Below, piece by piece: positions 1 through 64,000 of a stretch of DNA of 64,000 nucleotides (positions are counted from its first letter, which is position 1; each line of letters begins with the position of its first letter). The stretch is from Rhodococcus phenolicus. Its GTDB lineage: Bacteria > Actinomycetota > Actinomycetes > Mycobacteriales > Mycobacteriaceae. The position numbers and the translations under genes were made by a program. A model generated the notes under the pieces. The model was given only the letters and a program-made list of their open reading frames with translations, did not search any database and was not told where the DNA came from. The stretch lies in assembly GCF_001646785.1 (NCBI RefSeq), contig NZ_LRRH01000020.1, forward strand, positions 62,001-126,000, written 5' to 3'.

Positions 1-170
1 GCCGACTACGCCGCGGCCGCCGCCGAGCACCGCGCGGCCGTGCAGCAGGCCCTGCGCCGCTGCGGTGCCCCGCAGATGACCCTGCGCACCGACCGGGACT
101 GGATCGAGGACGTCGTCCGGTTCGTCGCCGCTCGCCGGCACAGTTACGGCGCACCGGGCAGGGGGGTCCG

Positions 171-174
<4 letters not shown>
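1..174 (+). CDS. C-terminal end of a DUF58-family protein (partial)
   Basis: Frame 1 is open from the first base and stops with TGA at 172-174, leaving the last 57 residues of a protein whose start lies left of the window. The visible tail contains [17 protein letters not shown], a run I recognise from the C-terminus of DUF58 proteins. The stop overlaps the ATG of the next gene (ATGA), so the two are translationally coupled. In mycobacteria a MoxR ATPase, a DUF58 protein and a VWA protein are encoded together, and this fits that arrangement (Rv1480-like). DUF58 proteins are thought to work with MoxR ATPases and VWA proteins in protein maturation; the exact role is unknown. The call rests on a short tail plus context. 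Confidence 0.7.
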
Positions 175-1977
<1,803 letters not shown>

Positions 1978-1979
1978 CC

Positions 1980-2060
1980 TCACCGTCGGCGCCGGGCGCC
2001 GCGATGTCACCGTCGGCGCCGAGCGCCGCGATGTCACCGTCGGCGCCGAGCGCCGCGACC
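1980..2060 (+). repeat. Three tandem copies of a 27-bp unit between fabG and inhA
   Basis: Positions 1980-2006, 2007-2033 and 2034-2060 are three near-identical 27-bp units. Copy 2 differs from copy 1 at one base, and copy 3 differs from copy 2 only in its last two bases. Each unit contains the GC-rich core GTCGGCGCCGAGCGCCGCG. Because 27 is a multiple of three, the reading frame of inhA stays open through the repeat and would encode a repeated MSPSAPSAA-like peptide with in-frame ATG codons at 2004 and 2031. A good ribosome binding site just before 2094 argues that the repeat is normally untranslated spacer. Confidence 0.93.
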
Positions 2061-2093
2061 GTATCCGACACTCACTGGAGGACCGACACACTC

Positions 2094-2900
2094 ATGAGCG
2101 GACTGCTCGAGGGCAAGACCATTCTCGTCACGGGGATCATCACCGACTCGTCGATCGCGTTCCACACCGCGAAGGTCGCGCAGGAACAGGGCGCGAAGGT
2201 GATCATCACCGGCTTCGACCGGTTGCGGCTGATCGACCGGATCGCGCAGCGGCTCCCGCAGCCGGTGCCGCCCGTGATCGAACTGAACGTGCAGGATGCC
2301 GATCACCTCGCCGGGCTCGCCGACAAGGTCCGCGAACTCGCCCCGGAGGGCATCGACGGCGTCGTGCATTCGATCGCGTTCGCGCCGCGCTCCGGTCTGG
2401 GCAGCCCGTTCCTGGACGCGCCCTGGTCCGACATCGCTGTGGCGTTGGAGGTGTCGGCCTACTCGTACGCCGCGCTCGCCAAGGCCTTGCTGCCGGTGCT
2501 CAACGACAACGCGTCGATCGTCGGCATGGACTTCGATCCGTCACGCGCGATGCCGTTCTACAACTGGATGGGTGTGTCCAAGGCGACCCTCGAGTCCGTC
2601 AACCGGTACGTCGCCAAGGAGGTCGGCGGCCGCGGTATCCGCTCCAACCTGGTCGCCGCCGGGCCCATCAAGACTCTCGCCGCGAAGGCCATCGCCGGTG
2701 ACGCGACCGGGCCGGGCGCCGAGATGAACCGCCTCAACGAGGGCTGGTCGGCGGCGTCGCCCATCGGCTGGAACGTCGACGACCCGACCCCCGTCGCCAA
2801 GACCGTGTGCACCGTGCTGTCGGACTGGCTGCCGGGCACCACCGGCTCGATCGTCTACGTCGACGGCGGTTTCCACTCGCAGGTCGGCTTCGGCGCCTGA
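2094..2900 (+). CDS. inhA: Enoyl-ACP reductase InhA
   Basis: The 268-residue protein is the NADH-dependent enoyl-ACP reductase of FAS-II, close in length to M. tuberculosis InhA (269). The N-terminus [18 protein letters not shown] contains the atypical enoyl-reductase cofactor motif, and HSIAF retains the Ser and Ile of the NADH pocket that correspond to mycobacterial Ser94 and Ile95. [19 protein letters not shown] carries the catalytic Tyr (about residue 156) and Lys (about 163). The ATG at 2094 is preceded by GGAGG at 2077-2081. In-frame ATGs in the upstream repeat (2004, 2031) would add about 21-30 residues but lack a comparable ribosome binding site. It is probably cotranscribed with fabG and hemH. 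Confidence 0.96.
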
Positions 2901-2914
2901 GCGGAGGACCGATC

Positions 2915-3985
2915 ATGGCGAACACCCCCGAGCCGTACGACGCGCTGCTGCTGCTGTCGTTCGGTGGTCCCGAACGCCCCGAGGACGTACGCCCGTTCCT
3001 CGAGAACGTCACCCGCGGTCGCGGCGTGCCCCCGGAGCGGCTCGACGAGGTGGTGCAGCACTACCTGCACTTCGGGGGTGTCTCGCCGATCAACGCCCTG
3101 AACCGGGATCTGATCACCCGGATCGACACGGAGTTCGCCGCTGCCGGCATCACGCTGCCGGTGTACTTCGGCAACCGCAACTGGCATCCGATGATCGAGG
3201 ACACCGTCGCCGCGATGCGCGACGACGGCGTCGCCAACGCCCTGGTGTTCCCGACCTCGGCGTGGGGCGGCTACTCGGGCTGCCGCCAGTACCACGAGGA
3301 CATCGCGCGTGCCCGTGCCACTGTCCCGGACGGTCCCACACTGACGAAACTGCGCCAGTTCTACGACCATCCGCTGTTCGTCGGTGCCGTCGCCGACGCC
3401 CTCCGGGTCGCCCGCGCCGAACTGCCGGCCGAGGTGCGCGACACCGCGCGGGTGGTCTTCACCGCCCATTCGATCCCGCTGTCCGCGGATCGCACCGGCG
3501 GACCCGCGGACGGCGACGGTCACCTCTACAGCCGGCAGGTCGCCGAGGCGGCCCGCCTCGTCGCCGCAGCGGCCGGCGTCGCCGACCACGATCTGGTGTG
3601 GCAGTCCCGGTCCGGGCCGCCGCAGGTGCCGTGGCTGGAACCGGACATCGTCGATCACCTCGACGCGCTGCACGCGCGCGGCGTGACCGCCGTGGTCGTG
3701 GTTCCGGTGGGTTTCGTGTCCGACCATCTCGAGGTCGTCTGGGACCTCGATACCGAAGCGGAGCAGAAGGCCGACGAGCTCGGCATGGCGTTCGTGCGGG
3801 CCGCGACGGCCGGCGCCGACGCCCGCTTCCCGCAGCTCGTGCGCGCCCTCGTCGAGGAAGTCACGGTCGGTCGAGAGGCCGAGCGGCTCGGTACCGAACC
3901 GCTGTTCGGCGTCGGTCGCAACGGCACGTTGTGCGCGGTCGAATGCTGCCGGCCGCCCGCGCGGCCGTCCCGTCCCGCCCGCTGA
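2915..3985 (+). CDS. hemH: Ferrochelatase (coproporphyrin ferrochelatase type)
   Basis: The 356-residue enzyme inserts ferrous iron into a porphyrin; in actinobacteria the substrate is coproporphyrin III. The N-terminal [12 protein letters not shown] and the [11 protein letters not shown] segment (catalytic His near residue 185) are ferrochelatase signatures. A cysteine in [11 protein letters not shown] and the C-terminal cluster CAVECC resemble the [2Fe-2S] ligands described for mycobacterial ferrochelatases. The start at 2915 follows GGAGG (2903-2907) and lies 14 bases after inhA, so fabG-inhA-hemH form one transcription unit as in M. tuberculosis (hemZ). Its stop is only 7 bases from the convergent HxlR gene. 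Confidence 0.94.
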
Positions 3986-3992
3986 CTCCGGG

Positions 3993-4664
3993 TCAGCCGC
4001 CGGACTTCGCGGCGAGCGGCGAGACGAACCAGCCCGGCAGCGTCCGGCGCAACATGACCGGGCCGTCGATCACCACGGTCCCCGAACGCAACGCGTCCGG
4101 CCACCGCTGTTCGCCCCGCCAGATCTCGGTGAGTGCCCGCAGGTCCGCGGTAACCTCCACGGACACGTCGAAACCGGGGTCCAGGTCGCAGACATCGACC
4201 TCGTCCGCGGTGATGACCAGCCACCACGACCGCGACCCGAGTGGTGCGTCGGTGAACGCGAATCGCACCACCACCTGCTCGAGCGGGATCGCGGACCGGT
4301 CGACGTTGCGGTGCATGTCCCACATCAGCAGCTTCGGATCGAGATCCTCGTCGCCGAGCCGTCCCGTCCATCGCGATCCCCAGGCGCCGAGCGTCTCCAC
4401 CACCGCCTCGAGGTCCCGTCCCGCTGGGGTGAGCACGTAGCGGATGTCGCGCCCGTCGGTGACCCGCTGGACGATGCCGGCGGCGGTCAGCTGATGCAGC
4501 CGGGTGGACAGCAGTGACGGCGACATCCGCGGGAGTCCCCGGCGCAGGTCGTTGAAACGTTCGCTGCCCAGCACCAGTTCGCGTACCAGGAGCAGCGTCC
4601 ATCGTTCGTCGAACAGTTCCATCGCCTTGGCGACGGGGCAGAACTGTCGATACGACGAGCCCAT
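3993..4664 (-). CDS. HxlR-family winged-helix regulator with C-terminal SCP2-like domain
   Basis: The first 110 of 223 residues form an HxlR-type winged helix: MELFDERWTLLLVRELV, RFNDLRRGLPRMSPSLLSTRL (two adjacent segments) and GRDIRYVLTPAGR are typical. The C-terminal half resembles the sterol-carrier (SCP2-like) domain fused to HxlR domains in many actinobacterial regulators. An N-terminal cysteine in YRQFCPVAKAME is conserved in HxlR proteins, some of which sense electrophiles. The gene is divergent from the methyltransferase at 4895, which is the obvious regulation target. Neither gene sits between hemH and the Rv1486c homologue in mycobacteria, so the pair is probably an insertion. Confidence 0.85.
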   Translation of the reverse strand: MGSSYRQFCPVAKAMELFDERWTLLLVRELVLGSERFNDLRRGLPRMSPSLLSTRLHQLTAAGIVQRVTDGRDIRYVLTPAGRDLEAVVETLGAWGSRWTGRLGDEDLDPKLLMWDMHRNVDRSAIPLEQVVVRFAFTDAPLGSRSWWLVITADEVDVCDLDPGFDVSVEVTADLRALTEIWRGEQRWPDALRSGTVVIDGPVMLRRTLPGWFVSPLAAKSGG

Positions 4665-4743
4665 GGTCGAATGCTAGGCCGTCGCCACCGGTGACACGCG
4701 GTGAACGCGACGTCCGGGGCACCACCGGACCTGCGGTACAGAT

Positions 4744-4753
4744 CCAGTACTGG
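4744..4753. promoter_or_regulatory. Perfect 10-bp palindrome, candidate HxlR operator
   Basis: CCAGTACTGG is a perfect palindrome lying between the divergent HxlR and methyltransferase genes. HxlR-type regulators bind short palindromes with GTAC-like cores, so this is the best operator candidate in the 230-base gap. No binding evidence is available from sequence alone. Confidence 0.35.
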
Positions 4754-4850
4754 AATCGGAGCAGTGCCCGTTCCTACAGTCGACCTACGGCCCGATCGCC
4801 TCCTCGGATCACGAATCGGGACGCATCCCGGAGCTGGAGAAAGGAGGCCG

Positions 4851-4898
4851 GTGCCCCCGCCCTTCCGCACCCGGAGCGTGCGCACCGGAACACCATGA
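4851..4898 (+). CDS. Candidate upstream ORF (15 residues) coupled to the methyltransferase
   Basis: A strong ribosome binding site, AAGGAGG at 4841-4847, is followed by GTG at 4851 and an open frame that ends with TGA at 4896-4898. This stop overlaps the ATG of the methyltransferase (ATGA), while the methyltransferase ATG has only a weak ribosome binding site of its own. The arrangement suggests reinitiation or translational coupling. The encoded peptide is rich in Pro and Arg and has no recognisable function. Alternatively the strong site may belong to an unrecognised longer start of the methyltransferase if the sequence has an error here. Confidence 0.4.
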   Translation: MPPPFRTRSVRTGTP

Positions 4899-5728
4899 GC
4901 GAATCGACGACAGCACCCACCGGCGATCGTGCGTTGAAGGCCAGGCACCGGGCGATGTGGGCGCTCGGCGACTACCCGGCGGTGGCCACCGAGGTGATTC
5001 GGGCACTCGGCCCGATCCTGGTGTCCGCGTGCGACGTCCGCGCCGGGGACCGGGTCCTGGACGTGGCGGCCGGATCGGGCAACGCCGCGATTCCCGCGGC
5101 GCTCACCGGTGCCACCGTGGTCGCGTCGGATCTGACACCCGAACTGTTCGAGGTGGGCCGCCGCGACGCCGCGGCGGCAGGCACCGCTCTGACCTGGCAG
5201 GAGGCCGATGCCGAGGCATTGCCGTTCGACGACGCGAGTTTCGACGTGGTGCTCTCGTGCGTCGGCGTGATGTTCGCGCCCCACCACCAGGTCTCGGCGG
5301 ACGAACTGGTCCGGGTCACCCGGCCCGGCGGGCGGATCGGCCTGCTCAGCTGGACTCCCGGCGGCTTCATCGGCCGGATGTTCGCCACCATGAAACCGTA
5401 TGCACCACCGCCCCCGCCGGGAGCGCAGCCGCCGCCGCTGTGGGGAGACGAGTCCCACGTGCGATCGCTGCTCGGTGAACGGGTCACCGGCGTGGAGGCA
5501 CGCACGGCGATGTTGCGGGTCGATCGCTTCGCCACCGGCGACGAATTCCGGGACTTCTTCAAGGCCACCTACGGGCCGACCATCGCGGTCTACCGCGCGA
5601 TCGCCGACGAACCCGACCGCGTCGCCGCGCTCGACCGCGAGCTGGCCGACCTGGCCCGCAGCCACGACCTGGGCGGGGGAGCGATGGACTGGGAGTACCT
5701 GCTGCTGACCGCGCGTCGCACCGGCTGA
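4895..5728 (+). CDS. SAM-dependent class I methyltransferase
   Basis: The 277-residue protein has a SAM-binding motif I VLDVAAGSGNAA near residue 55, an acidic strand end (VVASDLTPELF) and the post-motif ALPFDDASFDVVLS found in methyltransferase domain 11/25 proteins. A proline run (APPPPPGAQPPP) near residues 169-180 interrupts the fold and probably forms a loop. The substrate is not identifiable. The gene is divergent from an HxlR regulator and is followed by a bidirectional hairpin at 5755-5803. The start at 4895 is chosen from the conserved N-terminal length; it overlaps a short upstream ORF. Confidence 0.82.
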   Translation: MSESTTAPTGDRALKARHRAMWALGDYPAVATEVIRALGPILVSACDVRAGDRVLDVAAGSGNAAIPAALTGATVVASDLTPELFEVGRRDAAAAGTALTWQEADAEALPFDDASFDVVLSCVGVMFAPHHQVSADELVRVTRPGGRIGLLSWTPGGFIGRMFATMKPYAPPPPPGAQPPPLWGDESHVRSLLGERVTGVEARTAMLRVDRFATGDEFRDFFKATYGPTIAVYRAIADEPDRVAALDRELADLARSHDLGGGAMDWEYLLLTARRTG

Positions 5729-5754
5729 CCCGTGGCCTTCGGCCCGGTGTGTCG

Positions 5755-5803
5755 TTGTGGCGGTTGGAGGCGCCACAAAGGCGCAGGGGCGGCGGAGCCG
5801 CCC
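5755..5803. terminator. Bidirectional hairpin pair, palindrome family C copy 1
   Basis: TTGTGGCG (5755-5762) pairs with CGCCACAA (5771-5778), and a second hairpin GGGCGGC/GCCGCCC spans 5787-5803. Both lie between the convergent methyltransferase and Rv1486c-like genes, where a bidirectional terminator is expected. The first hairpin shares its core with a longer perfect hairpin at 35819-35860, so it belongs to a dispersed repeat family. Confidence 0.65.
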
Positions 5804-5804
5804 G

Positions 5805-6641
5805 TCAGCCGCCGGTGGTCCGACGACTCCGACGACTCCGACGACCCGCGTCGAGTGCCGCGGCCACCGCGCCGAGCCGGGCCGCCCGCACCGCCGCCAG
5901 CAGCGGGCGCAGAGCCTCCTCGCGGCCCGTCGCCGCCGAGACGGATCCGGCCTGCAGTCCGGCGCCCCGAGCTGCGACGGTGAGGATCGCCGACACCTGA
6001 TCGGCCGAGTCGAGGATTCGCACGGCGCGATCCGGAAGACTCTCCGGATAGCGGTGCCGGGCCTGCTCGGCGATCGCTTCGGCGATCTCCGCGCGCGGAT
6101 CGGTGCGGCGACCGTCGGTGCCGACGGTCGGGATCCCCGTCAGCGTGGCCGCAGCGTCACGCACCGCCTCCCGCATCGCGAACTCGGCCTCGCCGAGGCC
6201 GGGATGTGCCGGGGCGTCCGGCAGTGCCGGCACCGCGAACACGGTCCAGCGCAACACATCCGGACCTTCCACAGCCGGGACCAGGCCGATGCCCGGCGTA
6301 CCGGGCGCCCCGGCCAGCACGCCCTCGCCGGCAGCGAGCGCCGCAGCCGCGAACGCGGTCCCGGCCGGCAGCCCGCCGACGTCGCCGGGTGCGGGCAGCA
6401 CGAGCCGGAGTCCGGCGGTGTCGGCCGGATCGGCGCGACGGACCGCCGTCAGCAGCGCCGCGGCGCCCGTCGCGGGCCCGGTACCGGGGAGCCCCGCAGC
6501 CGATGCGGCCGCGTCGTCGTGCGCGAACACCAGGTGCAGTGGTGCCCACGCGTGCAGGGCATCGATCACCTCGTCGGGCGCGGCGTCGCCGGACAGCCAC
6601 ACGCCCGCCCACAACGTCAGGCTCAGGCTGGCGGAACTCAT
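5805..6641 (-). CDS. Conserved hypothetical protein, Rv1486c-like
   Basis: This 278-residue Ala-rich protein has no domain I can name. Its position, convergent with the upstream block and divergent from NfeD/SPFH-side genes, is that of Rv1486c in M. tuberculosis. The N-terminus (MSSASLSLTLWAGVWLSGD) is followed by alternating hydrophobic and acidic stretches, and the C-terminus is rich in Arg and Ser. ATG at 6641 was chosen over an upstream in-frame start at 6758, because the extension would overlap the divergent DUF3097 gene. No strong ribosome binding site is seen, so a leaderless transcript is possible. Confidence 0.65.
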   Translation of the reverse strand: MSSASLSLTLWAGVWLSGDAAPDEVIDALHAWAPLHLVFAHDDAAASAAGLPGTGPATGAAALLTAVRRADPADTAGLRLVLPAPGDVGGLPAGTAFAAAALAAGEGVLAGAPGTPGIGLVPAVEGPDVLRWTVFAVPALPDAPAHPGLGEAEFAMREAVRDAAATLTGIPTVGTDGRRTDPRAEIAEAIAEQARHRYPESLPDRAVRILDSADQVSAILTVAARGAGLQAGSVSAATGREEALRPLLAAVRAARLGAVAAALDAGRRSRRSRRTTGG

Positions 6642-6726
6642 CGGCACAGCATACGGCGCCACGTCACAGCGGCATCCCGGCGTGGCAGCCCCCACGGCGC
6701 GACGCGGTGTCCTAACGTCGTCGGAC

Positions 6727-7563
6727 GTGAGCCCACGCGACATGTACGGCGGCGACATCTACGCCGGCCACACCCGCTCCCGCAAACCGACGGTCCCCGA
6801 GATGGCGGCCGAGAAGGATCTCGTCGTCGAGGATGCCGCCTCCGGCTGGTGCGGGGCGGTCGTGGGTTTCGAACGCACCTACGACGGCGACTTCGTGCGC
6901 CTCGAGGACGGGCAGCGCCGGACCCGCCTGTTCGCGATGCGACCCGCCGCGTTCCTCGTCGACGGCCGCCCCGTCACCCTGGTCCGTCCGAAGGCGCGCC
7001 CCGCCGCGCAGACACCGACGCGGTCCGCGTCCGGCTCGACCCGCGTCGAGGGACTGAAGGCCCGGGTCGCGCGCGGCAGCCGGATCTGGGTCGAGGGCGT
7101 GCACGACGCCGCGCTCGTCGAACGTGTGTGGGGTCACGACCTGCGGGTCGAGGGTGTGGTGGTCGAGCAACTGGAGGGTCTCGACAACCTCGCCGAACGG
7201 CTCGCCGAGTTCGAACCGGGACCGGGCCGCCGGATCGGGGTGCTCGCCGACCATCTCGTCGCGGGATCCAAGGAGGAACGCCTCACCGCGAACCTCGGAC
7301 CGCACGTCATGGTCACCGGCCACCCGTACATCGACGTGTGGGAGGCGGTACGGCCGAAGGCGCTGGGCATCGCGGCGTGGCCGGCGGTGCCGCGCGGCCG
7401 GGACTGGAAGACCGGGGTGTGCGACGAACTGGGCTGGGGAACACCGCAGGACGGCTGGCGCCGCGTCTACGGCGCGGTCTCCTCGTTCCGGGATCTCGAG
7501 GCACCGCTGATCGGCGCGGTCGAACGTCTCGTGGATTTCGTCACCGAACCCGAGCAGGGCTGA
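6727..7563 (+). CDS. DUF3097 family protein
   Basis: The 278-residue protein matches the DUF3097 family by its N-terminal region (MYGGDIYAGH...RKPTVPE) and the segments RIWVEGVHDAALVERVWGHDLR and VMVTGHPYIDVWEAVRPKALG (parts quoted). The motif WVEGVHDAALVERVWG resembles a Toprim-like acidic core, so nucleic-acid metabolism has been suggested for the family, but the function is unproven. GTG at 6727 gives the usual family N-terminus; ATG at 6742 is an alternative. No ribosome binding site precedes it, and a TAACGT-like -10 box lies about 11 bases upstream, which suggests a leaderless transcript. Confidence 0.8.
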   Translation: MSPRDMYGGDIYAGHTRSRKPTVPEMAAEKDLVVEDAASGWCGAVVGFERTYDGDFVRLEDGQRRTRLFAMRPAAFLVDGRPVTLVRPKARPAAQTPTRSASGSTRVEGLKARVARGSRIWVEGVHDAALVERVWGHDLRVEGVVVEQLEGLDNLAERLAEFEPGPGRRIGVLADHLVAGSKEERLTANLGPHVMVTGHPYIDVWEAVRPKALGIAAWPAVPRGRDWKTGVCDELGWGTPQDGWRRVYGAVSSFRDLEAPLIGAVERLVDFVTEPEQG

Positions 7564-7972
7564 CCACCCGAAGCGTCCGGTCAGCGGCCACCGTCCGCGG
7601 GCGTGGGTCCGGCGTCCGGCAGTCCCGCGCCCACGCCGCCGACGTCGGTGATGGTCCGGTCCGATGCTCGAGCAACTCTTCCGTGGTGCGAAACGGCGGA
7701 ACACCGTACCGACCGAGACGCGCATCGTCGCCGCGAGGATCGCGGCGTCGGTGGGGTCGACGTCGACGTTCCGGCCCGCCAGTGCGCCGACCAGCAGGGA
7801 CCGGACCGGGACGATACCCACGGTCCGGGAACGGTACGCCGATATCACCCGGTGGAAAGAACCTGTTCCGGTCGGTCGGATCCACGTTCTTCCGACCCGG
7901 GGACGGTGCGGTGCCGGGGTCGCGAAGGTCGCTCTGCCAGGGCATCTGCCCACATGTCCGAATTGTGGTTCC
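7564..7972. other. 409-base intergenic region without an intact gene
   Basis: No open frame here has convincing coding character or a recognised family. The only notable content is a TetR-like fragment on the minus strand at about 7676-7806, annotated separately, and a sequence around 7876-7898 with GTCGG/CCGAC half-sites. The promoter of the nfeD-SPFH unit must lie in the right part of the region. Confidence 0.6.
7676..7806 (-). pseudogene. Possible remnant of a TetR-type regulator HTH
   Basis: On the minus strand one frame reads LVGALAGRNVDVDPTDAAI followed by LAATMRVSVGTVFRRFAPRKS. This resembles the TetR N-terminal pattern of a helix followed by AAxxxVSVGTVYRHFxxKEEL. Shifting frame after RRF gives TTEELLEH, which restores the expected continuation, suggesting a frameshift. 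The frame lacks a clear start and the rest of a TetR protein is absent. The match is short and made by eye, so this is a weak call; chance similarity in GC-rich DNA is the main alternative. Confidence 0.2.
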
Positions 7973-8413
7973 ATGGGTGACGTGACGGCATTGATCTGGC
8001 TGATCGCGGGTGTGGCTCTCGCCGCGGCCGAAGCGCTGACCGGTGACTTCGTGCTGCTGATGCTGGGTGGCGCGGCCCTGGTGACCGCGGGTGTCTCGGC
8101 CGCGACGGACCTGCCGGTGTGGGTCGATGCTGTGGTGTTCGCCCTGTCGTCGCTGGTGTTGCTGCTCGGGGTGCGACCGGCGTTGCGGCGGCGTTATGCG
8201 GCCCCGCCCGCGCTGACCACGGGTGTCGAGGCCCTGCCGGGCAAACACGCGCTGGTTCTCGAGCAGGTCGCCGAACATTCCGGACAGGTCAAGATCGACG
8301 GTGAGGTCTGGACGGCGCGGCCGCTGGACCACACCGAGGTGTACGAACCGGGAACGACCGTGACGGTGATGCAGATCGACGGCGCGACGGCCGTCGTGTG
8401 GAGGAGTGTCTGA
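7973..8413 (+). CDS. NfeD-like membrane protein
   Basis: The 146-residue protein has three closely spaced hydrophobic segments (about residues 5-22, 26-43 and 47-65) and a C-terminal OB-fold-like domain (about 80-146) with the EVWTARPL and GTTVTVMQIDGATAVVW motifs typical of NfeD. NfeD proteins partner with SPFH/stomatin-like proteins, and the next gene encodes one 2 bases downstream. The pair is equivalent to Rv1487-Rv1488. It is thought to organise membrane microdomains or membrane protein quality control. The start ATG at 7973 gives a length near the mycobacterial 144 residues. Confidence 0.88.
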   Translation: MGDVTALIWLIAGVALAAAEALTGDFVLLMLGGAALVTAGVSAATDLPVWVDAVVFALSSLVLLLGVRPALRRRYAAPPALTTGVEALPGKHALVLEQVAEHSGQVKIDGEVWTARPLDHTEVYEPGTTVTVMQIDGATAVVWRSV

Positions 8414-8415
8414 CG

Positions 8416-9669
8416 ATGGAAGCGTTGATCGTGCTCGCCGTTCTGGTGGCACTGGTGGTCCTGGTCGTGGTCAAGTCGGTGGCCCTGGTGCCGCAGGCCG
8501 AGGCCGCGGTGATCGAACGGCTGGGTCGCTACTACCGGACCGCGTCGGGGCAGCTCACGTTCCTGGTGCCGTTCGTCGACCGGATCCGCGCCAAGGTGGA
8601 TCTGCGCGAGCGGGTGGTGTCGTTCCCGCCGCAGCCGGTGATCACCCAGGACAACCTGACACTGAGTATCGACACCGTCGTGTACTTCCAGGTCACCAAT
8701 CCGCAGGCCGCCGTCTACGAGATCAGCAACTACATCGCCGCGGTCGAGCAGCTGACGGTGACGACGCTGCGCAACGTGGTCGGCGGGATGACCCTCGAAG
8801 AGACCCTGACCTCGCGCGACTCCATCAACGGGCAGTTGCGCGGGGTGCTCGACGAAGCGACCGGCCGGTGGGGCCTGCGGGTCGCCAGGGTCGAGCTGAA
8901 GAGCATCGATCCGCCGCCGTCGATCCAGGAATCGATGGAGAAGCAGATGAAGGCCGATCGTGAGAAGCGCGCGATGATCCTCACCGCCGAGGGCCACCGC
9001 GAAGCCGCGATCAAGACCGCCGAGGGCGACAAGCAGTCGCGGATCCTCTCGGCGGAGGGTTCGAAGCAGGCCGCGATCCTCGAGGCCGAGGCCGAACGCC
9101 AGTCGCGGATCCTGCGGGCACAGGGCGATCGGGCCGCGAAGTACCTCGAATCGCAGGGCCAGGCGAAGGCCATCGAGAAGGTGTTCGCGGCGATCAAGTC
9201 CGGCAAGCCGACCCCCGAACTGCTCGCGTACCAGTACCTGCAGACGCTGCCCCAGATGGCGCAGGGCGATGCGAACAAGGTGTGGCTGGTACCCAGCGAC
9301 TTCGGGGATGCGCTCAAGGGATTCGCGAAGACTCTCGGTGCGCCCGGCGACGACGGGGTGTTCCGGTTCGAGGCCACGCCGGTCGAGGAGGAACTGCCCC
9401 GGCCGGAGGACGACAGCGCGGAGGTCGCCGACTGGTTCACCACGGCTCGCGACCCGGAGGTCGCGCAGGCGGTCGCCGAGGCGGAAGCCGTCGCCCGCAA
9501 ACCCGTCGACCCGGCGGTGCGCACGACCCCGGAGCGGGCCGGGGCACCGGAGTTCGACAAGCCCGGTGAGCTGCCGCCGTCGTCGCCCCTGCAGGCGGGG
9601 TGGGTGCCCCCCGCCGAGGGCTCCGCGGCACCGACGGCGCCCGACGAGCCGAGGCACCGCCAGGAGTGA
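8416..9669 (+). CDS. SPFH/Band 7 (stomatin-like, QmcA type) protein
   Basis: The 417-residue protein begins with a membrane anchor (MEALIVLAVLVALVVLVVV), followed by the SPFH domain (about residues 25-200, with RVVSFPPQPVITQDNL and NVVGGMTLEETLTSRD). A long Ala/Glu-rich coiled coil (about 190-260) with repeated AEG-(S/H/D)-(K/R) units follows, and a low-complexity acidic/proline tail (about 320-417) ends it. It likely oligomerises at the membrane with the NfeD protein encoded just upstream. ATG at 8416 is preceded by GAGGAG at 8401-8406; an in-frame ATG at 8398 overlaps nfeD and lacks such a site. A family A palindrome follows the stop. Confidence 0.92.
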   Translation: MEALIVLAVLVALVVLVVVKSVALVPQAEAAVIERLGRYYRTASGQLTFLVPFVDRIRAKVDLRERVVSFPPQPVITQDNLTLSIDTVVYFQVTNPQAAVYEISNYIAAVEQLTVTTLRNVVGGMTLEETLTSRDSINGQLRGVLDEATGRWGLRVARVELKSIDPPPSIQESMEKQMKADREKRAMILTAEGHREAAIKTAEGDKQSRILSAEGSKQAAILEAEAERQSRILRAQGDRAAKYLESQGQAKAIEKVFAAIKSGKPTPELLAYQYLQTLPQMAQGDANKVWLVPSDFGDALKGFAKTLGAPGDDGVFRFEATPVEEELPRPEDDSAEVADWFTTARDPEVAQAVAEAEAVARKPVDPAVRTTPERAGAPEFDKPGELPPSSPLQAGWVPPAEGSAAPTAPDEPRHRQE

Positions 9670-9678
9670 CGTCTCGCT

Positions 9679-9720
9679 CGTGCGTGGATTCGGTGGCAGG
9701 GGCTACCGGATCCACGCACG
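9679..9720. terminator. Hairpin, palindrome family A copy 1
   Basis: CGTGCGTGGAT (9679-9689) is exactly complementary to ATCCACGCACG (9710-9720), with further partial pairing inside (CGGT/ACCG). It lies between the convergent SPFH and Suc/Fer genes and probably terminates both. Closely related palindromes occur at 11748-11787, 45900-45945 and 61073-61114. Confidence 0.75.
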
Positions 9721-9728
9721 GGCCGGCT

Positions 9729-10676
9729 TCACGGGGCGGGTAGTTCCTCGATCGAATCGACGATCCAGCTGCTCCACGTCACCGTGCCGCCCGACCGGCA
9801 TCCGTGGGAGAAGGACGGCTGCGGCGCACCGGCCTGCACGGCGACCCGGAAATTCCGTGCGCTCATCCGTAGCTCGACGACGGTGACCGAATCGGCCGAC
9901 GTCTCCGTGAGGTGTTCGAGCGCGTCCACCGCGACGATGCCGGTGGCCGAGCGGACCGCGTGCTCGGCGGCCTGCGCGGTTTGGGACAACGCGGCCCGTC
10001 CCCGCAGGTGATCGAGAGGCAGAACGCCGGCACGATATTCGCGCACGACATCGCGTGCCGATTCCGTTCCGAGCCTGCTGAAGTACAGCCCCTCGGGCAG
10101 CACGACCATGTTCGCGGCGAACCGGTCGCCGCCGATGTGGGTGCATTCCCACACGTCGGCATCGTCGACGGGCGTCAGCGCGGACACGATCGGCCGGCCC
10201 AGTTCCGCGCAGCACGCGTCCTTCTTCCCGTGCGTGCACACGGCGAACAACGGGACGTGCCGCGGCGCCCCGACATCCGGTTCGATGCCCGCCGCGCACG
10301 CGGCGAAGGGCAGGCCGGCGAGTTCGTCGTAGCCGGTCGCGGTTCCCTCCCGCATCCAGTGGCGCGTGCCGTCGGACCAGGCCAGGATCCACCGCGGCCG
10401 GTCGGCCGTCCGGGCGCGCGGCCGGCGGATCAGCGCCAGGCGAACGTGTCCGGGCGCGGCGTCGATGCGGTCGACGAGCGCCGGGGGCAGGACTCCCTCC
10501 GGGGCGGAATACGGCCACGGTCCCGGGTGCTCGATCAGGACCCACAATCGGGTTCTCCCGGCCCGTGCGACCATCGGCTCGCCCGCGGAGGACGACTGCC
10601 GGGAACAGGCGTCGGCGCGCCGACTGGTGAGCGCATCGGCCGGCTCCGTGCAGGTGTGGATCCGCTCCGTGGACAC
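9729..10676 (-). CDS. Sucrase/ferredoxin-like (Suc/Fer) thioredoxin-fold Fe-S protein
   Basis: The 315-residue protein carries CTHGKKDACCAELGRP near its middle and WECTHIGGDRFAAN downstream, the two signatures of the Suc/Fer-like family, whose members are thioredoxin-fold [2Fe-2S] proteins. The C-terminus has CRSGG. The start is GTG at 10676, preceded at 6-base spacing by AAGGAG on the minus strand; upstream TTG/GTG codons would begin inside the IdeR box. Position next to a siderophore-binding lipoprotein and under a shared IdeR box suggests a role in iron release or redox handling of siderophores. The biochemical role is inferred. Confidence 0.82.
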   Translation of the reverse strand: MSTERIHTCTEPADALTSRRADACSRQSSSAGEPMVARAGRTRLWVLIEHPGPWPYSAPEGVLPPALVDRIDAAPGHVRLALIRRPRARTADRPRWILAWSDGTRHWMREGTATGYDELAGLPFAACAAGIEPDVGAPRHVPLFAVCTHGKKDACCAELGRPIVSALTPVDDADVWECTHIGGDRFAANMVVLPEGLYFSRLGTESARDVVREYRAGVLPLDHLRGRAALSQTAQAAEHAVRSATGIVAVDALEHLTETSADSVTVVELRMSARNFRVAVQAGAPQPSFSHGCRSGGTVTWSSWIVDSIEELPAP

Positions 10677-10688
10677 CGGCGACTCCTT

Positions 10689-10707
10689 GTAGGTTAGGCT
10701 CACCAAT
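10689..10707. promoter_or_regulatory. IdeR/DtxR-type iron box between divergent genes
   Basis: The 19 bases match the IdeR consensus TTAGGTTAGGCTAACCTAA at 15 positions, including an uninterrupted AGGTTAGGCT core (10691-10700). The box lies 13 bases upstream of the Suc/Fer start and 75 bases upstream of the lipoprotein start, so a Fe(II)-loaded IdeR could repress both directions. This is the strongest iron box I see in the window. Confidence 0.85.
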
Positions 10708-10782
10708 ATTTGTTCGATGCTAGCCGGACGGCTGGGCAGCGCAGGAACCGCCCGGCCGTCGGCATGTCTTCAGGAGAGTGAA

Positions 10783-11721
10783 GTGGGACGGATTGCGACA
10801 CGGATGAATCGCGTGTTCTTCGGCGTGGTCGCGGCCACCACGGCGGTCGCGGTCACCGCGTGTGGAAGCAGCGGCGGCGGTGACGAGTCCGATACTGCCG
10901 CGGCCACGACGCGCACGGTTGAGCACGCGCACGGCGTGGCGGAGGTTCCGGACAGCCCGCAGCGGGTCGTCGTCCTCGAACCGGTCCAGCTCGACACCAC
11001 CATCGCCCTGGGCGCGACACCGGTCGGTGCCGCCGTGCTGAGCGAGGCCACCGGCGTTCCGGCCTATCTCGGCGAGGAGGCCGCCGGAATCGAAACGGTC
11101 GGTACCGTCGCGGAACCGAACGTCGAGGCGATCGCGGCGCTGGCGCCCGACCTGATCCTCGGCACCGAGACCCGCCACGGCGATCTGTACGAGCAGCTCG
11201 CGGGAATCGCACCGACCGTGTTCATGGCCTCGCAGGCCGACCCGTGGCAGGACAACGTCCGCTTCGTCGCCGGTGTCCTGGGCAAGGAGGACGCGGCGCA
11301 GACCCTTCTCGACGACTACACCGCGCGGTGCGAGGAGATCGCGACCGAGCACCGCACCGAAGGCCGGACCGCGCAGCTCATCCGGCCCCGCAACGACAAC
11401 CTCACCCTGTACGGGCCCACCTCGTTCGCCGGCAGCACCCTCGAGTGCGCGGGTCTGACGATTCCGCCGCGGGACTGGGAGAACTCGATCTCCGTCGACC
11501 TGTCGCCCGAACTGGCCGCGGAGGCCAAGGCCGACCTGGTCGTCGTCACCAGCGCGCAGCCCGACGATCCGGCGACCATGCCGGCCGCGGTGACCGCGAA
11601 CGCGCAGTACTTCCCGAATCTGCACCTCGTCGACCAGTCCTACTGGATCACCGGCGTCGGACCCCTGGGTGGAATGACGGTGCTCGACGACCTGGACCGA
11701 ATCCTCGGCGCAGAGGGCTGA
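10783..11721 (+). CDS. Siderophore ABC transporter substrate-binding lipoprotein
   Basis: The 312-residue protein has a lipoprotein signal peptide with lipobox VTAC (Cys near residue 27), then a periplasmic-binding (FecB/FhuD-like) fold: RVVVLEPVQLDTTIALGATPVG and PNVEAIAALAPDLILG (parts of the two lobes). GTG at 10783 is favoured because AGGAG precedes it at 7-base spacing; ATG at 10804 is an alternative that keeps the signal peptide. No permease or ATPase gene is adjacent, so it must use transporters encoded elsewhere. The IdeR box upstream indicates iron repression. It should capture ferric siderophores at the outer face of the membrane. Confidence 0.88.
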   Translation: MGRIATRMNRVFFGVVAATTAVAVTACGSSGGGDESDTAAATTRTVEHAHGVAEVPDSPQRVVVLEPVQLDTTIALGATPVGAAVLSEATGVPAYLGEEAAGIETVGTVAEPNVEAIAALAPDLILGTETRHGDLYEQLAGIAPTVFMASQADPWQDNVRFVAGVLGKEDAAQTLLDDYTARCEEIATEHRTEGRTAQLIRPRNDNLTLYGPTSFAGSTLECAGLTIPPRDWENSISVDLSPELAAEAKADLVVVTSAQPDDPATMPAAVTANAQYFPNLHLVDQSYWITGVGPLGGMTVLDDLDRILGAEG

Positions 11722-11747
11722 GTTCCACCGAGGAGGCCGTCCGGCTC

Positions 11748-11787
11748 GTGCGTGGTTTCGGTAGCGCCCGCTACCGAAACCACGCAC
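11748..11787. terminator. Perfect 18-bp hairpin, palindrome family A copy 2
   Basis: The 18-base arms at 11748-11765 and 11770-11787 are perfectly complementary around a 4-base loop (GCCC). The arm begins GTGCGTGGTTTCGGTAGC. It lies between the convergent lipoprotein and membrane-protein genes, so it can act as a terminator in both directions. It is the most perfect member of family A. Confidence 0.85.
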
Positions 11788-11841
11788 CGGGGGCCGAAGT
11801 TCGGCTCAGCCGCGCGGACGGGACCGCACCGGGTCCCTCGG

Positions 11842-12378
11842 TCAGGTGAGCAGCGACCAGCCGACGCCACACACCGCCAGTGCCCACAGGACGCTGGTGC
11901 CGGTTCCGATGATGAACTGCTCGGAGGCCTGCGGCTCGCGCAGTTCCGGGTAGCGGGCCAGGCCCTTGACCGCCAGGACGATCGCGATGCCTTCGGGCCA
12001 GCCGGCCAGCACCGCACCGGCCACCGCCGCGCGTTCGAGGATGCCGATGACCCGGCCACCGCGCAACGGACCCGGAACCGGTGCCCCTCCGGGCGCCGCC
12101 GCGGCCGGCTCGGGACCGGCGTCGGGTTGGCGGCGCGCGATGCGGAACGCGGCGAGTACGGCCGGCCCGCCGCCGGTGATCGCCGCGAGCATCGTCAGCA
12201 CCAGGGTGGCGGCGTAGACGAACCCCTGCACCGCGGTCGTCGCCGACGCGGCGGTGGCGGCCCCGATCAGCGCGGCCGTCGAGATCACCGGCGCCGGCCA
12301 GACGGGCGCATTCGGGCGCAGGCTCAGCACGGGCGCGAGGGCGACGACGGCGAGCAGTGCCAGCGAGAGGACGGTCAA
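11842..12378 (-). CDS. Four-helix-like membrane protein partnered with a SatD-like regulator
   Basis: The 178-residue protein has about five hydrophobic segments (near residues 3-20, 28-45, 50-70, 105-120 and 155-175), and no catalytic motif is evident. A central linker is rich in Pro, Gly and Ala. TTG at 12378 is chosen because the upstream gene's TGA overlaps it (TTGA) and an AAAGGG-like ribosome binding site lies just upstream. Translational coupling shows it works with the SatD-like DNA-binding protein. I do not recognise the family; an integral membrane partner that senses or responds with the regulator is a guess from context. Confidence 0.65.
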   Translation of the reverse strand: MTVLSLALLAVVALAPVLSLRPNAPVWPAPVISTAALIGAATAASATTAVQGFVYAATLVLTMLAAITGGGPAVLAAFRIARRQPDAGPEPAAAAPGGAPVPGPLRGGRVIGILERAAVAGAVLAGWPEGIAIVLAVKGLARYPELREPQASEQFIIGTGTSVLWALAVCGVGWSLLT

Positions 12379-12956
12379 CGATCGGCCCTTTCGAGGAGTC
12401 GACGGGCGAGGGTGCATCCGGCGAGTTCGGCCTGCCATCCGGCGGCGGACAGGCGCTGGGACACGGCTTGTTTGCTGATGCCGAGTTCCGCGGCGATCCG
12501 GGCCTGGGTCAGTCCGGTCCGGGCGAGTGACACCGCCTCGTGGCCTTGCGGGGAGCGGCGGAGCACAACGGTCGCGAGGAGTGTGAGTGCGGCGTCGGCG
12601 TCGGCCGCCGCGGGTGCGTCGGAGCCGTCGACGGCGAGCTGCCCGATGGCGTTCTTGGCGCGTTCGACGGCCTGGCGGGCATGTTCGAAGGCCGGTCCGC
12701 GCCCCGCGCGGGTCTGTGCCGGCAGTGGGGTCTCGACGGGTCCGATACCGATGCCGATGCTCCACCGCTCACGTCGGAGCAGTTCGAGAACCAGATCGAC
12801 GACCGCCCCGGGGTCGTCGGTGACGGCTTGGACTTCGTCCCCGGCGGTCCGGTCGAACGGACGGGCCAGCCTCGGATCGTGGAGGTCGGTGAGCAGCCCT
12901 GCGACACGGTCGACGTCTCGGCGGCTGCCGCGTTGGTCGACCGTCAATACGAACAC
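12375..12956 (-). CDS. SatD-like protein with C-terminal helix-turn-helix
   Basis: The 193-residue protein contains the pattern AGDEVQAV followed by RWSIGIGIGPVETPLP and GPAFEHARQAVERAK, which I associate with the SatD family. A C-terminal helix-turn-helix follows, with LTQARIAAELGISKQAVSQRL (two overlapping parts). It is therefore probably a DNA-binding regulator. The GTG at 12956 lies next to two copies of an 18-bp operator-like sequence, suggesting autoregulation. The gene follows the DUF6875-like gene by 31 bases on the same strand and overlaps the downstream membrane-protein gene. SatD function is poorly known, so only the DNA-binding part is a confident inference. Confidence 0.7.
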   Translation of the reverse strand: MFVLTVDQRGSRRDVDRVAGLLTDLHDPRLARPFDRTAGDEVQAVTDDPGAVVDLVLELLRRERWSIGIGIGPVETPLPAQTRAGRGPAFEHARQAVERAKNAIGQLAVDGSDAPAAADADAALTLLATVVLRRSPQGHEAVSLARTGLTQARIAAELGISKQAVSQRLSAAGWQAELAGCTLARRLLERADR

Positions 12957-12959
12957 TGG

Positions 12960-13005
12960 TCAAGTGTGAAACCTTGATGAGAGAAAATCAAGCCTGAAAC
13001 CTTGT
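12960..13005. promoter_or_regulatory. Two tandem operator-like boxes TCAAG-N8-CTTG(A)
   Basis: Box 1 (12960-12977) is TCAAG-N8-CTTGA with perfect arms. Box 2 (12988-13005) is TCAAG-N8-CTTGT. They are spaced exactly 28 bp apart and share NNTGAAAC in the spacer, so both spacers and arms are conserved. They lie 4-49 bases upstream of the SatD-like start and overlap the last codons of the DUF6875-like gene. Period and symmetry suggest two dimer sites on the same face region of DNA, probably for the HTH protein encoded immediately downstream. Confidence 0.6.
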
Positions 13006-13734
13006 CTGCATGCGGGGGTGCGGCTCGCTCGCACGGGCGGGCTCGTCCCCGGTCAGGGCATGATGCGCGGTGATCGCGTCCACGGCGTCCCCGTCGTAGG
13101 CCATCCGCTGCGCGAGAGCGACCCGCAGCATCGACGGGAGGCCGGGGGCGAAGTTCTTGAAATAGGCCCGCAGCCAGTCCTGGCGGCCCATGAGGAACGG
13201 GAAGTCCGTCGTCATCATGGAGCGCGCGACGAGCATCGGGAGCGGGGCGTCGAGCGGGCGGAAGTCGTGATTCCAGAGCCCCGGCTGCGGACATCCGGGA
13301 TAGAACTGGCCGAGCATGCATCCCCGGTCGACGAACCGGGACTTGTATTCCGCGTGCACGACGTCGATCACGGAGCAGTCCGCGAGATCCGGCAGCACCG
13401 TGACCAACGTCTTCAGGCAGCGATCCTTGTCGGCCGGGCGTACGAGTTCGAGATAGATCTCGAACTGGTCGGCCACGATCGTGCCGAGGAGGGTCGCGTC
13501 GAGTTCCTGTCCGTGCACGAACGCCGCCGCGAAGAGCTGCCTGGTGATGGACGGGCGGACGAACGGGCACACCGGCCCGTCCCGGCCGAGGTCGGGATGG
13601 GGTGCGGTGAGATACTCACGCGCCCACGATCTCAGCTGGTGTGCACTCGATTCGTGCGCATACTCCACCGTGTCTCCGAAGAGGTCCACCCACACTGTGC
13701 CGGACCGGGTTCCCACGCACTTCTGGATCGGCAT
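12988..13734 (-). CDS. DUF6875-like protein next to an NRPS
   Basis: The 248-residue protein contains GPVCPFVRPSI, a DQFEIYLELVRP segment, CMLGQFYPGCPQPGLWN and MMTTDFPFLMGRQDW. I believe these belong to the DUF6875 family seen beside peptide biosynthesis genes, but I am recalling this rather than checking it. Three Cys/Pro-rich motifs (CPF, GCPQPG) suggest a conserved pocket. ATG at 13734 has GAGGA at good spacing; upstream in-frame starts to 14196 run through non-coding-looking sequence. The gene is divergent from the NRPS across a 681-base gap, so the two are probably controlled together. A tailoring or accessory role in making the peptide is inferred only. Confidence 0.6.
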   Translation of the reverse strand: MPIQKCVGTRSGTVWVDLFGDTVEYAHESSAHQLRSWAREYLTAPHPDLGRDGPVCPFVRPSITRQLFAAAFVHGQELDATLLGTIVADQFEIYLELVRPADKDRCLKTLVTVLPDLADCSVIDVVHAEYKSRFVDRGCMLGQFYPGCPQPGLWNHDFRPLDAPLPMLVARSMMTTDFPFLMGRQDWLRAYFKNFAPGLPSMLRVALAQRMAYDGDAVDAITAHHALTGDEPARASEPHPRMQTRFQA

Positions 13735-13787
13735 GGCGGTTTCCTCGCTCCCGAAAAGGCGAACGGCTGTCTGTGCCGATGTGGCCG

Positions 13788-13803
13788 ATATGTTGGAACA
13801 TAT
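13788..13803. promoter_or_regulatory. Palindrome ATATGTT-GG-AACATAT
   Basis: Perfect 7-base arms with a 2-base centre lie in an AT-rich patch upstream of the DUF6875-like gene. The form is typical of a dimeric repressor operator. No regulator gene in the window is an obvious owner. Confidence 0.45.
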
Positions 13804-14110
13804 TGTTTTGCAAGAAGATTCATCGGCGCCACAGGCGCATCGGGTGTGGACGCCGAGGTCGCTGACGCGCTGCCCGCACGTCGCACCGATGGCGCGGAAC
13901 CGCTGGACCGCAACGAAATTGAACGAGACGCTCGCGTGGAGTTCGTAACATCCACGGCGCCTGGGGGAGCGGGGCCGGTCGTGACGGTGCTCCCGCTCTC
14001 CGGCCGGGCAGTGTGCAGCGGAGTGGAGAATCCTTTCGTGGTGCGAAGCGCCGACGGTGGAGCTGGAGTTCGTTTCGACAGCATACAACGGGCTCAAGAT
14101 CGGATCTATG

Positions 14111-14152
14111 GGCCAAAACAAACTATGGGATTGTTTTACGGGTCGTTTGGCC
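14111..14152. promoter_or_regulatory. Nested inverted repeat upstream of the NRPS
   Basis: GGCCAAA (14111-14117) pairs with TTTGGCC (14146-14152), and AAAACAA (14115-14121) pairs with TTGTTTT (14131-14137). The two pairings overlap, so they are alternatives. The element lies about 265 bases before the NRPS start and may be an operator or an RNA switch in a long leader. Function is unknown. Confidence 0.35.
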
Positions 14153-14415
14153 GCGGCGAATCGCAGGTGACGCAGCGCGCAGCGGTCGACCACCACGCCG
14201 CTCGTCCGGCGCGAAGCGTTGCCGCAGACGGCCGTACGCGCCTACGCTTGTCGGATACATTTCGAGGCCCTGCCGCCGGCCCGCACCCCGTTCTCCAGGA
14301 AAAGTTGCGCCGCAGGTGATCACGACGAGCGCAGGCGAGACGGCAACCCGGCAGGCATGCGCCTCCGGCGTCGACCACGCACACGGATCGCAGTCTCCAC
14401 CTGAAGGGGGCCGCA

Positions 14416-17400
14416 ATGGCCACTCCCGTCATCCACAGCGAAGCCGATACCGGTGACGAGCACATCCCGGAGGGCGCATTCCCGTTGTCGCCCGCACAGT
14501 ACGGCATCTGGCTCGCCCAGCAGCTCGCCCCCGACGTCCCGTACGTGATCGCCCAGTACGTGGAGTTCCACGGCCACCTCGACCTCGACCTCGTGCGCGC
14601 CGTGGCGACGCGCGCAGGGCGCGAGTTCGAGACGGTGTTTCTCCGCCTGATCGAAGTGGACGGCCGGCCGTTCCAGATGATCGACCCGGACCTCGGATTC
14701 GACACCGAGGTCCTCGATTTCCGCGATGCGGACGACCCGCAGGCGGCCGCGGAGACCTGGCTCCGGCGTGACGTGGAAACCGCGATCGACCTGCTCGCCG
14801 ATCGCTTGTGCCGGATCGCCGTCCTCCGAGTCGGTCCCGAGGACTTCCTCGTGTACATCAAGGCGCACCACATCGCCCTCGACGGATACGGCGCCATGAT
14901 CCTGGTCGAACGAAGCGCGGCGATGTACACCGCGGCACTCGACGGGCGCACGATCGAGCGGAAGCCGCCGGCGGACCTGCGCACCCTGTACGAGAAGGAC
15001 CGGCAGTACCGCGACTCGCGCCGCTTCGTCGCCGACCGGGATTACTGGAGGGAACGAGTCCGGGACTTCGCCGAGTCGCCCGAGGTCTCGGAGGTGCCGC
15101 CCGCTGTCCGGACCATCACGACCCGGGCCGAACTGCCCGCGGCAACCGACGCCCGCCTGACCGATCCGTCGGCGCCGGGGGGTGCCTCCCCGGCCGCGGT
15201 GATCCTCGCGGCCTTCGCGTGCTGCTTCTCGCGGCTGTCCGGTCGATGCGAGGTTCTCGTGCACATTCCCGTGTCGGCGCGCACGACAGCCGAACTACGA
15301 CGATCCGCCGGGATGCTGGTGAACGTGGTGCCTCTGCGGATCCGGATCGTGCCGGACGAGCCGATCGAGGATCTGGTGCAGCGCACGCACCTCGAACTGG
15401 TCGGGGCGCTGCGGCACCAGGCGTGCGGCATCGAGGACATTCGCCGATCGTCGGTCGCGCCCATGTCCCGGTTCTCGGTGCCACTGGTCAACGTGATGCT
15501 CTTCGATCAGCAACCCCGGCTCGGGGACCTCGTCGGAATCCCGCACGTTCTGTCCCGCGGGCCGGTCGGGGACCGGCTGATCACCGTCTCCCGCACGGGC
15601 ACCCCGGCCGGGACGACGATCGAATTCCGCGCCAACCCCAACCGCTACCGCGTGGACGAGGCGGCCGAACAATGCGCGCAGATCGCCGAGGTTCTCGAAG
15701 AATTCCTGACCGTCGATCCCCGGACTCCGCTCACGTCCGTCCATCCCCCGAGCGCGGTCGCGGCGGCACCCCGTTATCGGGCGACCGAGCTGCTGGCCCA
15801 CTGGACCGAAGTGCTCGCCGGAACACCGGCGCCACCGAATCTTTCCCCCGACCGGAGCGCGGTCGCCCGGCCGGCGGGCCCGACCGCGATCGGGCGCCGA
15901 TGGGCGGAGGCCGTGCACCCGCTCGGGTCCGACCTGTACCGCGGAATCGTCGCGCTCGCCGATCGGCACGGCACCGATCCCTTCACCGTCCTCCACGCCG
16001 TGACGGCGATCCTCGTCGCCCGGCTGACCGGCACCGACGACGTCGTTGTCGGCACCGACCCGCCCGCCACCGGCGACAGCGCACCCGCCATCGCGGAATT
16101 CGTGCCCCTGCGCACCCGCGTTCGCGGTGCGACCGGCATGGCGGCGCTGCTCGACGACGTACGGCGAGTGGATGGAGAAGCCTTCGAGCACGCCGCAGTC
16201 CCCGGACAGCGGCTGCTCGACGCGTTGGCACCGACGCGGAACGGATCCCACACACCGCTGTTCGGGGTGACGGTCGAACGGGACGCCGCCGCGGCCGCCG
16301 CCTCCGCGGAACACACGGCCCTCGGCGCCGTCGATCTGCGGATCGGCCTCACCGGACCGTCCGCCGCGACCGCCGACGCCGCCCTCCGGATCCGGTACGA
16401 CCCGGACGTCCACGACGCCGGCACGATCGCCGGGTTCGCACACCGGATGCACCGGCTCCTCGCGGCGGCCGTGGCCGACCCGGCGATCCCGATCGGTGAC
16501 GTCGACCTGCTCGACGTCACCGAGCGCCGAGTCCTCGCCCCCGTGACGGGACCGCCCTCGGTCCCGGACCGCACGCTGCCCGAGATCCTGGCCGCGGCAG
16601 TCGCGGTCGATCCCGACGCGACCGCGGTCACGTGCGGGCAGGTCCGGATGAGCTACCGGGAGCTCGACGCGACCTCCGCGCGGCTGGCGCGCCTGCTCGT
16701 CGAGGCGGGAGCCGGACCCGAACGTTTCGTGGCCATCGGAATGGCCCGCTCCGTCGAATCCGTGCTGGCGGTGTGGGCGGTCACCAGGACCGGGGCCGCA
16801 TTCGTGCCGGTGGATCCCGGCTACCCGCAGGACCGGATCGACTTCATGCTCCACGACTGCGGCGCGGTGCTCGGACTGACCACGGTCGAGCAGCGGAGCC
16901 GGCTCTCCGACCGGGTCCGGTGGGTGATGCTCGACGATCCGCGGGTGATCGCGACCCTGACCCGGTACCCGGAACGCACGGTGACCGCTGCGGACGGTCG
17001 AGCCATCGTGCGCCCCGACCAGCCCGCCTACCTGATCTACACCTCCGGTTCCACCGGCACGCCGAAAGGTGTGGTCGTCGCGCACCGCGGCCTGTCGAAT
17101 CTGGTCGCGCACACACGCACCCTCGCCACCGCGGACTCCCGGGTGTGGCACGGCACCTCGCCGAGCTTCGATCTGGCGGTGTTCGAACTGCTCGTGACGT
17201 TCGGGGCGGCCGGGCACCTCGTGGTGGGACACACGACCGTGTTCGGCGGCGAGGAACTCGCGCGGGAACTGGACGCCGCGCACGTCACCCACCTCTGCAC
17301 CACACCCGCGGTCCTGGCGACACTCGACCCCGACCACGTGCAGGGGATCCGCTTCGTCAGTGTCGGCGGTGAGGACTGCCCACCCGGGCTGGTGGATCGA

Positions 17401-20400
17401 TGGGCGCGCGGCCGCCGGATGGTCAACGGATACGGGCCCAGCGAGATCACCGTGCAGATGGCCTCGGCGGACCTCACGCCCGGCACCTCCGTCACCGTCG
17501 GCGGGCCGGGCCCCGGATTCCGCGCCGTCGTCCTCGATCCGCGACTGCACCCCGTGCCGGTGGGCGTCGTCGGTGAGCTCTACGCGGCCGGTCCCGGGCT
17601 CGCCCGCGGATACCACCGACGCCCGGGAGCGACCGCCGTCCGATTCGTCGCCGACCCGTTCGGGCCGCCCGGGTCGCGGATGTACCGAACCGGGGACCTG
17701 ATGCGATGGGACGACGGGGACGACGGATCCGCCGGAACCCGGCCGGAACCGGTGCTGGCCTACCTCGGTCGCGCGGATCTGCAGGTGAAGGTGCGCGGTC
17801 GTCGGCTCGAACTCGGCGAGGTCGAGGCGGCACTGGCGAGCCTGGCCGAGGTGTCGCAGGCCGTCGCCGTCGTCCGGGAGGACGAGGGCCGGGAACGCCT
17901 GGTCGCGTACGTGGTGCCCGTGCCCGGGCGGATGCCGGACCCGGTGGCGCTCCGCGCCTCGGTCACGGCGATGCTGCCGGAATACATGGTGCCGGCCACC
18001 GTCGTGCCGCTGGCCGAGATGCCGCTCACCGCCAACGGCAAACTCGACCGCGCCGCTCTACCGGCACCGACGTTGCGTGGCGCGGTGTACCGTGCCCCCC
18101 GATCCCGGATCGAGCGCACGCTGGTGGGCGTGTTCGCGGAGGTGCTGCACCTCCCACCCGACCGGATCGGAATCGACGACGACTTCTTCGAACTCGGTGG
18201 TGATTCGCTGGTGGCCACCGGAGCCGTGGCCCGCATCAGGGCCGTGCTGCAGGCCGAGGTACCGATCCGGGTGATCTTCGAGGCGCCGCGCGTCGCGGAA
18301 CTCGCGCCCAGGCTCGCCGACTGCGGCCTCGCCCGGACGCCGCTCGTTCCGCAGTCCCGACCGGAACGAATCCCGTTGTCCTACGCGCAATCACGGCTCT
18401 GGTTCATCGATCGCTACGAAGGACCGTCCGCGACGTACAACATTCCGATGGCGGCCCGGCTGACCGGGCGAGTGGACGTCGCGGCCATGCAGGCGGCGTT
18501 CGGGGACGTCGTGGCTCGGCACGAGAGCCTGCGCACGGTGTTCGCGGAGATCGACGGAGTCGCCTTCCAGCAGATCCTGCCGCCGGCCCCGGCGACGCTG
18601 CCGGTGTCGACGATCCCGCCCGACGACGTGACGGACGCGATCCGCGCACAGGCACGGCGGCCGTTCGACCTGTCCACCGACATCCCGGTGCGTGCGGCGC
18701 TGCTGCGTACCGGACCCGCCGACCACATGCTCGTGCTGGTACTGCACCACATCGCCGGCGACGGCGCGTCGATGGTGCCGCTCGTGCGCGATCTGCTGCG
18801 CGCCTACGCGGCACGCTCGGCCGGGGCCGAACCGGACTGGGAACCCCTCCCGGTGCAGTACGCCGACTACACGCTGTGGCAACGCGCCGTGCTGGGCGGC
18901 AACGACGACCCCGGCAGCCCGATGCACGCCCAGTTCGCCTACTGGCAGCGGGAACTGGCCGGCGTGCCCGAATGCGTGACACTGCCATTCGACCGTCCCC
19001 GCCCCCCGATGCAGTCCTCCCGCGGCGGGCAGGTCGAGTTCACCGTGCCCGCGCGCCTGCGGGCCGCGGTCGACGACCTCGCCAGGGCGCACGGTGCCAC
19101 CGCGTCGATGGTCTTTCAAACGGCACTGGTCGTGCTGCTGCACAAACTCGGCGCCGGGCCGGACATCACCCTCGGCGGGCCGGTCGCCGGCCGCACCGAC
19201 GAAGCGCTCACGGACCTCGTGGGTTTCTTCGTCAACACCTGGGTGCTCCGGGTGGAGGACATCGCGGGGAACCGGTCGTTCGCCGAGATCCTCGACCGCG
19301 TCCGCGACAAGGCGCTGGCCGCCTACGAGAACCAGGATGCGCCGTTCGAGCGGCTCGTCGAACTGATCGCCCCGGAGCGTTCGACCGCGCACCACCCCCT
19401 GTTCCAGGTCGCTTTCGCGCTGCAGAACAACCCGGTGCCGCGGCTCGACCTTCCCGACCTGCACGTCGAGGTCGTCCCGATCCCTACCGAGATCGCCCGC
19501 TTCGACCTGTACGTCGGCCTCGCCGAGAGCACCCTGTCGGGAACGACCGCACCGGACGCCGGGGCCCTGCACGGGACGATCGAATACGCCGTCGACCTGT
19601 TCGATCGGGACACCGTCGAACACTTCGCCACCCGGTACCTGCGCGTCCTGGAATCGACGGTGACCTCCCCGGGCGACCCGCTCGGCCTCGTCGACCTGCT
19701 CGACCCGGTCGAGCGGCACCACCTCGTCGAGCAGTGGAGCGGTGCCGCGGTGTCCGCGCCCCAGCGCACCGTCGCCGCGCTGTTCGCCGAGCAGGCAGCG
19801 GCGACACCGGACGCCGTGGCGCTGACCTTCGGCACCCGCAGCTGGACGTACCGGCAGCTCGACGCGAACGCCAACCGGCTCGCGCGCCTGCTCGTCGAAC
19901 TGGAGGTGGGCGCCGAATCCGTCGTCGCCGTCGTCGTGGGACGGTCGCCCGCGCTGATCGTCGCGCTCCTCGCGATCACCGCCGCGGGCGGTGCGTACCT
20001 TCCCCTCGACCCCGACTACCCGAGCGAACGCACCGACTTCCTCCTCACCGACGCGGCGCCCCGGATGGTGCTCACCGACGACCGGCACTCGTCCGTGCCG
20101 GGCCACCGCCCCCACCTGGTCCTCGACACGGAGGGAGTCCCGCGGTCCCACCGTGCGCCCGACGACGCGCGGCCGGTCACCGACGACGACCGGATCCGCC
20201 CCCTCCGCCCCGCCGACACGGCGTACGTCATCTACACCTCAGGCTCCACCGGCGTGCCGAAGGGAGTGGCGATCACCCACGGGAACCTCGCGCACCTGGT
20301 GGTGCACAGCCCACTGTCGAACCGCGACCGGAAGCGGATGTCCACGATCTCCTCGCCCGGATTCGACGCGTCGGTGCTGGAAATCTGGCCGGCGCTGCTC

Positions 20401-23400
20401 ACCGGCTCGGAACTCGTGCTCGCCCCACCCGGACCGATCGATCCGTCGACCGCGGCGACGGTGGTGACCACGCAGGACGTGACGTGGATGTTCGCCACGA
20501 CACCGCTGTTCCACGCCCTGGCAGATCCCGCGGTCGTGCCGGCCCGGATGTGGGACCGGGTGGACCGGGTGGTCACCGGGGGCGACGTGCTCTCAACCGC
20601 CGTCCTCCGGCGATTCCGCGCCGCGCACCCGCGGACGGCGGTGGTCAACGCATACGGGCCGACGGAGACGACCGTCTGCGCTACGACCCACGAGATGCCG
20701 GGGACCACCGGGTCCGACGAACCGGATCTCCCGCACGAAACGGTGCCGATCGGCCGTCCCCTCCCGGGCGTCCGGGTCTACGTGCTCGACACCGGTCTGC
20801 TGCCGGTGCCGGTCGGTGTCCCCGGCGAGCTGTACATCACCGGTGCGGGCGTGGGCCGCGGATACACCGGTCGCGCGGCCCTGACCGCCTCCCGATTCGT
20901 CGCATGCCCGTTCGGCGACCCCGGGGCACGGATGTACCGCTCCGGCGACCTCGTGCGCTGGGTTCACCGCAATCGCACCGACGATCGAGCACCCGCCCCC
21001 TACCTCGAATTCACGGGCCGCACCGACGATCAGATCGAGGTGCGCGGATTCCGGATCGAACCCGGCGAGATCGAAGCGGCGCTGAACCGACATCCCGATG
21101 TCGCGCACGCCGTGGTGGTGGCCCGGGACACCCCCGGTGACGATGGCCGGAAACAGCTGGTCGGATACGTGGTGCTGAACAGGGAACCGGTAGTCCCCGG
21201 CGAACCGGTGCCCCCGGACGACGTCCGCATCACCGGCATCCGTCGCCACCTGACGCACCGGCTGCCGGACTACATGGTCCCGGCGGCGCTCGTCACACTG
21301 GCCGAGCTGCCGGTGACGGCGCACGGGAAACTCGACCGTCGGGCGCTGCCGGCCCCCGACTTCGCCGCGACCGGCCACGGATACGTGGCGCCGTCCACAC
21401 CGACCGAGGAAACCCTGGCACAGATCTTCGCGACGGTGCTCGGGATCGACACCGTCGGTGCACACGACTCCTTCTTCGCGCTCGGCGGCGACTCGATCAT
21501 GTCGATCCAGTTGGTCGCGCGGGCCAAGACCGCCGGCCTGGTGTTCACGCCGCGCGACGTCTTCGAACACAAGACCGTCGCCGCGCTCGCGGCAATAGTC
21601 ACGGCACCTGCCCCCGCGGCGCCGGCACTCGCGGAACTGCCCGGCGAAGGAATCGGCGACGTCCCGCTCACCCCGATCCTGCGATGGCTGCTCGACACCG
21701 GAGGATGCCGTCCCGGATTCCGGCAGGCGGTACTGCTGCCGCTCCCGACCGGCCTCCGGGACGACACCGTGCGCGCGGCGCTCCAGGCCGTCGTGGACCG
21801 GCACGACATGCTGCGCGCCCGGCTCTACACCGATGCCGGCGACGCACCCGGATGGCACTTCGAGACCCGGCCGATCGGGTCGGTCCCCGCCGGGGAGATC
21901 GTGCAGCGCATCCCGGTCGAGACCACCACCGGACCGGGATTCACGTCGATCGCCGCGGCACAGTGCGCAGCGGCGACGGACCGGCTGAACCCCGTTGCCG
22001 GGGTGATGCTGCAGAGCGTGTGGTTCGACGCCGACACCGACTCCCGTCTCCTGCTCGTCGCCCACCACACGGTGATCGACGGAGTGTCCTGGCGCATCCT
22101 GGCCACCGACCTCGCCGCCGCATGGGAGCGACTCGCGCACGGCCTCGAGCCCGATCTCGACCCGGTCGGCACATCCATGCGCCGATGGGCGCACGGCCTG
22201 ACCGAGGAAGCTCGCCGCGGGACCCGCACCGCCGAACTGGACCGGTGGCGCGCAACGCTGACCGGTGCCGATCCGATGCTCGGGACCAGACCGCTCGATC
22301 CCCGGATCGACGTCGGCGCCACGATCGGCACCCGGACCGTCGACATTCCCGCCCCGACCACCGCGGTGTTGCTCACGACCGTTCCGCAGGCGTTCCACGG
22401 CAGAGCGGTCGACGGTCTCCTCGCCGCCCTCGCCGCGGCGGTGATCGCCCGGCGCGCAGAGAACGGCACCCAGCTCGCAGAGGTCCTGGTGGGCCTCGAA
22501 GGACACGGACGGGAAGAACAGGTGATGCCCGGCGCCGACCTGTCTCGGACCATCGGCTGGTTCACCACTTCGTACCCGGTGCGAGTCGACCTCGCCGGCA
22601 TCGACCCCGCCGGCATGGCGCGCGGCGACGCCGCGGCGGCGGCAGCGGTCAAGACCGTCAAGGAACAACTGCTCGCGATCCCCGACCACGGAATCGGATT
22701 CGGCATCCTGCGCTATCTCGACGAGACGACCCGCGCGGTGCTCGAACCGTTCCCCGGGCCTCAGATCGCGTTCAACTACCTGGGGCGGATCGGTACCCCG
22801 ATCCCGGCCGCGGCCGCCGATGCCGTTCCGTCCGATGGTCTCGACGCTGTTCCGCCCCAGGGTCTCGACCCCGTGCCCGCGGGGGGTCTCGACCCTCACC
22901 AGCCGCTACCGGCCGTGGTCACGATCAACACGGCTGCGGTCGACACCCCCGACGGGACCGTCCTGCGCGCAGACTTCGCCTACGCCACCGGTGTCGTCGG
23001 CGCAGAGGAGATCGCCGCACTCGCGGACCGGTGGCGAACCATGCTGACCGGTCTCGCGCGCCACGTCGCCCGCCCCGGAGCGGGCGGACACACCCCGTCC
23101 GACTTTCCTCTGGTCGAGTTGCCGCAGCACCGTATCGACGATCTGGAACTGCGCTGTCCCGCACTCGAGGACGTGTGGCCGCTGACCCCGCTACAGGCCG
23201 GACTGCTGTTCCACGCCCTGCAATCCGATTCGATCGACGCGTACACGGTGCAACTGACCCTGCGCCTCGGTGGGACGGTCGACGCCCCGCGGCTGCGGCG
23301 AGCCGTCGACACCCTGGCGACGCGACACCCCAACCTCCGGGTCACCTTCGATCTCGACGCAGCGGGGCCACCGGTCCAGATCGTGCACGGCGGCCTCGGG

Positions 23401-26400
23401 ATTCCCCTCCTCGAGCGAGATCTCAGCGGACTCGACGCCGCCGCCCGCGACCGCGAGCTCGGCGACCTGCAGACCGCCGACCGCACCCGGCGATTCGACC
23501 CGGCCCGCGGGCCGCTGCTCCGGCTGACCCTGGTCATCCTCGGACCGGACGACGCGCGGCTGGTGTTCACCGGCCACCACCTGCTGCTCGACGGCTGGTC
23601 CGCGCCGCTGCTGCTGAAGGAACTGCTCGTCCTCTACGCGAACGACACGGACACCGCGGCACTCCCGCCCGTGCGGCCCTACCGGGACTATCTGCGCTGG
23701 CTCGTGCAGCAGGACGACGTCTCCGCCCGGACCGCGTGGGCACGCTACCTCGGCGGGCTCGACCGGCCCACCCTCGTCGCGGCGGCCGCGCAGGACGCGC
23801 CCGTGTCGGCACTGTCCGAGGAATCGACCTGCGCGCTCACCACCGCCGCGACCCGGCGCCTGCGCGCATACACCCGCGAACGCGCGGTCACCGCGGGAAC
23901 CCTGATGCAGGTCGCGTGGTCGATCGTGCTGGCCGGACTCACCTCGCACGACGACGTGGTCTTCGGAACCACCGTCTCGGGGCGACCCGCAGACGTACCC
24001 GGCATCGAAGAGATGATCGGGCTGTTCGTCAACACCGTCCCCGTCCGGGTCCGCCTCGATCCCTACGAGACGCTCGGGTCGCTGGTCGAGCGGATCCGCA
24101 CCGAGCAAACCGACCTGCTGGACCGGCATCACCTCGGGCTCACCGAGATCCAGCATGCGAGCGGTCCCGCCGCCTCCTTCGACACACTGACGGTGTTCGA
24201 GTCCTATCCGGTCGACCGCCCCGCGCTGTCGGCGGCCATCGACCTCGCCGGCCTGCAGGTCCGCGAGGTCACCGCCCGCGACTCGGGGCACTACCCGCTG
24301 ACCCTGATCGCGCACCTGGACGACCGGATGCATCTGCGCCTCAGCTACCGGCCGGATCTGTTCGCGCGCAGCACGGCCGACGAGATCGTCTCGCGGGTCG
24401 CCCGGGTCCTCGAGACCGTCGTCACCCGACCGGACCTGCCGCTCGGGCGCCTCCGGGTCGCCGGCAGGAACACCCCGCACACCCTGACCACGCCAGCCCG
24501 CCCGGACGCGGAGCCCGACCGGACCTGGACCGGGATCCTCGACACCTGGTCCCGGCGGACTCCCGACGCCGTCGCGGTGGTCGACGGACGGCAGCGATGG
24601 ACCTACGCCCGATTCGACCGGCAGGTGAACAGGCTCGCGCGGCTGCTCCTCGCCCGCGGAGTCCGCCCGGAAACCCCCGTCGCCGTGGCGATGCGGCGTT
24701 CGCTCGACGGGTTGGTCGCGATGCACGCCGTCGTCCGGGCCGGCGGCGTGTACGTACCTGTCGACCCCGGCCATCCCGCCGATCGGCTGGCCGAGATCCT
24801 TGCCGCGGTCGATCCGCTGTGCCTGCTCACCCGCGACACCGGGATCGATCTGCCCGGGACGATCCCGGTCGTGTCCGTCGGCGACGCCGACCTGGACCGC
24901 TTCGCCGCATCGGCGGTCACCGACACCGACCGCGCGGCCCCGGTTCGGTCCGACAACGGCGCGTACATGATCTTCACCTCGGGGTCGACGGGAAAGCCCA
25001 AGGGTGTCGTCGTCACCCACCGCGGCATCGCGAACCTGGCGGGCCGGCTGACGGACGTCGCGGACCGGACGTCGCGGATAGCGCAGTCCGTGTCGCCGAA
25101 CTTCGACGTGTCGCTGCTCGAATCGTTCGTGGCGTTCGCGGCGGGAGCGCAGCTCGTCGTGGTGCCGCCCGAGGTGTGTGCCGGGGCCGACCTCACGCAC
25201 TTCCTCGCCGCAGCGCGGATCACCCACCTGTACACGACCCCCGCGGTCCTGGCGACGCTCGACCCGGTGGCACTGCCGGACCTGACGTTCGTGAGCGTCG
25301 GGGGCGAGACGTGCCCGCCGTCGCTGGTGACGACCTGGGCGCCCGGCCGTCACATGGTCAACGGGTACGGCCCGAGCGAGGCTACGGTGATGTCGAACGT
25401 GCTCGACCCGCTCGCCCCCGGCGCGGCCGTCACCGTCGGTGCGCCGATGCCGGGCTTCACCGAGACCATGCTCGACCGGCGGCTGCAGCCGGTGCCGGCC
25501 GGCGCGGTGGGGGAGCTGTACCTCTCCGGACCCGGGCTGGCACGAGGCTATCTCGGGCAGCCCGGCACGACCGCGACCCGCTTCGTCGCGGACCCGTTCG
25601 GGGAGCCCGGCGCCCGGGCGTACCGCACCGGCGACCTGATGCGAGGAACAGTCGTGTCCGGTCGCATCCAACCCCGCTTCGTCGGACGCGCGGACCTCCA
25701 GGTCAAGCTGCACGGTCTGCGCATCGAACCCGAGGACGTCGAGGCCGCACTGCTGCGCCATCCCGCGATCACCCGCGCCGCCGTGGTGGTGCGCGACGAC
25801 GGCGGCGGCGACCGGCTGGTCGGCTACGTGGTCGCGGACGGTGCACCGATGATCGACACCGCGGACGTGCTGCGCCGCGCGGCCGAAGTGCTGCCTCGGT
25901 ACATGGTCCCGACGGCACTCGTGGTGCTGGACGGACTCCCCGTCACCACCGGCGGAAAGGTGGACCGTGCGGCGTTGCCCGCCGCCGCGCCCGCCCCTGC
26001 CCGATACCGTCCACCCCGAACCGCGAGGGAACGTGCCACGACAGCCGCGTTCGCCGCGGTGCTCGACCGCGACCGCGTCGGTCTCGACGACAACTTCTTC
26101 GACCTCGGCGGGAACTCGCTGGCAGCTGCCGCCGTGGCGTCGGCACTGCGCAGCGAGCTGGGCCGGGATCTCCCGCTCGGGCTGATCTTCCTCGATCCCA
26201 CACCGGCCGGTCTGGCCCGGCGCCTCGACGACACGGCCGCGGAGACCATCGCCGTGCCGTCCGGGACCCTCGACGTGATGATCACCCTTCGTGGGAGCGG
26301 GCACCGGACACCGGTGTTCTGCGTGCATCCCGCGATCGGCATCTCCTGGGTGTACGCCGGGCTCCTGCGCTACCTGCCGGACCGTCCGCTGTACGGACTG

Positions 26401-27039
26401 CAACTGCCGTTCCTGTCCGGCGGTCCCACCTACGCGACGCCCGCCGCGCTCGCGCACCGGTACGTCGAGGAGTTGCGGACCGTCCGGCCGCGCGGGCCGT
26501 ACACCCTGCTCGGCTGGTCCCAGGGGGGACTGATGGTCCACCACATGGGCGTCGAGCTGCGCGACGCGGGCGAGACCGTCGACCTGGTGATCCTGGACTA
26601 CTACCCGACCGAACGTGACCGGCGAACCCTCACGCTCGCCGAGATGCTCACCGGACTGGGAATCGAGATCCCCGGCGACGGGGGAGAGACGCTGTCCTAC
26701 GAGGACGCCGTCGGTGCGGTCGATCGGGCCGTCGGGCACGACACGGGACTCACTGCCCGTGACCTCGAGCGGATCATGGCGGCGTATACGCAAGGCCGGG
26801 CGGATGCGCCGAACCTCGCGCTGCGCTCGTTCGACGGGGACCTGCTCTTCTTCGCCGCCGCGCGATCCCTCGACGGGCCCGACGGCGCCTCACCCGCGCT
26901 GTGGCGGCCGCTCGTGACCGGAACGATCACCGAGCACACGATCGGATGCGACCACCTGCAGATGATGACCCCGGATACGCTCGCGACGCTCGGGCCGCTG
27001 CTGGCCGGCCACCTCGACGCGCGCCCCGGCGGATCGTGA
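14416..27039 (+). CDS. Trimodular nonribosomal peptide synthetase
   Basis: The 4,207-residue enzyme reads, by motif: starter-type C1 (residues 20-450; HHIALDG near 152), an extra C-terminal half of a C domain lacking the His motif (about 453-700), A1 ([10 protein letters not shown] near 873), carrier 1 (GGDSL near 1260), C2 (HHIAGDG near 1443), A2 ([10 protein letters not shown] near 1939), carrier 2 (GGDSI near 2354), epimerase E (HHTVIDG near 2550), C3 (HHLLLDGWS near 3054, after [13 protein letters not shown]), A3 ([10 protein letters not shown] near 3520), carrier 3 (GGNSL near 3895) and thioesterase (GWSQGG near 4033, His near 4178). It should make a tripeptide with a D-residue at position 2, N-acylated if C1 is a true starter. 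Hand-aligned specificity codes are DLFCSGGVQ, DALFVGAVC and DVLYSGGVM; none is a sure match. AGGGGG precedes the ATG. Confidence 0.95.
22822..22893 (+). repeat. Three in-frame 24-bp repeats inside the NRPS epimerization domain
   Basis: Three consecutive 24-base units (22822-22845, 22846-22869, 22870-22893) each end in GGTCTCGAC and encode an octapeptide of form (A/P)VPxxGLD. They lie shortly after the FNYLGR motif of the E domain (about residue 2785), probably in a surface loop. Copies differ at several bases but keep frame and length. Confidence 0.85.
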
Positions 27040-27051
27040 CGGGTGCGGTGA

Positions 27052-27759
27052 TCAGGACGCCTTCGTCGGGTCCCGATCGGTGTCGTCGACGGCGTCGAGT
27101 GCGGAACCCGCGGGTTCGGGGAGCCGCGCCTCGAGCCACAGTCCTGCGACTCCCACGAGCAGGCACACGACCGTCACGGCCATGAGCGCCGGATCGGTCC
27201 GTCCCGTCAACGCGTCACCGAGCAGGACCACCCCGATCGTGCCGGGCAGGATTCCCACGAGCGTGGCCAGCGTGTACGGCACCGGGCGCACAGACGACAC
27301 CGCGCAGCAGTAGTTCACCACCGAGAACGGTGCCGGGGCGATCAGGCGCAGCGATCCGACCGCGAGCCAGCCGCGCCGCGCGAGCCGCAGATCCACCGCC
27401 TTCGCCGCCGGATGCGTCAGATACGACGAGACCGCCCGGCGGCCGATCCGGCGCACCAGCAGGAAGGCGAGCACCGCGCTCACCGTGGTCGCTGCGACGG
27501 AGACGGTGATCCCGGTGCCAGCCCCGAACAGCACGCCAGCGCTGAGGGTGAACATGGTGCGCGGCACCGGCGCGATCGTCACGAGGGTGTGCACCAGGAA
27601 GAACACGAGGAGGAACGATGGTCCGATCGCCTCCGACCAGCCACGGATCTCCCCGATCGACGGGTGGGGGAGCAGGGTGGCGGCCACGGCCACTGCGACC
27701 AGGGCAACGAGTGCGGCGAGGAGCCCGAGGATTCTGCGGTCGTTCAGGAGCCTCGTCAC
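27052..27759 (-). CDS. TVP38/TMEM64-family membrane protein
   Basis: The 235-residue protein has about six hydrophobic segments and the family core (FTLSAGVLFGAGTGI, then GSLRLIAPAPFSVVNYCCAVSSV in two parts, then GILPGTIG). It corresponds to Rv1491c, which also lies next to mutA in M. tuberculosis. TVP38/DedA-type proteins are membrane proteins implicated in lipid scrambling or membrane homeostasis. The GTG at 27759 gives a short cytoplasmic N-terminus before the first segment. It converges with the NRPS, whose stop is 12 bases away, and is divergent from mutA. Its presence marks where the conserved gene order resumes after the accessory insert. Confidence 0.85.
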   Translation of the reverse strand: MTRLLNDRRILGLLAALVALVAVAVAATLLPHPSIGEIRGWSEAIGPSFLLVFFLVHTLVTIAPVPRTMFTLSAGVLFGAGTGITVSVAATTVSAVLAFLLVRRIGRRAVSSYLTHPAAKAVDLRLARRGWLAVGSLRLIAPAPFSVVNYCCAVSSVRPVPYTLATLVGILPGTIGVVLLGDALTGRTDPALMAVTVVCLLVGVAGLWLEARLPEPAGSALDAVDDTDRDPTKAS

Positions 27760-27866
27760 GAGCGTCCACGATACCGGGCGGTCCGGCGGACCGGCCGGTG
27801 CCCACCTGGCCTGCGGCGGCGGGTAGATTGCCCTGCGACAACGCTATTAACGATCGCTAGAAAAAC

Positions 27867-27882
27867 TGTGGTGATCCCCACA
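27867..27882. promoter_or_regulatory. Palindrome TGTGG-N6-CCACA upstream of mutA
   Basis: TGTGG at 27867-27871 is mirrored by CCACA at 27878-27882 in the 248-base divergent gap between the TVP38-type gene and mutA. It could be an operator for either gene. No cobalamin riboswitch core was seen in this gap. Confidence 0.3.
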
Positions 27883-28007
27883 ATAGTCCCGGCGTGTATG
27901 CGGCTAGCATCACACGAGAATCCGCCTAAGGTATCCACGGCCACACAGGCCGAGAACCTGCACCATCAGCCTGCACCACAATCCGCAGCGTAGGAGAGGA
28001 ACCGCAC

Positions 28008-29870
28008 GTGTCATTAGCTGCAGAAGCCGAGGACGCCGCGCGCGCGTACGCGCAGTGGCAGAACGCGGTGGCCGGCGTGCTCGCGAAGTCACGCCGCGTC
28101 GAGCCCACCGAACTCGGCCCGGAGCCGCAGCGACTGCTCGAGACCACCACGTACGACGACGTCACCGTCAATCCCCTCTACGGGATTCGCGACGAGCTCC
28201 CCGAGGCGCCGCTGCCCGGTGAGTTCCCGTACGTGCGCGGAACCTCGGCGACCCGCGACGTCAACGCCGGCTGGCTCGTGTCCGCGCAGTTCGGCGGCAC
28301 CGACGCCGCCGCCGCCAACGAGCGGATCCTCTCGGCACTCGAGAGCGGCGTCAGCGCGCTCTGGCTGCAGGTCGGCGCCGAGGCGCTGCCCGCCGACGCC
28401 CTGCCCGCCGTGCTCGACCAGGTGCTGCTCGACCTCGCGCCGATCACCCTCGACGCCGGCGCCGACACCGCTGCGGCCGCCGACGCGCTGTACGCGCTGC
28501 TCGACGCCCGCACCGACGTCGCGGACCGTGCCGCCGTCCGGATCGCGCTCGGTGCCGCACCGCTGACCAGCGCATTCTCCGGTCGCGACGACGTCTCCGT
28601 CGCCGACGCCATCGCCCTCGCGGCAGCCGCGTCCGAGCGCGCCGAGAGTGTCCGCGCCCTGACCGTCGACGGCACCGCGTTCCACAACGCCGGCGCCTCC
28701 GACGCCGAGGAACTCGGCGCCGCGATCGCCGCGGGTCTGGAGTACCTGCGCGAACTGGTCACCGCGGGACGGACCGCGGCCGGTGCACTCGGCCAGATCG
28801 AGTTCCGGCTCGCCGCCACCGACGACCAGTTCCAGACCATCGCCAAGTTCCGTGCCGGCCGCCGGCTCTGGGCGCGCGTCGCCCAGGTCGTCGGCGCCGC
28901 CGACGCCGGCACCGCTCCGCAGCATGCCGTCACGTCCGCCGCGATGATGACCCAGCGCGATCCGTGGGTGAACATGCTGCGCACCACCCTCGCCGCGTTC
29001 GGCGCCGGCGTCGGCGGCGCGGACTCGGTCACGGTGCTGCCGTTCGACGTGGCACTGCCTGCCGGGGTGCTCGACGTGTCCGAGGCGTTCTCCGAGCGCA
29101 TCGCCCGCAACACCCAGCTGCTGCTGCTCGAGGAGTCCAACCTGGGCCGCGTCCTCGATCCGGGTGCCGGTTCCTGGTATGTCGAGGAACTCACCGCGCA
29201 GGTCGCCGGCAAGGCGTGGGAGTTCTTCCAGCAGATCGAGGCGGCCGGTGGTTACCGCGCGGCGCTCGACGCCGGTCTGATCTCCGACCGGATCGCCGCG
29301 ACCCGCGCCCGCCGCGACGCCGACATCGCGCATCGTCGCACCTCGGTGACCGGTGTCAACGAGTTCCCGAATCTCGGCGAGGCGCCGCTGCCCGCCGACG
29401 TCGCCGATTCCGGTGCGTTCGCCGCCCGTTACGCCGCGCCGTTCGAGGCGCTGCGCGACCGCTCGGACGCGTACCTGGCCGCCCACGGCGCCCGCCCGAC
29501 GGTGCTGCTCGCTCCGCTCGGTCCCGTCGCCGAGCACAACGTCCGCTCGACGTTCGCGGCGAACCTGCTCGCCGCCGGCGGTATCGAGGCGGTCAACCCG
29601 GGTCCGCTCGCCCTCGACACGATCGCGCAGGCCGTCACGGATACCGGCGCGACCGTCGCCGTCCTGTGCGGAACCGACAAGCGGTACGGCGAGGACGCCG
29701 GTCCCGCGGTTGCCGCGCTGCGCGCCGCGGGCATCTCCACCGTCCTGCTCGCGGGGCCGGAGAAGGCCGTCGGTGACGCCGAAGGCGAGGCGCGGCCGGA
29801 CGGGTTCCTCACCGCCAAGATCGACGCGATCGCCGCGCTGACCGACCTGCTGAACACCCTGGGAGCGTAA
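28008..29870 (+). CDS. mutA: Methylmalonyl-CoA mutase small (beta) subunit
   Basis: The 620-residue protein is homologous to MutB but lacks the cobalamin-binding DxHxxG motif: the equivalent region reads LGPVAEHNVRSTFAANLL. That is the mark of the non-catalytic small subunit. It forms a heterodimer with MutB, which isomerises methylmalonyl-CoA and succinyl-CoA in propionate metabolism. GTG at 28008 is preceded by AGGAGAGGA. The stop TAA abuts the GTG of mutB, so the two are coupled. The order TVP38-mutA-mutB follows M. tuberculosis Rv1491c-Rv1493. Confidence 0.95.
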   Translation: MSLAAEAEDAARAYAQWQNAVAGVLAKSRRVEPTELGPEPQRLLETTTYDDVTVNPLYGIRDELPEAPLPGEFPYVRGTSATRDVNAGWLVSAQFGGTDAAAANERILSALESGVSALWLQVGAEALPADALPAVLDQVLLDLAPITLDAGADTAAAADALYALLDARTDVADRAAVRIALGAAPLTSAFSGRDDVSVADAIALAAAASERAESVRALTVDGTAFHNAGASDAEELGAAIAAGLEYLRELVTAGRTAAGALGQIEFRLAATDDQFQTIAKFRAGRRLWARVAQVVGAADAGTAPQHAVTSAAMMTQRDPWVNMLRTTLAAFGAGVGGADSVTVLPFDVALPAGVLDVSEAFSERIARNTQLLLLEESNLGRVLDPGAGSWYVEELTAQVAGKAWEFFQQIEAAGGYRAALDAGLISDRIAATRARRDADIAHRRTSVTGVNEFPNLGEAPLPADVADSGAFAARYAAPFEALRDRSDAYLAAHGARPTVLLAPLGPVAEHNVRSTFAANLLAAGGIEAVNPGPLALDTIAQAVTDTGATVAVLCGTDKRYGEDAGPAVAALRAAGISTVLLAGPEKAVGDAEGEARPDGFLTAKIDAIAALTDLLNTLGA

Positions 29871-32117
29871 GTGAGCATCGAACACCAGATCGGCAGCTTC
29901 GCCGATGTCCCGCTGACGGATCCGGCGTCGCCGGCCCCGTCCGCGCCGACCCCGGAGCAGGCCGCCGCGCTCGTCGAATCCGTGGCGACCGCGAACAACT
30001 ACACCGTCGACGACGTGGTGTGGTCGACGCCCGAGGGCATCGACGTCAAGCCCGTCTACACCAAGGCCGACCGCGACGCGGTCGAGGCCGACGGCTACCC
30101 GCTGGCCGGTTACCCGGGCATCGAGCCGTTCGTGCGCGGCCCGTACCCGACCATGTACGTCAACCAGCCGTGGACCATCCGTCAGTACGCCGGATTCTCC
30201 ACCGCCGCCGAATCGAACGCCTTCTACCGCCGCAACCTCGCGTCCGGCCAGAAGGGCCTGTCGGTGGCGTTCGACCTGGCCACGCACCGCGGCTACGACT
30301 CCGATCACCCGCGCGTGCAGGGTGACGTGGGCATGGCCGGTGTCGCGATCGACTCGATCCTCGACATGCGTCAGCTCTTCGACGGCATCGACCTGTCGCA
30401 GGTGTCGGTGTCGATGACGATGAACGGCGCGGTGCTGCCGATTCTCGCGTTGTACGTCGTGGCCGCCGAGGAACAGGGCGTCACCCCCGAGCAGCTGGCC
30501 GGAACCATTCAGAACGACATTCTGAAGGAGTTCATGGTCCGCAACACGTACATCTACCCGCCGAAGCCGTCGATGCGGATCATCTCCGACATCTTCGCGT
30601 ACACGTCGGCGAAGATGCCGCGCTTCAACTCCATCTCGATCTCCGGCTACCACATCCAGGAAGCCGGAGCCACCGCCGACCTCGAGCTCGCCTACACGCT
30701 CGCCGACGGAATCGAGTACATCCGTGCCGGTCTCGACGCCGGCATGGACATCGACAAGTTCGCGCCGCGCCTGTCGTTCTTCTGGGCCATCGGCATGAAC
30801 TTCTACATGGAGATCGCCAAGATGCGGGCCGGGCGCCTCCTGTGGAGCGAACTCGTCGAGAAGTTCGCCCCGAAGTCCGCGAAGTCGAAGTCGCTGCGCA
30901 CCCATTCGCAGACGTCGGGCTGGTCGCTCACCGCGCAGGACGTGTTCAACAACGTGGCGCGCACCTGCGTCGAAGCGATGGCCGCGACCCAGGGCCACAC
31001 CCAGTCGCTGCACACCAACGCGCTCGACGAGGCCCTGGCGCTGCCGACGGACTTCTCCGCGCGCATCGCCCGCAACACCCAGCTGCTGCTCCAGCAGGAG
31101 TCCGGCACGACCCGGCCGATCGACCCGTGGGGTGGTTCCTACTACGTCGAGTGGCTCACCCACGAACTTGCGAACCGGGCCCGCGCCCACATCGCCGAGG
31201 TCGAGGAGGCCGGCGGCATGGCGCAGGCAATCTCCGAGGGCATCCCGAAGCTGCGCATCGAGGAGGCCGCGGCCCGCACCCAGGCGCGCATCGACTCCGG
31301 CCGTCAGCCGGTGATCGGCGTCAACAAGTATCAGGTCGAAGAGGACCAGCAGATCGAGGTTCTCAAGGTCGAGAACTCGAAGGTGCGTGCCGAGCAGATC
31401 GCCAAGCTCGAGAAGCTGCGCGCCGACCGCGACGAGGTGGCCACCCGCGCCGCCCTCGCTGCGCTGACCCGCGCCGCCGCCTCGAGCGAAGGTGGCATGG
31501 AGAACAACCTGCTGGCCCTGGCCATCGATGCCGCGCGTGCGAAGGCCACCGTCGGCGAGATCTCCGACGCGCTCGAAGAGGTCTACGGACGTCACCAGGC
31601 CGAGATCCGCACCATCAGCGGTGTGTACCGGGACGAGGCCGGAAAGGCGGGCAACATCAGCACGGCAACCGAGCTCGTCGAGAAGTTCGAGCAGGCCGAG
31701 GGACGCCGCCCCCGCATCCTGGTCGCGAAGATGGGTCAGGACGGACACGACCGCGGCCAGAAGGTGATCTCCACCGCCTTCGCCGACCTCGGCTTCGACG
31801 TCGACGTGGGACCGCTGTTCCAGACCCCCGAAGAGGTCGCCAACCAGGCGGCCGACAACGACGTGCACGTCATCGGCGTGTCGTCGCTGGCCGCGGGACA
31901 CCTCACGCTGGTGCCCGCGCTTCGGGAGGCGCTCGCGGAGGTGGGTCGGCCCGACATCATGATCGTGGTCGGCGGTGTCATCCCTCCGGGCGACTTCGAC
32001 GAGCTGTACCAGGGCGGCGCCGCGGCGATCTTCCCGCCCGGCACCGTCATCGCCGATGCGGCCGTCGGCCTGCTCGGCAAGCTCTCCGAGCAGCTCGGCC
32101 ACGACGCGGAGGCCTGA
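29871..32117 (+). CDS. mutB: Methylmalonyl-CoA mutase large (alpha) subunit
   Basis: The 748-residue catalytic subunit has the TIM-barrel substrate domain ([21 protein letters not shown] region, [16 protein letters not shown] region) and a C-terminal B12-binding domain with [11 protein letters not shown] near residue 625, containing the Asp-x-His-x-x-Gly cobalt-ligand motif, and [10 protein letters not shown] near 705. It uses adenosylcobalamin to interconvert (R)-methylmalonyl-CoA and succinyl-CoA. GTG at 29871 follows mutA with no gap. MeaB, its GTPase chaperone, begins 5 bases after the stop, giving a compact mutA-mutB-meaB operon. Confidence 0.97.
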
Positions 32118-32122
32118 TCGGA

Positions 32123-33115
32123 ATGGGCCGACCTCCGGTCGATCTCGATGTGCTCGAACAGGACGTGCTCGCCAACCGGCGCGCCGGTCTGGCGAAGGCC
32201 ATCACCCTGGTCGAGTCCACCCGCGACGACCACCGGGAGCAGGCGCAGCAACTGCTGCTGCGCCTGCTCCCCAAGGCGGGCAACGCAATCCGTGTCGGCA
32301 TCACCGGGGTGCCCGGTGTCGGCAAGTCGACCTTCATCGACTCGCTCGGCATGTATCTGCTCGGCAAGGGGCATCGTGTCGCGGTGCTCGCGGTCGATCC
32401 GTCGTCGACCCGCACCGGGGGATCGATCCTCGGGGACAAGACGCGCATGGCGCGGCTGTCGGTCGAACGCGACGCCTACATCCGGCCGTCCCCGACCGCG
32501 GGCACACTCGGCGGTGTCGCCAAGGCCACCCGCGAAACCATGGTGCTGCTCGAGGCCGCCGGTTTCGACGTGATCCTCGTCGAAACCGTCGGTGTCGGCC
32601 AGTCCGAGGTGACGGTCGCGAACATGGTCGACTGCTTCACGTTCCTGACCCTCGCCCGCACCGGGGATCAGCTGCAGGGCATCAAGAAGGGCGTGCTCGA
32701 GCTCGCCGATCTCGTCGCGGTGAACAAGGCGGACGGGAATTTCGAACGCGACGCGCGGGTCGCCGCGCGCGAGCTGTCCGGCGCGATGCGCCTGGTCCAC
32801 CCGCACGACGCGATCTGGAAGCCGCCGGTCATCACGATGAGCGGTCTCGAGGGCAACGGACTGGACACGTTCTGGGACACCGTCCTGAAGCACCGCGAGG
32901 TGCTCACCGAGGCCGGGCAGTTCGAGGAGAACCGGCGCCGCCAGCAGGTCGACTGGACCTGGACGATGGTGCACGACCAGTTGCTGCGGCGCCTCGAGAC
33001 GAACCCGCGGGTCAAGGCGATCCGAGGTGACGTCGAGCGGGGTGTGCGCGACGGGTCGCTGACGGCGGCCCTGGCCGCACAGCAGCTGCTCGCCGCGTTC
33101 GACGGCACCGAATGA
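32123..33115 (+). CDS. meaB: Methylmalonyl-CoA mutase-associated GTPase MeaB
   Basis: The 330-residue P-loop GTPase has GITGVPGVGKST (Walker A, near residue 60), the switch segment ILVETVGVGQSE and the base-specificity motif NKAD. MeaB/ArgK proteins gate adenosylcobalamin loading and protect the mutase from inactivation. ATG at 32123 is 5 bases downstream of mutB, and the TGA overlaps the next ATG (ATGA). A long frame running in from inside mutB was rejected as a chance extension. Confidence 0.95.
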   Translation: MGRPPVDLDVLEQDVLANRRAGLAKAITLVESTRDDHREQAQQLLLRLLPKAGNAIRVGITGVPGVGKSTFIDSLGMYLLGKGHRVAVLAVDPSSTRTGGSILGDKTRMARLSVERDAYIRPSPTAGTLGGVAKATRETMVLLEAAGFDVILVETVGVGQSEVTVANMVDCFTFLTLARTGDQLQGIKKGVLELADLVAVNKADGNFERDARVAARELSGAMRLVHPHDAIWKPPVITMSGLEGNGLDTFWDTVLKHREVLTEAGQFEENRRRQQVDWTWTMVHDQLLRRLETNPRVKAIRGDVERGVRDGSLTAALAAQQLLAAFDGTE

Positions 33116-33834
33116 CCGGACGGCCGACCGCGATCGTTGCTTCCGCGGCGTTCGCGGTCGTCGCCGTCGCGCATCTGATCGCGCAGGCGGCGGCACCGGA
33201 GTCGTCGTTCACCGACATCTCGCAGTGGCTGCTGATGCCGCTGCTCGCGGCCGCGCTGGCCGCCTCGACGCGGCCGCCGCGTACCCGGCTGGTGCGGTTG
33301 GTGCTCGTCGCCCTGGGGTTGTCCTGGCTGGGGGACACCGCTCCCGACCTGTTCGACGGGGACGCGTCGTTCCTGGTGATGGTCGGATTCTTCCTGTGCG
33401 CCCAGGTCGTCTACCTCGTGGCGTTCGTGCCGTACCGGTCGTCGAGCATTCTGTGCACGCGACGCTGGGCGCTGGCGATCCCGGTGGCCGCCGTCGTCGC
33501 GTTGATCGCGGTGTGCGCGCCGGGCGCCGGGACGCTGCTCGTCCCGGTCGTCGTGTACGGCGTGCTGCTCGCGACGACGGCGGTGTCGGCGACGGGCGTG
33601 TCCGCGGTCGTCGCGACCGGTGCGGTGCTGTTCGTCGTCTCCGATGCGTTGATCGCCCTGGGAGCATTCACCGATCTGGCCGTGCCGGGGTTCGCGGTGA
33701 TGTCCACCTACATCGCGGCGCAGGTGCTCATCGCGGTCGGTGCCCGTGCGGTCGCCGAGCCGGGGGATCGCCCGTCAGATCCCGATCAGTTCCTTCGCGA
33801 CGGTCACCGACGCGGGCCCGTCGAGAGCCGGTAG
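33112..33834 (+). CDS. YhhN-family membrane protein (lysoplasmalogenase-like)
   Basis: The 240-residue protein has about eight short hydrophobic segments and the family-typical GLSWLGDTAPDLF and GAVLFVVSDALIAL motifs, each with conserved Asp. YhhN/TMEM86 proteins include lysoplasmalogenases, but the bacterial substrate is uncertain. The ATG overlaps the stop of meaB, so it is the last gene of the mutAB-meaB operon. Its last 60 bases overlap the convergent DUF3558 gene, so its polar C-terminal tail may be poorly conserved or the stop may differ from that of orthologues. Confidence 0.82.
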   Translation: MTGRPTAIVASAAFAVVAVAHLIAQAAAPESSFTDISQWLLMPLLAAALAASTRPPRTRLVRLVLVALGLSWLGDTAPDLFDGDASFLVMVGFFLCAQVVYLVAFVPYRSSSILCTRRWALAIPVAAVVALIAVCAPGAGTLLVPVVVYGVLLATTAVSATGVSAVVATGAVLFVVSDALIALGAFTDLAVPGFAVMSTYIAAQVLIAVGARAVAEPGDRPSDPDQFLRDGHRRGPVESR

Positions 33835-34365
33835 ATCGCCCCAGCGACCACCGGTGACCGTCACAGACACCTCGGGCAGCGTCACGGTGGTCACGGCGAC
33901 GGACGCGACGGCGATCTCCTGCTCCAGGGTGTAGGCGATGCCGCCGGCGCCCTCGATATCGGCGTCGGAGATCACCGTCAGGCCGGAGCCGCCCATCTGA
34001 TCGGCCGAGTACACGACGCCGGTGCCGGGTTCGAGGGTGATCCCGACAGTGCGGATCTCGTCGGGATCGGTCGCGGAATCGGGCGTCTCCCACTGGCAGT
34101 AGGCGCCGTTCTCGCCGGCCTCGCTCGACGGGGCGGCCTCGAGACCGTCGATGTAGTCGGCGACGAACGGTTCGATGTCGGCGCAGCTCGAGAAGCGCGC
34201 GAGGATGTCCTCGTCGAGGGTTCCGGGAGTGAACTCCTCGGCGGAACCCGAGGACGCCGAACCCGAGGGGGTGGAATCGGCGGACGAATCGTCGGAGGAG
34301 CAGGCGGGCAGCAGCAGCGCGCAGGCGAGAGCGACCGGTGCGGCGAGAAGTCGAGTTCGAGTCAC
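33775..34365 (-). CDS. DUF3558 family lipoprotein
   Basis: The 196-residue protein has a lipoprotein signal peptide (lipobox LPAC, Cys near residue 22), a Ser/Asp-rich linker, and a domain with two cysteines (SSCADI and AYCQWE) typical of DUF3558, a family restricted largely to mycolate-producing and related actinobacteria. Function is unknown; it should be anchored on the outer face of the membrane. GTG at 34365 is preceded by a TATACC-like -10 box about 10 bases upstream, suggesting a leaderless transcript. It overlaps the end of the YhhN gene by 60 bases. Confidence 0.8.
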   Translation of the reverse strand: MTRTRLLAAPVALACALLLPACSSDDSSADSTPSGSASSGSAEEFTPGTLDEDILARFSSCADIEPFVADYIDGLEAAPSSEAGENGAYCQWETPDSATDPDEIRTVGITLEPGTGVVYSADQMGGSGLTVISDADIEGAGGIAYTLEQEIAVASVAVTTVTLPEVSVTVTGGRWGDLPALDGPASVTVAKELIGI

Positions 34366-34458
34366 CGGTGCATGGTATAGGTCACCCCGACGCCGGTTGA
34401 TCTTGGTCCCCTTTGCCGGTATTCCTGGGGATCGGTGCAGGTCACGGGGTGCGGCTCC

Positions 34459-35784
34459 TCAGACACCCGCGGCCTGCCCACCCCCTCCGACGCGCTCGTA
34501 GCCGAGGAACGGGCCGAGCGTCGGCACCACCTCGTCCGCGCTCTCGTCGCCTCGGGCCGGGTGGGTGTACAGGACCCGTTCGGGGTCGACCACCGTCACC
34601 CGCAAACCGTCCAGGCGCAGTCGCCGCACGGCTTCGCGCAGCATCCGGTCGGCGACGTCGTTGACCGAGTGGACCCGCCGCAGATCGAGCACGACCAGGT
34701 CGAGCCGATCTGCCGCGTCCTCGTCCGAGAGGGCGCGCAGAACGTGTTCGGCGCCGCTGAACTGCAGGGTGCCCTGCAGGCTGCACACCCGGACCGTATG
34801 ACCCTGCGGACCGCGCAGGGTGCGGTCGCGGCGGATCGCCGAGCGGGCCGGTTCCGGGCCGTCCATGATGTGCAGTCCCATGTCGTCCGACAGGCGGGTG
34901 CACATGCGCACACCGCGCACGCTCGAGCCGTGCGGGTCCAGGCGAGGGGAGAAGGCGCCGATGCCGACCTGCCCGGGAAGGGCCCCGAGAACCCCGCCCG
35001 ACACCCCGCTCTTCGCGGGGATCCCGACGGTCGACATCCAGTCGCCGGCCGCGTCGTACATGCCGCACGTCATCATCACACTGAGCACCTGCCGCACCAC
35101 CGGCCGTGGCACGACGCGCTGTCCGGTGAGCGGCTGAACGCCGCCGTTCGCGAGGGTCGCGGCCATCACGGCGAGGTCGCGCACGGTGACGGTGATCGCG
35201 CACTGCCGGGTGTATCCGCGCACCGTCTCGGCCGGGTCGCCGTCGATCACCGAGTAGCTGCGCAGCATGTTCGCGATCGCCGAATTGCGGTAGGCGGTGC
35301 CCAGTTCCGACTCGAACACCGATTCGTCGACGTCGAGGTCGCGGCCGGCGAACGCGGAGAGCCCGCGCAGGACCCGCTCGACCCGTTCGTCGGTGGTGGC
35401 GGACTCCGGTCCGACGAGCGCGTGGGCGGTCAGGGCGCCGGCGTTGATCATCGGGTTCAGCGGCCGGCCCGAGTCGCTGTCGAGGGACAACTCGTTGAAC
35501 GCCTCACCGCTCGGTTCCACCCCGACGCGGGCGAGCACATGGTCGAGGCCGTGCTCGGCGAGCGCCAGCGCATACACGAACGGCTTTGAGATCGACTGGA
35601 TCGAGAACTCGGCGTCCGCGTCCCCGGCGGAGTACACGACACCGTCGACTGTCGACAGGCACACCGCGACCCGGTCCGGGTCGGCCTGGGCGAGTTCGGG
35701 GATGTAGTCGGCTGTCGACCCGGGGTTGTCGCCGCTGCACGCCTCGACGACCTCGTGCAGATAGTCGGGGATCGGAGACTTCAT
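34459..35784 (-). CDS. glsA: Glutaminase A fused to a STAS domain
   Basis: The 441-residue protein has a serine-dependent glutaminase domain (about residues 1-305) with catalytic Ser64 and Lys67 in QSISKPF, conserved NPMINAGAL and TCGMYDAAGDW. A STAS-like domain (about 320-425) follows, with LDLVVLDLRRVHSVNDVAD. The glutaminase hydrolyses glutamine to glutamate and ammonia in the cytoplasm. STAS domains bind partners or nucleotides, so the fusion suggests regulated activity or localisation. Such fusions are known in actinobacterial glutaminases, where a cNMP-binding domain may also follow; none is present here. The gene is monocistronic, with a terminator-like hairpin upstream belonging to the preceding gene. 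Confidence 0.92.
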   Translation of the reverse strand: MKSPIPDYLHEVVEACSGDNPGSTADYIPELAQADPDRVAVCLSTVDGVVYSAGDADAEFSIQSISKPFVYALALAEHGLDHVLARVGVEPSGEAFNELSLDSDSGRPLNPMINAGALTAHALVGPESATTDERVERVLRGLSAFAGRDLDVDESVFESELGTAYRNSAIANMLRSYSVIDGDPAETVRGYTRQCAITVTVRDLAVMAATLANGGVQPLTGQRVVPRPVVRQVLSVMMTCGMYDAAGDWMSTVGIPAKSGVSGGVLGALPGQVGIGAFSPRLDPHGSSVRGVRMCTRLSDDMGLHIMDGPEPARSAIRRDRTLRGPQGHTVRVCSLQGTLQFSGAEHVLRALSDEDAADRLDLVVLDLRRVHSVNDVADRMLREAVRRLRLDGLRVTVVDPERVLYTHPARGDESADEVVPTLGPFLGYERVGGGGQAAGV

Positions 35785-35818
35785 CGACGGATCCTATCCG
35801 CAGTGCGGCTCCGCCGCC

Positions 35819-35860
35819 GGGGTGCCTTTGTGGCGGCTCCGGGCGCCACAAAGGCACCCC
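35819..35860. terminator. Perfect 17-bp hairpin, palindrome family C copy 2
   Basis: Arms 35819-35835 and 35844-35860 are perfectly complementary, with the core GTGCCTTTGTGGCG and an 8-base loop. The hairpin follows the stop of the TauE/SafE gene on the minus strand and separates it from glsA. The core TTGTGGCG/CGCCACAA is shared with 5755-5778. Confidence 0.8.
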
Positions 35861-35867
35861 GAGGGCG

Positions 35868-36803
35868 TCAGCGCACTTCTTCGCGCAGGGCGGGGGTGAC
35901 CGGTGCCTGCAGAGTGTCGAGCGACCCGGCGGACTCGGCGCGCGTGAGGCGCGAGCGCCGCCACGATACGGACAGCAGCGCGATCCAGCCCGCCGCGATC
36001 AGCAGATACACCAGCATCGCGACGGTGCCGGACACGTCGAAGGACTTGAACAGCTTCTGCGCGTTGGTGATGACGATGATGCCGCCGACCGCGGTGCCGA
36101 GCAGCGTCGCCGGCACCCGGCTGACCAGCCACGCCGCGAGCGGCGCCGCGATCACACCACCGAGGGCCAGGCCCGCGACGACGAGCAGATTGCCCACCGA
36201 CTCGCGGCCGAGACCGATCAGGAAGCCGATGCTCGCCGCGACCGCGACCATGAACTCCGACGCGCTGACCGACCCGATGACGGTGCGCGGCGCGGTCTTG
36301 CCGCGGGAGAGCAGGGTGCTGGTGGTGATCGGTCCCCATCCGCCTCCGCCGCTGGCGTCCACGAACCCGCCGAAGAATCCGAGCGGCGACAGGAACTTCG
36401 CGGTGTGCGGGGACGTGCGGGCGTGCGCGACCGCGGGCGGTCGGACCGAGAACCGCAGTGCCACGTAGACACCGATCGCGAGCAGGATTCCCGCGGTGAC
36501 CGGAGCGGCGGCCTCGGTGGACAGGCTCGACAGCACCGTCGCGCCGAGGAACGCGCCGATCGCGCCGGGCACGCCGAGCTTCGCCACGACCTTCCAGTCG
36601 ATGTTGCGGAACTTCCAGTGCGAGATGCCGGAGGCCAGGGTGGTGCCGACCTCGGCGAGGTGCACCGCCGCGCTGGCGTGAGCCGCACCGACCCCGCTGA
36701 AGATCAGCAGCGTGGTCGCGGTGACACCGAAAGCCATCCCGAGTGCACCGTCGACGAGCTGTGCGCCGATCCCGACGAGGGTGAAGATCAACAGATTGAA
36801 CAA
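35868..36803 (-). CDS. TauE/SafE-family sulfite/organosulfonate exporter
   Basis: The 311-residue protein has about eight hydrophobic segments, with the duplicated family pattern (VGIGAQLVDGALGMAFG near the start and FFGGFVDASGGGGWGP near residue 150). TauE/SafE proteins export sulfite or sulfonates. The TTG at 36803 is supported by GGAG 6 bases upstream on the minus strand; the nearby ATG is out of frame. A Cys-rich leader peptide ends 55 bases upstream, indicating sulfur-responsive control. The function in sulfur-compound efflux fits that control. Confidence 0.85.
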   Translation of the reverse strand: MFNLLIFTLVGIGAQLVDGALGMAFGVTATTLLIFSGVGAAHASAAVHLAEVGTTLASGISHWKFRNIDWKVVAKLGVPGAIGAFLGATVLSSLSTEAAAPVTAGILLAIGVYVALRFSVRPPAVAHARTSPHTAKFLSPLGFFGGFVDASGGGGWGPITTSTLLSRGKTAPRTVIGSVSASEFMVAVAASIGFLIGLGRESVGNLLVVAGLALGGVIAAPLAAWLVSRVPATLLGTAVGGIIVITNAQKLFKSFDVSGTVAMLVYLLIAAGWIALLSVSWRRSRLTRAESAGSLDTLQAPVTPALREEVR

Positions 36804-36844
36804 GGCATGCTCCGACCGCGAACGTGGTTACCGAAGGGGAAGGG

Positions 36845-36860
36845 GAGCGGAGAACCGCTC
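36845..36860 (-). promoter_or_regulatory. Hairpin overlapping the leader-peptide stop codon
   Basis: GAGCGG and CCGCTC form a perfect 6-bp stem with a 4-base loop, and the stem includes the TGA of the Cys-rich leader peptide. CTCC within it could also pair with the GGAG of the exporter gene. Ribosome stalling on the leader's Cys codons would block this stem, so it is a plausible attenuation switch. Confidence 0.45.
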
Positions 36861-36975
36861 AGCAACACACCCGGCAACAACACGCGCCGTCGAAGCAGGC
36901 GCCGCGACGCGTCGGCCAGAACGGCATCAGCGCAAGCACGCTGGCCGGTGCGGCCTCGATGCTCGTCGTCTGCAC
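36859..36975 (-). CDS. Cys-rich leader peptide (38 residues) upstream of the TauE/SafE gene
   Basis: A GTG at 36975 with AAGGA at 9-base spacing opens a 38-codon frame whose last eight residues are ACCCRVCC. Five of its final seven residues are Cys, encoded by a mixture of TGT and TGC. Peptides of this type with terminal Cys runs act as cysteine-availability sensors upstream of sulfur genes in actinobacteria. The stop is 55 bases from the exporter start and lies within a small hairpin. The N-terminal part has no recognisable motif. A metal-binding mini-protein is a less likely alternative. Confidence 0.65.
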   Translation of the reverse strand: MQTTSIEAAPASVLALMPFWPTRRGACFDGACCCRVCC

Positions 36976-37042
36976 GTCTGTCGTCCTTCGTCGGAGAAGT
37001 CGCCGAGGACACGGCGACCGGTCGAGCATAGCCGGATCCCGT

Positions 37043-37080
37043 GCGGGACGACACCTCGGTGCCGCGTCGTGTCGTCCCGC
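37043..37080. terminator. Hairpin after the saccharopine-dehydrogenase-like gene
   Basis: GCGGGACGACAC (37043-37054) is perfectly complementary to GTGTCGTCCCGC (37069-37080). It begins 8 bases after the stop of the minus-strand gene ending at 37088, consistent with an intrinsic-like terminator. It also lies upstream of the Cys leader peptide and would insulate it. Confidence 0.75.
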
Positions 37081-37087
37081 GCGAGTG

Positions 37088-38335
37088 TCAGGGGAGCCGG
37101 CGAGTCGTGATCTCGAAGCCGGCCGCTCGCAACCGATCGGTGAGCACGTCGCCGAAAGCGACCGCGGGGGTGAGCACGCCGCCCCCGGCATGCAGCGCGG
37201 AACCGCCGACGGCCAGCGACAGCGCGGATTCGCCGAGCATCACCGCGGTCGCCTTGTAGCCGGGGTCGCCCTGCGCGGCGAACCGGGTGGTGTAGCGGGC
37301 GCCGGTGGTGGTCGTGGTGTACAGGTCGATGGTGAAGAACCCCCGCTCGCGGGACGATTCCGACGGGCCTTCGCCGGGTGCGGGCAGCACCTTGTCGAGC
37401 AGGAACCGGGTGGGCGGGAACGACAGCCCGAGCACCAGCGCCCCGAGACCCGCCGCGACACCCCCGGCGAGGACCGGCGACACGGGAGACGTGCCGACGC
37501 TCATGACCTCCCGGTATCGGAAGGACTTGCCGTAGTCCCAGCCGGTCAGGGCATTGCTGCGGCGCACGATCCGGGTGTTGTACGACGCCATGACGAACGG
37601 AGCCTTCCAGCCGGACAGTTCCGGGGCGATGGTCTTGCCGTCGACGAGGGCGAGATCGTTCTGCCGGCCGAGCTGCGGTTCCTGCGACACATCGGGGCTG
37701 AGCGAATACGGCCGTGCCGCGACCTTCCGCTGGGCGGGGTCCTTGCGCACCACATCGATCTGATTGCGCAGCGAATCGATGGTGCCGCCGCTGATGCCGC
37801 CCCGGAACGCGGTGACGACCAGCGTGGTGTCGGTGAGCTCACCCGCGTCGTCGGCCTGCGCCGCCCGATACAACGCGTGCACACCCAGATCGGACGGGAT
37901 CGAGTCGAAGCCGCACGAATGCACGATGCGGGCGCCGGTGCGGTGGGCGACCTCGTCGAACCGGTCGATGCTCTCGCGGTGGAACAGAACCTCCCCGGTG
38001 AGGTCCACGTAGTCGGTGCCCGCCTCGGCGCACGCCTGCACCAGCGGCAACCCGAACTTGGCGTAGGGACCGACGGTGGTGAGCACGATTCGGGTCGACG
38101 CGGCCAGCGCGGCCAGGGACTCGGGTCGTCCGGCGTCGGCCTCGACCAGCGGCCAGTCCGCGGCCGCGGCGCCGAGCTCCGCGCGGACCTGCTCGAGGCG
38201 GGTGCGGGACCGCCCGGCCAGGGCGACCTTCAGGCCGGAGGGGAGATGCTCGGCCAGATAGGCGGCGGTGAGCCGGCCGACGAACCCGGTGGCTCCGTAG
38301 ACGACGATGTCGAACTCGCGTGGGGCAGCAGTCAT
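37088..38335 (-). CDS. Saccharopine dehydrogenase-like oxidoreductase
   Basis: The 415-residue protein has an N-terminal Rossmann motif VVYGATGFVGRLTAAYL and the family pattern VLTTVGPYAKFGLPLVQACAEAG, then HSCGFDSIPSDLGV. These are shared with the trans-acting enoyl reductase group of mycobacteria (Rv2449c/Rv2953-like), which reduce polyketide intermediates. No polyketide synthase is adjacent, so the substrate is unknown. A hydrophobic segment near residues 290-310 may associate with the membrane. ATG at 38335 is preferred; GTG at 38344 in the same frame would add three residues. Confidence 0.8.
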   Translation of the reverse strand: MTAAPREFDIVVYGATGFVGRLTAAYLAEHLPSGLKVALAGRSRTRLEQVRAELGAAAADWPLVEADAGRPESLAALAASTRIVLTTVGPYAKFGLPLVQACAEAGTDYVDLTGEVLFHRESIDRFDEVAHRTGARIVHSCGFDSIPSDLGVHALYRAAQADDAGELTDTTLVVTAFRGGISGGTIDSLRNQIDVVRKDPAQRKVAARPYSLSPDVSQEPQLGRQNDLALVDGKTIAPELSGWKAPFVMASYNTRIVRRSNALTGWDYGKSFRYREVMSVGTSPVSPVLAGGVAAGLGALVLGLSFPPTRFLLDKVLPAPGEGPSESSRERGFFTIDLYTTTTTGARYTTRFAAQGDPGYKATAVMLGESALSLAVGGSALHAGGGVLTPAVAFGDVLTDRLRAAGFEITTRRLP

Positions 38336-38345
38336 GCCGCCCACC

Positions 38346-38732
38346 CTACTGTCGGGTAACTCCGGATGCGACGTAACTCACACGACGCAGCCGTCGCCAC
38401 AGGCCCACCCACGAGACCAGGACGCAGACGGCCACGAGCACGCGGACCGGACCGAGCGCGGACTCCGGGTAGACGACCCCGGTCAGATAGTGGTCGATGA
38501 ACCCCGCCGGCGGCAGACCGGCCTCACCGGCACGATGCCGCGCCCAGTTCTCGGCATGCGTGAGCGGGCAGTCGAAACCGACGAGCACCGACGCGAGCCC
38601 CCACGCGACCGCGCACACGTGCAACGCGATCGTGCGCGGCCACCGCCACGCCACGAACCCGCCGAACATGACGTACAGCAGGAAAATCAGGTGGGTGACC
38701 GCGATGCCGTCGGCCAGTACCCGATAAGGCAT
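38346..38732 (-). CDS. DUF2784 family membrane protein
   Basis: The 128-residue protein has about three membrane segments and the DUF2784 signature CPLTHAENWARHRAGE followed by GFIDHYLTGVVYP, with conserved Cys, His and Asp. Function is unknown. It lies 10 bases upstream of the saccharopine-dehydrogenase-like gene on the same strand, so the two may be cotranscribed. The ATG at 38732 begins just before the first membrane segment. Confidence 0.85.
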   Translation of the reverse strand: MPYRVLADGIAVTHLIFLLYVMFGGFVAWRWPRTIALHVCAVAWGLASVLVGFDCPLTHAENWARHRAGEAGLPPAGFIDHYLTGVVYPESALGPVRVLVAVCVLVSWVGLWRRLRRVSYVASGVTRQ

Positions 38733-38750
38733 GGCTCCAGCGTAGGTCGA

Positions 38751-39143
38751 CTACCGGTCCTCGGGATCCTTGACGACGAGAACCGGTACCGGAACCTCGA
38801 TCAGCAGCCGCTGCAACGGACGTTCCAGCAGGAACTTACCGAGAGCATTACGGCCCCGGCTGCCGACCACCACCCGGTCGGCGCCGCTGTCGACGACGAG
38901 TTCGACGAGAGTGCCCACCGGATCGCCGTCGTGCACGGCGGAGCGCACCTCCCAGTCCCCGTCCCCGGCGATCCGCCGCACCGCGGTGCGCACCGATTCG
39001 GCCTCCGCCGCGGCCGCCGGACCGTCGTCGTCGAGCACGTGCAACACCAGCAGATTCTCGTGCCGCCGGGCAGCCTCGTCGACGGCGGCGACGAGCGCGG
39101 CGCGCCCCTCGGGGGTCTCGGCATGAACTACTGCGACGGTCAT
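38751..39143 (-). CDS. Universal stress protein (UspA family)
   Basis: The 130-residue single-domain protein has the ATP-binding-type UspA signature VVVGSRGRNALGKFLL near residues 92-108 and ends VPVPVLVVKDPEDR. The family binds ATP and accumulates under stress. ATG at 39143 follows AGGAG at 6-base spacing; the in-frame extension to 39191 lacks one. It lies 18 bases upstream of the DUF2784 gene on the same strand. Confidence 0.9.
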   Translation of the reverse strand: MTVAVVHAETPEGRAALVAAVDEAARRHENLLVLHVLDDDGPAAAAEAESVRTAVRRIAGDGDWEVRSAVHDGDPVGTLVELVVDSGADRVVVGSRGRNALGKFLLERPLQRLLIEVPVPVLVVKDPEDR

Positions 39144-39211
39144 GTGCTGCTCCTGGACGGGTCGACGGGGCTGCCTCCAGTATCCCGGCACCGACCCGGC
39201 GGGGCACCGTC

Positions 39212-39242
39212 GAGCAGGTGTGGAACCGGTCTCGACCTGCTC
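39212..39242. terminator. Hairpin downstream of the zinc-ribbon SDR gene
   Basis: GAGCAGGT (39212-39219) pairs with ACCTGCTC (39235-39242). It lies about 53 bases past the stop of the minus-strand gene ending at 39295. Nearby are two copies of GTGG-N4-CCAC (around 39272-39302), the right one overlapping the last codon and stop of the SDR gene. Confidence 0.6.
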
Positions 39243-39294
39243 TTTCGTGTCGGATGCGTCTCAGTCGTGGCTCACCACGGATGTCATTTGTGGT

Positions 39295-40782
39295 TCACCA
39301 CGGTGCCGGTTTGTAGTCCTTCAGGAAGCAGCCGTACAGGTCGACACCCGCCTCGCCCTGCACGATCGGGTCGTAGACCCGTGCCGCGCCGTCGACCAGG
39401 TCGAGCGGAGCGTGGAAGCCCTCCTCGGCCAGCCGCATCTTGGTGTGGTGTGGGCGCTCATCGGTGATCCACCCCGTATCCACCGCCGTCATGAGGATGC
39501 CGTCGGAGAGCATTTCCTCCGAACTGGTGCGGGTGAGCATGTTGAGCGCAGCCTTGGCCATGTTGGTGTGCGGATGGCCCGCGCCCTTGTAGCGGCGACC
39601 GGCGAACTGCCCTTCCATCGCGGAGACGTTCACCACGTACTTGCGGCGCGCGGGGGCCGCGGCCATCGCTGGCCGCAGCCGGTTGACCAGGATGAACGGC
39701 GCCACCGAGTTGCACAGCTGCACCTCGAGCAGTTCGAGGGGCTCGACCTCGCCGACCGCCTGCACCCAGCTGTTGGTGTGCACGAGATCCGGAAGCAATC
39801 CGCCCGCGTCGACCGCGACACCCGCAGCGATCCGCTCCGGGGTCGCGGACCCGGCGACCATCGCCAGCGCCGTCACCGACTCCGGTGTCAGAGCGTGTGC
39901 GGCGAGTTCGGTCGGGAGCGACCCGGCCAGCGCCGCCGGGTGCGCGTCCGACGGTTTGCCGAAGGTGATCATCTCGGGCCGGGGACCGGCGGGCAGCGGC
40001 CCCGACTCGGCGTCGGCCAGCGCCGAATAGGCACCGGGGGAGCGGCGCACCGTCTGCGCGGCGTTGTTGATGAGAATGTCGAGAGGCCCCTGCGCGGCGA
40101 CGTCGTCGGCGAGGGCGACCACCTGCGCCGGATCACGCAGGTCGATCCCCACGATCCGCAGCCGGTGGATCCAGTCGGCGCTGTCCTCCATCGCCGAGAA
40201 CCGGCGGATCGCGTCGTGCGGGAACCGGGTGGTCACGGTCGTGTGCGCCCCGTCGCGCAGCAGACGCAACGCGATGTACATGCCGATCTTCGCGCGACCA
40301 CCGGTGAGAAGCGCACGGCGACCCGACAGATCGGTCCGGGCGTCGCGCTTGGCGTGGTTCTCGCTCGCGCAGTTCGGGCACAGCTGGTGGTAGAACGCGT
40401 CGACCCGGGTGTACTTGTCCTTGCACACGTAGCAGTGCCGGGGACGCAGCAGCGTGCCCGCGGACGCGCCGCGCGTCGTCGACGTCAGCGTCAGCCCGGC
40501 GGTCTCGTCGTCGATGCGGGTCGGGGAGCCGGTCGCGGTCGCGGCCAGCACGTCGCGGTCGGCCTCGACCTTCCGTGTCCGCGCCTCGTTGCGGCGCAGC
40601 CGCTTGAACTTCTTGAACATGTGGCCGACGGCCCGCTGTACGGCGATCGCGTCGGGATCGTCGGCGTCCAGACCGGCCGCGAGATCGAGAACCCGCAGGC
40701 AGGTTTCGAGGTCGGCCGGGTCGATCGCGCTCGTCGGGACGGCGGCGGCATCCGCGGCCGGGGTGTCGCAGTGGGAGTTCAT
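39295..40782 (-). CDS. Short-chain dehydrogenase with N-terminal zinc ribbon
   Basis: The 495-residue protein starts with a basic helical region (FKKFKRLRRNEARTRK, near residues 56-71), then a zinc ribbon with Cys117, Cys120, Cys135 and Cys138, then an SDR domain with the cofactor motif GGRAKIG (about 161-167) and NNAAQT. The usual YxxxK active-site motif is altered: the aligned segment reads HTNMAKAAL, placing Thr where Tyr is expected, with Ser in NVSAMEG retained. Its reaction is therefore uncertain. The start ATG at 40782 gives a protein beginning just before the first conserved helix; a very long upstream frame lies antisense to mqo and was rejected. Confidence 0.8.
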   Translation of the reverse strand: MNSHCDTPAADAAAVPTSAIDPADLETCLRVLDLAAGLDADDPDAIAVQRAVGHMFKKFKRLRRNEARTRKVEADRDVLAATATGSPTRIDDETAGLTLTSTTRGASAGTLLRPRHCYVCKDKYTRVDAFYHQLCPNCASENHAKRDARTDLSGRRALLTGGRAKIGMYIALRLLRDGAHTTVTTRFPHDAIRRFSAMEDSADWIHRLRIVGIDLRDPAQVVALADDVAAQGPLDILINNAAQTVRRSPGAYSALADAESGPLPAGPRPEMITFGKPSDAHPAALAGSLPTELAAHALTPESVTALAMVAGSATPERIAAGVAVDAGGLLPDLVHTNSWVQAVGEVEPLELLEVQLCNSVAPFILVNRLRPAMAAAPARRKYVVNVSAMEGQFAGRRYKGAGHPHTNMAKAALNMLTRTSSEEMLSDGILMTAVDTGWITDERPHHTKMRLAEEGFHAPLDLVDGAARVYDPIVQGEAGVDLYGCFLKDYKPAPW

Positions 40783-40869
40783 GAACCTTTTCCGGAAGTC
40801 GTGCGGTAGCAATAGATGGTATCGGGCGCAGCAGGTGCGTCCGTCCACACACCCGAGGAGCACCGGACC

Positions 40870-41091
40870 ATGAGCGCCGCCAAGAAGAAGTTCGCCGACC
40901 TCGCCCCGTGGCAGAAGGCCGTGGTCCTCACACTCGCGAGTGTGCAGTTGTCGCTGGCGGCTTCGGCGTGGGCGGACCTCGCCACCCGGCCCGCCGACAA
41001 GGTCAACGGCAGCAAGGGCAAGTGGGCGCTCATCACCCTCATCAACTTCGTGGGTCCCGTCTGGTACTTCCGCAAGGGCCGCCGCGCCTGA
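40870..41091 (+). CDS. Small membrane protein with PLD-nuclease-N-type domain
   Basis: The 73-residue protein has two hydrophobic segments (about 16-32 and 50-66) and ends FVGPVWYFRKGRRA, the pattern of the PLDc_N domain found at the N-terminus of cardiolipin synthases and as a stand-alone small membrane protein. ATG at 40870 follows GAGGAG (40855-40860). It is divergent from the zinc-ribbon SDR gene and convergent with mqo. Function as a free-standing domain is unknown. Confidence 0.75.
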   Translation: MSAAKKKFADLAPWQKAVVLTLASVQLSLAASAWADLATRPADKVNGSKGKWALITLINFVGPVWYFRKGRRA

Positions 41092-41099
41092 ACGATCGC

Positions 41100-41148
41100 G
41101 TTCGGTGTGGATTCGTGTCCGCCCGGCGATCACGAATCCACACAGAAC
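41100..41148. terminator. Hairpin, palindrome family B copy 1, overlapping the mqo stop
   Basis: GTTCGGTGTGGATTCGTG (41100-41117) pairs with CACGAATCCACACAGAAC (41131-41148) with one mismatch. It lies between the convergent small membrane protein and mqo genes and includes the mqo stop (41130-41132), so the last mqo codons (FCVDS) are encoded by the repeat itself. A second family B copy lies at 45495-45543. Confidence 0.75.
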
Positions 41149-42539
41149 CGATCCAGGATCGGCGCCCACCGCGCGCGGTGCTGCGGGAAACACGCGCCGA
41201 GCAGATCGATCATGACGGCGGGCGCGATCGAAGCGCCGGGGGAGGCGCCGAGCAGACCCGCGATGGTGCCGTCCGCGCCGACGACGACCTCGGTGCCGAA
41301 CGTGAGGACACCGATCTTCCGCGGGTGCGGGACGATCAGCTGGGCGCGCTGCCCGGCGTCGACCAGCTCCCAGTCGCCGTCGCGGGCGGTGGGCACGAAC
41401 CGCCGCAGCTGCTGCAGCTTCCGGCCGCGCGACGCCGCGAGTTGCCCTATCAGGTAGCCGAGCAGGGGCAGATTCTGCACAGCGACCGCGACCAGCGGCG
41501 CGATGTTGTGCGGCCGGATCGTCGCGAACAGGTCGGTGAGGCGTCCGTGCTTCAGCAGCCGGGTGCTGAACGTCGCGTAGGGGCCGAACATCAACGAGGC
41601 CTTCCCGTCGACGATTCGGGTGTCGAGGTGCGGGACGGACATCGGCGGCGCACCCACGTCGGCCTGGCTGTAGACCTTCGCGCGGTGTGCGGCCACGATG
41701 TCCGGGTCGTCGGTGCGCAGGAACTGCGCGCCGATCGGGAACACGCCGTAGCCGCGCACCTCGGGGATCCGCGCCTTCTGCAGAAGCGTGAGCGCGTGTC
41801 CGCCGGCACCGACGAAGACGAAGCGTGTCCGCATCGAGAACCGTTCGCCGCCTGCACGTCCGCCGACGATCCACCGTCCGTCCGGTTCGCGGCGCAGCCT
41901 CCGCACCTCGTGACCGGTGACCACCCGGGCACCACGAGCGCGCACCCCACTCAGCAACGCGCGAGTCACGCCGCCGAAGTCGACATCGGTCCCGCCAGGC
42001 TGGCGGGTCGCGGCGACCGTTTCGTCGCCCGTGCGGCCCGCCATCAGCAGCGGCGCCCAGGTGGCGATCACTCGCGGGTCCTCGCTGTACTCCATCTCGG
42101 CGAACCGCGGTGACCGCCGCAACGTCTCGAATCGTTGCCGCAGGTAGGCCACGTCGCGATCGCCGAACACGACGTTCATGTGCGGTGTCGGGTTCACGAA
42201 CGACGTTCCGGCCAGGTCGCCGGAGTCCACGAGCGAGTCCCAGAACCGGCGGGTGAGCTCGAACTGCCGACCGATCTGCTCCGCGCGGCACGGGTCGGCG
42301 GGGTCGGGCATGTAGTTGAGTTCGCACATCCCGGCGTGCCCCGTGCCGGCGTTGTTCCAGGCGGCGCTGCTCTCCTGCGCGACCCGGTCGAGGCGTTCGA
42401 GGACGACGATCGACCAGTCGGGCTGCAACCGGGCCAGCAGAGCTCCCAGGGTTGCGGACATGATGCCGGCGCCGATCAGGACGGCGTCGTACTCACGATC
42501 GAGAACTTCTGTCCCGCTGTCGGTTTCGAAGTCGTTCAC
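41130..42539 (-). CDS. mqo: Malate:quinone oxidoreductase
   Basis: The 469-residue FAD enzyme oxidises malate to oxaloacetate and passes electrons to quinones at the membrane. It has the dinucleotide motif VLIGAGIMSATLGALL, ERLDRVAQESSAAWNNAGTGHAG and NYMPDPADP, all typical of Mqo, and the C-terminal GLLGASPGASIAP. GTG at 42539 is followed by the conserved fold after a short leader. The gene is divergent from a LysR-family gene that may control it. The last residues are encoded by a palindromic repeat. Confidence 0.95.
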   Translation of the reverse strand: MNDFETDSGTEVLDREYDAVLIGAGIMSATLGALLARLQPDWSIVVLERLDRVAQESSAAWNNAGTGHAGMCELNYMPDPADPCRAEQIGRQFELTRRFWDSLVDSGDLAGTSFVNPTPHMNVVFGDRDVAYLRQRFETLRRSPRFAEMEYSEDPRVIATWAPLLMAGRTGDETVAATRQPGGTDVDFGGVTRALLSGVRARGARVVTGHEVRRLRREPDGRWIVGGRAGGERFSMRTRFVFVGAGGHALTLLQKARIPEVRGYGVFPIGAQFLRTDDPDIVAAHRAKVYSQADVGAPPMSVPHLDTRIVDGKASLMFGPYATFSTRLLKHGRLTDLFATIRPHNIAPLVAVAVQNLPLLGYLIGQLAASRGRKLQQLRRFVPTARDGDWELVDAGQRAQLIVPHPRKIGVLTFGTEVVVGADGTIAGLLGASPGASIAPAVMIDLLGACFPQHRARWAPILDRFCVDS

Positions 42540-42632
42540 GACAGTTCACCTTCTCCCGTGTGGATGTCTCCTCAGCGTCCACCCCGGAATTCGATCCGTC
42601 CAACGATGAAACAGGGTCTATATGATCCGAAT

Positions 42633-43535
42633 ATGGAATGGTTTTTGTCCGAGGAAGCCGCCGCAGTCGCGCCGCTGCTGGCCGCATTCGACGCCGCCGC
42701 CCGGGAAGGACACATCACCCACGCCGCCGACCGGCTCGGAGTGCCGCAGTCGTCGGTCAGCCGGCGGATCAAAACCCTCGAGAACACCGTCGGGCTGTCG
42801 CTGTTCCAGCCGGTCGGCCGCGGCGTTGCCCTCACCCCCGCGGGCCGCGAACTCCACGACCGCACCCGTGACCTGATCCGGGACCTCGACGACGCGATCG
42901 GCGCCGTCCGCAGGCACGCCGACCCCGACAGCGGCGTGGTCCGATTCGGATTCCCGCTGACACTGGGGCCGGTGAGCGTTCCGTCCCTGCTCGCCGACTT
43001 CCACCGCGCCGCACCGCGGATCCGGCTGCATCTCGTCCAGGCGCACGGCGCGGCCCTGGCCGACATGGTCCGGGACGGCCGTCTCGACCTCGCCGTGATG
43101 ATTCCGCCTCCCGTCGATCTGCCCGCCACCGTCCTCGGCCGCCAGCCGCTGCGGTTGCACGTGGCGACGGCGCACCGTCTCGCCGGCCGGGACACCGTCG
43201 ACCTCACCGACCTGGCCGACGAACACTTCATCGCCGGCCCGCCCAGCTATCACATCCGTGAGGTCCTCGAAACCTGCTGTGCGGAAGCCGGGTTCGCCCC
43301 ACACATCGCCTTCGAGATCAGCGAGTTCGAAACGGTCCGCGTCCTCGTCGCCCACGGACTCGGTGTCGCGCTGCTGCCACCCGCCGAAACCCCGGTCGCG
43401 GGCACTGCCACCGTGCCGGTGCGCGGCGTCGTCGACCGCATCATCGGACTGGCGACGGGCACCCGCGAGTTGTCGCCCCCGGCGGCGCGACTGCACGAGC
43501 ATCTCACCGCACACGCCGACCGATTCCGCGGATGA
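42633..43535 (+). CDS. LysR-family transcriptional regulator
   Basis: The 300-residue protein has an N-terminal winged helix (GHITHAADRLGVPQSSVSRR, near residues 25-45; LENTVGLSLF following) and a LysR substrate-binding domain. The adjacent divergent mqo gene is the likely target. ATG at 42633 lies about 12 bases after a TATATGAT -10-like box, fitting a leaderless transcript; ATG at 42606 in the same frame would add nine residues. The effector is unknown. Low-GC bases around 42606-42640 fit a promoter. Confidence 0.9.
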   Translation: MEWFLSEEAAAVAPLLAAFDAAAREGHITHAADRLGVPQSSVSRRIKTLENTVGLSLFQPVGRGVALTPAGRELHDRTRDLIRDLDDAIGAVRRHADPDSGVVRFGFPLTLGPVSVPSLLADFHRAAPRIRLHLVQAHGAALADMVRDGRLDLAVMIPPPVDLPATVLGRQPLRLHVATAHRLAGRDTVDLTDLADEHFIAGPPSYHIREVLETCCAEAGFAPHIAFEISEFETVRVLVAHGLGVALLPPAETPVAGTATVPVRGVVDRIIGLATGTRELSPPAARLHEHLTAHADRFRG

Positions 43536-43554
43536 GCCCGGTACTCTTGCCTCT

Positions 43555-43878
43555 GTGGCACGCATCGTGGACGGACTCGCGCAGCGGCTGAACGTCGTTC
43601 AGCTCGCGTGGCTGTCGGTGCTCGCGATCCTCGTCACGGTCACCGCCGCGATCGACGCCCCGACGGCGGTGGCCGCGGCGGCAGTCGCGATCGTCCTGAT
43701 CGTCGCGGTCGCCGGGCACAGCGTTCTGCCGGCGTTGCGTGCGCTGACGGCATCGTCGGCCGGGCCGCCCCGGGAGGAACGCCGCCTGCGCGGCGCGTTC
43801 CGCAGGCAGAGCGCCCCGAACACCCCCGGGCGCCCCCGGCGCCCACGAGCACCCGGGCGGGACCTGCTCGCCGCGTAA
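43555..43878 (+). CDS. DUF6412 family small membrane protein
   Basis: The 107-residue protein has two hydrophobic segments (about 12-30 and 36-55) and a basic tail ending RRQSAPNTPGRPRRPRAPG, which I recognise as the DUF6412 pattern (RRQxxPxxPGRPRPRAPG). In actinobacteria this family is commonly encoded next to a YidC-type insertase, as here (next gene). GTG at 43555 is 20 bases after the LysR stop. Its role with the insertase is unknown. Confidence 0.75.
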   Translation: MARIVDGLAQRLNVVQLAWLSVLAILVTVTAAIDAPTAVAAAAVAIVLIVAVAGHSVLPALRALTASSAGPPREERRLRGAFRRQSAPNTPGRPRRPRAPGRDLLAA

Positions 43879-44000
43879 CGCTCCCGAGAGCCCGCGGCAC
43901 GCGCAGCCCTACCCGAAGCGCCGCCGTCCCGACAGGACCGGCCGCGCCCGTCACCCGCACGATGCCGCGCCTGCCGCCGCATCGTGCCGGAAGGTGCTCG

Positions 44001-44936
44001 ATGCTCGACTTCGTCTACTATCCCGTCTCCGCGATCCTGTGGTTCTGGCACAAGGCGTTCGGCGCCGTGCTCGGCCCCGACAACGGCGTCGCGTGGGCGC
44101 TCGCCGTGATCTTCCTCGTCTTCACCGTGCGGCTCGTCCTGCTGACCCCCGCGATCCGGCAGATCCGCACCACCCGCCGGATGCAGAAGCTGCAACCGCA
44201 GATCGCGGCCCTGCAACGCAAGTACGCCGGCGACCGTTCCCGCATGGCGCTCGAGATGCAGCAACTCCAGAAGGAACACGGATTCAACCCGCTGATGGGC
44301 TGCCTGCCTGCGCTGGTGCAGATCCCGGTCTTCCTCGGCCTGTTCCACGTCCTGCGATCGTTCAACCGCACCGGCACCGGACTCGGCCGGCCCGGAATGA
44401 CACCGGACGAGAACGCGAACACCGCGAACTACCTCTTCGGCGCGGCCGACGTGCAATCGTTCCTCGGTGCCCGCCTGTTCGGTGCCCCGATCTCCGCCGC
44501 GATCACCACGCCGGAGAACACACTGGTGTCGTTCGTGCATTTCGGCGGCATCCCGGCGCTCGGCACGATCGCGGCCGTCGCAGTTCCGTTGATGGTGATC
44601 GCGGGTCTCGCGACCCACTTCAACGCGCGCGCGGCGCTGCCACAGGGGAACCCGGACCCCGCGGCGAATCCGCAGAGCGCCGTGATGAACAAGATCATGC
44701 TCTGGGTGTTCCCGCTCGGTGCCCTCGTCGGCGGACCGTTCCTGATGATCGCGATCCTGCTGTACTGGGTGAGCAACAACATCTGGACCTACGTGCAGCA
44801 GCGGATCGTCCACGCCCGCCTCGACCGGGAGGACGCGGCCGAGCATCTCCGCCGGGAGGAAATGCGGCAGGCAGCTGCCCCGAAACCGGGCGCGCACCCG
44901 GCCGGGAGGAAGTCCCGGAAGAAGGCCCGTCGTTGA
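44001..44936 (+). CDS. YidC/Oxa1-family membrane protein insertase
   Basis: The 311-residue protein has the YidC core: ILWFWHKAFGAVLG, LVLLTPAIRQIRTTRRMQ, EHGFNPLMGCLPALVQIPVF and later WVFPLGALVGGPFLMIAILLYW (in parts). It ends with a basic tail (RKSRKKARR) able to contact the ribosome. It lacks the large periplasmic domain of Gram-negative YidC. It is probably a second paralogue, because the primary actinobacterial copy lies near oriC with rnpA and jag. ATG at 44001 follows GGAAGG at 6-base spacing. DUF6412 upstream is its usual partner. Confidence 0.9.
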   Translation: MLDFVYYPVSAILWFWHKAFGAVLGPDNGVAWALAVIFLVFTVRLVLLTPAIRQIRTTRRMQKLQPQIAALQRKYAGDRSRMALEMQQLQKEHGFNPLMGCLPALVQIPVFLGLFHVLRSFNRTGTGLGRPGMTPDENANTANYLFGAADVQSFLGARLFGAPISAAITTPENTLVSFVHFGGIPALGTIAAVAVPLMVIAGLATHFNARAALPQGNPDPAANPQSAVMNKIMLWVFPLGALVGGPFLMIAILLYWVSNNIWTYVQQRIVHARLDREDAAEHLRREEMRQAAAPKPGAHPAGRKSRKKARR

Positions 44937-44952
44937 GTCCTCACCCCGCGTC

Positions 44953-45234
44953 GTGACGATCGACGAAGGCGAGGAACCGTGGCACGTCCTGCTCCGTATT
45001 CGTCCAGAGCAGGTCGTGCCCGACCTCGGGTTGGATCCGATCTCCGCCGCCGCAAGTCGGTCGCGGATCCGCGCGGCACTTACCGCCCGCGTCGGAGATC
45101 CGGAACTCGACGCCGAACCCGTCCTCGCCGCGATCGGCGGCACCGCCCAGGGCGTGCTGTCCGCGTCTCCACCGTGGACACGGCTGTCGCGATCGTCGGC
45201 TGGCTCCCGGCCTCACCACACGCGACTGAACTGA
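44953..45234 (+). CDS. Small hypothetical protein, possibly frameshifted
   Basis: The 93-residue frame from GTG 44953 has strong G/C at third codon positions through about residue 70 (WHVLLRIRPEQVVPDLG near the start), then a Ser/Arg/Pro-rich tail. In the next frame the sequence after about 45160 reads STVDTAVAIVGWLPASPHA, which looks more protein-like, so a frameshift or sequencing error is possible. No family is recognised. It follows yidC by 16 bases on the same strand and converges with the small gene ending at 45237. Confidence 0.4.
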   Translation: MTIDEGEEPWHVLLRIRPEQVVPDLGLDPISAAASRSRIRAALTARVGDPELDAEPVLAAIGGTAQGVLSASPPWTRLSRSSAGSRPHHTRLN

Positions 45235-45236
45235 CG

Positions 45237-45419
45237 TCACCAGGACTGCGCGGCGGCGCGCCGTTGCTGGCGTCGCCCACCCTTGCCGTCGTGGCGGCGA
45301 CGTGACGGAATGCGCTGCGCGCGGCGGCGCAACGCCAATTCGTGTTGCAGGCGATCGTCCGGCAACTTGCCGGGCCCGTAGATGCTGGTGCCGTCGGCGC
45401 GTTGGATCGTTGCGGTCAT
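45237..45419 (-). CDS. Small basic hypothetical protein (60 residues)
   Basis: ATG at 45419 is preceded by a strong ribosome binding site (AAGGGGGGAGAA). The peptide starts MTATIQRADGTSIYGPGKLP and becomes very rich in Arg, Gln and His in its second half. No family is recognised. The strong initiation signal and uninterrupted frame make it a likely real gene; its basic tail would suit nucleic-acid binding, which is inference. Confidence 0.6.
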   Translation of the reverse strand: MTATIQRADGTSIYGPGKLPDDRLQHELALRRRAQRIPSRRRHDGKGGRRQQRRAAAQSW

Positions 45420-45494
45420 TTCTCCCCCCTTCGCTCTGTCGAAGTGAACGTCACAGTGGAGCGCGCGCACGACATCCGGGCAACGGAATTTTGT

Positions 45495-45543
45495 GTTCTG
45501 TGTGGATTTTCATCCGTCCGGCGAACATGAATCCACACAGAAC
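45495..45543. repeat. Palindrome family B copy 2
   Basis: GTTCTGTGTGGATT (45495-45508) is complementary to AATCCACACAGAAC (45530-45543), with partial pairing inward and a short insertion in the left arm. It matches the hairpin at 41100-41148, but here no intact gene ends in it; instead it adjoins the 3' side of a P-loop ATPase fragment. It may have arrived with, or truncated, that gene. Confidence 0.65.
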
Positions 45544-45560
45544 TGAGGGGACGCGGGAAG

Positions 45561-45602
45561 CGTCTTGCCCGCACCGAATGCGCCGTTGATCCAGACGATC
45601 GT
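45561..45602 (-). pseudogene. Fragment of a P-loop AAA-type ATPase gene
   Basis: On the minus strand 14 codons read (T)IVWINGAFGAGKT, the N-terminus of a P-loop ATPase family in which IVW-NGAFGAGKT immediately follows the start Met. The expected ATG is ACG (45600-45602) and the frame runs into palindrome family B directly after the Walker A motif. The rest of the gene is absent, so this is a remnant. The fragment is short, but the Walker A context is highly specific. Confidence 0.5.
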
Positions 45603-45638
45603 CTCGCGAGTGTAATGATTTGTGCCGCAACGAGAAAC

Positions 45639-45670
45639 GAGGTCACATTCCCTGTCGGGTTCGTGACCTC
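45639..45670 (-). terminator. Terminator of tRNA-Leu copy 1
   Basis: GAGGTCAC and GTGACCTC are perfect 8-base arms with a 16-base loop, lying 28-59 bases past the tRNA 3' end on the minus strand, followed there by GTTTCTCGTT. This is a plausible intrinsic terminator. Confidence 0.65.
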
Positions 45671-45698
45671 GCATGTGCAGTTCCGGGAACCGCCGATG

Positions 45699-45784
45699 TG
45701 TCCGAGGGGGGACTTGAACCCCCACGTCCGTTAATAGGACACTAGCACCTCAAGCTAGCGCGTCTGCCATTCCGCCACTCGGAC
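45699..45784 (-). tRNA. tRNA-Leu (anticodon GAG), copy 1
   Basis: On the minus strand an 86-base tRNA begins GTCCGAG and ends CTCGGAC plus discriminator A, with the 7-bp acceptor stem intact. The anticodon arm is CTAGC-TTGAGGT-GCTAG, giving anticodon GAG for CUC/CUU leucine codons, and a long variable arm is present, as for tRNA-Leu. The T arm contains GTTCAAG. CCA is not encoded. It is identical over 86 bases to copy 2 at 46020-46105. Confidence 0.96.
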
Positions 45785-45899
45785 CGGGATGTGCGTGGAC
45801 ATGCCGGTAGCTCCCGCTCCCGCGGGCGCTGACGAGAACAGTAGCGCATGGATGCGCAATTCCCCAATTCGGGTGCCGATGTCGCGCGATACCCCGGGA

Positions 45900-45945
45900 C
45901 TCGTGCGCGGTTCCGGCAACGGCCGCTACCGAAAGCGCGCACGAG
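45900..45945. repeat. Palindrome family A copy 3
   Basis: CTCGTGCGC (45900-45908) pairs with GCGCACGAG (45937-45945), and internal parts resemble the CGGTAGC/GCTACCG core of family A with several mismatches. It sits between the two tRNA-Leu genes, the only family A copy in the window not placed between convergent protein genes. Confidence 0.65.
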
Positions 45946-45961
45946 CGGAAGGAAGCCGAGA

Positions 45962-46003
45962 ACGACGAAGGCCCCGGACCTGTCGGTTCGGGGCCTTCGT
46001 CGT
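45962..46003 (-). terminator. Terminator of tRNA-Leu copy 2
   Basis: ACGACGAAGGCCCCG (45962-45976) and CGGGGCCTTCGTCGT (45989-46003) form a perfect 15-bp stem 17 bases past the 3' end of tRNA-Leu copy 2, followed on the minus strand by TCTCGGCTTCCTTCC. This is one of the strongest hairpins in the window. Confidence 0.85.
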
Positions 46004-46019
46004 CTGTCTCAACTCAGAG

Positions 46020-46105
46020 TGTCCGAGGGGGGACTTGAACCCCCACGTCCGTTAATAGGACACTAGCACCTCAAGCTAGCGCGTCTGCCATTCCGCCACT
46101 CGGAC
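46020..46105 (-). tRNA. tRNA-Leu (anticodon GAG), copy 2
   Basis: The 86-base sequence is identical to the tRNA-Leu(GAG) at 45699-45784, with the same acceptor stem, anticodon loop TTGAGGT and long variable arm. The flanks differ, and it has its own terminator at 45962-46003, so each copy is transcribed as a separate unit or read through from right to left. The divergent M20 peptidase gene starts 117 bases to its right. Confidence 0.96.
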
Positions 46106-46222
46106 TGAATTGTTCGCACCCGCTTCCGTGGGTGCTGTGAAAGAGTAACCCACGGCGTCCACGCGCCCAAATCGTCCCCTTCACCTGCGCAGATGCGAAC
46201 CGCCGGTGGTAGACATGCAGAC

Positions 46223-47575
46223 ATGGCCGAACACGTGAGCGCCCACCTTCCGTCCCGAGCCGAGAACGAGGTCGTCGACCTGGTCTCGCAGCTCATCCGG
46301 TTCGACACCTCGAACACCGGTGACCCGGCGACCACCCGCGGCGAACGTGCCTGTGCCGAGTGGGTCGCGGCGCAACTCGAGGAAGTGGGCTACGAAACCG
46401 AATACGTCGAGTCCGGGCAACCCGGCCGGGGCAACGTGTTCGCACGCCTGGCCGGGGCGGACCGTAGCCGCGGCGCTCTCATGCTGCACGGTCACCTCGA
46501 CGTCGTGCCCGCCGAACCCGCCGACTGGAGCGTGCACCCGTTCTCCGGAGCCGTCGAGGACGGTTACGTGTGGGGACGCGGCGCCGTCGACATGAAGGAC
46601 ATGGTCGGCATGATGCTGGCCGTGGCACGCCGTTTCAAGGCCGAGAACATCGTCCCGCCCCGCGATCTCGTGTTCGCCTTCGTCGCGGACGAGGAGGCCG
46701 GCGGCACCTGGGGCTGCCAGTGGCTCGTCGAGCACCGCCCCGACCTGTTCGACGGCATCACCGAGGCCGTCGGGGAGGTCGGTGGTTTCTCTCTGACCGT
46801 GCCCCGGCGAGACGGCGGGGAGCGCCGCTTCTACCTCGTGGAAACCGCGGAGAAGGGGCTGGGCTGGATGCGGCTGACCGCCAAGGGGCGGGCCGGGCAC
46901 GGATCGTTCCTGCACGAGGAGAACGCGGTGACTATCCTGTCTCAGGCCGTCGCACGCCTGGGCAGCCACACGTTCCCGCTGGTGATCTCCGATTCGGTCG
47001 CCGAGTTCCTTGCCGCCGCGTCGGAGGAGACCGGCCTCGACTTCGACCCGAACTCCCCGGACATCGAAGGCACCCTCGCCAAGCTCGGCTCCATCGCCCG
47101 CATCATCGGCGCGACCTTCCGCGACACCGCCAACCCGACGATGCTGCAGGCCGGTTACAAGGCCAACGTGATTCCGCAGACCGCGCAGGCCGTCGTCGAC
47201 TGCCGCATCCTCCCCGGCCGGCTCGCAGAGTTCGAACGCGCCGTCGACGAACTGATCGGCCCGGACGTGACACGCGAGTGGATCACAAGCCTCGACTCCT
47301 ACGAGACGAGCTTCGACGGCGATCTCGTCGACGCCATGAATGCGGCGATCCTGGCGCACGACCCGCTGGGCCGGACCGTGCCGTACATGCTGTCCGCAGG
47401 CACCGACGCCAAGGCGTTCGCGAAACTCGGCATCCGGTGCTTCGGGTTCGCGCCGCTGCAGTTGCCGCCGGATCTCGACTTCGCGGCGCTGTTCCACGGA
47501 GTCGACGAGCGTGTCCCGGTCGAAGCTCTGCGGTTCGGCACCCGCGTCATGGAACACTTCCTGTTGCATTCCTGA
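46223..47575 (+). CDS. M20-family metallopeptidase (dipeptidase-like)
   Basis: The 450-residue protein has the M20 metal-binding motifs LMLHGHLDVVPA (His, Asp), GRGAVDMKD and ADEEAGG (catalytic Glu pair), and a dimerisation lid domain in the middle. It resembles Rv2141c. It should hydrolyse a small peptide or acylated amino acid in the cytoplasm. ATG at 46223 is chosen over 46193 because it gives the family N-terminus (MAEHVSAHLPSRAENEVVDL). The next gene encodes a PEBP-family protein, as in Rv2141c-Rv2140c. Confidence 0.92.
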   Translation: MAEHVSAHLPSRAENEVVDLVSQLIRFDTSNTGDPATTRGERACAEWVAAQLEEVGYETEYVESGQPGRGNVFARLAGADRSRGALMLHGHLDVVPAEPADWSVHPFSGAVEDGYVWGRGAVDMKDMVGMMLAVARRFKAENIVPPRDLVFAFVADEEAGGTWGCQWLVEHRPDLFDGITEAVGEVGGFSLTVPRRDGGERRFYLVETAEKGLGWMRLTAKGRAGHGSFLHEENAVTILSQAVARLGSHTFPLVISDSVAEFLAAASEETGLDFDPNSPDIEGTLAKLGSIARIIGATFRDTANPTMLQAGYKANVIPQTAQAVVDCRILPGRLAEFERAVDELIGPDVTREWITSLDSYETSFDGDLVDAMNAAILAHDPLGRTVPYMLSAGTDAKAFAKLGIRCFGFAPLQLPPDLDFAALFHGVDERVPVEALRFGTRVMEHFLLHS

Positions 47576-47605
47576 AGACCCCGCCCCACAAGGAAAGGAC
47601 CCCCG

Positions 47606-48148
47606 ATGGCGTTCGATTACGACCCGTACGAGTTTCTCCCGAAGCTGCCCACGTTCCAGGTGACCAGCGAGGACTTCGCCGAAGGTGAGGAGTGGAAGCT
47701 CGCACAGGCCAGCGGCGCGTTCGGGATCCCGGGCGGCGGCGACGTGTCGCCGCAGCTGTCGTGGTCCGGGTTCCCCGCCGAGACGAAGAGCTTCGCGGTG
47801 ACGGTGTTCGATCCCGATGCGCCGACCGCGTCGGGCTTCTGGCACTGGGCCGTCGCGAACATCCCCACAACGGTCACCGCGCTGCCTGCGGGCGCCGGCA
47901 GCGCCGAGGGGAAGGGGCTGCCGGCCGAGGCGGTCACGCTCCGCCACGACGGCGGCGCCCCCGGTTTCATCGGTGCCGCCCCGCCGGCCGGTCACGGCCA
48001 TCACCGTTACATCGTCGCCGTGCACGCTCTGGACGTCGAGACGATCGACGGGCTGACCGCCGACTCGAGCCCGGCGTTCCTCGGTTTCAACGTCTTCGGG
48101 CACGCCGTCGCGCGCGCGTTGCTGACGGGCACCTACGAGGTGAAGTAG
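47606..48148 (+). CDS. YbhB/YbcL (PEBP) family protein
   Basis: The 180-residue protein has the PEBP signatures [19 protein letters not shown] and [15 protein letters not shown], which form the anion-binding pocket. It matches Rv2140c in context and length. PEBP proteins bind phosphorylated ligands or lipids; the bacterial role is unclear. ATG at 47606 follows AAGGAAAGGA, 30 bases after the peptidase stop. A strong hairpin terminator follows. Confidence 0.92.
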
Positions 48149-48193
48149 CCCGTTTACCGGGCCGTCCGCGACAGACGGCACGGCCGTGATGAC

Positions 48194-48226
48194 GGGTCGT
48201 GCTCTGTGTCGAACAGAGCACGACCC
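48194..48226. terminator. Perfect 14-bp hairpin between PEBP and DUF389 genes
   Basis: GGGTCGTGCTCTGT (48194-48207) pairs perfectly with ACAGAGCACGACCC (48213-48226) around a 5-base loop. It lies between convergent genes and should terminate both. Its sequence is unrelated to the three repeat families. Confidence 0.85.
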
Positions 48227-48254
48227 GGCCCGGCCGGGCCACCGGCCGGGCGGG

Positions 48255-49217
48255 TCACAACATTCGGCGTCGGCGATCGAGGGCATGGAAGCGGCGCACG
48301 GACACCCGCGACCATGCGGCCTGCTGAACGGCCAGAGTGGCCCAGCCGGCCAGCGCCATTCCGGACAGGTTGAGACCGAGCTGCAGCGTGCTGCCCCAGA
48401 TTTCCTCGCCGGCGCCGAACGCGAGACCCAGGCCGACGTTGCCCGCCGCCGGGACCGTCGTCACCGAGATGAACACACCGGACAACCCACCGAGCTTGGA
48501 CGAGGTCAGCGACAGCACCCCTGCCGCCGCCGCGATCATCGCGACGATGAACGACCACTTGTCCGGGGTGTAGATGAAGGCCGTCTCGGGTCGCGGTCCC
48601 GTGATGTCCTCGAGCGTCACCCAGCCCAGTAATCGTCCGGCCAGGGCGGCCAGCGCGGTGATGGCGATCGCCACCACGAACCCGGCCACCAGGGTGCGTA
48701 CTGCCGTGGCCAGCAGGACGAAGCGGCGCTTGACCAGAGCGACGCCGAGAGCGGCGATCGCACCGAACTCGGGTCCGAGCACCATCGCACCGATGACCAG
48801 GATCTGCGAATCGGTGATGATCGCGATGCCGGCCAGGAGCGTGGCCATGGTCATGAAGCTGAGATAGGTCCAGTTCAGCTCGACGTCTTCGTAGGAACGC
48901 TGCGCGACCTCCGCCCACACGACGGCGTCGGCACTGCTCCCCGGAGTGCGCAACTCCGCGTCGAACCCGCTGCGCGAAAGCCAGGCATGCACCGGTTCGA
49001 TCTCGATCGTGCCGAGGCGATGCAGCCCGATCGCCCGGAACTGCTCGATCAGGTCGTTGGCCGCCTCCCGCGCAACGTCTGCGTGCACGACGTCGCCGGC
49101 CGGGCGCAGCGCAGCGCCGTGCAACACCGCGAGGCCGCTGACCCCGGTGTCGTCGCGGAGGATACGAACCGTGTCCTCGGTCAGATCGGTCGGCGAGAGG
49201 ATCCGTAGGTGCAGCAT
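48255..49217 (-). CDS. DUF389 family membrane protein
   Basis: The 320-residue protein has a cytoplasmic N-terminal domain (MLHLRILSPTDLTEDTVRIL) of about 120 residues and some six membrane segments with the DUF389 patterns GIAIITDSQILVIGAMVLGPEF and ITVTTVPAAGNVGLGLAF-like (here FISVTTVPAAGNVGLGLA). Function is unknown. ATG at 49217 was chosen; the in-frame extension to 49313 runs through the pyrD terminator. A short palindrome GGGACA-GTGTCCC lies just upstream (49219-49230) and may be an operator or part of the promoter. Confidence 0.85.
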   Translation of the reverse strand: MLHLRILSPTDLTEDTVRILRDDTGVSGLAVLHGAALRPAGDVVHADVAREAANDLIEQFRAIGLHRLGTIEIEPVHAWLSRSGFDAELRTPGSSADAVVWAEVAQRSYEDVELNWTYLSFMTMATLLAGIAIITDSQILVIGAMVLGPEFGAIAALGVALVKRRFVLLATAVRTLVAGFVVAIAITALAALAGRLLGWVTLEDITGPRPETAFIYTPDKWSFIVAMIAAAAGVLSLTSSKLGGLSGVFISVTTVPAAGNVGLGLAFGAGEEIWGSTLQLGLNLSGMALAGWATLAVQQAAWSRVSVRRFHALDRRRRML

Positions 49218-49272
49218 GGGGACAGTGTCCCTGCTCCCGGTCTCGTCGCCGGCCGATTCGTCTCCGGCGCGG

Positions 49273-49310
49273 CGCCGTGGCGACCACGTGTCGACGAGGT
49301 CGCCACGGCG
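49273..49310. terminator. Hairpin terminator downstream of pyrD
   Basis: CGCCGTGGCGACC (49273-49285) is perfectly complementary to GGTCGCCACGGCG (49298-49310). It starts 13 bases after the pyrD stop on the minus strand, so it should end the lppL-DUF5703-pyrD transcript. Confidence 0.85.
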
Positions 49311-49323
49311 CACGCGGCAGGGA

Positions 49324-50388
49324 TCAGCGCCCCGCGCCGACCGCCTCGGCGATCGACCCGTAGCCCGAGGCCCGGAGCTTGCGGGCCAGGCCCTTGTGGA
49401 TGCGGCGTGTCCAGAAAGGGCCGCCGTAGATGAATCCGGTGTAGCCCTGGATCAGCGACGCCCCGGCCAGGATTCGCTCCCACGCCTGCTCGACCGTTTC
49501 GATACCACCGACCGACACCAGCACCAGCCGGTCACCGACGCGGGCGTGCAGGCGGCGCAGTACCTCGAGGGAGCGCTCCGCGACCGGCGCCCCGGACAGC
49601 CCGCCCGCGCCGATCTCCTCGATCCGTGCGGCGTCTGTGCGCAGCCCGTCACGGCGGATCGTGGTGTTGGTCGCGACGATGCCGGCCAGGCCCAGCTCGA
49701 CCGCCAGATCGGCGACGGCGTCGACGTCCTCGTCCGACAGGTCGGGCGCGATCTTCACCAGCACCGGCACGGTCACGGTGGCCAGCACCGCCGAGAGCAG
49801 CGGACGCAACGACTCGACCGCCTGCAGATCCCGCAGACCGGGGGTGTTGGGAGAGGACACGTTGACGACGACGAAGTCCGCGAGCGGACCCAGCAGTTGC
49901 GCGCTCTCCGTGTAGTCGGCCACGGCCTCGTCGGCGGGCACGATCTTGGTCTTGCCGATGTTCGCGCCGATCGGCACGGTCCGCAGACGCTGCCGCAGCT
50001 GGTTGGCGGCCTCCCCGGCGCCGTGATTGTTGAAGCCCATCCGGTTGATGAGACCGCGGTCCTCGGGCACCCGGAACAGCCGCGGCGCCGGATTGCCCGG
50101 CTGCGCCTGCGCGGTGACGGTGCCGATCTCGGCGAATCCGAACCCGAGCGGACCCCACACGTCGGCGCCGGTGGCGTCCTTGTCGAATCCCGCGGCCAGA
50201 CCCAGCGGTGCCGGGAACGGCACACCGAACACGGTGTTGCGCAGCACCGGGTCGTTCACGACGAGGACCTTCGACACCAGCGTCCGCAGCGGCGCGAAAC
50301 GCGTCACCAGTTGCATCGCGAGAAACGCGAGATGGTGAATGCGTTCCGGCGGCACCAGGAACATCAGTTTCAGGACATAGCGATACAC
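49324..50388 (-). CDS. pyrD: Dihydroorotate dehydrogenase, class 2 (quinone)
   Basis: The 354-residue FMN enzyme oxidises dihydroorotate to orotate in pyrimidine synthesis, reducing membrane quinone. [14 protein letters not shown] contains the catalytic Ser of class 2 enzymes, and [10 protein letters not shown] and GIVATNTTI bind FMN/substrate. The N-terminal helix pair ([21 protein letters not shown] region) is the class 2 membrane-association domain. GTG at 50388 is preceded by GGGAG at 6-7 bases. It is the last gene of a minus-strand operon, in the Rv2139 position. Confidence 0.95.
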
Positions 50389-50431
50389 GAAAACTCCCTG
50401 CAAACCCGGCCGGCACGGTCCGGGGTCGGTG

Positions 50432-50683
50432 TCAACGAACGGTCGGTTCGGGAACGTGATGATCGGTCTTGCGGCGGCGCAGCAGCACCCGGCGGCTCCC
50501 GTCCGGGTACAACCGCACCCGGCTCAACTCCCAGCCGTGGAACTCGGCCGAGATCGCCAACCGCATGGATGCACTGACCCTCGACACGTCCGGCGGCAAC
50601 AGCAACGGAACGTACTCGTAGGTGTCGTTGCTGGTGTCCCAATCGACGGGAAGCCGGGTGAACCGGCGTCCGGCAACTGTCAT
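50432..50683 (-). CDS. DUF5703 family protein
   Basis: The 83-residue protein has the DUF5703 pattern [18 protein letters not shown], then [22 protein letters not shown]. It occupies the place of Rv2137c. Its ATG overlaps the stop of the upstream lipoprotein gene (ATGA), so the two are coupled. Function is unknown; the small size and basic C-terminus are consistent with an accessory or RNA-binding role, which is only a guess. Confidence 0.85.
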
Positions 50684-51696
50684 GACTCGCCCCCGATCGG
50701 GATCCGCTGCACACCGTCACCGGTCGCCGAGCCGATCACCAACACCGCATCGTCCGGATCGACGGATACCGAGTCGGGCTGCCGCACCGTCGCATAGCGC
50801 TGCTTCTCCCTCGGGATCCCGGTCGACAGATCGTAGCCCACGACCTCGTTGGTTCCGGTCAACGTCACCCACACCAGATCGCGCGCCTCGTCGTACGCGA
50901 CGCCGTAGACGCCGGCGCCGGCCGGATAGCGTTGCCGCAACACGAGCGTGTCCAGTGTGTAGACGAGCAGTTCGTCGTCCTCGGTGTCGGTGACCACGAC
51001 CCGGCCGAACGGGTCGGACACCATCTGGGTGGCACCCTCACCGGCCCGCAGCGCCAACCGTAGTCGCTCGTCGGCCAGGTTCAGTTCGGTGATCGAGGTC
51101 TGATGCCGGTCCAGCGCCGCCACGTCGTCACCGGCGGCGACGAGCACGTCGACGGAAACGAGACCGGTGATCGTGGACTCGACGGTCCCGGATTCCGGAT
51201 CGAGGATGCGGACGGTGCCGTCGGCGGTGCCGACGACCCAGCGACCGTCCGGCAGAACCGTGACCGCCTGGGCGGCGCCCTCGACCGGGACCTCGGTGAC
51301 CTCACCCGACTCGGCGTCGATGCGCAGCACCGCCCCCGCAGCGGGAGCGAGGACCTGACCGTCCGGCCCCGGGACCACCGTCACCGCGTTCCGCGGCAGC
51401 GTCACCGGGCGCGGCTCGCTGTCGGTCGCGGAGGATGTGAGCAGCAGCCGCGTGCCCTCGTCGACGAGCAGGGCGACGACATCGGTGCCGGGTGCCAGTG
51501 CGAGCGCAGCGACACCGGTGCCCACCTGCTGCACGGCGCCCGCCGGCGGTGCGGTGGGCACGGGCGCGACCAGCGGGGTCGCCGGCTCGCGGGTCGGCAC
51601 CTTCTCCGTGTCGGTGTCCGAGGAACAACCGGTGACCAGCGCGACCGCAAGTCCCACCGCCACCGCGGTCGCACGCACTGCCGGTCTACCCATCAT
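50680..51696 (-). CDS. LppL-like lipoprotein with beta-propeller
   Basis: The 338-residue protein has a signal peptide ending in lipobox VTGC (Cys near residue 24), a Pro/Ala linker, and a seven-bladed-propeller-like region with repeated patterns such as GRWVVGTADGTVRILD, DPFGRVVVTDTEDDELLVY and EARDLVWVTLTGTNEVVGYD. It corresponds in position to lppL (Rv2138). It should be anchored on the outer membrane face of the cytoplasmic membrane and may bind a ligand or protein. ATG at 51696 or 51693; GAGGAG lies upstream. Confidence 0.82.
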   Translation of the reverse strand: MMGRPAVRATAVAVGLAVALVTGCSSDTDTEKVPTREPATPLVAPVPTAPPAGAVQQVGTGVAALALAPGTDVVALLVDEGTRLLLTSSATDSEPRPVTLPRNAVTVVPGPDGQVLAPAAGAVLRIDAESGEVTEVPVEGAAQAVTVLPDGRWVVGTADGTVRILDPESGTVESTITGLVSVDVLVAAGDDVAALDRHQTSITELNLADERLRLALRAGEGATQMVSDPFGRVVVTDTEDDELLVYTLDTLVLRQRYPAGAGVYGVAYDEARDLVWVTLTGTNEVVGYDLSTGIPREKQRYATVRQPDSVSVDPDDAVLVIGSATGDGVQRIPIGGES

Positions 51697-51842
51697 GTTG
51701 CTCCTCGCTGTCACCGTCGACCCGACGCGCGCCACCCCGACGGGAGACGCGCCTCGCTCCAGTGTTCCTGATCGGCTCGCGGGCACCGAAGCCGCCTCGG
51801 CGCGGCCCCGTCGAATGTGACGGAGGCGACGCGAGCCGGGGT

Positions 51843-52712
51843 TCAGCCGGTGACCGCGATCGACGGGCCCGGCCGATCCCGCCGAGGCAGCACCAGGGGA
51901 GTGCCCGTGGCGGGGTCGGTGCTCACCTGCACCGGATACGCGTAGACGCGGCTGAGCAGCTCCTCGGTGAGCACCTCGCCTGCGAGCCCGTCCGCGACGA
52001 CCCGGCCGTGCTCGAGCACACACACCCGGTCGGCGTACGCCGCGGCGAGCCCCAGGTCGTGCAGCACCACGACGACGGCGTGCCCGTGATCGGCGCGTGC
52101 CCGCACCACCTGCATCACCGCTTCCTGATGCCCCAGATCCAGAGCGGCGGTCGGCTCGTCGAGCAGCAGAGTCTCGGTGTCCTGCGCGAGCACCCGCGCC
52201 AACGCGACCCGGGCACGTTCACCCCCGGACAGGGCCGGGAACGGGCGGTCCTCCAGGTGCGCGACGTCGCATTCGGCCAGGGCGGAGGCCACCAGGGCGT
52301 CGTCGTCGCTCTGCCGCGCGGTCCGTGCCCACGCCGCGCGTCCCATCCGCACCACCTCACCGGCGGTGAACGGGAAGCCGACCGTGTGTTGCTGCGGGAG
52401 CACGGCGCGGCGGCGGGCCAGCGCGACCGGTACCCAGTCGTCGAGCGGCCGCCCGTCGACCTCGACACGCCCGGCCGAGATCGGATGATCACCGGTGAGG
52501 GCGGCCAGCAGCGTGGATTTGCCGGCGCCGTTCGGTCCGACCAGCGCGAGCACCTCGCCGACCCGCACCTCGAGATCGACATCGTGCAGGATCTGCCGGT
52601 CGCCGCGTTGCAGCCGCACACGGGTCGCGCGCGTCGTCACCGAGCCCGGACCGGACCGTTCCGGGACCTGCCGGTCGTCGCGCCACCGGCCGAACAGGCG
52701 AGGCCCGCTCAC
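51843..52712 (-). CDS. hmuV: Heme ABC transporter ATP-binding protein
   Basis: The 289-residue ATPase has Walker A GPNGAGKST, signature LSGGERARVALARVLAQ, Walker B LLLDEPTAAL and switch His in VLHDL. The segment ARRRAVLPQQHTVGFPFTAGEVV is characteristic of HmuV. It powers heme import with HmuU and HmuT. GTG at 52712 overlaps the hmuU stop (GTGA). A 146-base gap follows before the divergently read part of the lppL promoter. It is the last gene of the hmuO-hmuT-hmuU-hmuV operon. Confidence 0.93.
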   Translation of the reverse strand: MSGPRLFGRWRDDRQVPERSGPGSVTTRATRVRLQRGDRQILHDVDLEVRVGEVLALVGPNGAGKSTLLAALTGDHPISAGRVEVDGRPLDDWVPVALARRRAVLPQQHTVGFPFTAGEVVRMGRAAWARTARQSDDDALVASALAECDVAHLEDRPFPALSGGERARVALARVLAQDTETLLLDEPTAALDLGHQEAVMQVVRARADHGHAVVVVLHDLGLAAAYADRVCVLEHGRVVADGLAGEVLTEELLSRVYAYPVQVSTDPATGTPLVLPRRDRPGPSIAVTG

Positions 52713-53794
52713 GCCCACCCTCCCTGGCTCGCGCGGGTGCGGCGCAGCATCCAGAAGAACACCGGACCGCCGACCAGCGCAGTGAGCATGCCCAGCGGCA
52801 GATCGGCGTTGGGGACCAGGGTGCGGGCACCGAGATCGGCGGCGAGCAGCGTCGCCGCGCCACACAGGGCGCTCGCGCAGATCAGGCGCCGATGCGCGGG
52901 CCCGAGGACCATGCGCATCAGGTGTGGCACGACGAGCCCCACGAACAGGATGATGCCGGTGAACGCGACCGCCGCCGAGACCAGCACCGCGACGATCACG
53001 ATCGCGGCCTGCCGTACACGCTCGACGTCGACACCCAGATGCCGGGCCACGGATTCGCCCAGCGACAGCAGATCCAGCTTCGGGGCGAGCACGATCGCCG
53101 CGGCGATCCCGGCGAGCGCCAGCGGTGCGACGATCGACACGATCTCCCAGGTGGCGCCGCCGAGGCTGCCGAGCTGCCAGAACACGATCTGATCGCGGGC
53201 CGCCGGATCGGCGACGAAGGTGAACAGCGCGATGAGTCCACCCGCGACCGCGTTCACGGCGACACCGGTGAGAATCACCGTGACGACCTCGGTGCGGCCG
53301 TTCGACCGCGACAACGCATAGACCACGGCGGTGGTGATCAGACCCGCCACGAACGCGGCTCCGGCGAGCGCCCAGCCCGCGGTGAACGCGCCTCCCAGCA
53401 CGATCACGAGCGACGCGCCGACCGCGGCACCGGACGAGACACCGATGACGCCGGGTTCGGCGAGGGGATTGGCGAACACCCCCTGCAGCAGCGCCCCGGC
53501 GCAACCGAGGGCGGCACCGACCAGCATCGCCAGCACGACCCGCGGGAAACGCACCTGCCACAACGTGACGTCACCGGCCGGATGCGCCGGCATCGGCCCC
53601 AGATCGAGCCCGATGCGGTGCAGCAGACTGCCGATCACCTCGGCCGGGCTGGTCGGCACCTGACCGAGACACGCGGACACCAGGGCCAGCGCGACCAACG
53701 TCACGATCAGCCCGACGAACACCACGGTGCTGCGCCGGGCGCCCGCTTCCTTCTTGCTTCCCGGCGTCGCAGTGCTGTCGGTGACCGCCGTCAT
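52709..53794 (-). CDS. hmuU: Heme ABC transporter permease
   Basis: The 361-residue protein has about nine to ten membrane segments and the BtuCD/FecCD patterns LWQVRFPRVVLAMLVGAALGCAG and GVFANPLAEPGVIGVSSGA, then FVGLVVPHLMRMVLGPAHRRL. It forms the membrane channel for heme. ATG at 53794 overlaps the hmuT stop. The extended upstream frame is antisense-shifted reading of hmuT and was rejected. Confidence 0.94.
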   Translation of the reverse strand: MTAVTDSTATPGSKKEAGARRSTVVFVGLIVTLVALALVSACLGQVPTSPAEVIGSLLHRIGLDLGPMPAHPAGDVTLWQVRFPRVVLAMLVGAALGCAGALLQGVFANPLAEPGVIGVSSGAAVGASLVIVLGGAFTAGWALAGAAFVAGLITTAVVYALSRSNGRTEVVTVILTGVAVNAVAGGLIALFTFVADPAARDQIVFWQLGSLGGATWEIVSIVAPLALAGIAAAIVLAPKLDLLSLGESVARHLGVDVERVRQAAIVIVAVLVSAAVAFTGIILFVGLVVPHLMRMVLGPAHRRLICASALCGAATLLAADLGARTLVPNADLPLGMLTALVGGPVFFWMLRRTRASQGGWA

Positions 53795-54810
53795 TCCTGC
53801 GCCTGCGGGTAGAGCGCCTCGGAGAGTGCCGCCAGGACCTTGCCGGTGTCCGGCCCGAAGCTCAGCAGCAGCGAATCGTCCATGTCGACGATGCTGCCGT
53901 CCTTCCCCGCGGGTGTCTGCTCGACACCGGGCAGTGCGGCGAGACCCTCGGGTCCGCCGACCGACTCGAGGCTGCGCGTCATGATCAGGATCACGTCGGG
54001 CGCGGAGGCGATCATCGCCTCGCTGGTGATCGGGGTGAACTCGGCGCTGAGACCCGCGACCGTCCCGGCGTCCTTGCCGCCGAGCGCACCGATCAGCGCG
54101 TCGGCGCCCGACCCGGGTCCGCCGAGCATCTTGATCGCCGATCCCCGCAGATAGAGGAACGCCACGGTCGGTTCGGGATGGTCCGCTGGGATCGACGCCG
54201 ACGCCGCGGCGATCTCCTCCTCGGTGCGCTGCACGAGCGCGGCCCCCTCGTCGGGTACGCCCAGCGCCGCGGCGACCGCTTCGATTCCCGGGGCCACCGT
54301 GTCGAGCGTGCGGGCCGGGTCGACGAACACCACCGGGATCCCGGAGGCCCGCAACTGTTCCTGCACGGCGAGCGGGCCGACGGACGTGTCGGTCAGCACC
54401 ACGGTCGGGTCGAGCGCCAGGATCGCCTCGGCGTTCAGGCCGTGCCCGCCCGGAGTGACGTTCGGCAGATGCTCCGACGCCGGGAAGCTCGCCGTCGAAC
54501 GGCCCACCAGGTTGTCGCCGAGACCGAGGGAGAACACGGTCTGGGCGAGAGTGCCGGAACGGTCGGCGGTGACGATGCGGGAGACATCGGTGACGGTGAC
54601 GTCGACGCCGTCGAAGCTGCGGACCGTCGCGGGCAGGGAGGGGACCGGGTCCTCCGCGACGGGCCGCGGATCCCGGTCGGCGATCACCGCCGTGCGCGCC
54701 CCGGTGCCGGTCCCCGAACCAATGTCGGCTCCGGTGCTGCACCCGGCGACGCCGAGCACCGTCACCAACGGAAGGAGAAGGAACAGAATGCGACGACGGA
54801 AGCGGCTCAT
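53791..54810 (-). CDS. hmuT: Heme-binding lipoprotein (ABC transporter substrate-binding protein)
   Basis: The 339-residue protein has a lipoprotein signal peptide with lipobox VAGC (Cys near residue 24) and the periplasmic-binding fold of HmuT: GLGDNLVGRSTASFP, HGLNAEAILALDPTVVL and GSAIKMLGGPGSGADALI. It captures heme at the outer membrane face and delivers it to HmuUV. ATG at 54810 overlaps the stop of hmuO. It is unlike the siderophore-type lipoprotein at 10783. Confidence 0.92.
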   Translation of the reverse strand: MSRFRRRILFLLLPLVTVLGVAGCSTGADIGSGTGTGARTAVIADRDPRPVAEDPVPSLPATVRSFDGVDVTVTDVSRIVTADRSGTLAQTVFSLGLGDNLVGRSTASFPASEHLPNVTPGGHGLNAEAILALDPTVVLTDTSVGPLAVQEQLRASGIPVVFVDPARTLDTVAPGIEAVAAALGVPDEGAALVQRTEEEIAAASASIPADHPEPTVAFLYLRGSAIKMLGGPGSGADALIGALGGKDAGTVAGLSAEFTPITSEAMIASAPDVILIMTRSLESVGGPEGLAALPGVEQTPAGKDGSIVDMDDSLLLSFGPDTGKVLAALSEALYPQAQE

Positions 54811-55481
54811 GATCGCGGCGTCGCCACCCGATAGCTGTCGAGGTTGTCACCGAGGTCGGCGAACAGGTCGCGGTTGAGGCCGAACACCAGGTTCGCCTCG
54901 TCGATCACGGCCTGCTGCTGGGCGCTGTCGAGGGGCGCGGCGTCGAGCTTCGCGCGGTACGCGTCCTTGAACGGTTTCGTCTTCGGGATGTCGTCGAAGA
55001 TGTAGAAACGCAGGCCGTCGCGTTCGTAGCCGTAGGCCCGCTCGAGCATGCGGCGGATGATCTGGCCGCCGGACAGATCACCCAGGTAACGCAGGTAGTG
55101 GTGGGCGAGGTACGCCTCGGGAGAGGTCGCGGCGACCTCCTCGAGCCGCTGCACGTACCGCTCGGTGGAGGGCAGCGGCGCGGCGGTGGCACGCCAGTCG
55201 TCACCGAGCAGGAACTGCAGGTCGGCCTCGAGCGCGGCGGTGCGCAGCAACTCGTCGGCGAGGAACGGGCCGACGATCGCGTCGTCGGCGTACCCGGCGC
55301 CGATCCGCTCGAGCGCCTCGTAGATGAACCAGGACTGAGCCAGCAGGGCGGCGTATCCGGCGGTGTCGAGCTGCCCGGCGAGCAGCTCGGTGACGAACGC
55401 CGAGTTCTCGGTCTCGCTGTGTGCCGCGGCGGTGCCGGTTTTGATGCGCTCGGCGAACCCGGCAACCTCGGTGGCGGTCAT
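54807..55481 (-). CDS. hmuO: Biliverdin-producing heme oxygenase
   Basis: The 224-residue alpha-helical enzyme has the proximal heme ligand in AAAHSETE (His near residue 21) and the distal-helix motif LGDLSGGQIIRR. It degrades heme to biliverdin, CO and iron, using the heme imported by the downstream hmuTUV genes, with which it overlaps (ATGA). An IdeR-like half site lies upstream. ATG at 55481 gives the usual length. Confidence 0.95.
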   Translation of the reverse strand: MTATEVAGFAERIKTGTAAAHSETENSAFVTELLAGQLDTAGYAALLAQSWFIYEALERIGAGYADDAIVGPFLADELLRTAALEADLQFLLGDDWRATAAPLPSTERYVQRLEEVAATSPEAYLAHHYLRYLGDLSGGQIIRRMLERAYGYERDGLRFYIFDDIPKTKPFKDAYRAKLDAAPLDSAQQQAVIDEANLVFGLNRDLFADLGDNLDSYRVATPRS

Positions 55482-55522
55482 GTGCTCTCCCTGCTGTAGC
55501 CAACCCGAACCTACCGAGCAGG

Positions 55523-55531
55523 GTAACCTAA
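55523..55531 (-). promoter_or_regulatory. IdeR/DtxR-like half site upstream of hmuO
   Basis: On the minus strand TTAGGTTAC matches the left half of the IdeR consensus at 8 of 9 bases, 42 bases upstream of hmuO. The right half is poorly conserved, so binding is uncertain. A second GTAGGTTCG-like half follows closely (55509-55517). Iron control of heme degradation would be expected. Confidence 0.4.
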
Positions 55532-55577
55532 CTTTTCGAGGGTGCGCGAGGGAGGTTTCGTGTCCCGGGCAGCGGTT

Positions 55578-56516
55578 TCAGGCGCTCACATCGTCGAGCG
55601 CCGCCGCGATCGCGGCCGGCAACTCCAGTTCCTCCGCGACCAACACTCCGGTCAGCTGCGCCAGATCCCGGGCGCCGACCAGCGTCGACGCGACCCCGGG
55701 CCGGTCCCGCACCCAGGCCAGCGCCACCGCCAGCGGCGAGGTACCGAGCCCGTCCGCGGCGGTGACCACCGCGTCGACGACCCGCACCGCCGATTCCGTC
55801 AGATAGTGACGAACCTCCTCCGCGTGCACCTCGTCGGCACCCCGCGAGTCGGCCGGGACACCGCTGCGGTACTTCCCGGTGAGGACACCACCGGCCAGCG
55901 GCACCGCCGCGAAGACACCCGCCCCGTGGTACGTCGCGGCCGGGATCAGTTCTTCTTCGACACCCCGCGCCAACAGCGAGTACTCGACCTGAGTGCTCAC
56001 CAGGCGCGCCCCGCGCGTCGCCGCGGTCGCGGCCGTCGCGAGCTGCCAGCCCAGATAGCCGCGCACCCCGACGTAGCGGACCCGCCCGCTGGTGACCGCA
56101 TAGTCCAGCGTCGCCGCGACCTCGTCCACCGGCGTCTGCGGATCCCAGGTGGCGACCTGCCACACGTCCAGATGATCGGTGCCGAGCTCACGAAGGGTCG
56201 CATCGAGCTGGGTCAGCAGCCCGCCGCGGGAACAGTCGACGCGTCCCTCGCCGAGCTTGGACGTGTCGATGCCGGAACTCCCCGACAGCACGAGCTGGTC
56301 GCGCGGTACCACGTCGTCGAGCAACTCGGCGAGGATCCGCTGCGACATGCCGTCGCCGTACGCGGAGGACGTGTCGACGAGCGTGCCGCCGGCGTCGACG
56401 AACGCCGTCAACTGCGCCGCGGCCTCGTCGCCGTCGGTGCCGCGACCCCAGGTCAGGGTGCCCAAACCGAGCCGCGAGACGCGCAGCCCGCTCGCTCCCA
56501 CCGTTCTCTGTTCCAT
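55578..56516 (-). CDS. Aldo/keto reductase-family protein with altered active site
   Basis: The 312-residue protein has the AKR barrel and conserved DTSSAYGDG (Asp and Tyr of the tetrad), LGTDHLDVWQV and a C-terminal cofactor region ending VASTLVGAR. However, the strand that should carry the catalytic Lys (ATK) reads LSGSSG, and the catalytic His of the VHxWD motif is replaced by Ala (VATWD). It may therefore be catalytically impaired or a binding protein. ATG at 56516 is chosen; the extension toward 56747 overlaps uppP. It lies between the hmu operon and uppP. Confidence 0.85.
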   Translation of the reverse strand: MEQRTVGASGLRVSRLGLGTLTWGRGTDGDEAAAQLTAFVDAGGTLVDTSSAYGDGMSQRILAELLDDVVPRDQLVLSGSSGIDTSKLGEGRVDCSRGGLLTQLDATLRELGTDHLDVWQVATWDPQTPVDEVAATLDYAVTSGRVRYVGVRGYLGWQLATAATAATRGARLVSTQVEYSLLARGVEEELIPAATYHGAGVFAAVPLAGGVLTGKYRSGVPADSRGADEVHAEEVRHYLTESAVRVVDAVVTAADGLGTSPLAVALAWVRDRPGVASTLVGARDLAQLTGVLVAEELELPAAIAAALDDVSA

Positions 56517-56700
56517 AACCGCCCGCGTTTCGTGACCGTCCGATCGGGTCGCCGGGCCGCTACCGCGACACCCCGCCCTGGCACAGCACCCTAGTGCCGC
56601 GACAGCCCGAGAAGTGTTCAGGCGCGCCGCGTACTGTGCCCCGAGTGAGATTCGATCGCACCACGCGCCCCTGCAGTCACGCCCACGGGGAGGTCGCCGC

Positions 56701-57549
56701 ATGATCGGCGAATCCATGACCTGGATACAGGCGATCGTGCTCGGCATCGTTCAGGGCCTGACCGAATTCCTGCCGGTGTCCTCCTCGGGGCACCTGCGCA
56801 TCGTCTCCGAGATCTTCTTCGGATCCGACGCGGGCGCCTCGTTCACCGCCGTCACCCAGCTCGGCACCGAAGCGGCCGTGCTGGTCTACTTCGCCCGCGA
56901 CATCTGGCGCATCCTCGTCGCCTGGTTCCGCGGCCTGTTCGACAAGCAGCTACGCGACGACCACGACTACAAGATGGGCTGGTACGTGCTGCTCGGCACC
57001 ATTCCCATCGGCATTCTGGGAATCCTGCTCAAAGACGAGGTGCGCACCGTCGCCCGCAACCTGTGGCTGGTCGCGACGATGCTCATCGTGTTCTCCGCGG
57101 TCATCGCCGCCGCCGAGTACTACGGCCCCAAGAAGCGCGGCATCGAACAGCTGACCCTGCGGGACGGCCTGGTCATGGGCTCCGCTCAGGCCCTGGCGCT
57201 GATCCCCGGGGTCTCGCGTTCCGGTGGCACCATCTCGGCCGGCCTGTTCCTCGGCCTGAAGCGCGAGGCCGCGGCCCGGTACTCGTTCCTGCTCGCCATC
57301 CCCGCCGTCCTGGCGTCCGGGCTGTTCAGCCTCCCCGACGCGTTCGAACCGGCAGGGGAGGGCCTCAACGCCTCCGGTCCGCAGCTCTTCGTCGCCACCG
57401 TCATCGCGTTCGGCGTCGGCTATGCGGCGATCGCCTGGCTGCTCAAGTTCGTCAGCAACCACTCGATGTACTGGTTCGTGGGCTACCGCATCCTGCTCGG
57501 TGTCCTCGTGCTCGCCCTGCTGGGCACCGGTGTGATCTCCGCCACGTGA
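56701..57549 (+). CDS. uppP: Undecaprenyl-diphosphate phosphatase
   Basis: The 282-residue membrane enzyme has [13 protein letters not shown] (Glu and Ser of the active site) and PGVSRSGGT. It recycles the lipid carrier for peptidoglycan and arabinogalactan synthesis. ATG at 56701 follows GGGGAGG. It occupies the Rv2136c position, ahead of the histidine phosphatase, DUF3090, SCO1664-like and mshC genes, all on the plus strand and probably cotranscribed in part. Confidence 0.96.
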
Positions 57550-57625
57550 CCGAGTCCACCGTGACGGCGGGACCGTGCGGTGCGGTGACCCGCCCGGGTA
57601 CCGACGGCCCATTAGTCTGGATTCC

Positions 57626-58327
57626 ATGACGGTGATCCTGCTGCGGCACGGACGTTCGACGGCCAACACCTCGCACGTCCTGGCCGGTCGTTCCCCGGGT
57701 GTCGAACTCGACGAACTCGGTCACATCCAGGCCAAGGGCCTGATCGCCCGGCTCTCCGGCCTGGAGATCGCCCAGATCGTGCACTCGCCGCTGCTGCGCT
57801 GCCTGCAGACCGTGACCCCGCTCGCCACCGACCGCGGTCTGACACCGATCGTCGACGACCGGCTCGCCGAGGTCGACTACGGGCAGTGGACCGGCCGGGA
57901 ACTGTCCGAGCTGGTGCGCGAACCGCTGTGGAAGGTCGTGCAGCAGCACGCCTCCGCGGCCGTGTTCCCCGGCGGCGAAGGCCTCGCTCAGGTGCAGGTC
58001 CGCGCGGTCGCCGCGATCCGCGAACACGACATCAGGCTCACCGAGCAGCACGGCCGCGATGTCGTGTGGGTCGCGTGCAGCCACGGCGACGTCATCAAAT
58101 CCGTGCTCGCCGATGCACTCGCCACCCACCTGGACGGCTTCCAGCGGATCGTCGCGGAACCGGCCTCCCTCAGCGTCGTCCGCTACACCGAGACCCGGCC
58201 GTTCGTACTCCGCGTCAACGACACCGGCCCGGATCTGGCCGGCCTCGCCGTCCCCCCGAAATCGGTGCCCGGCGGTGAGGTGAACCCGGCGGCGGACACC
58301 CCGGATGCGGCGGCGTCCGGCGGATAA
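57626..58327 (+). CDS. Histidine phosphatase (MSMEG_4193/Rv2135c type)
   Basis: The 233-residue protein has the catalytic LLRHGRST at its N-terminus and SHGDVIK (second His), typical of the phosphoglycerate-mutase-like histidine phosphatase family. The substrate is unknown. ATG at 57626 lies 9 bases after TAGTCT, suggesting a leaderless transcript. The context uppP-phosphatase-DUF3090-SCO1664-mshC is the conserved mycobacterial order. A low-complexity Pro/Gly/Ala tail ends the protein. Confidence 0.9.
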   Translation: MTVILLRHGRSTANTSHVLAGRSPGVELDELGHIQAKGLIARLSGLEIAQIVHSPLLRCLQTVTPLATDRGLTPIVDDRLAEVDYGQWTGRELSELVREPLWKVVQQHASAAVFPGGEGLAQVQVRAVAAIREHDIRLTEQHGRDVVWVACSHGDVIKSVLADALATHLDGFQRIVAEPASLSVVRYTETRPFVLRVNDTGPDLAGLAVPPKSVPGGEVNPAADTPDAAASGG

Positions 58328-58372
58328 TGGCAGTGTTCGGCACATTCGAAGCATTCGACTCGAGGAGGTGCG

Positions 58373-58960
58373 ATGGCCCGCGCGATACACGTGTTCCGGA
58401 CCCCGGACAGATTCGTCGCCGGCACCGTCGGTGAGCCCGGCGACCGGGTGTTCTACCTGCAGGCCGTGCACGACTCCCGCGTGGTGAGCGTCATGCTCGA
58501 GAAGCAGCAGGTGAAGATCCTCGCCGACCGCATGGGCTTGCTCCTCGAAGAGGTGCACCGCCGGTTCGGCACCGACCTGCCCGACGATCCCGATATCGAC
58601 ATCAGCCCGCTGATCACCCCCATCGACGCCGAGTTCCGCGTCGGCACAATGGGCCTGGGCTGGGACGCCGACAGCAGCGCCGTCGTCGTCGAGCTCCTCG
58701 CCGTCACCGAGGCCGAACTCGACGAGTCCGTCGTCCTCGACGACACCGAGGACGGACCCGACGCCGTGCGCGTGTTCCTCACCCCCGAACAGGCCCTCGA
58801 GTTCGCGGCCCGCTCGGAAATGGTCGTCTCCGCCGGCCGCACCCCGTGCCCCCTGTGCGGCGAACCCATCGACGGTGGTGGGCACGTGTGCATCCGGACC
58901 AACGGCTACCTGCGCACCCCGGGCTTCGATCCCGCATCCTGGTTCGGTGAGGAGTCCTGA
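58373..58960 (+). CDS. DUF3090 family protein
   Basis: The 195-residue protein begins with the DUF3090 pattern HVFRTPDRFVAGTVGEPGDR and contains CPLCGEPIDGGGHVC near residues 162-176, a likely zinc site. It corresponds to Rv2134c. Function is unknown, but it is always found near mshC and the SCO1664-like gene. ATG at 58373 follows GAGGAGG at close spacing. Confidence 0.92.
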   Translation: MARAIHVFRTPDRFVAGTVGEPGDRVFYLQAVHDSRVVSVMLEKQQVKILADRMGLLLEEVHRRFGTDLPDDPDIDISPLITPIDAEFRVGTMGLGWDADSSAVVVELLAVTEAELDESVVLDDTEDGPDAVRVFLTPEQALEFAARSEMVVSAGRTPCPLCGEPIDGGGHVCIRTNGYLRTPGFDPASWFGEES

Positions 58961-58964
58961 CCCG

Positions 58965-59771
58965 GTGAGCACCCCGGACATCCGCGACGTGCTCGAAGGC
59001 GGCGAACTGACCGTCGTCGGCCGCGTGGTGCACGCGAGCAACGCCACGCTCGTGTGCGACGCGACCCTCGACGGCACCGCGGTCCGTTGCGTCTACAAGC
59101 CCGTCCGCGGCGAGCGGCCGTTGTGGGACTTCCCCGACGGCACCCTCGCCGGACGAGAGGTCGCCTCGTACCTGATCTCCGAGGCGCTCGGTTGGGGTGT
59201 CATCCCGGTCACCGTGCTACGCGACGGGCCGTTCGGCACCGGCATGGTGCAGCAGTGGATCGACACCCCCGACCCCGAGGACGCACCCGGCGGCCGCATC
59301 GACCTGGTCGACCTGTGCCCGGCCGACGCCGTCCCCACCGGCTTCCTGCCGATCCTGCGGGCCCGCGACTACGACGGCGCCGACGTCGTGCTCGTCCATG
59401 CCGACGACCCGCGCCTGAACCGCATGGCGGTGCTCGATGTGATCATCAACAACGCCGACCGCAAGGGCGGCCACGCCCTCGAAGGGCTCGACGGCGGCGT
59501 GTACGGCGTCGACCACGGCATCTGCCTGCACCGGGAGAACAAGCTGCGCACCGTGCTGTGGGGCTGGGCCGGCAGCACCGTCGACCCGGAACTGCTCACC
59601 GACCTCGAGAAACTCGCCCAGCGCCTCGACGGCGAATTCGGCAACGAGTTGCGCGCCTACATCACCGGCGCCGAGGTCGCGGCACTGCGCGCGCGCATCA
59701 CGGCGCTGCTCGCGCGACCGGTCATGCCGAAGCCCCTCGGAGAGCGCCGCATTCCGTGGCCCGCATTCTGA
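58965..59771 (+). CDS. SCO1664 family protein
   Basis: The 268-residue protein has the family patterns CVYKPVRGERPLWDFPDGTLAGREVA (parts) and VIINNADRKGGH, with Asp/Asn/Lys arranged as in an atypical (PI3/4-kinase-like) kinase fold: VYKP and NNADRKGGH resemble nucleotide-binding and catalytic loops, and GVDHG resembles the Asp metal loop. It corresponds to Rv2133c. Substrate is unknown. GTG at 58965 follows the DUF3090 stop by 4 bases. Confidence 0.9.
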   Translation: MSTPDIRDVLEGGELTVVGRVVHASNATLVCDATLDGTAVRCVYKPVRGERPLWDFPDGTLAGREVASYLISEALGWGVIPVTVLRDGPFGTGMVQQWIDTPDPEDAPGGRIDLVDLCPADAVPTGFLPILRARDYDGADVVLVHADDPRLNRMAVLDVIINNADRKGGHALEGLDGGVYGVDHGICLHRENKLRTVLWGWAGSTVDPELLTDLEKLAQRLDGEFGNELRAYITGAEVAALRARITALLARPVMPKPLGERRIPWPAF

Positions 59772-59824
59772 CCGACCACCGGCCTCGATCCAGGTCACAC
59801 GCAGGTCTCCATTAGGCTCGTGCC

Positions 59825-61066
59825 ATGCAGTCTTGGTCCGATATCGCGCTCCCGTCCGTCCCTGGTCAGGGACCTCCGTTGCGGTTGTACGACACCGCCG
59901 ACCGGGCGGTCCGTCCCGTCACTCCGGGAGCCACGGCCACCATGTACGTCTGTGGCATCACCCCGTACGACGCGACCCATCTCGGGCACGCCGCCACCTA
60001 CCTCGCCTTCGACCTCGTCAACCGGATCTGGCGCGACGCCGGCCACGACGTGCACTACGTGCAGAACGTCACCGACGTCGACGATCCGCTGTTCGAACGC
60101 GCGGACCGGGACGGCGAGGACTGGGTCGTCCTCGGCATGCGCGAGACCGCGTTGTTCCGCGAGGACATGGAGGCGCTGCGGGTGCTGCCGCCGCGCGACT
60201 ACATCGGCGCCGTCGAATCGGTGAACGAGGTCGTGGAGCTGGTCGAGAAACTCGTCGCGTCCGGTGCCGCCTACGTCGTCGACGACGAGCAGTACCCCGA
60301 CGTGTACTTCCGGGTCGACGCCACAGAACAGTTCGGCTACGAATCCGGCTACGACCACGAGACGATGATGCGGTTCTTCGCCGAACGCGGCGGCGACCCC
60401 GACCGCGCCGGAAAGCGCAACCCGCTCGACGCGCTGCTGTGGCGTGCGCAGCGACCGGGCGAACCCGCGTGGCCGTCCCCGTTCGGCGACGGCCGACCCG
60501 GCTGGCACATCGAATGCGCCGCGATCGCCCTCAACCGCATCGGCACCGGCTTCGACGTGCAGGGCGGCGGCAGCGATCTGATCTTCCCGCACCACGAGTT
60601 CTCCGCCGCCCACGCCGAAGCGGTGTCCGGCGACCGCCGGTTCGCGCGGCACTACGTGCACTCCGGCATGATCGGCCTCGACGGCGAGAAGATGTCCAAG
60701 TCCCGCGGCAACCTCGTGTTCGTCTCCAAGCTGCGCGGCGAAGGGGTCGACCCCGCCACGATCCGTCTGGGCCTGCTGTCCGGGCACTATCGAGTGGACC
60801 GTGCGTGGACGGCCGACGTGCTCACCGCCGCCGAGGCGCGTCTGGCGCTGTGGCGCCGGGCCGCGGCCTTGGAATCGGCTGCGTCCGCCGAGGATGTGGT
60901 GGCCCGGCTGCGCCAGCACCTCGCCGACGACCTCGACACCCCCAAGGCCCTCGACGCTCTCGACGGCTGGGCCCGCTTCGCGGTCGAGCGCGGCGGGGAC
61001 GACGCGGGCGCGCCGGGACTGTTCGCCGACGCAGTGGACGCACTGCTGGGTATTCCGCTGCGCTGA
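59825..61066 (+). CDS. mshC: Cysteine:1D-myo-inosityl 2-amino-2-deoxy-alpha-D-glucopyranoside ligase
   Basis: The 413-residue enzyme ligates cysteine to GlcN-Ins in mycothiol synthesis. It is a cysteinyl-tRNA synthetase paralogue with [15 protein letters not shown] (HIGH-type) near residue 42 and EKMSKSRG (KMSKS) near 288, but it is shorter and lacks the anticodon-binding domain. Zinc ligands are CGI, HIECA and PHHEF. ATG at 59825 lies about 9 bases after a TTAGGCT-like -10, suggesting a leaderless transcript. It identifies the organism as a mycothiol producer. Confidence 0.96.
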
Positions 61067-61072
61067 CGCGCC

Positions 61073-61114
61073 CGTGCGTGTTTCCGGTAGCCGGCGCTAC
61101 CGGAACCACGCACG
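61073..61114. terminator. Hairpin, palindrome family A copy 4
   Basis: CGTGCGTGTTTCCGGTAGC (61073-61091) pairs with GCTACCGGAACCACGCACG (61096-61114) with one mismatch and a 4-base loop (CGGC). It lies between the convergent mshC and SNF2 helicase genes and should terminate both. Confidence 0.85.
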
Positions 61115-61120
61115 AGGGGG

Positions 61121-64000
61121 TCACGCCAACAGCGCGCGGATGTCGTCGGCCGTGAGGGTCGAGGAGAACATCTCGCCGTCGTCGACGACGGAGGAGAACA
61201 GCTCCGACTTCCGGAGTTGCAGCGCCCGCACCTTCGCTTCGATGGTGTCGCGGGCGATCAGCCGGTACACCATGACGTTGCGGGTCTGCCCGATACGGTG
61301 GGTGCGGTCGATCGCCTGCGCCTCTGTGGCGGGATTCCACCACGGGTCGAGCAGGAAGCAGTAGTCGGCCTCCACCAGGTTCAGGCCGAATCCGCCGGCT
61401 TTGAGACTGATGAGGAACACCGGTGCCTGTCCGGATTTGAATTCCTCGAGGACCGTGCCGCGGTTGCGGGTCTTGCCGTCCAGATAGAGGTAGTCGATTC
61501 CGGCGGCGTCGAGCCGTGCCCGGACACGGTCGAAGAACCCGGTGAACTGACTGAACACCAGTGCCCGGTGTCCGCCGGAGATCACGTCGTCGAGTTGTTC
61601 GAGCAGCGCATCGATCTTGGCGGAGCCGACCTTGCTGTGCGCGTAGTCGACGAGGGCCGGATCGAGGCTCATCTGCCGCAGCAGTGTCAGCGACCGCAGG
61701 ATCGTGAATCGGTTGCTGTCCAGGTCGTCCACGAGCCCGAGAATCTTCTGCCGTTCCCGCTGCAACTGCCGGTCGTACAGGGCACGGTGTTTCGGTGCGA
61801 GATCCACCTCGAGCACCTGCTCCTGCTTCTCCGGAAGATCGGTGGCGACCTGCTCCTTCGTGCGACGCAACATCAGCGGTTTGATGCGCTGCCGCAACTG
61901 CACCAGTAGCTCGGTGTTGCTCCCGCTCTCGATGGGCTTGCGATAGTAGTCCTGGAACTTCGTCGGGTGGGGGAACAGGCCGGGCGCGGTGATCGACAGC
62001 AGCGACCACAACTCCATCAGGTTGTTCTCCATCGGGGTACCGGTGATCGCGACCTTCAACGGCGCCTCGATCTGCCGCACACACTGATAGGCCTTCGCCC
62101 GGTGGTTCTTGACGAACTGCGCTTCGTCGAGCAGCAGCATCGACCAATCCCGGTCGAGATAGTCGTCGATGTCGAGGCGCAGCAGCGTGTACGACGTGAC
62201 GACGACGTCGATACCGTCGAGCCGTTCGACCAGCTGCAGTCCGCTCTTTCCGGACGTCTCGGTGATCGCGACAACATTCAGATCCGGCGTGAACACCCGG
62301 GCCTCGGCAGCCCAGTTCGAAACCACCGACGTCGGCGCGACGATGAGAACCGGGGGATCCGCGGGTCGCTTCGCGCGAGCGTGGCAGACCAGTGCAAGCG
62401 ATTGCAGGGTCTTGCCGAGGCCCATGTCGTCGGCGAGGATTCCGCCGAGCCCGTGCGTCCACAAGAACGTCAACCACCGGAATCCATCGAGCTGATACGG
62501 CCGCAGTGTCGCCTGTAATGCCTTCGGCACCCGGGTCTTCGCTGTCGACCTCACGTCGAGGAGTCCCTGCACCTGCCTCTTCCAAGCTGCGGCCTGCTTG
62601 TCGACCACACCGAGCGTCGCCAGTTCTTCCCAGATACCGGCCTGGAATCGGCTCAGCTGCACACGATCCGGATCGTCGTTCTCGCGCAGCGCGCGAGCTT
62701 CGTCGACGAGCCGGCGCAGCTGCTGCAGTTCGGGTTTGTCCAGCGACAGGTAGGCCCCGTCGGGCAGCATCAGATATGCCGCGCCCTCACTGAGCGCGGT
62801 GAACACCTCGCGGAACGGGATGGTTGCACCGTCGAGGTCGATGGTGATGTCCAGATCGAACCAGTCGGAGTCGGCCGTGGCCTTGGTGGACAGTCCGATT
62901 CGCAGGCTGTCGCCGACGTCGCGGTAGTCGGCGGGGGTGCCTTCGACGCGCACCTGTACGTCGTCACGGCCGGACAGCAGCGGCAGCAGTTCGGACACCA
63001 GGCGGGCCGTATCGAATCCTGTGCAGGTGAGACGCGAGAACAGTCGCCGATCGATCGTGTTCTCCAGGCCGAACGGGGCGACCACCGGCCGGATACCGGC
63101 GAGCAGCGCGTCCTCCACGTCGCGATCGCGGATGGTGTCGCCGAGACGTTCGTACAACTCGACCGTGTACTCGCCGTCGCCGACGGCGTAGGCGAACTGC
63201 CAGTGCAGATCGACGCGATGCTGAGGACGGAACGCGACGTGCAGTAGCAGCCTCGGCCCGGTGACGGTCGGTGCCGTGAACGAGCCGTCGGCGGAAATGA
63301 CGGTCGCTGTCCGCTGCAGGCGCGGGTAGTAGGTGGTCACGAACCGCGGCACCTGATCAGGTGGCACCGTGAGGGCACCGTTGCTCTGCAGCAACTGTTG
63401 CATGCCTGCGACGACGGGGGTGCGGAGCTGCGCGAGACGGAACGGCAGATCCGTCGGCGCGGCACCGTTGTGATCCCCCGGCGGAAGGTGGATCACGCCG
63501 TGGGCGGGAGCACCGATGAACCCGACCGCGGTCGCAATCTCGTCGTCGCCGAGGCGTAAGGCGGGGGTGACCGTCAGGCCGTCACCCGAGTCGGCAATGT
63601 CGACGTGCACATCCGCGGTGCCCGGCGGCGGCACCGAACCGTGCTTCTTCTTCGCGTAGCGCAATTCGATCCCGAGACGGTGGGCATCGTCGAGCAGCGA
63701 CCACAGTCGCGGCGACACCGCAGACAGGTCGAGGTTGGTCTGGGCGGAACCGTAGTAATTCCGGGTCGATGCGTGTGCCAGCGCCGCGAGTTCGAGCAAC
63801 AACTGCTGGTGCTGCTTGTTCACGTCGTAGGTGTAGGCCAGGTTCTGCCAGGAGATGTTGCCGGACACCCACCCGGTACGCCCGGGGCGCAGCACCCGGG
63901 CGGTGAGTGCGGGCGCGGGAGCGTGTGCTCGCTGCGCCAACGCCAGTTGCAGCGCGAGGGGCACCCCGGGGCCGGTGTCGTGGTCCTCGAAAATCGCTTC
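61121..64000 (-). CDS. SNF2-family helicase (partial, 5' end beyond the window)
   Basis: The frame stays open to the right edge, giving 959 residues without a start. The C-terminal half is a SNF2 ATPase: LADDMGLGKT (Walker A), LLLDEAQFVKN, TGTPMENNLMELWSLLS and, in the second lobe, FSQFTGFFDRVRARL and AIDRTHRIGQ. The N-terminal part would be expected to carry a SWIM zinc finger further upstream. Such proteins remodel nucleoprotein or translocate on DNA or RNA. A GTG at 63964 is probably internal. It converges with mshC. Confidence 0.92.
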   Translation of the reverse strand, partial: EAIFEDHDTGPGVPLALQLALAQRAHAPAPALTARVLRPGRTGWVSGNISWQNLAYTYDVNKQHQQLLLELAALAHASTRNYYGSAQTNLDLSAVSPRLWSLLDDAHRLGIELRYAKKKHGSVPPPGTADVHVDIADSGDGLTVTPALRLGDDEIATAVGFIGAPAHGVIHLPPGDHNGAAPTDLPFRLAQLRTPVVAGMQQLLQSNGALTVPPDQVPRFVTTYYPRLQRTATVISADGSFTAPTVTGPRLLLHVAFRPQHRVDLHWQFAYAVGDGEYTVELYERLGDTIRDRDVEDALLAGIRPVVAPFGLENTIDRRLFSRLTCTGFDTARLVSELLPLLSGRDDVQVRVEGTPADYRDVGDSLRIGLSTKATADSDWFDLDITIDLDGATIPFREVFTALSEGAAYLMLPDGAYLSLDKPELQQLRRLVDEARALRENDDPDRVQLSRFQAGIWEELATLGVVDKQAAAWKRQVQGLLDVRSTAKTRVPKALQATLRPYQLDGFRWLTFLWTHGLGGILADDMGLGKTLQSLALVCHARAKRPADPPVLIVAPTSVVSNWAAEARVFTPDLNVVAITETSGKSGLQLVERLDGIDVVVTSYTLLRLDIDDYLDRDWSMLLLDEAQFVKNHRAKAYQCVRQIEAPLKVAITGTPMENNLMELWSLLSITAPGLFPHPTKFQDYYRKPIESGSNTELLVQLRQRIKPLMLRRTKEQVATDLPEKQEQVLEVDLAPKHRALYDRQLQRERQKILGLVDDLDSNRFTILRSLTLLRQMSLDPALVDYAHSKVGSAKIDALLEQLDDVISGGHRALVFSQFTGFFDRVRARLDAAGIDYLYLDGKTRNRGTVLEEFKSGQAPVFLISLKAGGFGLNLVEADYCFLLDPWWNPATEAQAIDRTHRIGQTRNVMVYRLIARDTIEAKVRALQLRKSELFSSVVDDGEMFSSTLTADDIRALLA

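Follow-up and report, generated by a model that had tools for sequence, protein, structure and literature searches.

The function of DUF6875 (PF21780) has only recently been assigned, and then for the family as a whole. In the passages of PMC13307353 that deal with it, the family is termed "cytochrome P422" and described as heme-binding and L-tryptophan-oxidising, with reference to a 2025 preprint by Ma et al., and the member studied in PMC13307353 itself, ZigI of zigralone biosynthesis, acts on a tryptophan-derived indole. ZigI resembles the protein considered here in its Pfam family and in a tailoring role within a biosynthetic cluster; the zig cluster as given in those passages contains no NRPS, unlike our locus, and the corresponding heme and tryptophan chemistry of our protein is a prediction made by analogy with the family report. 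AglA, a cysteine-ligated heme hydroxylase acting on arginine derivatives, belongs together with the YqcI/YcgG heme N-hydroxylases to a different family, PF08892. The sections of PMC13285481 on biffamycin describe BifE as a heme-dependent tryptophan hydroxylase of the tryptophan-2,3-dioxygenase subfamily (Shi et al. 2023, cited there). Hydroxylases of this type feed hydroxylated tryptophan to an NRPS, much as is proposed below for DUF6875, but they belong to another protein family, and the bif cluster comprises 17 genes. Finally, the rhodococcal NRPS clusters treated in PMC5550956 include NRPSs without known product that open, as ours probably does, with a starter-type condensation domain; the parts of that paper covered here name neither DUF6875 nor this gene pair.

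The locus lies in a window of 64,000 nucleotides from the soil bacterium Rhodococcus phenolicus, the whole stretch of DNA that was analysed, and its features are as follows.

12375–12956, minus strand: SatD-like/HTH protein, flank outside the cassette (26.3 bits to SatD, just below the cut-off of 29)
12988–13734, minus strand: DUF6875 (PF21780, Pfam) protein, 248 aa
13735–14415, no strand: intergenic region of 681 bases between the divergent DUF6875 and NRPS genes
14416–27039, plus strand: trimodular NRPS, 4207 aa, a single ORF
14473–15765, plus strand: C1, N-terminal condensation domain of putative starter type, with the motif HHIALDG
15940–16524, plus strand: C*, half condensation domain matching only the C-terminal part of the profile
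16564–18066, plus strand: A1, pocket code DLFCSGGVQ
19756–21372, plus strand: A2, pocket code DALFVGAVC
21658–23115, plus strand: epimerization (E) domain of module 2
24511–25995, plus strand: A3, pocket code DVLYSGGVM
26293–27015, plus strand: thioesterase (TE), with the motif GWSQGG
27052–27759, minus strand: VTT-domain membrane protein, flank outside the cassette

The reading we favour, to which we would give an even chance, is that the two central genes form a cassette for an N-acylated tripeptide, in which the DUF6875 protein is a heme oxygenase of a tryptophan-type building block. The pair had been noticed in the initial annotation as a minimal two-gene system inserted between conserved core genes, and genome comparison bears this out and defines the site: the genes for the VTT-domain and SatD-like proteins are adjacent in 9 of 11 cassette-free genomes of the same genus, and an orthologous NRPS–DUF6875 pair is found in five relatives, so that the two genes are to be regarded as a real unit. 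The alternative is that they are chance neighbours with separate functions. They are divergent and share no operon, in one genome (G051) the gap between them is interrupted by two transposase genes, and in 22 of the 49 DUF6875 loci sampled in the bacterial family no NRPS domain occurs in the stretch taken. Against this, NRPS domains lie within 10 kb of the DUF6875 gene in the other 27, the same genome houses a second such pair (contig C100), which had escaped the initial annotation, and the two genes are jointly present in 6 of 18 genomes of the genus and jointly absent from the empty site in the 9 already mentioned. We therefore consider chance proximity very improbable. Nor is the pairing unusual, as had been supposed, since the same 10-kb distance also takes in NRPS domains at 72 of the 80 nearest named loci, a sample biased towards close relatives, in addition to the 27 family loci.

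Domain profiles of the NRPS revealed three A domains, three carrier domains, one TE and five condensation-type stretches, in the order C(starter type)-C*(half)-A1-PCP-C-A2-PCP-E-C-A3-PCP-TE. C, A, PCP and TE domains were each accompanied by their motifs (HHxxxDG four times, carrier GGxS three times, TE GWSQGG once), which confirms the earlier description of an orphan trimodular NRPS with thioesterase. That description had made no mention of the epimerization domain of module 2, of the putative starter type of C1 or of the half C domain that follows C1. In a tree of condensation domains (81 rows, from which named loci and stretches shorter than 350 aa were excluded), C1 clusters with 24 further C domains from NRPS N-termini and is separate from the L and D types, there being no characterised starter domain among the rows. 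The half domain recurs in further NRPSs from the bacterial family, including one encoded in a stretch that gave no DUF6875 match. Orthologs carry an insert in the A2 region that is absent from the window, and in both orthologs tested it houses a methyltransferase.

Pocket positions were calibrated on Thr and Ser pockets, which yielded the usual codes for these two residues. Beyond the first Asp, the only polar residues in the codes of A1–A3 are single Ser, Cys, Tyr or Gln residues, and we read the A2 pocket as probably of aromatic type. A search of literature passages with six codes, those of A1 and A3 not among them, gave no match. Glycine at positions 301 and 322 of A1 and A3 had been correctly noted, and together with the iron-related neighbours it had raised the option that the NRPS makes a hydroxamate siderophore. 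The substrate-binding protein encoded at 10717–11721 would suit such a product, its best NCBIfam match being of Fe(3+)-dicitrate type (a score of 121 bits, well short of the cut-off of 320), as would an IdeR-like box near that gene, which has three mismatches; a site as good turns up once or more across the window in 11 of 100 shuffles. Hydroxyornithine A pockets carry polar residues, however, and DLFCSGGVQ, DALFVGAVC and DVLYSGGVM are mostly hydrophobic and of another type. The iron-related genes lie outside the cassette and found no match in the stretches around four orthologous pairs, and none of the 15 matches to Lys/Orn N-hydroxylases in the genome is on the window's contig (C86). The only strong one (349 bits) lies some 300 bases from the genome's sole MbtH match, on contig C214. 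Pockets, hydroxylase and iron-related neighbours thus speak together against the siderophore option, which was rejected as scarcely probable at all.

On the favoured reading, that of an acyl-tripeptide cassette, C1 would acylate the first residue, and A1, A2 and A3 would each load a hydrophobic or aromatic amino acid; the E domain would convert residue 2 to its D form, for coupling to residue 3 by the D-accepting C domain, and the TE would release an acyl-L-D-L tripeptide, either linear or cyclised. The DUF6875 protein would oxidise a tryptophan-type building block for the same product, either free or bound to the assembly line, residue 1 or 3 appearing a more likely target than residue 2. Both the N-acylation and the types of residue are predicted from the domains, and the product is probably a small fatty peptide with three amino acid building blocks, of which one is oxidised. 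This proposal is built on what is observed: which domains the NRPS has, in what order and with which motifs, how its C domains group, the presence or absence of the cassette as a unit, the association of DUF6875 with NRPSs, and an apparent fold similarity to AglA. The pathway is ordinary in kind, and its product, as was rightly stated at the outset, cannot be named from sequence; the literature passages matched, among the matches listed, name none for this DUF6875–NRPS pair.

The DUF6875 protein matches PF21780 with 205.9 bits (cut-off 24.5) over positions 2–176 of the 178 in the profile. A longer alternative of 402 aa, starting at 14196, is probably an over-extension, because codon-position GC drops upstream of 13734 and orthologs align from the same Met. 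Cys56 and Cys148 are invariant (49/49 and 52/52 DUF6875 sequences, the window protein counted in), and the invariant residues of the GRxGxVCP and GxMxGQFYPGC stretches are kept. The protein is predicted to be a small heme oxygenase of amino acids with Cys56 as heme ligand, and among the solved structures compared its predicted model appears closest to AglA, at 16–17% sequence identity. The window protein differs from AglA in lacking a PF08892 match, PF21780 alone being found in Pfam at E up to 5. The DUF6875 profile found no match among sequences of solved structures, and a search with the single protein returned nothing but a nitrite reductase, with an E value of 0.29. The earlier statement that the cassette has no other tailoring enzymes fails to the extent that the DUF6875 protein is itself likely to be one.

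It is possible, though we hold this tentatively, that within the same cassette the enzyme hydroxylates something other than tryptophan: a different amino acid, aromatic or aliphatic, or else a nitrogen atom, either while the residue is carrier-bound or once the product has been released. AglA, apparently the closest fold of those compared, is a guanidine-nitrogen hydroxylase; the pocket codes suit hydrophobic or aromatic residues but do not single out tryptophan, and among DUF6875-linked NRPSs in general the codes vary widely. Tryptophan is nevertheless favoured by the substrates that the passages of PMC13307353 give for the family and for its own member, and by one DUF6875 member from outside the bacterial family that adjoins a Trp_dioxygenase-family gene, among 11 loci of a class-wide sample with 98 neighbour genes (10 run on Pfam and 10 on NCBIfam, 8 common to both). 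Around the 22 NRPS-free family loci, 150 neighbour genes were called and 63 were hand-picked from 145 for Pfam. Among the 25 of 90 families listed, these gave Trp_dioxygenase once, and queuine tRNA-ribosyltransferase and MMPL four times each; the Trp_dioxygenase gene was not located among ten proteins checked. In a tree of 77 A domains, from which 90 of named loci were excluded, the DUF-linked label can be accounted for by 8 changes, where shuffles need 24, and several subclades consist of DUF-linked domains alone. A class of pocket codes peculiar to DUF6875-linked A domains was not found.

For the favoured reading, oxidation of a tryptophan-type building block, the consequence is that an orphan NRPS and a "domain of unknown function" give way to a concrete prediction, a heme enzyme oxidising one building block. 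The apparent link to the AglA fold makes Cys56 directly testable as heme ligand; the recurrent pairing offers a simple handle for genome mining; and the single-module relatives that exist (C-A-PCP-TE plus DUF6875) provide the most direct way to learn which A-domain code goes with the oxidised residue. More speculatively, DUF6875 and YqcI/YcgG may form the two arms of a single superfamily, whose members would be compact amino acid oxygenases with a Cys-ligated heme on a small P450-like scaffold, and DUF6875 may be the standard tailoring partner for many starter-C NRPSs, a large group of them, in Rhodococcus and Nocardia. The 14-kb cassette would then represent this group in a very small but complete form, as a portable pathway of two genes to N-acyl peptides bearing an oxidised indole.

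The intergenic region, correctly measured at 681 bases, had been credited with two palindromes and a dedicated bidirectional control function. A repeat finder gave eight inverted-repeat pairs, and two perfect palindromes with 7-nt arms and a spacer of up to 12 bases do occur (ATATGTT/AACATAT at 13788 and AAAACAA/TTGTTTT at 14115), but at least two such are found in 149 of 500 dinucleotide shuffles, which is the chance level. An imperfect 36-nt palindrome at 14214–14249 (14 of 18 pairs) is mildly above chance, being matched in 6 of 300 shuffles, and none of these palindromes was seen in the orthologous gaps of the three genomes compared (G111, G156 and G123). A dedicated bidirectional control function is not demonstrated by these repeats. 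A simple scan found no sigma-70-like promoter in the region, and one terminator-like site against 0.5 expected. A block at about 14239–14267 is similar to the corresponding region of orthologs and may be the NRPS promoter, and the 14214–14249 palindrome is a candidate operator for the NRPS gene alone. It sits near this likely promoter.

The DUF6875 gene and the trimodular NRPS gene that it faces are, as judged from their sequences, a real and compact two-gene biosynthetic unit:

12988-13734, minus strand: DUF6875 protein gene, facing the NRPS gene (PF21780, 205.9 bits)
14416-27039, plus strand: NRPS gene (4207 aa)

Pfam analysis divides the NRPS into five stretches of condensation type, three AMP-binding and three carrier domains, and a single thioesterase, in the order C, half C, A1, PCP, C, A2, PCP, E, C, A3, PCP, TE. 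The protein carries [28 protein letters not shown] as motifs, together with three copies of the carrier motif GGxS, and GWSQGG. The single NRPS gene with a thioesterase described in the initial annotation is thereby confirmed, as is its DUF6875-like partner across 681 bases. The half condensation domain (15940-16524) directly follows the starter-type C domain; it is also found in the orthologues and in the comparison stretches L041, L049, L051 and L063, as well as in one stretch that has no DUF6875 match, L196.

An ORF starting at 14196 is probably an over-extension of the DUF6875 gene, since codon-position GC decays upstream of 13734 and the orthologues align from the same Met. The 681-base gap contains eight inverted-repeat pairs; two of them pair perfectly over arms of 7 nt, which is the frequency expected by chance from shuffled sequences. 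An imperfect 36-nt palindrome at 14214-14249 (14 of 18 positions paired, equalled in 6 of 300 shuffles) stands just before a block conserved upstream of the NRPS gene, and is a possible candidate operator. The corresponding gaps of three orthologous loci showed none of these three palindromes.

Among 18 genomes searched within the genus, six, the source genome included, have the window-type DUF6875 gene, the other five copies being 70-76% identical to that of the window. In four of these genomes (G111, G123, G156 and G051) the flanks are as in the window, with SatD-like gene, DUF6875, NRPS, VTT gene and mutase gene; for a fifth, G201, the comparison covered only DUF6875, the NRPS and where VTT lies. 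Eleven genomes have the VTT gene and lack the window-type pair, and in nine of them the SatD-like gene lies 44-77 bases past VTT, as measured from alignment ends. This empty site implies that DUF6875 and NRPS have been acquired or lost together, as a single 14-kb piece at a single site, as the proposal of a minimal two-gene system would have it. The SatD-like gene had no match in the 12 kb taken from each of G098 and G027, nor had VTT in G202, whose genome is 75% complete.

The orthologous cassettes are not uniform. An insert splits A2 in G111, G156, G123 and G201, and is missing from the window A2; in both orthologues tested, G156 and G111 (L067 and L070, module 2), it is a methyltransferase, which suggests that methylation has been gained or lost within one locus. 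The G123 NRPS (L069) spans two reading frames overlapping within A2, through either sequencing error or a real break. In G051, ISL3-type and DDE_Tnp_1_4 transposase genes separate DUF6875 from the NRPS gene (L064:10740-13058), and the C-A portion of module 2 is missing. Because G051 nevertheless retains DUF6875 without A2, residue 1 or 3 is more likely to be the one that would be oxidised.

A tree was built from 81 C domains with labels for their position, none of them characterised. C1 fell among 25 N-terminal, C2 among 44 post-carrier and C3 among 12 post-E domains, and a 100/99 branch separates each group from the rest. Such groups, as usually understood, predict the order acyl, L, D, L for the product. 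The pocket codes are DLFCSGGVQ (A1), DALFVGAVC (A2) and DVLYSGGVM (A3); control pockets read DFWNIGMVH and DVWHFSLVD, the codes for Thr and Ser respectively. A2 resembles aromatic pockets, the clades of A1 and A3 are sisters (99/91), and none of the three codes could be tied to Trp.

What makes the system interesting is its predicted heme-enzyme partner, together with the frequency of the DUF6875-NRPS pairing. DUF6875 was found in 40 of 201 genomes of the family (49 matches), and NRPS domains were present at 27 of these 49 loci, taken with up to 10 kb per side and less at contig ends, against a background in which 4.4% of the source genome is no more than 10 kb away from a condensation domain; that background comes from one genome, and orthologous loci are not independent. 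Among named loci, NRPS domains were likewise found at 72 of the nearest 80, which come chiefly from Nocardia and form a sample biased to close relatives. Class-wide sampling gave DUF6875 in 13 of 296 genomes, and outside the family NRPS domains accompanied 4 of 11 matches (about 8 kb per side where the contig allowed). The view that such a pair is unusual is not supported by these counts. The source genome has a second pair (contig C100:7398-15215, L040), in which the NRPS is bimodular (C-A-PCP-C-A-PCP-TE) and the DUF6875 protein is 49% identical to that of the window. Loci of Nocardia concava and N. seriolae (L108, L117) each carry two DUF6875 genes about 2.9 kb apart, adjoining an NRPS. An orphan NRPS is in itself unremarkable here, because the source genome (232 contigs, 6.28 Mb) contains 50 condensation-domain matches and rhodococci are rich in NRPS clusters according to PMC11433410 and PMC5550956.

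A siderophore role, raised in the initial annotation, is disfavoured by the neighbours, the location of the hydroxylase and the pockets. The iron-related genes at 9729-11721 had no match in the stretches around four orthologous loci; the one strong match of the genome to a Lys/Orn hydroxylase (349 bits) is on another contig, C214, about 300 bases from its only MbtH match; and the A-domain pockets are mostly hydrophobic. Two of the neighbouring genes may form a pair under iron control that has no connection with the NRPS:

9729-10706, minus strand: sucrase/ferredoxin-like gene, on one side of an IdeR/DtxR-like box
start 10717, plus strand: Peripla_BP_2 substrate-binding protein gene, on the other side of the box

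The box itself (10689-10707) has three mismatches to the IdeR/DtxR pattern, for which 0.13 matches are expected in the window and at least one was obtained in 11 of 100 shuffles. Elsewhere in the window, two tRNA-Leu(gag) genes lie on the minus strand at 45698-46105, with about 230 bases between them.
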